From NCBI GenBank assembly GCA_027459775.1, contig DAIDHE010000131.1, forward strand, positions 1-45,114: a DNA stretch of 45,114 bases, given 5' to 3'. Positions 1-45,114 of this stretch are shown here, piece after piece. The position numbers were made by a program, and so were the translations under genes. Position 1 is the first letter of the stretch. Each line of letters opens with the position of its first letter. Source of the stretch: Planctomycetales bacterium (GTDB lineage Bacteria; Planctomycetota; Planctomycetia; Isosphaerales; Isosphaeraceae). Under the pieces are notes generated by a model, which made no database searches, was not told the origin of the DNA, and was given only the letters and a program-made list of their open reading frames with translations.

Positions 1-1
1 A

Positions 2-163
2 CTGGGCAGCAACGCCGAGACCTGGCGGTCACGGCTGGAGATGCTGCGAAAGAAGCATTTCTTCGGTCGCTTCCTCGCGGCCACCCGCCAGCGGCTGGTC
101 GAGGTCGCCCAACGTCTGGGCCTGCGCCGGGTGCCGAATTACTGCGGGTGCCCCGCACCGTAA
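2..163 (+). CDS. C-terminal end of an unidentified protein (partial)
   Basis: An open frame enters from the left edge and stops at the TAA at 161-163, giving the last 53 residues of a larger protein. The tail is basic and helical, then ends in a Cys-rich VPNYCGCPAP stretch. I do not recognise the family. It is more plausible than the overlapping frames because it is open from the edge, has planctomycete-like high-GC codon use, and ends just before the change to AT-richer repetitive DNA. Whether it is a real gene end depends on sequence to the left of the window. Confidence 0.45.
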   Translation: MGSNAETWRSRLEMLRKKHFFGRFLAATRQRLVEVAQRLGLRRVPNYCGCPAP

Positions 164-376
164 AGGCCGCCACGAGGGGTCGCTCGCGGTCGAAATCAGA
201 GCCTGACCGGGTGATTCCGCGCGCCGATCGGGCCGTGCGGTCGTGTCTGGAGCCGATTTCGGCGAGGAATCGGGGAATTCCGACCCACCATGCCCCGCAT
301 CGCCGCCTTTGGCTCATGCCGCTGAGCCGTCAGTCCGATCCCAACGAAGATCCAGCCGGGTTTCTGGATCCTCGAG

Positions 377-454
377 CATGCATGCAAAATCACCACGCAT
401 GTCCTATACTCTCCCATGCATGCAAAATCACCACGCATGTCCTATACTCTCCCA
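377..454. repeat. Tandem direct repeat, two 38-bp copies
   Basis: The units at 377-414 and 415-452 are identical, and the third copy starts for 2 bases. Each begins with the palindromic CATGCATG and contains GCATGTCCTATACTCTCC. The GTCCTA core resembles the GTGTCCTAC motif seen at 1732-1739 and 1758-1765 and, inverted, at 595-604. Confidence 0.9.
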
Positions 455-560
455 GCACGGCTTGCGGGAGCGGTCTCGTCATCCCGGCGACCGCGCCGGC
501 TTGAAAGACAAGCACGAAGCGCGAGCGAGTGCATTCCGGCTGATACCATCCACTCATTCT

Positions 561-596
561 GGGGCGCGTCCTGGGGCGCGTCCGGAATGCGGAATG
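561..596. repeat. Short tandem repeats (12 bp x2, then 7 bp x2)
   Basis: GGGGCGCGTCC(T/G) occurs twice head to tail at 561-572 and 573-584. It is followed by CGGAATG twice at 583-589 and 590-596. The inverted copy of the GTGTCCTACA motif begins at 595. Confidence 0.8.
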
Positions 597-627
597 TAGG
601 ACACGCACACGTTTACATGCACGTCCG

Positions 628-650
628 TGTACATAGAGAATGTATGTACA
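628..650. repeat. 7-bp inverted repeat (hairpin)
   Basis: TGTACAT at 628-634 and ATGTACA at 644-650 form a perfect 7-bp stem around a 9-nt loop. There is no T-tract, so it is not a typical terminator. It lies among the tandem repeats upstream of the PEP-CTERM gene. Confidence 0.6.
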
Positions 651-659
651 GAAAGAATA

Positions 660-701
660 CCACCTCTTCTCATTTCTCGTGTCCCACCTCTTCTCATTTC
701 T
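660..701. repeat. Direct repeat CCACCTCTTCTCATTTCT, two copies
   Basis: Identical 18-bp units lie at 660-677 and 684-701, 24 bp apart. The ACCTCTTCT core recurs downstream of the PEP-CTERM gene at 1694-1702 and 1764-1772, so the same repeat family brackets that gene. Confidence 0.85.
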
Positions 702-794
702 GGGATCTGGCCTTGATGATTCCGTACAAGTCGGCTTAATTCTGGCACGCTGGCTCATTCAAGCACTCCACGGCCCGACGAGAAAGGGCTCTCC

Positions 795-1634
795 GTGTTT
801 CATCGCTCGTGTTTCGCCCTGGCCCTGTTGGCGGTGTCAGTCGGGCAGACAACATCCCTCGCCTCCGGGATCCCCTACCACCCAGGCCCGTACAGCCCGA
901 TCACGTACGATTTCAGTGGCACGCTGAATCAGCCGATCGACGGATCTACCTCGTTCAGAGGCTCGTTTACATTCGATAATGGGCTTCCTCCCGGTGCGGG
1001 AGGCACCACTGCAGGGGCCATCGGGCTGGGCTTCGCCAAAATGGCGGCCGTCGGCAACCCGACGGTTTCCATGGAGATCGGCGGTCAAACCTTCGTTTTC
1101 ACGACCCCGACTGCTCTCGTCTCTAGCGGAGAGCCAGGAGTGTGGATCCAGCCTAACCCCAACCCCTGGGTGTGGTTTACATTCCAGGGGCAGGGACTTC
1201 TAAGCTACCCGGCCTCGATTGGTTCGAGCCAGCAGCTTTGGACAGACGCCAACGTCACGATCCCGAACAAGGGCTCCCAGGACTTCCTTTTGACGACGAG
1301 CCAGAACGGGGTGTCGGCTTCCGGCCAAACGGCCTCAATGACCATCAATCTGCTCAACACGGCGGGCAATATCTGGGCGATGAATCCCAACGCGACCAGT
1401 CTTCCCCTGCTCAAGCTTCCCGATTTCAACATCAATCAGTTTGATCTTCAGGTCGCCCTGCCAAACGGGTCACAGGAGACAGCGACGGGCTCTCTCACCA
1501 AGCTCGAGCCCGAGGTCGCGACACCCGAACCGAGCACGATCGCGATCTTCTCGCTGTTGGCGGCTGGCTCGCTGATCTATCGCCACTGCCGTAGGACGAC
1601 CGGCACGAGGGCTTGCGATCATCCCAATCGCTGA
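795..1634 (+). CDS. PEP-CTERM sorted secreted/surface protein
   Basis: This 279-residue protein has an N-terminal signal peptide (about residues 1-24) and a secreted central region rich in Gly, Ser, Thr and Asn with alternating beta-like segments. A C-terminal sorting signal starts at TPEPSTIAIF and is followed by a hydrophobic helix and the basic cluster RHCRR. Such tails are recognised by exosortase (EpsH-type) systems that place proteins in the envelope or extracellular matrix. No exosortase is in the window. The start is GTG at 795 with AAAGGG six bases upstream. The tail after the basic cluster is about 14 residues, longer than usual. The body domain is not recognised, so the ligand or function is unknown. 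Related short repeats flank the gene on both sides. Confidence 0.85.
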   Translation: MFHRSCFALALLAVSVGQTTSLASGIPYHPGPYSPITYDFSGTLNQPIDGSTSFRGSFTFDNGLPPGAGGTTAGAIGLGFAKMAAVGNPTVSMEIGGQTFVFTTPTALVSSGEPGVWIQPNPNPWVWFTFQGQGLLSYPASIGSSQQLWTDANVTIPNKGSQDFLLTTSQNGVSASGQTASMTINLLNTAGNIWAMNPNATSLPLLKLPDFNINQFDLQVALPNGSQETATGSLTKLEPEVATPEPSTIAIFSLLAAGSLIYRHCRRTTGTRACDHPNR

Positions 1635-2047
1635 CATGGACGGGTCTCCTCAAGATGTCCACGCAAGCTACCAACCTCTGACCGAGATGTCCTACCTCTT
1701 CTACCCTCCTGCCTCTTCTACCTACATGTGCGTGTCCTACTTCTTCTAACCTGTGCGTGTCCTACCTCTTCTCCCGGCGCCACGACGGATGCCACACGAA
1801 AGGTCGCCGGGTCACTGAAGCTCGCCTCCGCATCCGGAGGGCGTCCCATGCCGATCGCGACCCTCGACGTCGCTCTCGAGTCATTCGCCGTCAGCGCCGC
1901 GCGGATCATCGACCCGCTGGAGGCGTTCTTGTCGACATTCGCGGTCGCGGGATCTCGACACAAGGCGAGCAGGTGAGCCGAGGCCGTTCGCTTGTCGCAG
2001 GCCCATCCTGCGACACGCCAGCCGCGCCAGTCTTCGGCGTGGTGAGC
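1635..2047. other. Intergenic region with polypyrimidine repeats
   Basis: This 413-bp gap lies between the PEP-CTERM gene (+) and the end of the WD40 gene (-). Its first half carries the CCTACCTCTTCT repeats listed separately. The second half (about 1780-2040) has weak open frames on both strands, but none has a good start, ribosome binding site or recognisable motif. I see no terminator. Confidence 0.6.
1686..1773. repeat. Cluster of GTGTCCTACCTCTTCT-type repeats
   Basis: The best pair is TGTGCGTGTCCTAC(T/C)TCTTCT at 1727-1747 and 1753-1773, exactly 26 bp apart with one difference. A third, partial copy (GATGTCCTACCTCTTCT) is at 1686-1702 and a GCCTCTTCT remnant is at 1711-1719. The reverse complement of its GTGCGTGTCCTACA part occurs at 595-608 on the other side of the PEP-CTERM gene. 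Confidence 0.85.
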
Positions 2048-3667
2048 TTACGGTATGATTCGCCTGGCCGCGGTGGGCCGCGCGTCGCTCTCCGCCCCAA
2101 CGATCGTTTCCATGACAATCTGCTTTAACTCGCCAGTTTTCGCATCGAGAAGATATACATAATCTTGATCGCAATACGCGAGCGATCGGCCGTCTGCTGA
2201 AAAGGCCAGCGAAAACGCCGCGTCGGATTCGCCTTCGGCGGTCCAGATCATGCTCCCGGTCGCCACATCCCAGAGTCGCACCTCGCTGGACGTTTTTGCC
2301 ATGCGGGCGCCGGTGGACTTGTCCCTCCCGTGATTCTTTCGGCCCGTTCCTCCAGCCGCCACGGTTCGGCCGTCGGGCGAAAAGGCCACCTTCTGGGCGC
2401 GGCCGGTCGGGCCCTCCAATGTCCGTCGAATCGTTCCGGTCGAAACGTCCCATAACGTCACCCGGCCGAGCCCACCGAATCCGCCCGTGCCCACGTTATT
2501 CGAACCCGCCCCGGCCAGCGTGCGGCCGTCGGGCGCATAGGCCACGTCGAGCACATAGCCCATCACTGGTTTCAACGTTTTCGTCACCGCCCCCGTCCGG
2601 GCGTCCAACAACACCGCCGCCCCGCTCCCGTAGGCCACGGTCTCGCCGTTGGGCGAAAAGGCCACCGAACTCGCCGAATGGCCCGGCCCTTTGTGCTCCC
2701 ACTTCAGCTCGCCCGTTTGCGCGTCGAGAAGTCTCACGACGGGGATTTCCGTGGAAGATTTCCCCACGAACCCACTTCCGGCGACGGCGATCGTTTCGCC
2801 GTCCGGAGAACAATCGATCGCGCTTGCGTAAGACATCGAGCCGGTCCGATCGGGCGATGGGTCGGACCAAGGGAGCGCCGGTAACGGCCGTCCCGTCGCC
2901 AGATCCCATCGCCGGAGGTGGTGTTCTCCGCTGGCGATCAGTGTTTGACCGTCGGGTGAGAACTGGATGCAGTTGGCCTCCACGCCGTTTGTCAACGGAA
3001 AACGCGCCTGTTCCCTCCATGAGGGTGGTTCCAGCAGTCGAATGCAATTCTCATGCTCATGGCATCCCACGGCCAAGGTGGTCGCGCGCGGTGAAAAAGC
3101 GACCGAAACACCCATCGTGATGAACCCGTGAACGCCGGCGGGTTCGGGCTTTGGCGGCAATTGCGAAAACGGATCGGTTGGCGCTCGGGGGAGGGACGGC
3201 GTCGCCAGCCATGGAAACCACCACGCCCGGCGGTACGAACGCTTGCACGCTTCGTGATAGGCGGCCATCTCCCCGAAGTATCGCGCGCTGGCGATCTCAA
3301 AGTCTCGGCGCGACGCGAGGTAGCGCTCGGTCGGTTCGTCGTGTGCGCCCGAGCCCAGCCTCGCCTGATCGAATTCGGTCACGACGAACGCCGCGCTCGC
3401 CAACCATTCGCGCTCCTGGTCGCGGAATTCCTGCTCACGGGCGTTCTCGAACTCCGCCAAGAGCTGGCGGGTGATGGTTTGATCGATCATGCGGGGCATC
3501 TCCTCCGCGGCCCAAAGCAGCAGAGCCACCATGGCGATCAGCACCATCAGACGTCGCGTCGTGATCCTGGGCCAACGCAACGGCGCGTTCAGCTCGCCGC
3601 CGAATCGGCGCGTCATGCGGATTGCTGACGTTCTCAGCCGGGGCAAGAGAGACCAGGGCGCGCGCAT
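2048..3667 (-). CDS. Membrane-anchored WD40 repeat protein
   Basis: This 539-residue protein has a short basic N terminus and one transmembrane helix at about residues 40-54. The preceding ITTRRLM sequence is typical of planctomycete single-pass proteins. A charged helical region follows, then about seven WD40 blades starting near residue 190. Each blade shows FSPDGxT/FSPNGET-type turns and (L)WDVxTG or LLDAxTG ends. The propeller is probably a scaffold for protein interaction in an exported or membrane-near position; the partner is unknown. The start at 3667 has a GGAG nine bases upstream. An alternative ATG at 3616 has a weaker site. The frame stays open further upstream, but that part is antisense to the lactonase and is rejected. 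Confidence 0.85.
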   Translation of the reverse strand: MRAPWSLLPRLRTSAIRMTRRFGGELNAPLRWPRITTRRLMVLIAMVALLLWAAEEMPRMIDQTITRQLLAEFENAREQEFRDQEREWLASAAFVVTEFDQARLGSGAHDEPTERYLASRRDFEIASARYFGEMAAYHEACKRSYRRAWWFPWLATPSLPRAPTDPFSQLPPKPEPAGVHGFITMGVSVAFSPRATTLAVGCHEHENCIRLLEPPSWREQARFPLTNGVEANCIQFSPDGQTLIASGEHHLRRWDLATGRPLPALPWSDPSPDRTGSMSYASAIDCSPDGETIAVAGSGFVGKSSTEIPVVRLLDAQTGELKWEHKGPGHSASSVAFSPNGETVAYGSGAAVLLDARTGAVTKTLKPVMGYVLDVAYAPDGRTLAGAGSNNVGTGGFGGLGRVTLWDVSTGTIRRTLEGPTGRAQKVAFSPDGRTVAAGGTGRKNHGRDKSTGARMAKTSSEVRLWDVATGSMIWTAEGESDAAFSLAFSADGRSLAYCDQDYVYLLDAKTGELKQIVMETIVGAESDARPTAARRIIP

Positions 3668-4006
3668 GGTGTGAACTCCAACCCGCCCGAACCATCCAGC
3701 AGGAATTATCCACGAATCATCCTGCGACGGGTAGGCCCCGCATCGCGTCGTTGGCGGGAATTGGCTCGCGGAGGCCCACCGCCTTGCCACCGGAAAAGGT
3801 GTGACCCTGGTCATATGCGCCTTGAACCAAAGCCGGCGCCGAGCAATTCGGCGACCTTGGAGAATCCGCCTGGGAACGACGGCGGCGAGGGTCATGGCCC
3901 CGCGCGACCTGGGGTTCTTGCCGCGTGGTGCGTGCTGTGTTATGGTCGCGAGCTCGTGTGCCGTTGGTGGTTGTGCTCGATTGTGAATGTTTCCAGGAAT
4001 CCGCCG
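3668..4006. other. Divergent intergenic region (WD40 / lactonase)
   Basis: This 339-bp region separates two divergently transcribed genes. Open frames run through it on both strands, but they are upstream extensions without ribosome binding sites. It should hold both promoters; only the lactonase-side candidate at 3918-3946 is visible to me. Confidence 0.6.
3918..3946 (+). promoter_or_regulatory. Candidate sigma-70 promoter for the lactonase operon
   Basis: TTGCCG (3918-3923) and TATGGT (3941-3946) are separated by exactly 17 bp. Each matches four of six consensus positions. The -10 element ends 60 bases before the lactonase ATG. It was found by eye only. Confidence 0.35.
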
Positions 4007-5233
4007 ATGAATGGCAGTCGACCAGGCTTGCAAAGGGTCAATCGCCGGGCCCTGTTGCTCGGGGCCGCCTTGTATGCGGCCGGTGCGCCGAGCGCGCTCG
4101 CGGCGGGGCTCGATCAAGCCGCGCCGGCCGGCGCGCTCTGGGTGTACGTTGGAACCTACACGAGCGACAAGGGCGAAAAACCCAGTCGCGGCATTTATGT
4201 GATGGAGCTCGACCTGGCCACGGGGGCTTTGTCCAAGCCCCAGCTCGCGGCCGAGAGCATCGACCCGTCGTTCCTGGCGATTCATCCCAGCAAGCGATTT
4301 CTCTACGCTGTCAACGAGGTCGGTCAGTTTCAGGGCCGATCGGGCGGCGGGGTGAGCGGCTTCAGGATCGATCCGGCCGGGGGCTTGCTCAGGCCGATCA
4401 ATCAACAATCGTCGCGCGGCTCGTCGCCATGTCATTTGACCGTCGATCGAGCGGGCAAGAATGTCCTGGTCGCCAACTATGGCTCGGGGAGTGTCGCCTG
4501 CCTGCCGATCGATGCCAACGGGCGTTTGCGGCCGGCGTCGGCCGCGATCCAGCATGAAGGTTCGAGCGTCGACCAGGCCCGCCAACAAGGCCCCCACGCG
4601 CATTCGATCAATATCGACCCCGCGGGCCATTTCGCCGTGGCCGCCGACCTGGGGCTCGACAAGATCCTGATCTACGCCTTCGACTCCGCGGCCGGCTCGC
4701 TCAAGCCCGCGACGCCTCCTTTCGTCAAGCTGCCGCCCGCCTCGGGTCCGCGCCATTTCGCCTTCTCATCCAATGGCCGTTTTGGATACGTCATTGACGA
4801 GCTGGCGAATACGATCGTCGCTTTCGCGCACGACCCTGAAACGGGCGAGCTTTCGCCGCTCCAATCCGTCTCCACGCTTCCGGCCGGCTTTCAGGGAAGG
4901 AGCCACACCGCCCACATCGAGATCCATCCCTCGGGCAAATTCCTCTACGGCTCGAACCGCGGTCACGACAGCATCGCCGTGTTTTCGATCGAGCCCGCGA
5001 CGGGCAAGCTTGCGGCCGTGGCGATCGAGCCCACGTTGGGGAAGGAGCCGCGTAATTTCGCCGTCGACCCCACGGGAACCTACCTGCTGGCCGAGAACCA
5101 GAACTCAAACACAATCGTCGTCTTCCGCGTTGACCCGGAGACCGGCCGACTGCAAGCGACCGGCCAAAAAGCCTCCGTCCCTCGGCCCGTCTGCATCAAG
5201 ATGATCGACAAGCCCCGGGAGCCCGCGCGTTAG
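4007..5233 (+). CDS. Lactonase-family seven-bladed beta-propeller protein (6-phosphogluconolactonase-like)
   Basis: This 408-residue protein starts with a likely Tat or Sec signal (NRRALLLGAA near residues 12-21, then an Ala-rich h-region). The rest is the lactonase beta-propeller fold: WVYVGTYTS at the start, then repeats such as FLAIHPSKRFLYAVNE, GPHAHSINIDPAG and PRNFAVDPTGTYLLAENQNSN. Cytoplasmic YbhE-type members hydrolyse 6-phosphogluconolactone to 6-phosphogluconate. The export signal here argues against that exact role and for an extracytoplasmic sugar lactone or carboxy-cis,cis-muconate-type substrate. The ATG at 4007 is preceded by AGGA. The stop is 3 bp from the SprT-like gene, so the two are probably co-transcribed. 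Confidence 0.85.
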   Translation: MNGSRPGLQRVNRRALLLGAALYAAGAPSALAAGLDQAAPAGALWVYVGTYTSDKGEKPSRGIYVMELDLATGALSKPQLAAESIDPSFLAIHPSKRFLYAVNEVGQFQGRSGGGVSGFRIDPAGGLLRPINQQSSRGSSPCHLTVDRAGKNVLVANYGSGSVACLPIDANGRLRPASAAIQHEGSSVDQARQQGPHAHSINIDPAGHFAVAADLGLDKILIYAFDSAAGSLKPATPPFVKLPPASGPRHFAFSSNGRFGYVIDELANTIVAFAHDPETGELSPLQSVSTLPAGFQGRSHTAHIEIHPSGKFLYGSNRGHDSIAVFSIEPATGKLAAVAIEPTLGKEPRNFAVDPTGTYLLAENQNSNTIVVFRVDPETGRLQATGQKASVPRPVCIKMIDKPREPAR

Positions 5234-5236
5234 ACC

Positions 5237-6127
5237 ATGAGCAATGACGCCCATGCCTGCGAATCCCAGCCCGATCACGACGGCGTCTCGATCCGTGGAG
5301 AGCCCGGCCGCGAGTCCCTCGATCAGCCGGGCCCCAGCCTCGAGCGCAAGGCGAAGCTGTTCGCGCTGCTTTATTCCAGTCATGAAGTCGATCGCCGCTT
5401 CCGGCGGATCCACGAGGCGATGCTCGATCAATCGCCGCAGATCCGCGCGGCCGATTTCACGGTGATCGGCACCGACGACCTCGAGCGTCTGTTCGCCCAC
5501 TACGACCGGGAGTTCTTCCAGGGCCGGCTGGGCGAGATGCTCATCGAGGACGGCTCGCACCCGGCCGCGTTTCGCCTGTCGCGGCGGCTCACAAGCGCCG
5601 CCGGCCAGACCCTCCGCCGCGTGCGCAGGGTCAATCAAGGGGGCCGCTCGGCAATTCGCGTCGACTATGAAATCACGGTCTCGACGACCTTGCTCTACAA
5701 CACCTTCGCGGGCCACGAGCGCACCGTCACGGTTGGAGGGCTGGTGTGCTCGGACCGCCTCGAGGCCCTTCAGCGCATCTTCGAGCACGAGCTCTTGCAC
5801 CTGGCCGAATTCCTCGGCTGGGGTTGCTCGAATTGCAAGGCGAGCAATTTTCGCGCGCTCTCGCGCCGGCTGTTCGCCCACGAGGCGCCTCACCACGACC
5901 TGATCACCCCGCGCGAGCAGGCCAAGGCCGCCTATGACATCCAGCTCGGCGACTTGGTCAGCTTCGAGGTCGAGGGCGTGCGCAGGCGGGGCGTGGTCAA
6001 TCGCATCACCCGCCGCGCCACCGTGCTGGTCGAGGACCACCGGGGCCGGCTCTACTCGAACGGCAAGCATTGCATTCCCTATTACGTTCCACTGGCGCTG
6101 CTGCGCAAGGAAAACGGGGCGTCGTGA
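5237..6127 (+). CDS. SprT-like zinc metalloprotein with C-terminal SH3/KOW-like domain
   Basis: This 296-residue protein has the zinc-metallopeptidase motif HELLH at residues 184-188, followed by a GWGCSNC segment that may be a metal-binding or structural Cys pair. The preceding part matches the SprT/SprT-like layout: a helix ending DREFFQGRLGE, then beta strands with the FRLSRRLTSAAGQT region. The last ~65 residues (from YDIQLGDLVSFEV) look like a small SH3/KOW-type beta barrel. SprT-family proteins include the DNA-protein crosslink protease Spartan, but bacterial members are mostly uncharacterised. There is no signal peptide, so it should be cytoplasmic. It is 3 bp downstream of the lactonase. 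Confidence 0.75.
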   Translation: MSNDAHACESQPDHDGVSIRGEPGRESLDQPGPSLERKAKLFALLYSSHEVDRRFRRIHEAMLDQSPQIRAADFTVIGTDDLERLFAHYDREFFQGRLGEMLIEDGSHPAAFRLSRRLTSAAGQTLRRVRRVNQGGRSAIRVDYEITVSTTLLYNTFAGHERTVTVGGLVCSDRLEALQRIFEHELLHLAEFLGWGCSNCKASNFRALSRRLFAHEAPHHDLITPREQAKAAYDIQLGDLVSFEVEGVRRRGVVNRITRRATVLVEDHRGRLYSNGKHCIPYYVPLALLRKENGAS

Positions 6128-6269
6128 TCGGTCGGCCCCAATGGCCGCTCCGCCAGGCGCCCTGGCTCTTGTCAAGCCCGCGCCCAGCGGACATCATGGG
6201 CGTCTCGATGAGTTCCTCGCCCCTTGGCCCAAGCGGCGGTTTCACACACCTTTAATTCAAGGAATCCAG

Positions 6270-6725
6270 ATGTTCTCACTTCATGGCTTCACGCTGACCC
6301 ATGCCCTGGCGGCGGCGCTCTTTTTCGGGGGGGCGCTGGCGCTGGCCGTTTCGGCGACCGGAAGCTCGGCTCCCGAGCGTCCACTGGCTCACATGGTCTA
6401 CTTCAAGCTCAAGGACGCCTCGGGAGTGAATCGGGCCAAGCTCATGGCGGCCTGCAAGGCGTATCTGTCGGGGCACCCGGGGACGGTTTCGTTCGCGGTC
6501 GGCTCGCTCGCCGCTGATATGACGCGCGACGTCAACGACCGTGATTTCGACGTCTCGCTGCACCTGGTCTTCGAGAGCAAGCAGGCGCATGACAAATACC
6601 AGGAACACCCGCGGCATCTGAAGTTCATCGATGAAAACAAGGACGGCTGGGCCAAGGTTCGGGTTTTCGATTCGTATCTTTCGACGATTGGCCAGGAGGC
6701 CGCGACCAAGCCGGCCGCCGAGTGA
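6270..6725 (+). CDS. Exported Dabb-domain (stress-responsive A/B barrel) protein
   Basis: This 151-residue protein has an N-terminal signal or anchor (THALAAALFFGGALALAV, about residues 10-27). One Dabb domain follows, with LAHMVYFKLKD at its start, then FAVGSLAAD, a VSLHLVFESKQAHDKYQEHP helix region and FVDSYL-like end (VFDSYL). The domain forms a ferredoxin-like alpha/beta barrel dimer. Family members have diverse or unknown roles, including small-molecule binding and polyketide cyclisation. The start at 6270 is preceded by AAGGA. The long open frame upstream is antisense or out of frame with the SprT gene and is not used. Similar signal-bearing Dabb proteins are common in planctomycetes (from memory). 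Confidence 0.85.
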   Translation: MFSLHGFTLTHALAAALFFGGALALAVSATGSSAPERPLAHMVYFKLKDASGVNRAKLMAACKAYLSGHPGTVSFAVGSLAADMTRDVNDRDFDVSLHLVFESKQAHDKYQEHPRHLKFIDENKDGWAKVRVFDSYLSTIGQEAATKPAAE

Positions 6726-6761
6726 CCGAGCCGCCCGGGGGCGCGTCGCCGCCGGGCCCCG

Positions 6762-9700
6762 TCAGCGGTCTTGTGAGGATTGAGCGCGCGCCTCGCCGCC
6801 GCCCTTGGCTGGCGAGGCCGCCACTCCCGATTCCGCACGGACCTTGACGGGATAGGGGGGCCTGGCGGGCGCCTTCGCGGGGGGTGCCTTCGCGAGCTGC
6901 TCGAGCACGATCGCGATCGCTCGCTCGAGCTGGGGGTCATGGCCGGCCGCCACGGCCGCGGGCTCTTGCTCGACCTCGATGTCGGGCGCAACCCCTTGAT
7001 TCTCGACGACCCAGCCGTCCTCGGTGAAGATCGCCAGGTCAGGCGCGGTCACGCGGCCGCCGTCCATGAGCTCGGGAAATCCCAGGATTCCCACTAGCCC
7101 GCCCCAGGTGCGTTTGCCGACCAGGGTTCCCAGGCCGAACTTGCGAAACATCCAGGGGAGGAGGTCGCCGCCCGAGCCGGCGTTCTCGTCGATGATCATG
7201 ACCTTGGGGCCCATGATCGCCGCGTTGGGGGTGCGCAAGGCCGCGCCATGGCGCGTGGCCCAAAAGCTGACGAGCGGCCTGCGCAAGAGCTCGATGTAAT
7301 AATCGGCGACCTGGCCGCCGCCATTGAAGCGCTCGTCGATGATGATCGCTTCCTTGTCGCCCTGGGGAAAGAAATAGCGCTTGAAAGAGCTGTAGCCCGC
7401 CTCGGCTGTGTTGGGCACGTAGACATAGGCCGCCCTCCCGTTCGTGCGCTCGTGGACCTTGCGGACGTTGCTCTCGACCCAGGCCCGATTGCGCAGGCCG
7501 CTCTCGTCGGCAATGGGCTCGACCAGGATGGTCCGTGCGTTCGAGCCGTCGGCTTTGGGGCCGACCTTGAGCTCGATCCGCTTGCCGGCCGCGGCCTCGA
7601 AAGAGCGATAAACCTCGCCGTCGGCCTTGACGTCGCGGCCCTGGACGGCGAGCAGATAATCGCCGGGGTGAACGTCCACGCCGGGCGCGACCAGCGGGGC
7701 GCGCAGGCTCGGATCCCAGAAGGCTCCGCCGTAAATCGTCTTGAAGCGGAAGCGCCCGCCGTCGACTTCGTAATCCGCCCCCAGGAGCCCGATGGGGATC
7801 GGCTTGGGGTCGTAAAGCCGCTCGCCGCCAGACTGATAACTATGCCCCACGGCGAGCTCGCTGAGCATCATCTGGATCACCCGGGAGAGGTCGGCGCGAT
7901 CGGTAAGATCGGGGAGGAACGCCTGGTATTTCTTCCATACCGCGTCCCAGTCGGCGCCATGCATATTCGGCGCATAGAAGTAATCACGATTGATCCGCCA
8001 CGCCTCACGGAGGATCTGGGTCCATTCCAGGCGGGGGTCGACCTTCACCGCCACGTCGTCGAGCTTGATCGCGCCGTCGCCAGGGTTGAACTTACCGGCG
8101 TCGACCAGGCCCAAGATGAAGTGTGCCCGGCCCGGCTCGCTCGCGGGGTCGCCCGTTTGATAGAGCAATTTCTTCTTGTCGGCCGTGATCTCGAAGCCGT
8201 CGACCCCCTCGGCGAGCGTTTCTTCCTCGTGTTTCTTGAGGTCATAGCGCTTGAGCGTCCCCTTGCTGGGGTTTGTCCCGCGACGGCCGCCGCCGTCGGC
8301 CTTGCGCACGTAATAGATCTGCCCCTCCGCGCCCGCCTGAAGATCCTCGATCACTCCCGAGTCGATCGGCAGGGCGACGATCCGGTCGCTCAGACCCTCG
8401 AGGTCGACGGCCGTCTTCTTGGGTGTGGAATCGGCTTTCTTGCTCGGTTCGCCCGCGCTTTCCTTCGGCGATTTGGCGGCAACTTTCTTCGTCTCTTCGG
8501 GCGCTTCCTCGTCGTTATCCTTGAGCAGCGGATTGGCCGTTTTCTTGACGAGCGTCACCAGATAGATCGTCGAGCTCGCGCGGATGTCGCTGAACGACTG
8601 ATCGAACCAGTTCTTGACCGGCCCGGCGTCGGTCGACGCGAGAAAATAGAGGTATTTGCCACTCTCATCGAACGCTGGGCGGCCGGCCTCGACCAGGCCG
8701 TCGGTGACGGGATGGGACTTGCCGCTCTCGAGGTCGTGCAGCCAGAGGGTCTGGAACCCGACCTTGTTGGTGAGCGTGTAGGCGAGCCATTTCGAATCGG
8801 GCGACCAGGCGTAGGCCAGCGTCTTCAAGGGACCGTAGATCGCCTCGGCCGCGATCCGTTTAACCGCGCCCGAGGCGACGTCGAGATAAAAAAGTGTTCG
8901 CGCGTTATCGACAAAGGCGATCCTGCCGCTATCGGGCGCCCAGCGCGGGTTTTCATAAAAGCCGGCCCCGTTGAGCGCGAACCGCTTGCCGTCTCCCTTA
9001 CCGTCCTGGGGGCGGACGACGAGCTCGTATTCGCCCCTTGCGTCCGAGAAAAAGGCCACGTTCTTGCCGTCGGGCGACCAGGCTGGGTCGCGCTCGTGAG
9101 CTCCTGGCGTTTCGCTCAGGTTGCGCGGGTCGCCCTTCTTGGCGGGGACGGTGACGATCTCGCCGCGAAAGCCAAGCGCGACCCGCTTGCCCGAGGGCGA
9201 AACGCTCGCCCCGCGAAGGTATTTCACCCCCGACGCCAGCCGTGGCCGGGTTTCCGCGAAATCGGCGGCCGCCGGGATCACGAGCCGCTTCGATTGACCC
9301 GCGACGGGGTCGTAAACGTGAATCCAACCGGCCTGTTCGTAAATCACTCGCCCGTCGCCCGCTGATGCGTTCGCGATCGGAAATCCCGCGTGATGCGTGC
9401 GCTGAACCACTTTGTTTGTTGAAGGATCATACGAAAACAGATTGAATTCGCCGTTGCGATCGGAAAGAAAATAGAGCAGGCCGCCGGCCCACATGGGGTC
9501 CGTGTCGTTGCAGCCTGGGGCGGGCTTGGGGATCTCGACCCGCGACAGGTCGGCGAGCTTGAGGATCCAGATCCGCGAGGCGGTCCCGCCGCGGTAGTTT
9601 TTCCACTGGCGGAAGACGTCGCGGAGGGGGTTATACGCCAGGAACCGGCCGTCGGGGGAGATCGCGCCCGAGTCGGCGCTGGGCGCCGGCAGAACCTCGG

Positions 9701-10154
9701 GAACGCCTCCCTTGGGGTCGACGGTGTAAAGCTGGGAGTGTCGCCGCGAGAAGACGGCCCGTTGCGATGAGAAGAGCACCTTGCCGTCGGGCGTGAAGCC
9801 GCGGGCGACGTCGTCTCCGGGATGCCAGGTCAAGCGCCTGGGCTCGCCCCCCTCGACCGGGATCACATAAACATCGACGTTGCCGTCATAGCTGGCGGAG
9901 AACGCGACGAGCGTGCCGTCGGGCGAGAACGAGGGGTCCGTTTCGTCGCCGGGGTGCGACGTGAGCCTGTGTGGATTGGAGCCGTCGGCTTGAGCGATCC
10001 AGACGTCCCCCGCGTACAGAAACGCGATCTTGCCCTTGGCGATCGCCGGCGCGGCCGCGAGCCGCGCATCGCTCGGGCCCGCCTGGGCCAGCGCCGCGCC
10101 CAGCCCCATGATTCCCAGAACGGCCGTCACGATGATCCGCCGCGAGATTCGCAT
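6762..10154 (-). CDS. Tricorn-like S41 family peptidase
   Basis: This 1,130-residue protein has a signal peptide (about 1-25) and then six- and seven-bladed beta-propeller regions with WD40/PD40-like SPDGxxxAF turns (about 40-540). A Lys/Glu/Pro-rich linker follows (about 545-585), then a C1 helical segment, a PDZ domain (about 790-880) and an S41 catalytic domain. The likely catalytic residues are His771 (VGHSY), Ser994 (ENAGSGGD) and Glu1051 (VVENQGVAPD). Their spacing matches archaeal tricorn (His746, Ser965, Glu1023). The Ser that precedes His in the archaeal enzyme (Ser745) is Gly here, with Ser following instead. Tricorn trims oligopeptides. The signal peptide puts this one outside the cytoplasm. 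AAAGGA lies eight bases before the ATG. It is 27 bp downstream of the phosphoesterase. Confidence 0.92.
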   Translation of the reverse strand: MRISRRIIVTAVLGIMGLGAALAQAGPSDARLAAAPAIAKGKIAFLYAGDVWIAQADGSNPHRLTSHPGDETDPSFSPDGTLVAFSASYDGNVDVYVIPVEGGEPRRLTWHPGDDVARGFTPDGKVLFSSQRAVFSRRHSQLYTVDPKGGVPEVLPAPSADSGAISPDGRFLAYNPLRDVFRQWKNYRGGTASRIWILKLADLSRVEIPKPAPGCNDTDPMWAGGLLYFLSDRNGEFNLFSYDPSTNKVVQRTHHAGFPIANASAGDGRVIYEQAGWIHVYDPVAGQSKRLVIPAAADFAETRPRLASGVKYLRGASVSPSGKRVALGFRGEIVTVPAKKGDPRNLSETPGAHERDPAWSPDGKNVAFFSDARGEYELVVRPQDGKGDGKRFALNGAGFYENPRWAPDSGRIAFVDNARTLFYLDVASGAVKRIAAEAIYGPLKTLAYAWSPDSKWLAYTLTNKVGFQTLWLHDLESGKSHPVTDGLVEAGRPAFDESGKYLYFLASTDAGPVKNWFDQSFSDIRASSTIYLVTLVKKTANPLLKDNDEEAPEETKKVAAKSPKESAGEPSKKADSTPKKTAVDLEGLSDRIVALPIDSGVIEDLQAGAEGQIYYVRKADGGGRRGTNPSKGTLKRYDLKKHEEETLAEGVDGFEITADKKKLLYQTGDPASEPGRAHFILGLVDAGKFNPGDGAIKLDDVAVKVDPRLEWTQILREAWRINRDYFYAPNMHGADWDAVWKKYQAFLPDLTDRADLSRVIQMMLSELAVGHSYQSGGERLYDPKPIPIGLLGADYEVDGGRFRFKTIYGGAFWDPSLRAPLVAPGVDVHPGDYLLAVQGRDVKADGEVYRSFEAAAGKRIELKVGPKADGSNARTILVEPIADESGLRNRAWVESNVRKVHERTNGRAAYVYVPNTAEAGYSSFKRYFFPQGDKEAIIIDERFNGGGQVADYYIELLRRPLVSFWATRHGAALRTPNAAIMGPKVMIIDENAGSGGDLLPWMFRKFGLGTLVGKRTWGGLVGILGFPELMDGGRVTAPDLAIFTEDGWVVENQGVAPDIEVEQEPAAVAAGHDPQLERAIAIVLEQLAKAPPAKAPARPPYPVKVRAESGVAASPAKGGGEARAQSSQDR

Positions 10155-10181
10155 GTCTGATCCTTTCGATGTCGTCGTCGG

Positions 10182-10898
10182 TCAATCAGAACCCGTGGTG
10201 GTGGGCATGGGCTCGAGCGTGAAGGTGCGTAAATCGCCTTGCTCGTTGGCCTGCCAGACGTGGCGGGCGTCGACGTCCAGGGCCGTGAGCCAGCCGCCGC
10301 CGTAACAATAAGTATCGATGCAGATCAGATGGCCGAGGTCGAGGATCTCGCCGCTTTTTTGCGACGAATGGCCGGTGATCACCGTCTTGCCCGAGCTGTG
10401 TGGGCCGGGCGCTCCGTCGCGGAGGGTCTCCCAGCGCAACAGCCAATCGGGCTGCTTGGCCATGGGAAGATCGGGCTTGTATTTGGCATGAACAAAGATA
10501 TGAGTATCTGTCTCGTAATAGGGACGACAGCGTTCCAGAAACGCCAGATGCGCCTCGGGAACGAGCGCCAGATCGCGCGGGGACGCCGGCCTGTCGCCGC
10601 GGTAGGACGCCAGGGTCGCGTCGCCCCCCATCTTGATCCAGATCGCCAGCGCCTGCGCCCGGTTTTCCTTGGCGTCCAGGAGCATCTGGTCGTGATTTCC
10701 CAGAAGTGGAATCAATGTGCACTGGCCCTCGAGCGTGATCAAACGGTCGATCACGCCCCGAGTGTCAGGCCCGCGATTCACGTAATCACCCAGAGTCACG
10801 ACCACGTCGTCGGCCGTCGGTGCGACCGCGTCGAGCAATCGCTCCAGGGCCCGCGCACAGCCATGGATATCGCCAATCGCCAGGGTTCGAGCCGCCAT
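10182..10898 (-). CDS. Metallophosphoesterase (PrpE/ApaH-like serine/threonine phosphatase family)
   Basis: This 238-residue protein has the full calcineurin-like motif set: GDIHG at 9-13, GDYVNRG at 37-43 (Asn in place of the usual Asp), GNHD at 67-70, and later HAKY and TGHS. These bind a di-metal centre that cleaves phosphomonoesters or dinucleoside polyphosphates. The length and motif spacing resemble bacterial protein phosphatases and diadenosine tetraphosphatase. The substrate cannot be told. The start at 10898 has GGTGGAGG five bases upstream, much better than the in-frame ATG at 10988. It is the first gene of a minus-strand pair with the tricorn-like protease and diverges from the PSD1 gene. 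Confidence 0.85.
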   Translation of the reverse strand: MAARTLAIGDIHGCARALERLLDAVAPTADDVVVTLGDYVNRGPDTRGVIDRLITLEGQCTLIPLLGNHDQMLLDAKENRAQALAIWIKMGGDATLASYRGDRPASPRDLALVPEAHLAFLERCRPYYETDTHIFVHAKYKPDLPMAKQPDWLLRWETLRDGAPGPHSSGKTVITGHSSQKSGEILDLGHLICIDTYCYGGGWLTALDVDARHVWQANEQGDLRTFTLEPMPTTTGSD

Positions 10899-11008
10899 GT
10901 CGCCTCCACCAAGAGTCACGATCGAAAGAAGGCCATCATACACACCAATCGCCGTTCCGCGAATTCCCGTGGCGGACGAAGCGAGCATGACCTCGCGCCC
11001 GCTTCACG

Positions 11009-11038
11009 TTGACGCGGCGCATCCGAATCCTCGATATT
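11009..11038 (+). promoter_or_regulatory. Candidate promoter for the PSD1 gene
   Basis: TTGACG (11009-11014) and GATATT (11033-11038) are 18 bp apart in the divergent region between the phosphoesterase and PSD1 genes. The overlapping TATTAA at 11035-11040 would need a 20-bp spacer. It ends 45 bases before the ATG at 11084. Confidence 0.3.
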
Positions 11039-11083
11039 AAACCTTGGTTCAACACGTTGGCGGAAAAGGTGGAGGCGGGTGTC

Positions 11084-14000
11084 ATGTCGCGATGGGGCGC
11101 GCGGTCGGTCAGGTTGAGATTAACACGCGCTGTCGCGATCGTTGCGCTCTTCATATCCACGGACGGCGCCGGTCTCATGGCGGGAGATGCGCCTCGCGGG
11201 ACGGGGGCCGGGGCGGCCAAGCTTGATTTCAACTTTGACATCCGGCCGATCTTGTCTGACAAGTGCTATTCGTGCCACGGTCCGGACCCCCGGAATCGCA
11301 AGGCGAAGCTGCGGTTGGACACGCGTGAGGGTTTGTTTGGCGAGCGGCCCTCGGGGGAGCGGGCGGTCGTGCCTGGCGATCTTGATTCGAGCGCGATGGC
11401 CTGGCGGATCACGAGCGCCGACCCGACCGAGCACATGCCCCCGCCCACGTTTAGCCGGATGCTCGAGCCGGCCGAGATCGAGAAAATCAAGCGCTGGATC
11501 GCGCAGGGAGCCGAGTGGCGGCCGCACTGGGCGTTCACGCCGCCCGAGGCCCGGACCCCGCCCGCGACCAGGCATCCCGGCTGGGCGCGGACCGTCGTCG
11601 ACGCCTTTGTGCTTGCCCGGCTCGAGGCCGAGGGGCTTGCGCCCGCCCCCGAGGCCGATCGTCGCCAGCTCATTCGCAGGCTCACGCTCGACCTCACCGG
11701 CCTGCCGCCCGCGGTCGCCGAGATCGACGCCTTCGCGGCCGACCGTGCGCCCGACGCGTATGAACGGCTGGTCGAGCGCCTGCTCGCGTCGCCCCGGTAC
11801 GGCGAGCGCATGGCCGCCGACTGGCTCGACCTCGCCCGTTACGCCGACACCCACGGTTACCAGGCCGACGTGTATCGGCCGATGTGGCCCTATCGCGATT
11901 GGGTCGTCGGGGCCTGGAATTCCGGGATGCCCTTTGACCAGTTCCTCACCTGGCAGCTCGCCGGCGATCTGCTGCCGGACGGCCCGCGCGACCGGATCCT
12001 GGCGACGGCCTTCAATCGTTGTCATCGCCAGACCAACGAAGGGGGCTCGATCGAAGAGGAATTTCGCGCGGAATACGTCGCCGACCGGGTCAACACCTTC
12101 GCCGCGACGTTCCTGGGAATGACCCTCGAATGCGCCCGCTGCCACGACCACAAGTACGACCCCGTCACTCAAAAAGATTATTATCAACTCGCCGCGTTCT
12201 TTAATAATATCGACGAATCAGGACTTTATTCTCACTTCACGAGCGCCGTCCCGACTCCCGCGCTGCTTCTTTCCTCGAGCAGCCAGGACCGGGCGATCGC
12301 CGAGCTCGGCCGTCGCGTCGTGGAAGACGAGCGCGCTCTGGGATCGCTGGGCGAATCGCGACGGCCGGCGTTCGAGCAATGGCGGCGCGCGGCGGCCGAG
12401 CCATCGCCCAATCTGGGACTGGTCGGCGATTTTCCGCTGGACGCGATCGTCGGGGGCAAGGTCGCGAACCGCGCCAGCGCGGCCGCGCCCGGTCAAGTGG
12501 CGGAGGCGCCCGAGATCGTCGCGGGAAAGATTGATCGTGCGATTCGGTTCAGCGGCGAAAACAGCGTGACGTTGCCGGTGGGGAATTTCGATCGCACGCA
12601 GCCGTTTTCGCTGGCGCTCTGGATCAAGACGCCCGATCGCAAGGACCGCGCCGTCGTCATCCACCGCTCGATGGCCTGGACCGACGCCGGCAGCCGGGGC
12701 TATGAGCTTTTGATCGAGGACGGCCGGCCGAGTGTGGCCCTGGTCCATTTCTGGCCGGGAAACGCGCTGGCGATTCGCGGCGTCAAGCCCTTGCCGCTCG
12801 ACCGCTGGGTGCACGTCGCGTTCACTTATGACGGATCGAGCCGGGCCAGGGGCCTCACGCTTTATCTTGACGGCAAGCCGGCCCCGTGCGAGGTCGTGCG
12901 CGACGGTCTGACCAGGACGATCAAAGGCGGTGGAAATGATCATCTGACGATCGGACAGCGGTTCCGCGATCGCGGGTTCAAGGGGGGCACGGTCGACGAG
13001 GTCAAGGTTTACGATCGCGAGCTGGCCGCGCTCGAGGTCGAGCGGCTGGTCGATCCCGCGGCGGCGAGCGCGGATCAAGACCAGCGCTTCCGGTATTACA
13101 TGCTGGCGATCGACGCCGAGGCAAAGCGGCTGCGCGACCGCTTGCGCGCCGCGCGCGAGCGGTTGGCGGCGCTTGTGGATTCGATCCCCGAAATCATGGT
13201 GATGAAGGAGCTCCCGGTACGGCGGCCGACGTACGTTTTGCGTCGGGGCGCGTACGACGCGCCCGGGGAGCGGGTCGAGCCTGGAGTCCCGGCGAGTCTC
13301 GGAACCTTCCAAACGGACTGGCCGCGGAATCGGCTGGGGCTGGCGAAATGGCTGCTGGCGCCGGACCATCCCTTGCCCGCGCGGGTCGTCGTCAACCGCG
13401 TGTGGCAAGACTTTTTCGGCCGGGGAATCGTCGCCACGCCCGAGGATTTCGGCTCGCAGGGCCAGCTCCCCACGCATCCCGAGCTGCTCGATCACCTGGC
13501 GCGTTCGCTCATGGATTCGGGGTGGGATCTCAAACGCTTGATTCGGATCATCGTATGTTCGTCGACGTATCGTCAGGATTCACGCGCATCGGCCGAGCTT
13601 TTGGCTCACGATCCCGACAATGCGCTCCTGGCGCGTGGGCCCCGGTTTCGGCTTTCGGCCGAGATGATCCGCGACAGTGCGCTCTTTTCGAGCGGGCTGC
13701 TGGTCGAGCGGCTGGGTGGGCCGGCGGTGAAGCCCTATGAGCCGCCGGGCTTGTGGGAGGAAAAGTCGGGCACGCCGTATGTTCGCGACCCTGGCGTAGG
13801 GAGCCACAGGCGCAGCCTTTACACGTTCTGGAAACGGACGTCGCCGCCGCCGGCGATGCTGGCCTTTGACGCGGTCAGTCGCGAGGTCTGCGTGGTCCGC
13901 CGGCAGACCACGTCGACTCCGCTCCAGGCCCTGGTGCTCATGAACGACCCTCAGTTCGTCGAGGCCGCCCGCGCGCTGGCCCAGCGCGCCATCAAGGGTG

Positions 14001-14263
14001 GCGGGTCGACCCTCGCCGATCAGATCAGCTACGCCTGCCGGGCCGTTCTGGGCCGATCGCCCAGCCCGCGCGAGCTCGAGATTCTGGTTGGGCTTCATCA
14101 CGATCAGCTCGCCGCGTTCCAGGCTGGCCGCGAGGACGCGCGCAAACTGCTCGCGGTCGGCGACGCCCCTTCCGATCGAACCCCCGACCCGGCTCGGCTC
14201 GCGGCGATGACCGTGCTGGCGCAGGCTCTTTACAGCCACGACGAGTTCGTGACGAGCCGCTGA
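11084..14263 (+). CDS. Planctomycete PSD1 protein: cytochrome c + DUF1549 + LamG + DUF1553
   Basis: This 1,059-residue exported protein has a signal anchor (about residues 10-30) and a planctomycete cytochrome c domain with CYSCH (Cys61, Cys64, His65). The DUF1549 (PSCyt2) domain follows from about residue 170 and holds a second CARCH motif at 350-354. A LamG/concanavalin-like insert lies at about 470-655 (LPVGNFDRTQPFSLALWIKT). DUF1553 (PSD1) follows from about 745 (RLGLAKWLL, RVVVNRVWQDFFG). The family is abundant in planctomycetes and linked by context to polysaccharide degradation, but its reaction is unknown. A DUF1501 protein usually follows directly; here the next gene is convergent BamA, so this copy is solitary. 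GGAGG precedes the chosen ATG; an upstream start at 11009 is less likely. Confidence 0.9.
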   Translation: MSRWGARSVRLRLTRAVAIVALFISTDGAGLMAGDAPRGTGAGAAKLDFNFDIRPILSDKCYSCHGPDPRNRKAKLRLDTREGLFGERPSGERAVVPGDLDSSAMAWRITSADPTEHMPPPTFSRMLEPAEIEKIKRWIAQGAEWRPHWAFTPPEARTPPATRHPGWARTVVDAFVLARLEAEGLAPAPEADRRQLIRRLTLDLTGLPPAVAEIDAFAADRAPDAYERLVERLLASPRYGERMAADWLDLARYADTHGYQADVYRPMWPYRDWVVGAWNSGMPFDQFLTWQLAGDLLPDGPRDRILATAFNRCHRQTNEGGSIEEEFRAEYVADRVNTFAATFLGMTLECARCHDHKYDPVTQKDYYQLAAFFNNIDESGLYSHFTSAVPTPALLLSSSSQDRAIAELGRRVVEDERALGSLGESRRPAFEQWRRAAAEPSPNLGLVGDFPLDAIVGGKVANRASAAAPGQVAEAPEIVAGKIDRAIRFSGENSVTLPVGNFDRTQPFSLALWIKTPDRKDRAVVIHRSMAWTDAGSRGYELLIEDGRPSVALVHFWPGNALAIRGVKPLPLDRWVHVAFTYDGSSRARGLTLYLDGKPAPCEVVRDGLTRTIKGGGNDHLTIGQRFRDRGFKGGTVDEVKVYDRELAALEVERLVDPAAASADQDQRFRYYMLAIDAEAKRLRDRLRAARERLAALVDSIPEIMVMKELPVRRPTYVLRRGAYDAPGERVEPGVPASLGTFQTDWPRNRLGLAKWLLAPDHPLPARVVVNRVWQDFFGRGIVATPEDFGSQGQLPTHPELLDHLARSLMDSGWDLKRLIRIIVCSSTYRQDSRASAELLAHDPDNALLARGPRFRLSAEMIRDSALFSSGLLVERLGGPAVKPYEPPGLWEEKSGTPYVRDPGVGSHRRSLYTFWKRTSPPPAMLAFDAVSREVCVVRRQTTSTPLQALVLMNDPQFVEAARALAQRAIKGGGSTLADQISYACRAVLGRSPSPRELEILVGLHHDQLAAFQAGREDARKLLAVGDAPSDRTPDPARLAAMTVLAQALYSHDEFVTSR

Positions 14264-14276
14264 ATTCGGGGGCGGC

Positions 14277-17117
14277 TCACCATGCGCCGCCGATGCTGAA
14301 GTTGAAGTATTGCACGCGGTCTCCGGGCGCCTTCAGCACCGGAAACGCCAGGTCGAATTCAAAGGGCATGGGGCTGAACGAGGGCATCACGACCTTGAGG
14401 CCGGTCCCGATCGACATACGCATCTGGCTGAGCTCATAATTGGGGGTGACGGTGCCGAAGTCGGTGAAGAAGATCTGATGAAAGGTGTCGCGCGCGTTCC
14501 AGGGAACCTGGTATTCAATCGAGCCCACGGCCATCATCACGCCGCCGGTGGGGATGCCGAACTCGTGGGGGCTGACGGTGCGATACTCGAAGCCGCGCAT
14601 GCTGCCAAAGTTGCCCGCGAAGTAGCGCTCGTAGACCGGGGTGCTCTCGGTGGTGACGCCGTAATGACCGCGGATCGTGAAGAAGCGTTTGCCGCTGCCG
14701 TCGGGTCGTGCGCCGGTGGGGATGTAAAGCCGGCCCTCGGCGTCGAACTTGCTCCAGGTGAAGCTGCCGAAGCCCTGCTCGGCGGAGACCTCGACGTATT
14801 GTCCCTTGGTGGCCATGAAGGGGTTGTTGCGGTTGTCCCAGCGCAGGCTGGGCCGCATCGAGAACAACGACGTATAACCGCTGGCGGCGAGATAATCCGC
14901 GGGGGCCGGCGATTGGTAGCCGAAGAAGTCGACTTCCTCGGCTCGCACCGCGAAATCGGCGTACATGCTGGTGCCGAGCTGTTTCCCCAGCGAGAACCGC
15001 CCGCCCCCTCTGCGTTCGTCCCAGTTGGGATAGATACGCGACATCAGGTAGCCCGTCGCCCCCGCCCCGATCGGCAGGTCGAAGAGATACGGCTCGCGCA
15101 GGCTGACCTGCAGGAAATTCATCCAGTTGCCGACCATGGCGTTGATCCGAAACTCCTGGCCGCCGCCGCGAAACGCCATGCCGTTGGTGATGTCGCTGAA
15201 TGACCGCGGAATATTGAAGATATTGAAATTCTTTTCGGTGATCCCGACGTTGGCGGTGAGTCCCTGGAAGCTGTTGGCGCCGACGCCGATCATGAAGCGT
15301 CCGGTGGGCGCTTCTTCGACCGAGGTGATGACGTCGGCCCACGAGCGGTTGGTGAAGGGGTCGTTGCGGTCGGGCGAGACGTCGGTCATGTTCATGCCGG
15401 GGATGCTGGGGTTGCTTCCGGGCGGTTCGCCCGCTCCGATCGGCGGCGAGCCGCCCGCGCCTGGCGCGCCCGCGGCGGGCGGGAGCGCGGGCACGGTCGG
15501 CGGCGGCACGTTCACGGTTGGCGGCGCATTGGCCGGCGGCGAGAACGGATTCGAGTTGAAGGGCCCGAACGCTCCGCCGTTGGGTTCGGCCGTCGTGCCA
15601 GGCGGGCCCTGATTGGCGGGAGGGGGCGCGGGGGTCAGATCGACCCCGCCCGGATCCTGCATTCGCGCCTGCATCGACTCGCCCAGAAGCGGCATCATCA
15701 AATCGCCGAACGGCTTGTTCGTCGGCCGCTCGTTCGCGATCGTGATGTTGATCTGCTTGCCTTGCTGGGGGTCGTTCATGAAATAGCCGAGCGCGGCCAG
15801 GCGGCGGCGGTAGATCTCGATCCGGTTCTTGTCCAGGATCTCGCCCGGCAGCAGGCCCGCCTGAACGGCCTCGCGGCGAATCACCTTGTCGCGGGTGCGA
15901 TTATTCCCCTCGATCCGCAGCTCGCCGAGCACATAGGGCTCGTGCTCCTCGATCTGGTACACCAGGTCGACGACCCCGAGCTGGTTGGTGAATCGCGGCT
16001 CGCTCATGATCGAGGCCTTGATATATCCAAGTTCGTTGTATTTGATCAGCATCCGCTCCTTGTCGGCGTCGCGGACGCCCATCATGAACGGCTTGCCGGA
16101 GTGCAGCTCGAGGTTGTCCATGAGCTTCTTGGAGGGGATCTTGGTGTTTCCCTCGAGGACGATGTTGCGAACCTTGTACTGGACGCCCTCGGAGATCACG
16201 AAGGTCAATCCGATCTTGCCGGTCGTGTCGCCGGGTCGCGTCACCGGGGTGACCTTCACTTCGAAGAATCCATGCGAATAGTAATAATCGATCAGCTTCT
16301 GGCGATCCTCGTCGAGCATTTCGCGGTGGTAGCGGCCGAAGAATCCCAGGATCGGCGTGCGGCTCATGATCTTGGTGCGCAGGGTGGCGTCGGTGGCGAA
16401 GACGTTGCCCTTGAAGTCGATGTTTCCGAGCTCTTCCTTGGGCCCCTCGAAGATCTCGATGACGATCTCGACGTCGCCCGCCTTGCCCCCCTTGATCAGG
16501 GTCACCGACGCCTGCTCGTAGCCCTTTTCTTGATAGAGCCGCATGATCTGGCCGATCGCCACGCGGGTGTGATTGGGATCGGCCCGATTGCCGGCCTTGA
16601 GGCCCGTCGTTTCCTCGAGATCCTTGAGCTTGACCGCCCGCCGGCCCTTGAATTCGACCTTCTTGATCGTCGGCATCTCCCGGACCCGGAAGATGAGGTT
16701 GTATTTGCCGCTCTTGGGCGGCGATTCCTCATAATAATAGGTGACGTCCGAAAACCACTTGCTCGCCATCAGGCTCTTGAGATCGGCCTCGACCTTGTCT
16801 TCCTCGAGCGGTTGGCCGACGTGCGACAGCAGCTTGGCCTTCATCTTCTCGGGAGTGATCGAGATGTTGCCCTCAAACTGGATCGCGCCGATCGTCGCTC
16901 CCTTGGGGAAATGTTCAACCTGGGCGCGTGCCGAGGTCCACGCCGCCATCGCCATGACGACCACCGTCGCGAAGGCGATCGAGCGAGAGAACTCGCCGTC
17001 GATCGGGCGGCCGCGCGTTCCCCGAGCGCCCGGGCGCGGCTCTTCGGCGATCGAAGAGTCGCGTCCCGCCCTGACCATTCCAGGCGCGACCGAGGTCGGG
17101 CGTACCTTACGTGTCAT
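14277..17117 (-). CDS. bamA: BamA/Omp85 outer-membrane protein assembly factor
   Basis: This 946-residue protein has a basic N-terminal stretch with a signal segment at about 46-66. Five POTRA domains follow (about 75-470), recognisable by repeats such as IGAIQFEGNISIT, VEFKGRRAVK, IDFKGNVFAT, IVLEGNTKIP and LRIEGNNRTR. A Pro/Gly/Asn-rich linker (about 470-595) comes next, then a 16-strand-type barrel with GSMRGFEYR (the VRGF motif of loop 6, near residue 840). The C terminus is an aromatic beta-signal ending FSIGGAW. BamA inserts beta-barrel proteins into the outer membrane. The long linker between POTRA5 and the barrel is unusual. The start is set by ATG at 17117 with AGGA upstream. It converges on the PSD1 gene with a 13-bp gap. 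Confidence 0.93.
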   Translation of the reverse strand: MTRKVRPTSVAPGMVRAGRDSSIAEEPRPGARGTRGRPIDGEFSRSIAFATVVVMAMAAWTSARAQVEHFPKGATIGAIQFEGNISITPEKMKAKLLSHVGQPLEEDKVEADLKSLMASKWFSDVTYYYEESPPKSGKYNLIFRVREMPTIKKVEFKGRRAVKLKDLEETTGLKAGNRADPNHTRVAIGQIMRLYQEKGYEQASVTLIKGGKAGDVEIVIEIFEGPKEELGNIDFKGNVFATDATLRTKIMSRTPILGFFGRYHREMLDEDRQKLIDYYYSHGFFEVKVTPVTRPGDTTGKIGLTFVISEGVQYKVRNIVLEGNTKIPSKKLMDNLELHSGKPFMMGVRDADKERMLIKYNELGYIKASIMSEPRFTNQLGVVDLVYQIEEHEPYVLGELRIEGNNRTRDKVIRREAVQAGLLPGEILDKNRIEIYRRRLAALGYFMNDPQQGKQINITIANERPTNKPFGDLMMPLLGESMQARMQDPGGVDLTPAPPPANQGPPGTTAEPNGGAFGPFNSNPFSPPANAPPTVNVPPPTVPALPPAAGAPGAGGSPPIGAGEPPGSNPSIPGMNMTDVSPDRNDPFTNRSWADVITSVEEAPTGRFMIGVGANSFQGLTANVGITEKNFNIFNIPRSFSDITNGMAFRGGGQEFRINAMVGNWMNFLQVSLREPYLFDLPIGAGATGYLMSRIYPNWDERRGGGRFSLGKQLGTSMYADFAVRAEEVDFFGYQSPAPADYLAASGYTSLFSMRPSLRWDNRNNPFMATKGQYVEVSAEQGFGSFTWSKFDAEGRLYIPTGARPDGSGKRFFTIRGHYGVTTESTPVYERYFAGNFGSMRGFEYRTVSPHEFGIPTGGVMMAVGSIEYQVPWNARDTFHQIFFTDFGTVTPNYELSQMRMSIGTGLKVVMPSFSPMPFEFDLAFPVLKAPGDRVQYFNFSIGGAW

Positions 17118-17802
17118 GAGCGCTCGTTCCTGGGCCGAATCGTTCCAAGACCGTCAGGGGAAACTTTGCCTCGCTTGGGGCGGACCGGCGATCGGCCCAT
17201 GCCGTTGTCCAAGCGCGACATCCCCTCGTGATTTCCAACGACGGCTACGGTACACGGGCGAAAAGTCGTCGGGCGATTCCCTGCCATCCCTGGTCGGAAA
17301 CCGCGCGAAAAGCCCCATGCGCCGTCGCCTGAGTGACGTGACTAGGCCGCGTTTTCTACCCGAGAATCCCGCCGCTCGCAAGGCCGATCACAAAACGCGA
17401 ACCGTCGTGAGATTGAGTGCATCATCCCAGAGCCGCGACCTGGGCTACAATTCTTCACCTTATTCGAGCGAAAACGGATCGGCCGCGCCAGTGCGCTTGC
17501 GATCAACCCGTATTCAGTCCGTAGGACTGAGAGAGTCTAGCCCAGAGCGCCGCCCTGGGTTGACCGGGCGCGACGACCCCTGAACGCCACTTCGCCTTGG
17601 TATTGCAGCCTGTAAGGCTGCGACTTGGCGGCTTCGCGGGGACGCAAATCATGGCCAAAACAACCTGGGGGTCGAGGACGCGTCCAGGCCCTCGACAAAC
17701 GCCGAAGCCACGACCGACTTGTACGCTTTTTGTGCTCAAGAGAACCTTCTTGGTTGTGCACGACCTTCTGCTTGCGGCCTTGCCGCGTGAGGAGAAATCA
17801 CC
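17118..17802. other. Intergenic region with REP-like element
   Basis: This 685-bp gap between BamA (-) and a small membrane protein (+) has no convincing gene. Open frames here lack start signals and family motifs. It must hold the BamA promoter near 17120-17250, which I could not pin down. The multi-hairpin element at 17514-17621 is its main feature. Confidence 0.6.
17514..17621. repeat. REP-like multi-hairpin element
   Basis: Three hairpins lie in about 110 bp. TCAGTCC-GTA-GGACTGA (17514-17530) has a 7-bp stem and CCCAG...CTGGG (17541-17559) a 5-bp stem. GCAGCCT-GTA-AGGCTGC (17605-17621) also has a 7-bp stem. The first and third share the same GTA loop. This layout, with a GCCCTGGG block between GTCC/GGAC stems, resembles dispersed intergenic repeats I recall from planctomycetes, acidobacteria and verrucomicrobia. 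None has a T-tract, so they are unlikely to be terminators. Confidence 0.7.
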
Positions 17803-18393
17803 ATGCCGAACGAAAAACAACGGAACTTCTATGTCCTGGTCGTCGCCGATGAAGGCGACTATCCGTATCTCTATCTCGATCCAAAGGATCTGGAAGTCGG
17901 GATCGAGCCCCCCGACGTACGCGACAACGTGTACAAGTGCGTCATCGACGCCGAGCTCAATCTCTACGAGATCGAGACCGATGGCGAGCGTTGTTGGATC
18001 GCGAAAAAAGGGACGAGCGACGAGGAAACCCTGAAGGCGCTCCTCAAGCGCTTGCTGACCGGGGCCGCGTACCCCGCGCGCCCGGTTGCCATCCCCGCGA
18101 CGCTGCTGGAGAAAATGGATCTTGACGAGCTCAGCGCGATGGCCGCGCCGTTCGCCTGGGATGGGACCCCCGACAGGTTCACGAGCAGGGTCACGATGGC
18201 GTTTCTCGGCTCGGCCCTCGGCCTGCTGGCGGCGATCGGCTGCGGCGTGTTCAAGGTCTTGAACGAGGTCGGAACCTTGACCTTCATCGTGGCGGGGGCG
18301 GTTTTGGGGGGCGCATGGAGTGTGGTTGACAGCCTGTTGTTCGCGAAATCAAGGCGCCGCGCCCGCGACCAGGAGAGGCGAAACCAGGGCTGA
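17803..18393 (+). CDS. Hypothetical membrane protein with two C-terminal TM helices
   Basis: This 196-residue protein has a soluble, acidic N-terminal region (about 1-125) with FYVLVVADEGDYPYLYL at its start. Two hydrophobic helices follow (about 131-149 and 156-179) and then a very basic Arg-rich tail. The tail suggests both termini face the cytoplasm. I do not recognise the family. The ATG at 17803 has GAGGAG about ten bases upstream, a strong ribosome binding site. It precedes the first DUF1080 gene by 121 bp on the same strand, so they may share a transcript. Confidence 0.75.
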   Translation: MPNEKQRNFYVLVVADEGDYPYLYLDPKDLEVGIEPPDVRDNVYKCVIDAELNLYEIETDGERCWIAKKGTSDEETLKALLKRLLTGAAYPARPVAIPATLLEKMDLDELSAMAAPFAWDGTPDRFTSRVTMAFLGSALGLLAAIGCGVFKVLNEVGTLTFIVAGAVLGGAWSVVDSLLFAKSRRRARDQERRNQG

Positions 18394-18514
18394 CGATCTG
18401 GCGGCGATCGAGAACGTGGTCTCGAGAGAGTTGATCTTGCCCCGGCCCGCGCTCATGATGAGCGTGACGGCCCCGCCCGCGAACCCCGCGCCCCGCCCGT
18501 TGGAGATTGTCGAC

Positions 18515-19816
18515 ATGCCCCCGCGAATCGCCCTTGCTCTCACGGCGTTCTTGTCAATCGCGCCCCTGGCGCCCGCGGCGCCCCCCGAGGGATTCACGGC
18601 GCTCTTCAACGGGTCGGACTTCACCGGCTGGCACGGCGAACGGACCATGGACCCGCGCCAGGTCCAGGCGCTCAAGGGCGAGGCCAAGGAAAAGTTCCTC
18701 AAGGACGGGGCCGAGGATCTCAAGAAACACTGGCGGGTCGCGGACGGGGTGATCGTGAACGATGGCCAGGGTGCGTATCTGACGACCGACAAATCGTATG
18801 GCGACGTCGAGCTGGTGGTGGATTTCAAGATCGGCCCCAAGGGGGACAGCGGCATTTACATGAAGGGGACGCCGCAAATTCAGATCTGGGACTTCACGGA
18901 GCCCAGCTACGCCCGCCTGGGGGCGAACAAGGGCTCGGGCGGCTTGTGGAACAACCCCGCCGGAGATCCTGGCAAGGAGCCGCTGGTCGTGGCCGATCGC
19001 CCGATCGGCGAATGGAACACGTTGCGGATCATCCAGGTCGGCGAGCGGGTGACGGTGTACCTGAACGACAAGCGGGTGGTGGACCATGCGCGGCTGGCGA
19101 ATTACTGGAATCACAAGCTGCCCTTGCCCGCGCGGGGCCCGATTCAGCTCCAAACGCATGATCATGAAATCCAATGGCGTGGGATCGCGGTTCGCGAGAT
19201 CCCGGCGGACGAGGCGAACAAGATCCTGGCGTCGCATGGGAATGGGGGTTATGAGCCGATCTTCGACGGCAAGGGCCTCTCCGGCTGGAAGGGGGCCGTC
19301 GAGACCTACGACGTCCAGGACGGCGTTCTGCGGGCGAAAACCGGCGTCAAAGGGGTGGTCTATTATGACAAGGAGTACGCCGATTTTTCAGCCCGGCTCG
19401 AGTTCAAGCTACCGCCGGGTGGCAACAACGGCCTGGCGATTCGCTATCCCGGCCATGGCAACGCGGGAGCGCTCGGCATGTGCGAGCTCCAGATCCTGGA
19501 CGACGGCCATCCCAGGTACGCGGGGGCTCTCGACCCCCGGCAGGCGCACGGCTCGGCCTATGGCCTGGCGGCGGCCCATCGCGGCTATCTGAGGCCCGTG
19601 GGCGAGTGGAATTTCCAGGAAACGACCGTCAAGGGCTCGACGATCACGGTCGAGCTCAACGGAACCCGGATCCTGGACGCCGACCTGAGCAAGATCACGG
19701 ACTACAAGAAGGGCACCCAGCATCACGGCAAGGATCGGAAGTCGGGCTTCTTTGGCTTCGCCGGCCACTACGACCCGGTCGAGTTCCGTGGTATCGCGAT
19801 CAAGACGCTGCCTTGA
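18515..19816 (+). CDS. Secreted protein with two DUF1080 (3-keto-disaccharide hydrolase-like) domains, copy 1
   Basis: This 433-residue protein has a signal peptide (about 1-22) and two concanavalin-like DUF1080 domains. The first begins FTALFNGSDFTGWHG and contains GDSGIYMKG and QIQIWD. The second begins YEPIFDGKGLSGWKG and contains GNNGLAIRYPG. DUF1080 (Pfam: 3-keto-disaccharide hydrolase) has members that cleave 3-keto-glycosides after a Gfo/Idh/MocA enzyme oxidises the sugar; such an enzyme lies at 22915. The start has GGAG nine bases upstream. A close paralog is at 21528. A candidate terminator follows. Confidence 0.9.
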   Translation: MPPRIALALTAFLSIAPLAPAAPPEGFTALFNGSDFTGWHGERTMDPRQVQALKGEAKEKFLKDGAEDLKKHWRVADGVIVNDGQGAYLTTDKSYGDVELVVDFKIGPKGDSGIYMKGTPQIQIWDFTEPSYARLGANKGSGGLWNNPAGDPGKEPLVVADRPIGEWNTLRIIQVGERVTVYLNDKRVVDHARLANYWNHKLPLPARGPIQLQTHDHEIQWRGIAVREIPADEANKILASHGNGGYEPIFDGKGLSGWKGAVETYDVQDGVLRAKTGVKGVVYYDKEYADFSARLEFKLPPGGNNGLAIRYPGHGNAGALGMCELQILDDGHPRYAGALDPRQAHGSAYGLAAAHRGYLRPVGEWNFQETTVKGSTITVELNGTRILDADLSKITDYKKGTQHHGKDRKSGFFGFAGHYDPVEFRGIAIKTLP

Positions 19817-19834
19817 GCGTTCATCGAGCCCTTC

Positions 19835-19868
19835 GCGCCGCTGACCGGTGCGCGGCGCACCCGTTTTT
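19835..19868 (+). terminator. Candidate Rho-independent terminator after DUF1080 copy 1
   Basis: GCGCCGC (19835-19841) and GCGGCGC (19852-19858) form a perfect 7-bp GC stem with a 10-nt loop. Five T residues follow at 19864-19868, five bases after the stem. It sits 18 bp past the stop codon and just before the convergent glycosidase-like gene. Confidence 0.5.
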
Positions 19869-19889
19869 CTCGTCGTCGGCTCAGAGTGC

Positions 19890-20867
19890 TCACGGGAAGA
19901 ATCCCCGCAAGAAGCTGGCGAGCGGCCCGGCGTACTCGGCCTCGGCCAGGAACTCGGTTCCCTGCTGGTTGCCCCAACTGTAGTAGATCACCGTCCGGCC
20001 CTGGAACTCGCAGAAGTCCACGTCCGAGTTGTTCCGGTCCACGGCCGCGGCGATTTTCGCCCGTTGTTCGATGGTGAGCTTGGGGTTGGCGATCGCCTTG
20101 TCTTGCTCGGAGGCGGCGAGCACGGGATTGAAGGGGCTCGAATCCCAGCGGATCAGATCCCTCGATCGGACGATGTACGTCTCGTACTTCGGGCCCGGGC
20201 GGGCCTCCAGGTAGGTCATGTAAAACCAGCCGTCCAGGAAGCGGATCGAGGGACAGGCGGAGTATCGCTCCTTGGAGAAGACCCGATCCTCGGGCAAAAG
20301 CTTCCAGGTTTTCAGATCCCGCGACTCGGCGAACCGCGAGGTAAAGGGGACGCCGACGACCTCGGGGGGTTTGCCGACCTCGATCGCCATGATGTAGCGG
20401 TCGCCCGCCTTGCAGACCGAGGTGTTAAACAGCCCCCAACCGGGAAGTTCCAGGGCTGGGTGCTCTTCCCATGTCTTCAGGTCGGTCGAGCGGAACGCGA
20501 TGATCTTGGTGCCGTCCCAGTTGTCGACGCCGAAGGCCCACATCGACTCGCCCTCGGCATAGGCGCATCCCAGGTCGCGGCCGTGGGCGAAGGCCGGGGT
20601 GGCAGCGCCCGTCTTCACGTCGATGAAACGGAAATACGAATCGCCGCTGGCGTTGGATTTGTAGTCCTTGCGGACGTATTCGAAGCGATAGAGCCGGTCC
20701 TTGAAGACGACGGGGGTCGCCTCGACCATGTCGAGGTCGAGGGTGCCGAGCTTGCGGATCTCGGGGCGGCTTGGGCCTTCATCGCCGACGGCGGGTACGT
20801 CGCGGACTCCCTGGCCCAGGGCCAGCGACGCCGTCACGGCGAGAAACAGGGTGCGGGTCGGTCGCAT
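19890..20867 (-). CDS. Secreted glycosidase-like five-bladed propeller protein (GH43/GH32 clan-like)
   Basis: This 325-residue protein has a signal peptide (RTLFLAVTASLALGQG). The remaining part has the repeated pattern of five-bladed glycosidase propellers: KDRLYRFEYVR, FRSTDLKTWEEHP, YIMAIEVG, AESRDLKTWKLLP, FLDGWFYMTYLEARPG and VRSRDLIRWDSSPFNPVL. The acidic residues of GH43/GH32/GH62 enzymes cannot be assigned safely by eye, so catalytic activity is not proven. The upstream cupin stop overlaps a GTG at 20879 that could also start this protein. I prefer the ATG at 20867 because it has a GGAG upstream and starts the signal peptide directly. Confidence 0.75.
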   Translation of the reverse strand: MRPTRTLFLAVTASLALGQGVRDVPAVGDEGPSRPEIRKLGTLDLDMVEATPVVFKDRLYRFEYVRKDYKSNASGDSYFRFIDVKTGAATPAFAHGRDLGCAYAEGESMWAFGVDNWDGTKIIAFRSTDLKTWEEHPALELPGWGLFNTSVCKAGDRYIMAIEVGKPPEVVGVPFTSRFAESRDLKTWKLLPEDRVFSKERYSACPSIRFLDGWFYMTYLEARPGPKYETYIVRSRDLIRWDSSPFNPVLAASEQDKAIANPKLTIEQRAKIAAAVDRNNSDVDFCEFQGRTVIYYSWGNQQGTEFLAEAEYAGPLASFLRGFFP

Positions 20868-20875
20868 CGGCGTGT

Positions 20876-21226
20876 TCACTCCACTTCATGGACGTCGTGC
20901 AGCACGCCCCTGGGGATGCAGATGGTGAGGACGGTCAGCTTGCCCACGGCCTTGTGCTTCACGCCCCGGGGGACGTAGACCACCACCCCCTTGTGCAATT
21001 CGATCTCCGTTTCGTCGAGGATCATCACGCCCTCGCCGTCGATCACGTAGTAAAACTCGTCGGTCCGTTCGTGATAGTGGAGCTTGGCGTCCTCGATCTC
21101 GACGTGGTGGATCTCGGCGGCCGCCTCGTCTTGCTCTTCGATGATCGTGCGAATCTGGCCGCAGGTCTCGGGCCAGGGCTCGATCAGGGCGGGGTCGCGA
21201 CGCAAGAACCTGGCGACGGTGGTCAT
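20876..21226 (-). CDS. Small cupin-domain protein
   Basis: This 116-residue single-domain cupin shows motif 1 as His50-x-His52-x4-Glu57 before YYVIDG, and motif 2 as VPRGVKH with His91. These four residues normally bind one divalent metal. There is no signal peptide. Family roles range from sugar isomerase or epimerase to dioxygenase and cannot be separated here. AGGAG lies seven bases before the ATG. It is directly upstream of the glycosidase-like gene, with overlapping or adjacent reading frames, so the two form one minus-strand transcript inserted between the paired DUF1080 genes. Confidence 0.85.
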   Translation of the reverse strand: MTTVARFLRRDPALIEPWPETCGQIRTIIEEQDEAAAEIHHVEIEDAKLHYHERTDEFYYVIDGEGVMILDETEIELHKGVVVYVPRGVKHKAVGKLTVLTICIPRGVLHDVHEVE

Positions 21227-21527
21227 GGACCTGCTCCTGTCGTGTAGGCGAGCGTGTTTGTCTTTGGGGCCTGGCCTTCGGGGCCGCGCGTCCGGAAACC
21301 TCCCGGGCCGTGTGGCCAGCCCAGTCTGGAGGATACTCCTTGATATCGAGCTTGGCCACGGTCTCGGGGCCGGCCGGAGCGGCTTGGACCATTTTCCCGA
21401 TCAAGGGAGTTGATCCCGGCCGGCGCGCGGTTCATGATGGATGGCCGTGGAGCGCGTCCGGGCGCCCACCCCCGCCTTGCTTGTCGCCACGCGGCCTTCC
21501 GACTCACGCCCCTGAGAGATTGCCACC
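21227..21527. other. Divergent intergenic region (cupin / DUF1080 copy 2)
   Basis: This 301-bp region separates the minus-strand cupin gene from DUF1080 copy 2. I see no clear promoter boxes. A minus-strand open frame from 21404 reads KLDIKEYP and similar protein-like text for about 45 residues before turning into an antisense shadow; it may be a decayed gene fragment but is not supported as a gene. Confidence 0.5.
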
Positions 21528-22859
21528 ATGTTTCAACGAACCGTCCTCGCGCTTGCGGCTCTTCTGTCGGTCGCGACCATGACCCACGCGGCCGCCCCCG
21601 GGAAGGCCTCGAAGGCGAAATCCGCCCCCGAGGGTTTCACCGTCCTTTTCAACGGCTCGGATTTCACCGGCTGGCACGGCGAACAGACCATGGACCCGCG
21701 CAAGGTTCACGCCCTCAAGGGCGAGGCCAAGGAAAAGTTCCTCAAGGACGGCGCCGAGGATCTTAAAAAGCACTGGCGGGTCGCCGATGGAATCATCATC
21801 AACGACGGCCAGGGGGCCTATCTGACGACCGACAAGGCCTATGGCGACGTCGAGCTGCTGGTCGATTTCAAGATCGGCCCCAAGGGGGACAGCGGCGTCT
21901 ACATGAAGGGAACCCCGCAGATTCAGATCTGGGACTTCACCGAGCCCAGCTACGCTCGCAACGGCGCGGACAAGGGCTCGGGCGGATTGTGGAACAACGC
22001 CGCCGGCGATCCCGGCAAAGATCCGCTGGTCGTGGCCGATCGTCCGATCGGCGAATGGAACACGTTCCGGATCATCATGGTCGGCGAGCGGGTGACGGTG
22101 TACCTGAACGACAAACTGGTTGTGAACCACGCGCGGCTGGCGAATTACTGGAACCGCAAGCTGCCCTTGCCCCCGCACGGCCGGATCCAGCTTCAGACCC
22201 ACGATCACGAGGTCCAGTGGCGTGGGATCGCGGTCCGTGAGATCGCGGCGGACGAGGCCAACAAGATCCTGGCATCGCATGGGAATGCCGGTTATGAGTC
22301 GATCTTTGACGGCAAGGAGCTCGCCGGCTGGAAGGGGGCCGTCGCGAACTATGAGGTCAAGGACGGCGCCATCCGCTGCAGGCCCCACACCGGCGGCGTG
22401 CTCTATCACGAAAAAGAGCTCTCGGACTTCGCCGCGCGGGTCGAATTCAAACTTCCCCCGGCCGGCAACAACGGCCTGGCGATCCGCTATCCCGGCGAGG
22501 GCGACACCGCCTATGTCGGAATGTGCGAGCTGCAGGTGCTGGACGACGGCGACAAGACCTATCGTGGACACATCGATCCCCGCCAGGCGCATGGATCGGC
22601 CTATGGGATGGTCGCGGCCCATCGGGGCTACTTGCGGCCGGTGGGCCAGTGGAATTTCGAGGAGGTCACGGTCAAGGGTTCGACGATCAAGGTCGAGCTC
22701 AACGGAACCCAGATCCTGGACGCCGACCTGAGCAAGGTCAAGGAATTCATGGCGAACTCCGCGCATCCTGGAAAGGATCGGACCTCGGGCTATTTTGGAT
22801 TCGCCGGGCACGGCGACGCGGTCGAATTCCGGGCGGTCCAGATCAAGCCGCTTCCCTGA
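21528..22859 (+). CDS. Secreted protein with two DUF1080 (3-keto-disaccharide hydrolase-like) domains, copy 2
   Basis: This 443-residue paralog of the protein at 18515 has the same two DUF1080 domains after a signal peptide (about 1-25) and a short Lys/Ala linker. The first domain is nearly identical to copy 1 (for example FTVLFNGSDFTGWHG, DSGVYMKG). The second is less conserved (GELAG-type start, VEFKLPPAGNNG). GAGAG lies shortly before the ATG. The copy is 55 bp upstream of the Gfo/Idh/MocA gene and probably in its operon, which supports a linked role in oxidised-glycoside cleavage. Confidence 0.9.
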   Translation: MFQRTVLALAALLSVATMTHAAAPGKASKAKSAPEGFTVLFNGSDFTGWHGEQTMDPRKVHALKGEAKEKFLKDGAEDLKKHWRVADGIIINDGQGAYLTTDKAYGDVELLVDFKIGPKGDSGVYMKGTPQIQIWDFTEPSYARNGADKGSGGLWNNAAGDPGKDPLVVADRPIGEWNTFRIIMVGERVTVYLNDKLVVNHARLANYWNRKLPLPPHGRIQLQTHDHEVQWRGIAVREIAADEANKILASHGNAGYESIFDGKELAGWKGAVANYEVKDGAIRCRPHTGGVLYHEKELSDFAARVEFKLPPAGNNGLAIRYPGEGDTAYVGMCELQVLDDGDKTYRGHIDPRQAHGSAYGMVAAHRGYLRPVGQWNFEEVTVKGSTIKVELNGTQILDADLSKVKEFMANSAHPGKDRTSGYFGFAGHGDAVEFRAVQIKPLP

Positions 22860-22914
22860 CGGGATTGGCCAGGCCGCCTCGAACCAGCACCCTCATCGAA
22901 AAGCGAGAGCCCAG

Positions 22915-24240
22915 ATGAAGAACGCCACCGATCGAATCAGCCGGCGGACCGCGCTCGCGGGCATGGGCGCCGGCTTCGCCATGCCGTTTGTGTGGTGCCG
23001 GGGCGGCCGGGCCGCGCCCAGCGAGACGGTCCAGCACGCGAGCTTTGGCGCGTCCGGCATGGCCGGGGCCGACATCGGCTCGCTCTCCGAGAGCCCCCAC
23101 TTCCAGCTCGTCGCCGTCGCCGACGTCGATGCCCGAAACCTCGCCCGGATCAAGGAACAACACAAGGGCGTGCGGGTCTATCAAGATTGGCGGGTGCTGC
23201 TCGACAAGGAGAAGAAGCTCGATTCCGCCAACATCTCGACCCCCGACCACATGCACGGCCCGATCACGATGCGGGCGATGAAACAGGGTCTGAACGTCTA
23301 TACCCAGAAGCCCCTGGCCCAGACGATTCACGAGGCCCGCCAGCTCACGATCGTGGCCCGCGAAAAGGGGCTCGTGACCCAGATGGGCATTCAGATTCAT
23401 TCGCACAAGGTCCATCAGACGATCAAGGCGGTGATCCAGGCTGGGACGATCGGCAAGGTCAAGGAAGTCCATAGCTGGAGCGGCAAGCACTGGGGCGACA
23501 CGAGCCCCGTCCCCAAGCGGCACGACGTGCCGCCCAAGGAATTCGCCTGGGATCTGTGGCTCGGCGTGGCGGCCAAGCGGCCGTTCCTGGCGGGCTATTA
23601 TCATCCCGGCGAATGGCGCAAACGGCTTGATTTTGGCACCGGCACGTTCGGCGACATGGGCTGCCACATCCTCGATCCCGTCTACATGTCGCTGGCCTTG
23701 ACCGCCCCCAGGTCGATCACCTCGGTCGGCGGGTCCGCCGGGGCCGACAACTGGGGGCTCGATTCCCAGGTCAAGTACGTCTTCCCCGCCACCAGCCACA
23801 CCGACGGCGAGCTCACTCTCACCTGGTACGACGGCGACGCCCGGCCCCCCGAATCGATCGCCGCCAAGATCAGCCCCCGGCGGTTCTCGGATCAGGGCTC
23901 GATCTATCTGGGTACGAAGGGCGTGCTCTACACGCCCTATATCGACGACCCGATCCTGCTCCCCGAGAGCCAGTTCCAGGGGGTGAAACTTCCCGACGCC
24001 CCGAGCGCCAATCACTACACCCAGTTCGTCGACGCCTGCGTGGGCAAGGGGAAAACCTGGGCGCCCTTTGACTATTCGGGGCCGCTCACCGGAACCGTCC
24101 TGCTCGGCTGCCTCGCGACCCGATTCCCCAAGATGAAGCTCGAGTGGGACGCCCACGCTCACAAGGTCACCAACGTCCCCGAGGCCAACGCCTTCGTCCG
24201 CCGCCATTATCGCCACGGATGGGAGGTCGAGGGGCTCTGA
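22915..24240 (+). CDS. Tat-exported Gfo/Idh/MocA family oxidoreductase
   Basis: This 441-residue protein starts with a twin-arginine signal (SRRTALAGMG, residues 9-18). The Rossmann domain follows with VAVADVDARN and NISTPDHMHGPI. The usual EKP catalytic Lys motif is QKPLA here (near YTQKPLAQ). The C-terminal alpha/beta domain has WSGKHWGD and FGDMGCHILD. Family members are NAD(P)-dependent dehydrogenases of sugars or cyclitols, and Tat-exported ones carry the cofactor folded in. With DUF1080 directly upstream, a glucoside 3-dehydrogenase-like role is plausible but not shown. GAGAG precedes the ATG at 22915. Confidence 0.88.
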   Translation: MKNATDRISRRTALAGMGAGFAMPFVWCRGGRAAPSETVQHASFGASGMAGADIGSLSESPHFQLVAVADVDARNLARIKEQHKGVRVYQDWRVLLDKEKKLDSANISTPDHMHGPITMRAMKQGLNVYTQKPLAQTIHEARQLTIVAREKGLVTQMGIQIHSHKVHQTIKAVIQAGTIGKVKEVHSWSGKHWGDTSPVPKRHDVPPKEFAWDLWLGVAAKRPFLAGYYHPGEWRKRLDFGTGTFGDMGCHILDPVYMSLALTAPRSITSVGGSAGADNWGLDSQVKYVFPATSHTDGELTLTWYDGDARPPESIAAKISPRRFSDQGSIYLGTKGVLYTPYIDDPILLPESQFQGVKLPDAPSANHYTQFVDACVGKGKTWAPFDYSGPLTGTVLLGCLATRFPKMKLEWDAHAHKVTNVPEANAFVRRHYRHGWEVEGL

Positions 24241-24326
24241 CGAGCGTAATTCGGGTCCAGGGCTGGATCAACTCGGTACAATATGCGGAGGGCCGCGATT
24301 CCCGAGCACCCCAGGACCCGATCCCG

Positions 24327-25658
24327 ATGACCAAGCTCGCCAGCGAATCCGAGACGCAGAACAATCAGGCTGGACCAGGGCTGCTCTGGGGCGAACCCCA
24401 GGAGCGGCTGGCGTTTATCGTCAAACTGCTGCGCGAGATGAGCCTGCACGACGACCCCCAGGCCATGGTCCGCGCCTATGGCGCCCGGATGCGCGAGGTC
24501 ATGCCCGTCGACGGCTGGATGGCGCTCAGCCGCCGCGGGCTCGACAGCCCGTACTTTCGCATCACCCGCTCGAGCGCCTGGACCGAGGAGATCAACCCCT
24601 GGAAGCAAAAGGACCGCCTGCCGCTGCTCAAAGGGGGGTTTCTGAGCGAGCTGATTCACGGCGGCAAACCGCGGCTGATCGACGATCTGGAATCGTTCGT
24701 TTCGCCTGACGACCCCGCCTATGAGTATCTGGCGGGCTTTCGCTCGATGATGGCGATTCCCCATTTCGACCGGGGCGAATCGCTCAACATGACGATCTCG
24801 CTCCAGCACGATTCAAAATCATTTGATCATGAAAAGTTTCCCGAGTGGGTGTGGATGAGCGGGCTGTTCGGGCGGGCGACCCAGAGCCTCGTTTTGAGCG
24901 ACGAGCTCAAGCGCGCGTATGAGATCGTCGAGCGCGAGCTCAAGGTCATCGCCGACATTCAGCGCTCGTTATTACCGCGCGATCTGCCCCGGGTTCCGGG
25001 GCTCGAGCTGGCGGCGTACTATCGGACGTCGCGGTGGGCTGGGGGCGATTATTACGATTTCTTTCCGTTGCCCGAGGGGAGGCTGGGGGTCTTGATCGCC
25101 GACGTCAGCGGCCATGGAGCGCCCGCGGCCGTGCTGATGGCGATCACGCACAGCCTGGCGCACGGCCTTCCTGGCCCGCCCGATCCGCCGGGCGTGCTTC
25201 TGGGCCACGTCAACCGCCGGCTGGCGCTGGGCTATACCACCAGCAACGACGTCTTCGTGACCGCGTTTTACGGCGTGCTCGACCCCGCCCGCCGCACGCT
25301 CACGTACTCATGCGCGGGCCACAATCCCCCGCGCCTCAAGCGCTGTCGCAAGGACGACGTGATCGCCCTCGACGAGATCGGCGGGCCGCCGCTGGGGCTT
25401 TTCGAAGAGCTCGAATACGACCAGGCGACTATCGAGCTCGAGCCCGACGACGTGCTGGCGCTCTACACCGACGGCATCACCGAGGCCATGGACGAGACCA
25501 ATGCTCAATTCGGGGTCGGCCGGCTCGACGAAATCCTGGGCCGATGCGAGCTCGACGCCCAGGGGATGATCGACGCCGTCGTGGCCGGCGTCGACCGCTT
25601 CACCGACAGTCGCCCCCCCGAGGACGATCGGACCTTGCTCGTGATCCAGATTTCGTGA
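24327..25658 (+). CDS. RsbU-type PP2C phosphatase with GAF-like sensor
   Basis: This 443-residue cytoplasmic protein has a GAF-like N-terminal domain (about 25-185). A connecting helix with the family signature IADIQRSLLP follows, then a SpoIIE/PP2C domain. Metal-binding motifs are GGDYYD (239-244, Asp241), DVSGHG (Asp259) and DDRT (Asp433, Asp434). RsbU-like enzymes dephosphorylate anti-sigma-factor antagonists (STAS proteins) to start partner-switching stress or envelope responses. No STAS or anti-sigma gene is in the window, so the partner is elsewhere. The start at 24327 has AGGA upstream. A TACAAT at 24277-24282 is a possible -10 box with no matching -35. Confidence 0.88.
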   Translation: MTKLASESETQNNQAGPGLLWGEPQERLAFIVKLLREMSLHDDPQAMVRAYGARMREVMPVDGWMALSRRGLDSPYFRITRSSAWTEEINPWKQKDRLPLLKGGFLSELIHGGKPRLIDDLESFVSPDDPAYEYLAGFRSMMAIPHFDRGESLNMTISLQHDSKSFDHEKFPEWVWMSGLFGRATQSLVLSDELKRAYEIVERELKVIADIQRSLLPRDLPRVPGLELAAYYRTSRWAGGDYYDFFPLPEGRLGVLIADVSGHGAPAAVLMAITHSLAHGLPGPPDPPGVLLGHVNRRLALGYTTSNDVFVTAFYGVLDPARRTLTYSCAGHNPPRLKRCRKDDVIALDEIGGPPLGLFEELEYDQATIELEPDDVLALYTDGITEAMDETNAQFGVGRLDEILGRCELDAQGMIDAVVAGVDRFTDSRPPEDDRTLLVIQIS

Positions 25659-25739
25659 GACCAACCGCGCGGTCGGCCCGGCGACTCGCGATCGTCGCCG
25701 CTCGACCGCGGCCCTTTTCGGGAAGGAGCGGCCTGATTC

Positions 25740-26423
25740 ATGACCCCCGTCCAAGCTTCGATCAAGCTGGCGCCGTCGATCCTGGCAGCCGACATGGGCC
25801 GGCTGGCGGAGGCCGTCGAACAGGTCGACGCCGCCGGCGCGGACCGGATTCACATCGACGTGATGGACGGCCATTTCGTCCCCAACATCACCTTCGGCCC
25901 GATCGTCGTCAAATGGCTGCGTTCGACGACCAGGCTGCCGTTCGAGGTGCACCTCATGATCGACCGCCCCGAGCGCTATCTCGAGGCGTTCGCCCTGGCC
26001 GGGGCCGATTCCCTGATCGTCCATCAAGAAGGGGCGGTCCATTTGAATCGGACCATCCAGGCGATCCACGCGCTGGGCAAGAAAGCCGGCGTCGCCATCA
26101 ACCCCGCCACGCCGGCAAGTGTTCTTGAAGAGGTCGTCCCCGACCTCGAGCTGATCCTGGTCATGACGGTCAATCCCGGGTTCGGCGGCCAGGAATTCAT
26201 CCCCGGCACGCTCGCCAAGATCGGCCGGGTTCGGCGGATGATCGATCAGGCGCGGCCCGAGTGCGAGCTCGAGGTCGACGGCGGGGTCGATCCCGAAACG
26301 GCCCCGGCGGTCGTCGCGGCCGGGGCAGGGGTCTTGGTGGCGGGCTCGGCGGTCTTTGGAGCGCCCGGCGGCGCGGCCGCGGGCATGGACCGGATCCGCG
26401 CCAGCCTGGCCGCGCGGCGCTGA
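25740..26423 (+). CDS. rpe: Ribulose-phosphate 3-epimerase
   Basis: This 227-residue TIM-barrel enzyme interconverts ribulose 5-phosphate and xylulose 5-phosphate in the pentose phosphate pathway. It shows APSILAAD, the metal-site motif HIDVMDGHFVPN (His38, Asp40), HLMI, the phosphate loop MTVNPGFGGQ, and EVDGGV with the second catalytic Asp. Its length is normal for the family. GGAAGGAG is upstream of the ATG. It is not adjacent to other pentose phosphate genes; the lactonase at 4007 belongs to a different, exported group. Confidence 0.95.
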   Translation: MTPVQASIKLAPSILAADMGRLAEAVEQVDAAGADRIHIDVMDGHFVPNITFGPIVVKWLRSTTRLPFEVHLMIDRPERYLEAFALAGADSLIVHQEGAVHLNRTIQAIHALGKKAGVAINPATPASVLEEVVPDLELILVMTVNPGFGGQEFIPGTLAKIGRVRRMIDQARPECELEVDGGVDPETAPAVVAAGAGVLVAGSAVFGAPGGAAAGMDRIRASLAARR

Positions 26424-26464
26424 GGCGCTCGTCCCCGTCCTGGTGAAATAATCGGGATCGAATC

Positions 26465-27193
26465 ATGAATACATCTCGAACAACCAGCCTTGCCATCCGC
26501 CATCGGACGCCCGAGATCATGGACGACCCAGCGCTCGAACCGCGAGCCCACGACGACGCCCTCCGCGGGCTCGAGCGAATCCACCGGTTCAGTCGCCCGG
26601 ACGTCGCCATCTGGCCAAGAATCGCGCGGTTGTACGACGAGCTGGGGAATCCCGACCAGCCCCTCCGCGTCCTCGACGTCGCCTGTGGAGGCGGCGTACT
26701 GGCGCTCGAGCTGGTCGGCCGGGCCGCGCGCGAAGGCCGGCGGATTGACGTCGAAGGTTGCGACAAGAGCCCACGTGCCGTGGAATTCGCCGCCCGCCGC
26801 GCCCGCGAAACCGGCCGCCAGGCCCGGTTCTTCGCGTGCGACGCCCTGGCCGATCCGTTCCCTGGTCTCTATGACGTCGTCACATGCTCACTTTTTCTGC
26901 ACCATCTCGACGCCGCCGATGCGGAAAAGCTGCTCGGGCGGATGGCCGCCGCGGCGAAACGGCTGGTGCTGGTCGACGACCTGATTCGCAACCGCGCGGG
27001 ATACCTGCTCGCCTGGCTGGGGTGCCGCGCGCTCTCGCGATCGCCGGTCGTTCACTCGGACGGAGCGGCGTCGGTCGCGGCCGCATACAATGTCGATGAA
27101 GCGATCGCGCTCGCGCGCTGCGCGGGGCTGGACGGGGCGACCGTCGCGCGGCACTGGCCGTGTCGATTTCTCTTGAGCTGGAGCCCGCCGTGA
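26465..27193 (+). CDS. Class I SAM-dependent methyltransferase (type III PKS cluster)
   Basis: This 242-residue protein has the Rossmann methyltransferase SAM motif VLDVACGGG at 69-77, then VEGCDKS (motif II acidic residue) and DVVTCSLFLHHLD (motif IV region). No metal-binding or lipid-specific motif is visible. The stop overlaps the start of the FAD oxidoreductase by four bases (GTGA), so the two are translationally coupled, and the polyketide synthase follows. In this setting it probably O- or C-methylates a polyketide product such as a resorcinol or pyrone; this is inferred from context. GGGA lies about ten bases before the ATG. Confidence 0.85.
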   Translation: MNTSRTTSLAIRHRTPEIMDDPALEPRAHDDALRGLERIHRFSRPDVAIWPRIARLYDELGNPDQPLRVLDVACGGGVLALELVGRAAREGRRIDVEGCDKSPRAVEFAARRARETGRQARFFACDALADPFPGLYDVVTCSLFLHHLDAADAEKLLGRMAAAAKRLVLVDDLIRNRAGYLLAWLGCRALSRSPVVHSDGAASVAAAYNVDEAIALARCAGLDGATVARHWPCRFLLSWSPP

Positions 27194-28380
27194 CCCTATC
27201 GCGCCTTGCAATCGAGGAGGCGGCAAGGATCGACTGGGATGTGATCGTGCTCGGCGCGGGTCCGGCGGGCGCTCTCGGGGCGCGGCGGCTGGCGATGGCG
27301 GGTGCTCGGGTCTTGCTGGTCGAGAAAAAGGAGTTCCCGAGGCGCAAGGTCTGCGGGGCGTGTCTCAACGCGGATGCGCTTGGCGTCCTCGCCTCGGAGG
27401 GCCTGGGTACGCTGGTCGACGATCAGGGCGGGGTCGTGATCCGGGAGTTTCACCTGGGGCTGGGGGGCCGATCCGTTCGGCTGCCCCTCCCCGCGGGACG
27501 GGCCTTGTCGCGCGCGCGGTTCGATCTCGCGCTGGTCGAGGAGGCGATTCGATCGGGCGTCGACTTTCTCCCCGAGACGCTTGCCAGCGTGGACGCCGAC
27601 GCGGGCCTCGCGGGCGGCCGGGCGGTTCGTCTCGATCAGCGCGGGGCCGCGGCGACGGCCTGGGCCAAGGTCGTCGTCGTCGCGGCGGGGATCGGCCATC
27701 ACGCGCTCGAGCGCGACCCGGCGATCGGGATGCGCGTCGCCCCTGGGTCGCGCATCGGCGCGGGCTGCACGATCGACGATTTCCCCGCCGATTATGGGTC
27801 CGGCGCGATCCACATGGCGGTCGGGCGCCAGGGCTACGTGGGTCTGGTTCGGCTCGAGGACGGTCGGCTGAACGTGGGCGCGGCGTTTGATCGCGCGCTT
27901 GTGCGTCGAATGGGCGAGCCGGGCCGCGCGGCCGCGCGGGTGCTCGAGGAGGCGGGTTTTCCCCGGATCGCCGGGCTCGATGCGGCCGAATGGCAGGGCA
28001 CGCCGGGGCTCACGCGGCGAGCGCGTCCCGTGGCGGGGCGGCGCCTGATCCTGATCGGCGACGCCGCGGGCTACGTCGAGCCGTTCACCGGCCAGGGGAT
28101 GGCCTGCGCCCTCGCGTCGGCCCAGGCCGCCGCGCCGATCATCCTCCGCGGCCTTGACTCATGGTCGGCCGCGCTCGAGCGCGCATGGTCGACCCAGCAC
28201 GATGCGCTCCTTGGCCGGCGGTACTGGCTGTGTCTCGCCCTGGCGGCGGCGCTGCGCAGACCCATCATCGCGCGCTCTCTGTTCGCCTGCGCCGCCTGGA
28301 CTCCGACGGTTTCTCGAATGATGATCCATCACGTCAATAAGCCGCACATTTTCGTGGAAACGAGCGCCTCATGCCCATGA
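27190..28380 (+). CDS. FAD-dependent oxidoreductase (geranylgeranyl reductase/monooxygenase-like; PKS cluster)
   Basis: This 396-residue flavoprotein has the dinucleotide motif VLGAGPAGALG (22-27 core), then VEKKEFPRRKVCGACLN typical of the geranylgeranyl-reductase/halogenase group, and GDAAGYVEPFTGQGM with Gly290-Asp291. It lacks a conserved halogenase lysine region that I can assign. Likely roles are hydroxylation or reduction of the polyketide product. The GTG start at 27190 has GGAG six bases upstream and overlaps the methyltransferase stop. The upstream GTG at 27160 would overlap more and has no good site. The C terminus overlaps the PKS gene by ten bases. Confidence 0.85.
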   Translation: MTLSRLAIEEAARIDWDVIVLGAGPAGALGARRLAMAGARVLLVEKKEFPRRKVCGACLNADALGVLASEGLGTLVDDQGGVVIREFHLGLGGRSVRLPLPAGRALSRARFDLALVEEAIRSGVDFLPETLASVDADAGLAGGRAVRLDQRGAAATAWAKVVVVAAGIGHHALERDPAIGMRVAPGSRIGAGCTIDDFPADYGSGAIHMAVGRQGYVGLVRLEDGRLNVGAAFDRALVRRMGEPGRAAARVLEEAGFPRIAGLDAAEWQGTPGLTRRARPVAGRRLILIGDAAGYVEPFTGQGMACALASAQAAAPIILRGLDSWSAALERAWSTQHDALLGRRYWLCLALAAALRRPIIARSLFACAAWTPTVSRMMIHHVNKPHIFVETSASCP

Positions 28381-29450
28381 TCATCGCGGGAATCGGCACG
28401 GCCCTGCCGCCGCACACGATCGCACAGTCGGACGCATCGGCGATCACCCAGCGATTTTCTTGCGCGACCGCCGATCAGGAACGACTGTTTCACACGTTTT
28501 ATCGCCGCGCGGGCGTCCAGACCCGCCATTGCGTGGTGCTCGAGAAGTCGGAAGGGGATCTTTCCGAGCGGCAGTCGTTTTACGATACGGCCGCCCCCAC
28601 GACCCTCGAGCGGATGCGAAGATACGAGCTCGAAGCCCCCCGCCTGGCCGTCTCCGCCAGCCAAAGGGCACTCGAGGACGCGGGCCTCGCCTCCGGCCGA
28701 ATCACGCACCTGATCACCGTCTCGTGCACCGGCTTTTCCGCGCCCGGCTTTGATATCCAATTGATCAAGCAATTGAATCTCAGGCGCGACGTCGCGCGGA
28801 CCCATGTCGGGTTCATGGGCTGCCACGGGGCGCTCAACGGGCTGCGGGCAGCAAAGGCATACATTGAGGCCGACCCGGCGGCGCGGGCCTTGATTTGCGC
28901 TGTCGAGCTCTGCAGCCTGCACCATCACTACGGCTGGGACGCGGGCCAGGTCGTCGCCAACGCACTCTTCGCCGACGGGGCAGCCGCGGTCGTCGGCGTC
29001 GCCGCGGGGTCGGGGCCGGCCCACGATCCCTTGCGAGTCGTGATGTGCGGCTCGTTCCTGGTCGACGACTCGGAAGACGCGATGTCCTGGCGGATTGGCG
29101 ATCAGGGGTTCGCGATGACCCTTGCCGCGCGGGTTCCCGACTTGATCGGCGGGCACCTGCGAGGCTGGCTGGAATCGTGGCTCGAGCGCCGCGGGCTGGG
29201 CCCGGACGACATCGGCTCGTGGGCCGTCCATCCCGGCGGACCGCGGGTGTTGTCGGCCGTGAGCGAGGCGCTCGCGCTGCCCCGGTCGGCGCTCGAGGTC
29301 TCTCACCAGGTGCTCGCCGAGCTGGGCAACATGTCGTCGCCCACGATCCTGTTCATTCTCGACCGCCTGCGCCGCGCCCACGCGCCGCGCCCCTGCGTGG
29401 CGATCGGGTTCGGGCCAGGGCTCGCCATCGAGGCGGCTCTATTGACGTAA
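28371..29450 (+). CDS. Type III polyketide synthase (chalcone/stilbene synthase family)
   Basis: This 359-residue ketosynthase has the full type III PKS triad: Cys151 (GFMGCHGA), His287 (AVHPGGPR) and Asn320 (LGNMSSPT). The spacing matches plant chalcone synthase (Cys164, His303, Asn336). The GFGPG loop is present near the C terminus. The enzyme extends a CoA-linked starter with malonyl-CoA and cyclises it without an acyl carrier protein. Planctomycete clusters of this composition have, as I recall, been tied to alkylresorcinol synthesis, so a long-chain resorcinol or pyrone is a reasonable guess. The start at 28371 or the ATG at 28377 (ATGA overlap) are both possible. Confidence 0.92.
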   Translation: MPMIIAGIGTALPPHTIAQSDASAITQRFSCATADQERLFHTFYRRAGVQTRHCVVLEKSEGDLSERQSFYDTAAPTTLERMRRYELEAPRLAVSASQRALEDAGLASGRITHLITVSCTGFSAPGFDIQLIKQLNLRRDVARTHVGFMGCHGALNGLRAAKAYIEADPAARALICAVELCSLHHHYGWDAGQVVANALFADGAAAVVGVAAGSGPAHDPLRVVMCGSFLVDDSEDAMSWRIGDQGFAMTLAARVPDLIGGHLRGWLESWLERRGLGPDDIGSWAVHPGGPRVLSAVSEALALPRSALEVSHQVLAELGNMSSPTILFILDRLRRAHAPRPCVAIGFGPGLAIEAALLT

Positions 29451-29468
29451 GCATGTCTTTCGCATCGA

Positions 29469-30092
29469 TCAATGCCTAGACAATTCCGGCGGCAGCTTGG
29501 TGCCAGCCGGCAAAATCAGGGGCGGTTCCCCGGTCACCGACCAGAACAGCTTGGCCGGGCCGCTGGGATACGCGTCGCCCTTGACCCACGTGTGATAGAC
29601 CTTGCCCCACAACGTGCGGACCTTGGCCAGCGTCTGCTTTTCCTCGTCCCCTTTCTGGGTGAGACTCTTGAGCAGTCCGGCGTCGACCTCGTGCTTGTGG
29701 TCGTGCCAGTATTCCTTTTCCTCGTCGGGCATCGCCTGGTACGTGGCGTCGTCGACCAGGTACTCGATCCCGATCAGCCGCGCGTCCGGCCCCGTTCCGT
29801 CGTAGAGCATGCACTGGTTCAGATGGTCGTTTACCGGCTTGCAGAAATGGTAGGCGATGCGCGATTCGCGGGGGTCGTCCTTCTGCAAATGGATCCCGGC
29901 GAACGCCAGCGGGCAGTGGATCGCCTCCTCAAGGGGCGCCTTCACTCCGGCCGCCCGAGCGGTGTGGCCGTCGCCCTGCCCCCGAGCCGGCTGAACGGCC
30001 CAGGTCGCATAGCCGCCGGCCATGGCCCCCAGAATCCCCGCCATCGCCGTGGAAATCGACCATCCCTTCCCAAGAACACCGGCGCGATTCAT
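29469..30092 (-). CDS. Exported DUF1264 protein
   Basis: This 207-residue protein has a signal or anchor sequence (STAMAGILGAMAGGYATWA, about 12-30). A DUF1264 domain follows, with IHCPLAFAGIHLQKDDP, AYHFCKPVNDHLNQCMLYDG, LIGIEYLV and KEYWHDHKHEV. The domain is shared with plant oil-body-associated proteins, but its biochemical role is unknown. The start at 30092 has AAAGG seven bases upstream and gives a normal signal peptide. It converges on the PKS gene (18-bp gap) and diverges from the bd-oxidase pair. Confidence 0.85.
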   Translation of the reverse strand: MNRAGVLGKGWSISTAMAGILGAMAGGYATWAVQPARGQGDGHTARAAGVKAPLEEAIHCPLAFAGIHLQKDDPRESRIAYHFCKPVNDHLNQCMLYDGTGPDARLIGIEYLVDDATYQAMPDEEKEYWHDHKHEVDAGLLKSLTQKGDEEKQTLAKVRTLWGKVYHTWVKGDAYPSGPAKLFWSVTGEPPLILPAGTKLPPELSRH

Positions 30093-30140
30093 GAAAAACC
30101 TTTCGGAAAAGAGAATCAAGGGAAACATCCGGCTCAGCCG

Positions 30141-30169
30141 TTGATATTATTCCTGAAGCGGCATATAGA
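30141..30169 (+). promoter_or_regulatory. Candidate sigma-70 promoter of the bd-family oxidase operon
   Basis: TTGATA (30141-30146) and TATAGA (30164-30169) are exactly 17 bp apart. This is the best consensus match I saw in the window. Transcription would start near 30176, leaving a leader of about 145 bases before the ATG at 30322. Confidence 0.5.
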
Positions 30170-30178
30170 CAATCAAGA

Positions 30179-30208
30179 GAATCACGCCCGCGTAATGGCG
30201 CGTGATTC
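30179..30208. promoter_or_regulatory. Dyad (possible operator) downstream of the oxidase promoter
   Basis: GAATCACGC (30179-30187) and GCGTGATTC (30200-30208) are a perfect 9-bp inverted repeat with a 12-bp spacer. It begins about ten bases past the -10 box, over the likely transcription start. It could be a repressor operator or a leader hairpin. It does not match the FNR consensus (TTGAT-N4-ATCAA). Confidence 0.45.
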
Positions 30209-30321
30209 CGGTTCGTGGAATCGCGACGGCGAATGTCGTAGAATCGTTCTTCATTCACGTGGCGCGGCTCTCCGCGATTTGGGCCTTGCTCGGGTCCGGC
30301 ATCAGGTATCCAAGACTGATC

Positions 30322-31782
30322 ATGACATTTTATCCGATCCAGGACTATGGTCCGGTGATGAAAGGGATGGTCATCGGGGGGTTGGGGATCTTTCATGTGT
30401 TCCTGGCCCAGATGGCGATCGGCGGGGGGATGATCCTCTGTTATTTCGAGTGGCTCAGGCGCACGAGGCGCAGCCCGGGTGCCGGGCGGTTCATCGGCGG
30501 CTATTTTCAGGCGCTCGTGCTGGTGAGCTTCGTGCTGGGGGCGGTCACGGGGGTCGCGATGTGGTTCACGTCGATCCAGGTGAGCCCGCGGACGATCGGC
30601 GTGCTGGTCGACGAGTTTCATTGGATCTGGGCGACCGAGTGGACGTTTTTCTGTGTCGAGGTCGTGGCGGGGTATGCGTTTCTCAGATATCACGACCGGT
30701 TGAGCGATCGAAGCCGGGCGATGGTGCTGTTTTTTTATGCGATGGCGTCGTGGTTCAGCCTGTTCTGGATCAACGGGATTCTGTCGTTTCAGCTCACGCC
30801 CGGCAATTGGCTGGCGGGTCATTCGATGTGGGCGGGTTTCTTCAATCCCACCTTTTGGCCGTCGCTCTTCTATCGCACGGTGGCGTCGATGGCGATCGCG
30901 GCCCTGGCGGCGTGCGTGGTGATCAATATCGCCGGGCCGCACGAACGTGACGAGCGGCAAGAGCTCATCAAGCGGGCGGTCCTCTTCCTGGCGCCGATGG
31001 CGCTCATGCCGGTGTTCGGGGCCTGGTTCCTGGCCGCCATGCCGGCCGACAGCCGGTCGTGGGCGATGGGGGGAAACGTGACCATGACCATGTTCCTGGG
31101 CATGGGCGTGGGGGCTTCGCTCTTGATCGGGCTTTACGCCCTCGCCGCGATCCTCCGCCCAGGCTTTTATATCAGCGGCTACACCGCCTCGCTCTTGCTC
31201 GCGCTGGCCTTCATGGCGTCGGCCGGCGGCGAGTTCGTCCGCGAGGGCGTTCGCAAGCCGTATTCCATCCGCCAGGTCATGTATTCAAACTCGATCAAAC
31301 AAGACGATCTCGAGCGCATGCGCGTGACCGGTTCGACGATCGACGATCCTTACCCGCTCCGCGACAGTGCATCGTATGCGAACGACCAGCTTCGTCTGGG
31401 GGCCAAGGTTTATCGGGTCCAGTGCTCGGTCTGCCACACCAAGCGCGGGGCGAACGGGCTCGTGGAGTTGACGTCGAGCTGGACCATCGATCAAAAGCGG
31501 ATGAACATCGCGCAGCTTCAGCGCACCAAGCCGTTCATGCCGCCGTTCGCGGGTCCGCCGCGGGAGGTCGAGGCCCTGGTGCAGCTTTTGGGCTGGATGA
31601 GCGCGGGCGAGCCGGCGTCGTGGCCCGAGACCAGCGACCCCGCCGCTCTCGCCCGCATCCAGGGCTGGCTCGACTTGGTCGGCGTCACCCCTGGGATCGA
31701 GCTCATGCGGACGGGTGCTCGCGATCGCACCGCCGCCGGCCTGCTACACGCTCTTGCGACGTCGCGTTCGGAGGCCCGTTGA
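30322..31782 (+). CDS. Cytochrome bd-family CydA-like subunit with fused C-terminal cytochrome c
   Basis: This 486-residue protein has multiple TM helices that align by eye with CydA. His25 (GIFHVFLAQMAIGG) fits CydA His19; GAVTGVAMWF, Glu106 and Glu113 fit GVATG, Glu99 and Glu107; Glu308 (REGVRKPY) fits Glu445 (TEYGRQPW). The His186 ligand of heme b558 is Arg185 here (LFYRTVAS against FVHTVAS). The distance from that site to Glu308 is only 123 residues against 259 in E. coli, so the quinol (Q) loop is missing. A cytochrome c motif CSVCH follows at 368-372. This suggests a cytochrome c- or membrane-linked donor. The TGATG overlap with the next gene marks them as an operon. Confidence 0.8.
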   Translation: MTFYPIQDYGPVMKGMVIGGLGIFHVFLAQMAIGGGMILCYFEWLRRTRRSPGAGRFIGGYFQALVLVSFVLGAVTGVAMWFTSIQVSPRTIGVLVDEFHWIWATEWTFFCVEVVAGYAFLRYHDRLSDRSRAMVLFFYAMASWFSLFWINGILSFQLTPGNWLAGHSMWAGFFNPTFWPSLFYRTVASMAIAALAACVVINIAGPHERDERQELIKRAVLFLAPMALMPVFGAWFLAAMPADSRSWAMGGNVTMTMFLGMGVGASLLIGLYALAAILRPGFYISGYTASLLLALAFMASAGGEFVREGVRKPYSIRQVMYSNSIKQDDLERMRVTGSTIDDPYPLRDSASYANDQLRLGAKVYRVQCSVCHTKRGANGLVELTSSWTIDQKRMNIAQLQRTKPFMPPFAGPPREVEALVQLLGWMSAGEPASWPETSDPAALARIQGWLDLVGVTPGIELMRTGARDRTAAGLLHALATSRSEAR

Positions 31783-32900
31783 TGGACGCCTTGTTCCCAT
31801 TCGGCTTTCCCTGGCCGACGGCGATGTATCTGACCTTTTACGTGGTCACCGCCGCGATCTACGCTGTCTTCATGCATTACACCCTGGCGGGGGCGCTCGT
31901 GCTGGCGATCGGCCGGCTGCGCGTGCTCGCCCATCGCCGGGCGAGCCGTGGCCCAGAGGCCGAGACCGTCAGCCTGGGCCTGCTCGAGCACGTCGTCGAG
32001 GACTGGCTTCCCGTCATGCTGGGCATGGCGATCACCGCCGGAGTCGCGCCGCTGTTGTTCTTGCAAATCCTGTATAAGCAATCGTTCTATACCGCCAATT
32101 TGCTCCTTTTCCACCGCTTCATGCTATTGTTGCCAGCGCTGATCGTGGCGTATTACATGCTCTATCTTCAGAGGAGCAAGAAGCTGCACGCCTGGGGCCC
32201 ATGGCCGCGGGCGGCGGCCGTGATCGTGGTGGCTCTCTGTTTCGGCTACACCGCCTGGGCCTGGGCCGAAAACCACTTGCTCAGCCTGCATCGCGAGGAC
32301 TGGGGCGAGTTCTATGGTAGCGGGCGCTGGTTCTTCCCCGATTCCGAGCTCTGGCCGCGGCTGGGATATACCATCACGGCGGCGTTCGCGACCTTTGCCC
32401 TCGTCGTCGGCTGGCAGCTCGCGTGGGGCCGGCGCGGCCACGATCCGGGTTCGCTCGACCTGGCGGCCCGGCAGCTTCGGCTCCTGGCGTTGCTGGGGCT
32501 CTTCGCATCGGCGTTTGAAGCCATTCTCTGGTATCTCTGGCTGGAAACGCCCGCCCAGGCCGCCCTGCGCTCGATCCTGGCCATGCCTTATGGCGTGCTG
32601 GTCTTTCTGGGAATCGCCGTGCAGACGGCGTGCTGGCTGCCGGTCAACGGCGGCGCCCGCCTCACGCCTCGAAGACTCGTGATCGCCACCGCGGGCGCGG
32701 TCGGAACGATGCTGGGCGCGGTCGTCGCGCGCGAGGTCCGGCGGCTCGTCGCTCTCGACCTGAGCGCCCTGGAAGAAAGCCATCGCCAGGCCGCGCGGGT
32801 CGGCGGCATGGCCGTGTTCCTCACGTTTTTCCTGGTCAACGCCCTGGTGATCGCGGCCTGCGTCTGGATCGTCAAACGGGACATCGCGCCCGCTCGATAA
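31782..32900 (+). CDS. Second bd-family membrane subunit (CydA-like/CydB-position protein)
   Basis: This 372-residue integral membrane protein has about eight or nine TM helices. Its first helices (AIYAVFMHYTLAGALVLAIG, His32) and second segment (MLGMAITAGVAPLLFLQILY) echo CydA His19 and GVATG helices more than CydB. It may therefore be a CydA-type second subunit, as in CydAA' enzymes, rather than true CydB. No heme c motif is present. The start codon overlaps the stop of the cytochrome c subunit (TGATG), and GGAGG is upstream, so synthesis is coupled. The product is expected to form the membrane heterodimer with the upstream subunit. Confidence 0.7.
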   Translation: MDALFPFGFPWPTAMYLTFYVVTAAIYAVFMHYTLAGALVLAIGRLRVLAHRRASRGPEAETVSLGLLEHVVEDWLPVMLGMAITAGVAPLLFLQILYKQSFYTANLLLFHRFMLLLPALIVAYYMLYLQRSKKLHAWGPWPRAAAVIVVALCFGYTAWAWAENHLLSLHREDWGEFYGSGRWFFPDSELWPRLGYTITAAFATFALVVGWQLAWGRRGHDPGSLDLAARQLRLLALLGLFASAFEAILWYLWLETPAQAALRSILAMPYGVLVFLGIAVQTACWLPVNGGARLTPRRLVIATAGAVGTMLGAVVAREVRRLVALDLSALEESHRQAARVGGMAVFLTFFLVNALVIAACVWIVKRDIAPAR

Positions 32901-32929
32901 AGATCTGTACGAATCATGAATTCGGCGAG

Positions 32930-34531
32930 TCAAGGCTGCTGACCGATCGCCCACTTGAGCCGGAACTGGGTGCGATTGTAAAGGATCACCGAGTCCAGAT
33001 AGTCGAGCCGGGCCTGCGCCAGCGCCTGGATGGGCTGTAAGACCTCGATCGGAAGGGTGGATCGGGGCAAGCCCGCCGCCTCTTGCATGTTGAGCATGTT
33101 GAGCCTGAGCGATTCCACGGCCTCGGACACGGTCTGTCGCGATTCGGCGATCTGACGGGCCGCCGCCAGCCGCTGCTCGAAGGCCGCGGTCACGTCGGCC
33201 GCGACCTGGGTCTGGGTCTTGATCAATTGCAGATCGGCGACCTGCTTCTCGGCGGCGCTCCGCTTCATGATCGCAAGGTCGCCGAACCCGAGATGCTGAA
33301 GCTCCCAGAACAAGCTGGCCATGAAGTCGCCCCGCGCGCCAAAATTCCCGAAGAACGCCCCCTGGCCGCCCCCTTGACCGCCCCCCACGTACGTGGCGGC
33401 CACGCTGGGGATGAAGGGCCTGAGCCGCGCTTGCTTGAGCCGCACGATCGCGGCTTGCAAGAGCTCCCGCGATTGAGCCAGCTCGGGGCGATGCAAGAGC
33501 GCCTCCACGAGGAGATCGTCAAGCACGGCGTCGTCGGCGATCAGGCGCAAGACCGCCTCGGCCGGCTCCAAGGGGGCGACCACGAGCCGGGAATCGAGCA
33601 CGAGCAGCCGCGTCAGGTTCGTCGACGCCACGAGCAACCGCCCTGAATACGCCTGGATGTTCTTGCGCTGATGCTTGAGCTCGGCCAGCGCCCGGCGATG
33701 ATCGGCCTCGACCCCTTGGCCCGCCTTGGCATAGGCCAGGGTGATCCTCGAGAGAAACTCGGCGTTGGCGGCGGCCTCGCGCGCGATGGCGAGCCGGCCG
33801 CTGGCCTCCTGAAGATCCAGATACGCCTCGGCCGCCGCGAGCAGGGCGTCGTTCGTCTGGGCGACGACCGCCGCTCGATTCGCCTGGGCAACCCTGCGCG
33901 CCGCCATCGGCTCGAAAATCGTGTCCGAGATCCGCAAGATCGATGTCATGCTGTTGAGCTGCGGGTAACCCGTGCCCGGCGAGGGACCGGGGAATCCGTT
34001 GGGCAACGCCGCCGTCCCCCCGAGAAACAACGAGCCCCGGTTCACATTCTGGACCTGTCCGGTGATCGTCTGAACCTGACCATCGGCGCGATAATACGTT
34101 GGACCCAGAAAGAGACTGGGCAACCAGAGCACGCGGGCTCGGTCGAGGTCCGCGAGGGCCTGGTTGACCTTTTGCCTGGCGATCGCGATGTCGAGGTCGC
34201 GCTCGCCAGCCAGCCGCAGCACGCTGATCAGGTCGATGGGCTCGATCGTTCGCCCGCGAATGAGCGCGGCGTCGACCGCCGCGCGGGCCGGCGGCGGCGG
34301 CGGGTCGGGGTGAGCCAGAGGCTTGATCGCGGGGGGCGGCCCCGCCGGATCCGCCGCCGCCGCCAGCGGGCTCGCCGCGGTCTCACGCAAGTGAAACGGC
34401 ATGGGCGCGGGGATCGGCCACGGCGAGCGCGCGGTCGCGTCGTCGGCCGTGGCCTCCATGCCAGCCCCCCTCGCGAGCATTAGCAAGACCACCAGCGGCC
34501 CCGCCCGAGATCGCTTCGCGCTTCGCCCCAT
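32930..34531 (-). CDS. TolC-family outer-membrane efflux protein
   Basis: This 533-residue protein has a signal peptide (about 1-27), a Pro/Ala-rich linker and then two TolC repeats of long amphipathic helices. Examples are QKVNQALADLDRARVLWLPSL near residue 120 and RQTVSEAVESLRLNMLNMQEA near 475. TolC trimers form the outer-membrane channel of tripartite pumps. The start at 34531 has AAGGA about nine bases upstream. It is divergent from the HlyD-like and RND genes, which form the rest of the pump. No lipobox Cys is seen, unlike OprM-type channels. Confidence 0.88.
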   Translation of the reverse strand: MGRSAKRSRAGPLVVLLMLARGAGMEATADDATARSPWPIPAPMPFHLRETAASPLAAAADPAGPPPAIKPLAHPDPPPPPARAAVDAALIRGRTIEPIDLISVLRLAGERDLDIAIARQKVNQALADLDRARVLWLPSLFLGPTYYRADGQVQTITGQVQNVNRGSLFLGGTAALPNGFPGPSPGTGYPQLNSMTSILRISDTIFEPMAARRVAQANRAAVVAQTNDALLAAAEAYLDLQEASGRLAIAREAAANAEFLSRITLAYAKAGQGVEADHRRALAELKHQRKNIQAYSGRLLVASTNLTRLLVLDSRLVVAPLEPAEAVLRLIADDAVLDDLLVEALLHRPELAQSRELLQAAIVRLKQARLRPFIPSVAATYVGGGQGGGQGAFFGNFGARGDFMASLFWELQHLGFGDLAIMKRSAAEKQVADLQLIKTQTQVAADVTAAFEQRLAAARQIAESRQTVSEAVESLRLNMLNMQEAAGLPRSTLPIEVLQPIQALAQARLDYLDSVILYNRTQFRLKWAIGQQP

Positions 34532-34896
34532 CAAATGGGTTCCTTCTCAGAGGCGGACGCGATTCACCCGCCGCGCGTCTCAGTCCAAGCTCCACGACGG
34601 ACCGTTATCCCACCGTCGCTCTCGTTGATTTCGGCACAAACCTCGCGTTCTGATGACCCCTTGATCCCGACACCTCCGCATTCTGCCGCCAAGGCTTCTC
34701 TAAACCTCCTATTCTGTTGCGTCCTCGGTTTCCCCGCGGGTGATTGTCACCGTGCACCTGGGGCAAGCGGATCTCACCTTGACTTGACCCGCGGTTTGTT
34801 GATTTGTGTAGAAAATGTGAAGATAGAGGCGTGCCCGTTGGACGTTGCCCACGCCGCGATTTCGAGCCCCCCGGTTTCTTCTGGAGATCCAAGGCC
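34532..34896. other. Divergent promoter region of the efflux system
   Basis: This 365-bp AT-richer gap lies between TolC (-) and the HlyD-like gene (+). It contains three imperfect 32-bp repeats (34640-34735), listed separately. No strong promoter is visible; a weak TTGACC at about 34786 with TGTAGA 17 bp on is possible. Confidence 0.6.
34640..34735. repeat. Three direct repeats at 32-bp spacing (possible regulator sites)
   Basis: ACCTC followed 3-4 bases later by TTCTG occurs at 34640-34652, 34672-34685 and 34704-34716. Start points are exactly 32 bp apart, close to three DNA helical turns, so all sites face the same side of the helix. The ACCTC/TTCT core resembles the repeats around 660-1773, so they may belong to the same dispersed family instead. 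Confidence 0.5.
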
Positions 34897-36297
34897 ATGT
34901 CGTCGTCAGCCGAGAGCTCGGGTCGAGCCGGGGCCCGCGGGATCGGCCGTCGCAGGGGGGTGAGGCTCGGTCTCATGGCGACGATCGGGCTCTCGGCCGT
35001 CTTGGTGATCGTGTATCGATTCGCGGGGCATGGGGCGATCGCGGCCCACGCGGTCGTCGAGCCCCCCCAGGCCACCGCCGTTCCCCCTCGGGTCGACGTC
35101 ATCGTGCCCGCCATGGGCGGCATCGAGCGGTTCAGCGTCCAGCCGGGCTCGCTGCTCGCGTTTGAATCGGTCGAGCTCCAGGCCATGGTCTCGGGATACC
35201 TGAAGACCCAGGACGTCGACATCGGGTCGCGGGTGAAAAAGGGGCAGCCCCTGGCCGTGCTCGACGTCCCGCGCGAGGCGAGCGCGGCCCAGGAAGCGGC
35301 CGCATTGCTCGATCAGGCCCAGATCCACGCCCAGCTCGCCCAGGCCAAGGTCAAATCCATGACCGCCGATCGCGACGCCTCCGCGGCCGCCCTCGCCCAG
35401 ACCGAGTCCGATCTGGGCCGGCTGGTCGCCAATCACAAATATGCCAAAGCCAAATATAATCGTATCTTGTCGCTCGTCGACCAGCAGGCGGTGGATAAGC
35501 GACTGCTTGACGAGCAGTCGCGGGATCTCGAATCGGCGGCGGCGGCGGAGGAGACGGCGCGTCTGGCGGTCAAGACGGCTCGTTCCCAGCTCGCGGCGAC
35601 GGCCGCGCGGATCGAGCAGGCCCAGGTCGACGTGGCCGAGGCTCGATCGGCGGTCCACGTCGCCGAATCCCGCCTCGCCAAGGCCCGGGTCGACGTCGAT
35701 TACGCCCGGATCGTCGCTCCCTTTGACGGCGTGATCACTCATCGCGGCTTCCATCCCGGGGCCTTCATCCGATCGGCGGTCGACGGCGCACAGCCGCCGC
35801 TTCTCACCGTCGCGCGGGTCGATCTCATGCGAGTCGTGGTCCGCGTGCCCGACCGCGACGTGGTGCTCGTCAACCCCGGCGACCCCGTGGAGCTCGCGAT
35901 CGACGGCCTCGAAGGCCGAACGTTTCACGGCAAGATCGCCCGGATCGCCAGTGCCGAGGAATCGACCACGCGCACCATGCGGGTCGAGATCGACCTTCCC
36001 AATCCCGACGGCCGGCTCCGCGAGGGGATGTACGGCCGCGCCAGCATCCGCCTCGAGCCCATCGCCAGGCGGCTCACCATTCCCGCCTCTTGCCTTCTTG
36101 ACCGCTCCGATAAAGGCCTGGCCGTGGTTCCCATCGTTCGCGGCGGAAAAGTCCACCGCGCGCCGGTGCGGGTGGGCGCGGACGATGGCGCCCGGGTCGA
36201 GATCGCGGCGGGCTTGCACGCCAACGACGTGGTGATTCTCCATTCCAGCGTCCCGCTCGAGGAAGGCCTGGCCGTGAACCCCAGGACGGTCGAATGA
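34897..36297 (+). CDS. HlyD/AcrA-type periplasmic adaptor (RND efflux MFP subunit)
   Basis: This 466-residue protein has one N-terminal TM helix (about 26-45) and a lipoyl half-motif (VSGYLKTQDVDIGSRVKKGQPLAVLD). A long alpha-hairpin coiled coil (about 125-265) rich in Ala, Gln and Glu follows. The second lipoyl half (ARIVAPFDGVITHRGFHPGAFI) and the beta-barrel domain (VDLMRVVVRVPDRDV, LREGMYGRASI) complete it. The adaptor links the inner-membrane RND pump to the outer-membrane TolC channel. It has a GGAG upstream and is followed after 61 bp by the RND gene, with TolC divergent. Confidence 0.9.
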   Translation: MSSSAESSGRAGARGIGRRRGVRLGLMATIGLSAVLVIVYRFAGHGAIAAHAVVEPPQATAVPPRVDVIVPAMGGIERFSVQPGSLLAFESVELQAMVSGYLKTQDVDIGSRVKKGQPLAVLDVPREASAAQEAAALLDQAQIHAQLAQAKVKSMTADRDASAAALAQTESDLGRLVANHKYAKAKYNRILSLVDQQAVDKRLLDEQSRDLESAAAAEETARLAVKTARSQLAATAARIEQAQVDVAEARSAVHVAESRLAKARVDVDYARIVAPFDGVITHRGFHPGAFIRSAVDGAQPPLLTVARVDLMRVVVRVPDRDVVLVNPGDPVELAIDGLEGRTFHGKIARIASAEESTTRTMRVEIDLPNPDGRLREGMYGRASIRLEPIARRLTIPASCLLDRSDKGLAVVPIVRGGKVHRAPVRVGADDGARVEIAAGLHANDVVILHSSVPLEEGLAVNPRTVE

Positions 36298-36358
36298 GCC
36301 CCCGCCGCGCACCGACCCAGACCACGCCCGCGAGGGGAAACCCAGGAGCCGCCGCGCG

Positions 36359-39300
36359 ATGAATGGTTTGATCCGGGCTTCGCTCAAAAACCCCATCGCG
36401 GTGACCGTGCTGGCGCTCGCCGTCGTGGTGCTGGGAACGCTGGCCGCGACGGCGATCCCAATCGACATCCTCCCCGTCTTCCGCAATCCGGCCGTGCAGG
36501 CGCTTGCCTTTTACAGCGGCATGCCCGCCGCCAGCATCGAAAAAGACATCACCGCCCGACTCGAGCGCGGGGTGGTCCAGGCCTCGGGCGGGCGACGGAT
36601 CGAATCACGCTCGATCGTGGGCGCGAGCATCGTGCGGAATTACTTCCATTCCGGCGTCGACCGCTCGGGCGCTCTCACCGAGGTCAGCTCGCTCGCTGGC
36701 TGGGAGTATCCCACCATGCCGCCGGGCACGCTCCCGCCGGTGATCTTGCCCTACGACCCCACCAGCACCACCCCGGTCTGCCTGCTGGCCCTCGACAGCT
36801 CGACCCAGGGCGAGGCCACCCTCTTCGACGTCGGCCGCTACGAGGTCCGACCCCAGATCATGTCCCAACCCGGCGCGATGGCCCCGCTCGTCTACGGCGG
36901 CAAGATCCGGGCGGTCATGATTTACCTCGACCGAGTCCGACTCCAGGCCCGCGGCCTCTCGCCCCAGGATGTCATGCGCGCCGTCGACGATTACAACGTC
37001 TTCCTGCCCACCGGAAGCGCGAAATTCGGCGACACTGACTACGCCATCGATTCCAACTCGATGTTCGACGTGGTCGGCGACATGGGCTGGATTCCCCTGC
37101 GCAACGAACACGGCAACGCCGCCTACCTTTCCGACGTCGCGACTCCCAAGGACGCCAGCTTCATCCAGACCAACGTCGTCCGGGTCAACGGCCGCCGCCA
37201 GGTCTACATTCCCGTGTTTCGCCAGCTCGGCGCGAGCACCTTACAGGTCGTCTCGACCCTCCGGGCCGCTCTGGAAACGATGAAGGCCCGGCTCACCCGC
37301 GACGGGGTCGACCTCAAGCTCGTGATGGACCAATCGGTCTACGTCAGGCGCTCGATTGAAAGCCTGATCGAGGAGGGTCTCCTGGGGGCGGTCCTGTGTT
37401 CGCTGGTGATCTTGATCTTCCTGGGCGAGTGGCGGATGACCGTGATCGCCGTGCTCACGATCCCGATCGCCGTCATGGCCGCCGTGGCCGGCCTCCACGC
37501 CACGGGCAACACGATCAACGTGATGACTCTCGCGGGCCTGTCGCTGGCGATCGGCCCGCTGGTCGACAGCGCGATCATCTGCCTGGAAAACATCCATCGT
37601 CATCTGGGCCTGGGCGCGTCGCCGGCGGACGCGGCGTTCCGGGGCGCGAGCGAGGTCGCCATGCCCGAGCTCGTGGCCAGCCTCTGCACCTTGCTCGTGC
37701 TCGCCCCCCTGGCCCTCTTGCCGGGGCTGGGCGAATTCCTCTACCGGCCCATGGCCGCCGCCGTCGCGTTCGCCATGGCCGCGGCCTATCTCTTGTCCAG
37801 AAGCCTCGTCCCCTCGCGCGCCGCCCTCTGGCTTCGACCCCACTCCCACCGTAACGACGACCATCGATCCCGGGGCGGGCTCGCTCTCTTCTCAAACGCC
37901 TTCTTACTCTGGCAGCGGCTGATCGACGCCGCCATCGCCTGGTACACCCGCCAGCTCGACCGCGCCCTGAAACGGCGGCTCCTGATCGTTGCCACCGCGG
38001 TGCTCGCCCTCTGCGCCGTCATCGGCCTGCTGGGAACCCGGCTGCGCCGCGAGTTCTTCCCCGAAGTCGATTCGGGCGCCTTCGAAATCTACGTCCGCGC
38101 CGCCAGCGGCACCCGCATCGAGAAAACCGAAAAACGAGTCGAGGCCGTCGAGCAATTCGTCCGCGCCGCCATCGCAAGCGACCTCGAGATCGTGATCTCC
38201 GAAATCGGCGTCGTCGCCGACCTCTCCGCCGCCTACACCCCCAACGCCGGCCCCATGGACGCCGTCGTCAAGGTCCAGCTCGTCGAGCATCGTCGCCGCT
38301 CAGCACAAGAATATGTACACTTGTTGAGAACACGATTCGCGGCCGACGCCGCGTTTTCGGATCTCGAGTTCGCGTTCGACGCCGGCGGCATGATTCGCGC
38401 AGCGATGAACGAGGGCAAGTCGTCGCCGATCAACATTCGCATCGCGGGCAAGAACCTGATCCAGTCGCGGCGGATCGCCGAGCGGATCCATGCCCGGGTT
38501 TCGCGGATCGACGGCGTGGTCGACGCCCGGATCATCCAGCGGCTCGACTATCCCGAGTTCATCATCGACGTCGACCGCGCCAAGGCCGCCGATCTCGGGC
38601 TCAATCAGGCCGAGATCATGAAAAACGTCGTGGCCGCGCTCAATTCCAGCATCCAGTACCACAAGAAGAATTTCTGGATCGACCCCGTCAGTAAGAATCA
38701 ATACTTCGTGGGCGTGCAGTATTTCGAGGAAGACATCGATTCGGTCGAGACGCTGCTCGACGTGCCGGTCACCGGCCCGGCGCGGGGCGAGGCGATCCCG
38801 CTCCGCAACATTGCGTCGCTCAGGCCCAGCCTGGTACCGACCGAGATCACCCACGGCAATCTGCAAACGACGGTCGACCTGACAATGGGCGTGCACCGCC
38901 GCGATCTGGGCCACGTCGCGGTCGACGTCGCCCGGGTCGTGGGCGAATTCGGCGTCTCTCAGGGCAACGATTCGTGGATCCCTTACGACCCCGCCGATCC
39001 CTCGCCCCATCCCAAGACCTTGAAGGGCGCGATCGTCGAATTGAGCGGCGAGTACTCGCGAATGCAAGAGACGTTTCGCGGCCTCTCATTCGGCCTGATC
39101 CTGGCCACCATGCTGATTTATTTCTTGATGGCCGCGTTGTTCAAGTCTTACCTGACCCCGCTGGTGATTCTGTTCGCGGTTCCCCTGGGTTTGATCGGGG
39201 TGATCGTGATGCTGTACACGACCGGCACCGCGATCAACGTGCAGTCGCTCTTGGGCGTGATCTTCATGGTGGGCATCGTGGTGTCGAACACGGTGCTCCT

Positions 39301-39598
39301 GGTCGATTTCGCCCAGAATCTGCGGGTTGACGAGGGTCTGACGCCCGACCAGGCGATTCGCAAGGCGGCGGCGCTTCGGGTTCGTCCCGTGGTGATGACG
39401 GCCTTGGCGGCATTTTTCGCGCTGCTTCCGATGGCGCTCGCGCTCGGTAAGGGAAGCGAGGCCAACGCCCCGTTGGGTCGCGCCGTCGTCGGGGGAATCG
39501 TGGCGGGCTTGCTCACGACGCTCTTCGTCGTGCCGGCGCTCTATTCCCTGGTCGTGAAGGACGGGCGCGTTCGCGGCGTCGAGACCGAAGAGGGCTGA
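36359..39598 (+). CDS. RND-family inner-membrane efflux transporter
   Basis: This 1,079-residue protein has the 12-TM RND layout with two large periplasmic loops. It starts with a TM1 after MNGLIRASLKNPIA, and has a GxxSLAIGPLVDSAII TM4 motif and a TM10 FMVGIVVSNTVLLVDFA motif. The proton relay differs from AcrB: only one of the two TM4 Asp residues is kept (Asp403; AcrB Asp408 is Ser404), and AcrB Lys940 is Ser976. Similar single-Asp pumps exist, including heavy-metal (HME) types, so the substrate could be metals or organics. AGGAG precedes the ATG. Adaptor and TolC genes complete the pump. Confidence 0.9.
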   Translation: MNGLIRASLKNPIAVTVLALAVVVLGTLAATAIPIDILPVFRNPAVQALAFYSGMPAASIEKDITARLERGVVQASGGRRIESRSIVGASIVRNYFHSGVDRSGALTEVSSLAGWEYPTMPPGTLPPVILPYDPTSTTPVCLLALDSSTQGEATLFDVGRYEVRPQIMSQPGAMAPLVYGGKIRAVMIYLDRVRLQARGLSPQDVMRAVDDYNVFLPTGSAKFGDTDYAIDSNSMFDVVGDMGWIPLRNEHGNAAYLSDVATPKDASFIQTNVVRVNGRRQVYIPVFRQLGASTLQVVSTLRAALETMKARLTRDGVDLKLVMDQSVYVRRSIESLIEEGLLGAVLCSLVILIFLGEWRMTVIAVLTIPIAVMAAVAGLHATGNTINVMTLAGLSLAIGPLVDSAIICLENIHRHLGLGASPADAAFRGASEVAMPELVASLCTLLVLAPLALLPGLGEFLYRPMAAAVAFAMAAAYLLSRSLVPSRAALWLRPHSHRNDDHRSRGGLALFSNAFLLWQRLIDAAIAWYTRQLDRALKRRLLIVATAVLALCAVIGLLGTRLRREFFPEVDSGAFEIYVRAASGTRIEKTEKRVEAVEQFVRAAIASDLEIVISEIGVVADLSAAYTPNAGPMDAVVKVQLVEHRRRSAQEYVHLLRTRFAADAAFSDLEFAFDAGGMIRAAMNEGKSSPINIRIAGKNLIQSRRIAERIHARVSRIDGVVDARIIQRLDYPEFIIDVDRAKAADLGLNQAEIMKNVVAALNSSIQYHKKNFWIDPVSKNQYFVGVQYFEEDIDSVETLLDVPVTGPARGEAIPLRNIASLRPSLVPTEITHGNLQTTVDLTMGVHRRDLGHVAVDVARVVGEFGVSQGNDSWIPYDPADPSPHPKTLKGAIVELSGEYSRMQETFRGLSFGLILATMLIYFLMAALFKSYLTPLVILFAVPLGLIGVIVMLYTTGTAINVQSLLGVIFMVGIVVSNTVLLVDFAQNLRVDEGLTPDQAIRKAAALRVRPVVMTALAAFFALLPMALALGKGSEANAPLGRAVVGGIVAGLLTTLFVVPALYSLVVKDGRVRGVETEEG

Positions 39599-39638
39599 AC
39601 CACGACGGAATCGCCGACGCCTCAGTGCATTCTTGCGG

Positions 39639-39672
39639 CGCCTCGCGAACAGGACGATAATCGCCCGAGGCG
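39639..39672 (+). other. Intergenic hairpin after the RND gene
   Basis: CGCCTCG (39639-39645) and CGAGGCG (39666-39672) are a perfect 7-bp inverted repeat. CGA/TCG inside can add three pairs with a 2-nt bulge. There is no T-tract. It may end RND transcription by a Rho-type route or be a relic repeat; the function is not known. Confidence 0.35.
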
Positions 39673-39745
39673 ACAAGGCCCCAGCAAGCCCTGGTCGTGC
39701 GCGTTCGCATCCGGACCGTCGTGTTCCCATCGTTCGAGGCCGCCC

Positions 39746-40174
39746 ATGATCACGATCGAGGGCAAAACGCTGGGCCGCCGCCCGGCGCTCTTCGCCGATT
39801 GGTCGATCCCATTCCCGCCCGAACTTCGCGGCGAGGGAGACAACGTCTCCCTCCGCGACTTGATCACGCGGGTCGTGTGCGCCGAGGTCGAGGCGTTTCG
39901 CCAGCGTCAGGAAGAGCGCAGGCTCGTCCGCGTCCTCTCGGCCGCCGCCATCGAACGAGCGGCGGCCAAGGGCAAGGTCGACATGGGCGGCCGCGCCCTC
40001 GTGCAAGAGGTCGACGCCGAAACGGCCGTCGCCTCGGCCCTTCAGTCGTTTGAAGACGGGATCTACCTCGTCGTCGTCGACGGCGAGGAACAGCGCGACC
40101 TCGACCGCGAGGTCTTCGTGAGACCTGGCAGCCGAATCACGTTCATTCGCCTGACCATGCTTGCGGGGGGTTGA
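39746..40174 (+). CDS. Small Gly-Gly-terminated protein (possible ubiquitin-like/beta-grasp fold), partner of DUF4132
   Basis: This 142-residue cytoplasmic protein has no name that I recognise. It starts with a beta-hairpin-like segment (MITIEGKTLG...DWSIPFP), a long charged helix (SLRDLITRVVCAEVEAFRQ) and an acidic helical insert. It ends with strands YLVVVDGEE, EVFVRPGS and RITFIRLTMLAGG. The C-terminal FIRLTMLAGG after a PGS turn resembles the tails of ubiquitin, ThiS and MoaD. This is pattern resemblance only. The stop lies six bases before the DUF4132 ATG, so they are almost certainly co-transcribed. No E1-, E2- or JAB-like protein is in the window. Confidence 0.75.
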   Translation: MITIEGKTLGRRPALFADWSIPFPPELRGEGDNVSLRDLITRVVCAEVEAFRQRQEERRLVRVLSAAAIERAAAKGKVDMGGRALVQEVDAETAVASALQSFEDGIYLVVVDGEEQRDLDREVFVRPGSRITFIRLTMLAGG

Positions 40175-40180
40175 GCCAGA

Positions 40181-43100
40181 ATGTTGACCGATGAGCAAGC
40201 CCGAGCCGCCCTCGCCAAGCTCCGCGACGTGGAAGGGTGGACGACCCAGCGGCTGGCGGCGCTGGCGAAACTCGAGCCCCCGGTTCGCGAGCTGGGCCGG
40301 ATCCTGGTCGGAAGCAACCGCGAAGGCGAGGCTGCTCCCGATTCGGTTTCGGCCTGGCTTGCGCTGCAGGCCAGTGACACAGCCCTTCTCGATCAGATTT
40401 CCGACGATGAGCGCCGTTCGCTCTGGAAGACCCTTTTTCCAGGGCTGGCCGACACGCTCGACCAGGCCTGGCGGCTTCAGGGTCGCCTTCCTTACCAATG
40501 GGGATATCAGCGTAAGTCGTTCCGCGCCCCGCGCCATCCCGAGCTCACGAGCGCGAGCCGATTTGAGTGGGTGAAATCGGTCGTCGACGAGATCAAGGGC
40601 TACGATCCCGACGTGGAATGGATCGCGGCTTGGGCCGCCCACCTGGAGTTCTATCACCAGAACAAGCTCGGAATCGTGCTGGCCGCCGCGATCGATTCAG
40701 GGGGCGAAACCGGAGATGAGGTCTTTCGGATCCTGGTCGACTCCGCTCGAGGTACGCACGAGATCGGCGCCATGGGCCGCCATGTCATAAGCGCTCTCCT
40801 GGTCGCGTCACGTCCGGAGGGTTGGGCATTTATTGAAAAGATGTTGCTGGCCGCCCAGCGCGAAGAGGGGCTGAGGCATTCCATCCTGCAAACGATCAAT
40901 GAAGCGCATCCCGAGGCGTTTCGGCGGATGCTACGCCTGATCCGCGAGCATGACCTGGCCCGCTTCAGCTCGACGGTTCTGGCAGTCAATGAATGGTTTG
41001 ACTTCGCGTGGGACTCGGCGGCCGTCAAGCCGGTGAACGCCGCGATCGAGCAGGTGTTGCTTTTTCTCGACGACGAGAAGGCTCGAGCTCAAGCCATCCA
41101 GAGCGGCCCAGCCGAGTCGGCGTACCTGGCTCTTTGGACTCTTGGCTTCGAGGACGCCGTCGCGGCGGCGGAGGCGGCCGCGGGTCTGCTGGCCGACCCC
41201 GACGTGGAGCGGCGGTTCGTCGCCGTCCACTTGCTCGCCCAGGTCGGCGCCAGTTCCGCCCGGGCACATTTGGCGCGCGGGATCGACGATCCCGACCTCC
41301 GAGTCGCCGAGAGGGCGCGGACGGCGATCAGTGCGCAATTGGGGGTCGTCAAGACTCCGCCGCCCGAGGGTGCGTTCGAGGCTCTCGAGCGGTTGCTCGA
41401 GCGCGCCCCCGCGAAAGCCAAGGTGCTCCCGGCGATCGTCTGGCCCTGGCAAATCCTCACGGTCGTCCCGGACCTGATTAGCGGCGACCTCCCCAGATTC
41501 CTCGGCGCTCGACCTCCCACGGCCTTGATTCCACACCTCGAGCGCATGGATCCCGGCTGTCGCCGGAGAGCAGCGCGAATGCTCGGAGCCCAGCGCCAGT
41601 GGGATGCGGCGACACGCGCGACGCTGCTGGAGCTGGTCGGTGACAAAAGTCCCGGGGTATCCAAGGAAGCCGTGAACGCGTTTGGTCGCTTTCATGCGAC
41701 GCCTGGCGAGGCGAAACGTCTGGAGGGGCTCCTGACTCACACGGCGGGGAACTGGGGACTGGCCCTGCTCGAGCGGCTGGAGGATCTGAAAGACGAAGAG
41801 TTCTTGGCGGACATCGATCGATCGCCGGCCTTGGCCGGCGCCGTGAGCCCCCCGGATGGCAAGGACACCGCGAACGTGACGGCTCGCTCACACCTGACGC
41901 CGGCCGAGGCGGAGCATCTGGAGAGCCTCTTGACGCGCAAGTCGGGCCACCTGCGCCTGGGGGTGCTCGGCCTGTTGGCAAGCCAGGACGACGACGCAGC
42001 CCTGGCAAGCGCCGATCGACTCCTGAAAGCGGCCAAGCGTGAACCGGGGCTGGGTGGCCTGGAACTCCTTCGCGTCCTGGCCCAGACCGACCGCCGGGTC
42101 GCGGATTGCCACGCCCTCGCCCGGGCGCGCCGCCACCAAAAGATCGGCTCCGAGGAAGAACGAGTCATCGACACGATCCTCGCCACTGGGCGAAAAACCC
42201 CCACTCTCGACGACGCTCTGGGCCTGCTCCAAGGCTTGACGCGTTCCCAACCCTGGCAACCCCAGCCCCGAGAACGCGTCTACGCCACGCCGACCGCCAT
42301 CGCCATTCTCCAGTCTTTGGATGAGTTGATCCATGTGAACCGAGAACGGATTATTACGATCACTCCTTGGGATACAACGCAAGAGGAACTCCTCGGCAAC
42401 GTCGGTTATCGATTCCCCCATCCCATTCCCCATCTCGATCCCGCCGTCGACCGCGCTCGACTCCCGCTTTGCGAGCTCTGGGAAACCTGGTTGCGCGACC
42501 GACCCCCCCAGCTCCGCGATGACGACGGGCTCGAGATGCTTCGCGCCATGATTCTGCCTCGCATCGATTGCGCCGCCGCTTGGGTCAAGGACAAGTCCGC
42601 GCCCCGCTTCCTCGAGATCGTGGGATCCCCGCCCGAGCAGCCTTTACGCTATCTGTCGGCCGTCAGCGCAATCGCGTTCTGGCTGGTCCGCCTTCATCCG
42701 CCGCCAGGGGGCGTCGACTACCTGATCGACGCACTCGAGACCTTGTGCGCGCGGATGCCGATGGAAACCCTGACGCCCACTCGACAGCAAACCGAAACGT
42801 CAGGGCCGTTCAGCGGCCTTCTGAACCAGATCCGCTGGTATCACTTGATCGAACACGAATCGTGGACCCTCGATCAAGAGGCGCGGTTCTGGGGCCTGCT
42901 CCGCTGGGTGGACGAGCCCGTCCCCGGCGTCGAGCGGGCGCGCCCGAAGTTGCAAGACGTGGCACGGGCCCTGCGGTTGGGCCTAGCGACCGAGGCCGAT
43001 CTGATCGACCACCTTCTCCGCCCCGCTCCTGGATTCGATCGCTTCCACGACCTGAGCGACCTGACGAGAAAAAAGCCCGCCAAGGAACTGGAGCGATGGC

Positions 43101-44977
43101 ACGTTCTCGTCCCCGTGATCGATCGCTGCAAGCGACGCATCCTGGAGGTCGAGCTCGAGCGCGGCGAACATCCCACGGCCGCGAGCGGGCCCGCGCTCGC
43201 GATCCAGTCGCTCACCGGCGCCCAGACCGTGATCCAGATCCTGGTCGCACTCGGCCGCGATTCTTTTGAGCGCGGTCATTTCATGAGGGGCGTCGCTCGA
43301 TCCTCCGTATTTGGCCACCTGGTCCGCGTCTGCTTCCCCGCCGAATCCGACACCCCGGAATCGTTTGCCGATCAAGCCCAAAACGCGGGGATTTCCCAGA
43401 CCCGCCTGGTCGAGCTGGCGGTTTACGCACCACAGTGGTCGGGGTTCGTCGAGCAGGCGTTGGGCTGGAAAATGCTCGCGGAAGCGGTCTGGTGGCTGCA
43501 CGCCCACACCAAGGACTCGGCCTGGAGCGTCGATCATCAGATACGCGCGGTCTGGGGCGCCGAAGTCGCCCAGCGCACCGCGCTGGGCGCCGCCGACCTG
43601 CTCGACGGCGCGGTCGACGTCGCGTGGTTCCAGCGGGTTCGCGTTTCGCTGGGCCTCGAGCGCTGGGCCGCGGTCGACCTTGCCGCTCGATACGCCTCCA
43701 GCGGCGCGGGCCACAAGCGCGCCCAGATCTTCGCCGACGCCATGCTGGGGAATCTCAAGAAGGCTGATCTGATCGGCCGCATCGACAAATCGCGCCACCC
43801 CGACTCGCTCCGCGCCCTGGGCCTGCTCCCCTTGGGCCGGGGGGCGGCGCGGTCCAAGGATCTGCTCAATCGGTATAAGTTTATTCAGGAATTCATCAGA
43901 ACAAGCAAGCAATTCGGCGCGCAGCGTCAGGCCAGCGAAAAGCGCGCCGCCGCGATCGCGCTTGTGAATCTGGCGCGGACGGCCGGGTATCCCGACCCGA
44001 CGCGGTTGGAATGGGCCATGGAAGCCCAGGCCGTCGGCGACCTGGCCGAGGGTCCGGTCGTGGTCGAGGCCGAAGGCGTCGCCGTGACGCTGGCGCTCGA
44101 CGCCGACGGCCATGCCGAGCTCGGCGTCGCGCGCGGCGGCAAGCCGCTCAAAACGATCCCGCCAGCCGTCAAGAAAGACCCGCGCATCGCCGAGCTGCTC
44201 GCCCGCCGCGACGAATTGAAGCGGCAGGCGACGCGGATCCGGCTCTCGCTCGAGCAAGCGATGTGCCGCGGCGACGGCTTCAGCGGCGCGGAGCTGCGCG
44301 ACCTCTCCGCTCACCCCGTGCTGGCGCCCTCGCTGGCCCGGTTGATCTTGATTGGCGAGGGGATCGCCGGCTATTCCGTCGAGGGGGGCAGGGGCCTCCG
44401 CGACCACGCCGGACACATCGAGCCGATCAAGCCCGACGAATCCCTGCGGATCGCCCATCCCCACGATCTGCTCGCCCTGGGCGACTGGAGCCGCTGGCAG
44501 GCGGAGTGCTTCCGATCAAAGCGCATTCAGCCGTTCAAGCAAGTGTTTCGCGAGCTTTACGTGCTGACCGAGACCGAGCAATCCGACGGAACGGGCACGA
44601 GGCGTTACGCCGGCCAGCAGGTGCATCCGCGGCAGGCGCTCGCGCTTCTGAGCGCGCGGGGCTGGGTCAACCACCCCGAGGAAGGGGTTAGGCGCACTTT
44701 TCACGAGGCCGGCCTGACGGCCAGCGTGGAGTTTCTCGAGGGAATCTTCACGCCGGCCGAGGTCGAGGGCTTGACCATCGATCGGGTTCACTTCGTTCGT
44801 AGGGGCGACTGGAAGCCGGCGCCTCTGAGCGAAGTCCCTCCACGAGTTTTCAGCGAGGCGATGCGCGACCTGGACCTGGTGGCGAGCGTCGCGCATCGGG
44901 GCGGCATCGATCCCGAGGCGAGCGTCTCCACGATCGAGAGCCGGTCCGCGCTCTTGCGTGAGACCTGCTCGCTGCTT
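40181..44977 (+). CDS. Giant DUF4132 (MolR/YehI-like) protein, 3' end cut off by an IS element
   Basis: A single frame from the ATG at 40181 is open with no stop to the window end; about 1,599 codons appear native. The N-terminal two thirds look like HEAT/ARM-type helical repeats (for example VERRFVAVHLLAQVGASSARAHLARGID-type blocks). The C-terminal part has the DUF4132 signatures QPFKQVFRELYVLT, HPRQALALL, RGWVNHPEEGV, PPRVFSEAMRDLDLV, AHRGGIDPEAS and ALLRETCSLL. Intact members then continue for about 70-90 residues ending in an RxHLGSGN-type beta region; that part is missing. The frame instead runs into a transposase. E. coli YehI and MolR are relatives, and such proteins occur in MoxR-VWA gene clusters. 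The start has no strong ribosome site but is six bases from the upstream gene. Confidence 0.8.
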
Positions 44978-44978
44978 A

Positions 44979-45114
44979 GAGGTCGTCTAGAAAGCCATGG
45001 CAAAAGATGTTATGGCGGCGTCATGGACGCCAGAAACAGGTACGACACGGACGTTTCCGATGCCGAGTGGGCTCAGCTCGTGCGGGTGATTCCCGCACCC
45101 AAGCCCGGCGGCAG
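44979..45114 (+). mobile_element. Left end of an IS5-family insertion sequence (partial)
   Basis: From about 44979 the sequence stops matching DUF4132 and begins GAGGTCGTCTAGAAAG, which resembles IS5-family (IS1031-type) terminal repeats. It is directly preceded by TTA (44976-44978), matching the TNA target preferred by that group. The transposase start follows 44 bases later. The other end and the second target copy are outside the window, so the boundary is inferred from sequence change and resemblance. Confidence 0.7.
45023..45114 (+). CDS. IS5-family transposase, N-terminal part (partial)
   Basis: An ATG at 45023 opens a frame reading MDARNRYDTDVSDAEWAQL then IPAPKPGG to the window edge. 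The segment YDTDVSDAEWAQL followed by a P-x-P-K-PGG turn is the typical start of IS5-family DDE transposases (compare YPSDLTDAEWALL in others). The catalytic DDE core lies to the right of the window. It is in the same frame as the interrupted DUF4132 gene, so a naive call would fuse the two. Confidence 0.75.
   Translation, partial: MDARNRYDTDVSDAEWAQLVRVIPAPKPGG

Follow-up and report, generated by a model that had tools for sequence, protein, structure and literature searches.

The window analysed here, a stretch of 45,114 bp from a Planctomycetales bacterium (contig DAIDHE010000131.1 of assembly GCA_027459775.1), raises the question of what a small protein ending in Gly-Gly does beside a giant protein of the DUF4132 family. 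The small gene (39746..40174, + strand) encodes 142 aa with the C-terminus RPGSRITFIRLTMLAGG-stop (FIRLTMLAGG), its terminal Gly-Gly codons lie at 40166..40171 (+), and six bases (40175-40180) separate its stop codon from the ATG of the large gene at 40181. The Gly-Gly-tailed ORF directly 5' of the giant DUF4132 gene, as first noted in the initial annotation, is confirmed by coordinates and translation. Homologues were found in a genome of the same family (G026, 69% identity), a Pirellulales MAG (63%) and a Thermoflexus MAG (46%); because the gene is conserved in these three genomes, with its position relative to the large gene unchanged, it is considered real. None of the Pfam and NCBIfam models names the small protein, which is of the Deinococcus radiodurans DRA0165/SEP068184 type, and no homologue was found among viral contigs.

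The large gene (40181..44978, +) encodes a giant HEAT/DUF5724-DUF4132 partner that is interrupted near its C-terminus. The protein shows a HEAT_2 match, a DUF5724 match at aa 565-1280 (41873..44020, +; E 5e-196) and a DUF4132 domain (PF13569) at aa 1320-1495 (44138..44665, +; E 8e-43), the latter scoring 146.9 bits against a curated cut-off of 27 and belonging to a domain whose QPFKQxxRE motif is common to all partners. The reading frame runs into an insertion sequence (IS), of which the left end (44979..45114, +) comprises a terminal inverted repeat and the start of a transposase-like frame, with a likely 3-bp target duplication (TTA, 44976..44978, no strand) at the insertion point; as the contig ends at 45114, the right flank is disrupted and cut off, in agreement with its earlier description. 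The missing C-terminus, containing DUF7737, was located on a second contig of this genome, at whose start (G000:C186:135-401) it follows a matching IS end, and the IS cuts the partner gene away from its DUF7737 domain in the window genome. To our knowledge, no function has been established for DUF4132, DUF5724 or DUF7737, and a literature search on DUF7737/PF24879/DUF5724 or on a link between ubiquitin-like (Ubl) proteins and DUF4132 found nothing among the papers available. The DUF4132-DUF7737 part of the partner gave a good predicted model (pLDDT 80), for which the PDB comparison returned no clear match; the best one (YugN, Z 8.2 over 101 residues) likely reflects only a common arrangement.

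The AlphaFold2 model of the small protein (pLDDT 77) displays the element order of a beta-grasp fold (E2-8, E19-21/32-35, H36-59, insert, E107-111, E114-116, E122-125 and E130-135) followed by a disordered C-terminal tail. Its top structural matches in the PDB were MoaD (Z 7.7, 79 aligned residues, 3.3 A), SAMP1 (6.2), Urm1, ubiquitin (6.1) and ThiS (5.7), spanning Z 5.6-7.7, no Z-score reaching 8 and every Foldseek E-value exceeding 0.1. Essentially all of the 50 best VIA-align rows were beta-grasp/Ubl folds, and residues 1-140 were covered. The earlier proposal of a beta-grasp order with an inserted helical region is borne out by this model and the structural alignments, although by a model rather than a solved structure, and the small protein is predicted to have a ubiquitin-like fold. 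Homology to MoaD/ThiS at the sequence level was dropped: the comparison of the Ubl profile with MoaD/ThiS (hhalign) reached a Prob of only 8%, which is not significant, both partial alignments being in the Ubl register. The ThiS profile (PF02597) matched none of 30 members of the Ubl family, a ThiS profile search of genome G000 did not return contig C33, and the Ubl profile, searched against PDB sequences, gave no match below E 0.6.

The association of the two genes was scrutinized across genomes. Among 392 Planctomycetota genomes, 20 carry the Ubl gene and 24 carry DUF7737, with 19 shared (p 8e-27), and in Bacillota the same seven of 299 genomes carry both, always adjacent (p 2.5e-14). The pairing follows the DUF7737 domain: of the DUF4132 loci, 13 of 14 that carry DUF7737 have an adjacent Ubl gene, against none of 13 that lack it (p 7e-7). 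The small gene is usually upstream of, and tightly linked to, the DUF4132 gene; at L041, L049, L052 and L072 the gene order is swapped, with Ubl and partner still adjacent. Pairs also occur in five further phyla (at least seven in all), and a few DUF7737 proteins have no adjacent Ubl (G015:C79, G300 and G397). The suggestion that DUF4132 is a near-obligate partner thus holds over seven phyla, narrowed to the DUF7737-bearing proteins, and the pairing is close to obligatory for, and specific to, DUF4132 proteins with a C-terminal DUF7737. That the small protein is a Ubl-fold, near-obligate partner of DUF4132-DUF7737 we regard as very probable.

A link of the module to MoxR-VWA systems, also put forward in the initial annotation, was not borne out. 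E. coli YehI, which is encoded next to yehL and yehP and belongs with YehL (MoxR), YehP (VWA) and YehQ (SWIM), shares the DUF4132 domain with the giant partner but has neither DUF7737 nor a Ubl protein, and queries with the E. coli YehL/M/P/Q proteins found no homologues in the Ubl-DUF4132 loci. Nearby MoxR, VWA or SWIM genes were accordingly rejected as part of the module, and no MoxR ATPase or VWA gene was seen beside Ubl at the inspected loci. DUF4132 is not mentioned by Kaur et al. 2020 (PMC7159879).

The tail of the small protein bears on whether it is attached to targets. The first glycine (aa 141) is kept in 29 of 30 aligned homologues, whether or not the second is present, while the second is kept, with a few exceptions, only outside Bacillota/Bacteroidota. 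Terminal Gly-Gly is found in the window and in most lineages, and as the exact terminus, with no further residue, in 38 of the 66 rows, both deep clades included, with only three Gly-Gly changes on the tree; a large Bacillota/Bacteroidota clade instead ends in AG-RMW, GW, SG or TG, and the orphan Ubls of G025 and G047 have lost Gly-Gly. Invariance of the terminal Gly-Gly among homologues was therefore rejected. It is unlikely, in our judgement, that the Ubl protein is a conjugated modifier, its Gly-Gly adenylated by a housekeeping E1-like enzyme of MoeB/ThiF type and the DUF4132-DUF7737 protein acting as ligase or receptor that attaches it to targets under stress, with Bacillota/Bacteroidota having lost conjugation or trimming the tail. 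The conserved exact Gly-Gly would fit such a role, as would ThiF-family E1-like genes, which each of the 19 tested Ubl genomes carries (16 planctomycetes, 3 clostridia), and a JAMM protease of D. radiodurans with cleavage activity on a fusion of MoaD and MoaE (PMC8832034). However, in these 19 genomes the ThiF matches are either on a different contig from the Ubl gene or distant from it, never in its locus, and no JAB, E2, E3 or RING gene was found among the neighbours of about a dozen loci, as the initial annotation had observed of conjugation enzymes for the window. Prokaryotic Ubl-E1-JAB conjugation and the FtsH-ternary/CBASS Ubl systems likewise tie a small Ubl to a stress- or conflict-type partner, but the inspected Ubl-DUF4132 loci have no E1, E2, RING or JAB. 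The long-form partners have no near-invariant Cys, and a whole clade keeps the same partner without Gly-Gly; as only the first glycine is conserved, a role in conjugation is unlikely to be common to the whole family. Still more doubtful is a minimal two-gene bacterial modification system, induced by DNA damage, in which a shared E1 would activate the Gly-Gly-tailed Ubl, DUF4132-DUF7737 would be the ligase or receptor, and one clade would secondarily have made the modifier a fixed subunit.

A sulfur carrier, with a C-terminus thiocarboxylated as in MoaD/ThiS/TtuB and feeding sulfur to a reaction involving DUF4132, appears quite improbable. The closest folds (MoaD, SAMP1, Urm1 and ThiS) speak for it, as do modA close to the D. 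radiodurans locus and the molR history that DUF4132 proteins have in E. coli (cited in PMC8533742), and the Ubl protein shares with the MoaD/ThiS/Urm1/SAMP carriers the predicted beta-grasp fold and, in most lineages, the C-terminal Gly-Gly. It differs from them in a helical insertion of ~45 residues, the lack of a Pfam ThiS match and of a MoaE or E1 neighbour, and one clade without Gly-Gly. Furthermore, MoaE is missing in 6 of 25 Ubl genomes, including a planctomycete (G189) assembled in one contig and 99% complete, and C. difficile CD160 also has the Ubl without MoaE, which weakens a molybdopterin role, and moeA/moeB of D. radiodurans do not respond to DdrO (PMC8533742).

The radiation-resistant D. 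radiodurans encodes a homologous pair in the same small-then-large order: DRA0165 (SEP068184; 29% identical to the clostridial query, tail LRLTALAGG) lies directly before the DUF5724-DUF4132-DUF7737 gene DRA0166. drA0165-drA0166 is under DdrO control and induced by mitomycin (PMC8533742), and its RDRM motif, shown in that paper, is visible in the sequence, against PMC9650054, which describes DRA0165 as Deinococcus-specific and without an RDRM. PMC9650054 presents a MoaD-like predicted structure, leaves the Gly-Gly tail, ubiquitin and the obligate DUF4132 partner unmentioned, and in the available co-IP text names Trx1 (DRA0164), not DRA0166. LexA-like boxes upstream of 56 loci were no better than shuffles, only the Deinococcus RDRM standing out; conserved SOS control of the pair was rejected, DNA-damage control having been found only in Deinococcus. 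We give little credence to a toxin-antitoxin-like pair in which the small upstream protein would keep a harmful DUF4132 protein in check: the usual upstream position and tight linkage of the small gene and the apoptotic-like death after prolonged DdrO depletion (PMC8533742) would suit it, but the PADLOC anti-phage defence profiles gave no match at E 0.1 and, according to PMC9650054, the drA0165 deletion is viable, has no effect on DRA0166 transcription and raises peroxide survival, the opposite of antitoxin loss.

We favour, at a probability of about 0.5, a mechanism in which the Ubl/MoaD-fold protein would serve the DUF4132-DUF7737 protein as a dedicated, obligate and non-covalent subunit. 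The two would be co-expressed and assemble into a complex in which the Ubl docks onto the C-terminal DUF4132-DUF7737 module, which may grip its flexible L-x-G(-G) tail much as MoaE holds the MoaD tail, activation not being needed. Together they would act as a stress-induced regulator, which in D. radiodurans would be turned on by DNA damage via DdrO/IrrE, the Ubl lowering peroxide survival. We infer the direct complex, the docking site, the role of the tail and the regulatory function. Against the subunit model stands the strict conservation of an exact Gly-Gly in five phyla, which simple docking would not obviously require. An assembly or folding chaperone, needed only for maturation of the giant partner, has a low likelihood; it would agree with the strict linkage and the sequence constraint lost in orphan Ubls, but leaves the conserved tail glycine unexplained.

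The genetic tie, in seven or more phyla, between a predicted Ubl-fold protein and DUF4132 proteins of the DUF7737 type provides a common frame for these DUF families and names their partner. DRA0165 of D. radiodurans, so far the one member of the small family to have been characterised, had been thought private to Deinococcus; its stress phenotype becomes an entry, in a tractable organism, to a widespread module, and the Gly-Gly and AG-RMW tails offer a natural contrast as to whether the tail serves as chemistry or only for docking.

The ORF for the small, predicted ubiquitin-like (Ubl) protein (39746-40174, + strand) encodes 142 aa with the C-terminus RPGSRITFIRLTMLAGG, and is separated by a 6-base gap from the giant partner gene (40181-44978, + strand), whose product carries HEAT_2, DUF5724 and DUF4132 according to a domain search. 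The window corresponds to contig 33 of G000, a draft genome of planctomycete type in 494 contigs, and the partner gene is cut by an insertion sequence (IS) whose terminal inverted repeat starts at 44979, the contig ending at 45114. Since the matching IS end and the remainder of the gene, including DUF7737, are found at the start of contig C186, the partner is split in G000, at least within the assembled population. Genome G026 encodes a Ubl 69% identical to that of the window, with an intact partner. The IS (44979-45114, and 1-136 of locus L114 on C186) is inserted just ahead of DUF7737; its terminal inverted repeat measures 19-20 bp, and TTA is likely the duplicated target site. A second, tandem DUF4132 gene copy begins after the end of the interrupted gene (L114, 468-2522), with the same N-terminus as the first copy, a 684 aa frame and no Ubl of its own.

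The small protein falls in no Pfam or NCBIfam family. Its AlphaFold2 model, based on 18 sequences, has a mean pLDDT of 76.6, with about 90 across the first helix and residues 90 to 130 and low values for the inserted middle part and the final residues. It predicts the order strand-strand-helix-insert-strand-strand-strand-strand. Foldseek against the PDB gave weak E-values (ThiS 0.12, human MOCS2A 0.24), while the VIA-align rows across residues 1-140 were essentially all beta-grasp or Ubl proteins, with Z scores of 7.7 for MOCS2A, 6.2 for SAMP1 and the P. furiosus MoaD-type protein, 6.1 for ubiquitin and Urm1, and 5.7 for ThiS. For the Deinococcus radiodurans homolog, an earlier group arrived at 5MPO, 3PO0, 1VJK and entries like them (PMC9650054). 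Aligning the Ubl profile with those of MoaD/ThiS gave no significant score but placed the expected segments opposite each other in register. Both observations agree with the structural matches, and the beta-grasp fold suspected in the initial annotation is likely.

Ubl homologs occur in Planctomycetota, Bacillota, Chloroflexota (a Thermoflexus MAG), Deinococcota, Bacteroidota, Actinomycetota and Pseudomonadota; a partial match to the C-terminal part in Fusobacterium vincentii (H8, NZ_CP084075.1 1063784-1063927, 48% over 52 aa) possibly adds an eighth phylum. At nearly all loci a DUF4132 gene adjoins the Ubl gene, on either side of it and in the same orientation, which bears out the linkage initially proposed. 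Full-length partners end in DUF7737 (PF24879), a domain that E. coli YehI lacks, and DUF7737 is the key to the pairing. Ubl and DUF7737 occupy the identical seven of 299 Bacillota genomes (p 2.5e-14), and 19 of the 20 Ubl genomes among 392 Planctomycetota fall within the 24 with DUF7737 (p 8e-27). Among 59 relatives, Ubl adjoins 13/14 intact DUF4132 loci with DUF7737 versus 0/13 without (p 7e-7). All three p-values overstate independence given the genomes' common ancestry, and the DUF4132-domain tree yields only a single independent contrast between loci with and without DUF7737. On the DUF7737 side, the exceptions to the pairing are an additional DUF7737 gene in G015, diverged genes in G300 and in G397, a gene lying at the edge of a contig (G132) and a broken one (G007). 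Orphan Ubls were found in three genomes (G025, G047, G154), and two of these have lost the tail glycines (tails VCC, DRP, VAG).

Two tandem orphan Ubl-like genes with the degenerate tails VCC and DRP lie in G025 (L048, on C1, 9679-10874) with no DUF4132 neighbour. The weak Ubl-like C-terminal match in G154 (L102, on C260, 2260-2421), ending in VAGG, has no DUF4132 either; it is preceded by a 465-aa gene together with a fragment resembling HPr kinase, and may belong to a different Ubl context. In related planctomycetes, DUF4132 genes also stand in tandem, two or three together (L121, G025:C1 1579555-1586147; L120, G034:C35), lacking both DUF7737 and Ubl. In the same-genus sister species G001, decayed remnants of Ubl, with an internal TGA, and of DUF7737 are all that is left (L053/L037 on C104, about 4090-4410), which suggests recent loss of the module.

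Contrary to the initial expectation, the terminal GG is not invariant: it is the exact end of 38 of 66 Ubl rows, whereas in all Bacillota and Bacteroidota rows the tail is L[AST]G, either bare or with RMW, RLW, W or a few other residues behind it. Because GG occurs in both deep clades of the DUF4132-domain tree (long DUF5724 form and short form) and its distribution requires no more than three changes, a loss in the Bacillota/Bacteroidota clade plus two minor ones among planctomycetes, it is probably old. It is thus held at the exact end across five phyla, yet dispensable in one large clade with the same partner, and the first tail glycine is conserved in 29/30 aligned sequences. Conjugation or sulfur transfer is possible in the GG lineages, but neither can be the function common to all. 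ThiF-type E1 genes are present in all genomes tested and never close to Ubl. A molybdopterin role is disfavoured, since MoaE is missing from 6/25 Ubl genomes, and an alignment of long-form partners contains no near-invariant cysteine, which makes it unlikely that the partner carries out thioester transfer. The DUF4132-DUF7737 region gave a good structural model with no convincing structural match.

Neighbours differ from locus to locus and are unrelated, with no conserved third gene beside the pair. The proposed MoxR-VWA connection did not hold, no homolog of YehL, YehM, YehP or YehQ from E. coli being found near Ubl loci. One neighbour, at a single locus, contains GAP1-N2 (L042, 11419-12471), a domain that has been listed among the components of NTP-dependent conflict systems.

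In D. radiodurans the homologous pair drA0165-drA0166 follows pstB-phoU-trxC, with the Ubl directly preceding the DUF4132 gene. An RDRM at -83 of drA0165 is listed for this pair, which is strongly up-regulated upon DdrO depletion, and DRA0166 protein rises after mitomycin C in an IrrE-dependent manner (Cells 2021, PMC8533742). The motif GGTTATGCTATTTACATAAC is present upstream of 7986 in L103, the D. radiodurans locus, contradicting the reported absence of an RDRM at drA0165 (PMC9650054). The small protein is cytoplasmic, increases after peroxide and gamma rays, and was pulled down with Trx1 (MCP 2022, PMC9650054). It was regarded there as Deinococcus-limited, a distribution contradicted by the homologs in Planctomycetota, Bacillota and other phyla. 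A toxin-antitoxin pair fits poorly, because the deletion mutant is viable and more resistant to peroxide (PMC9650054).

The Ubl fold, DUF4132 and a MoaD-like prediction for DRA0165 were previously known as separate pieces; the literature searched contains no description of the widespread, specific two-gene module. The DUF7737 linkage, the swapped gene orders, the decay of orphans and the conserved first glycine support a model in which the two proteins are co-expressed and form a complex. The Ubl would dock on the giant protein at its DUF4132-DUF7737 end, with the L-x-G(-G) tail as a putative anchor or regulatory element. Most likely, this complex would act as a stress-responsive regulator.
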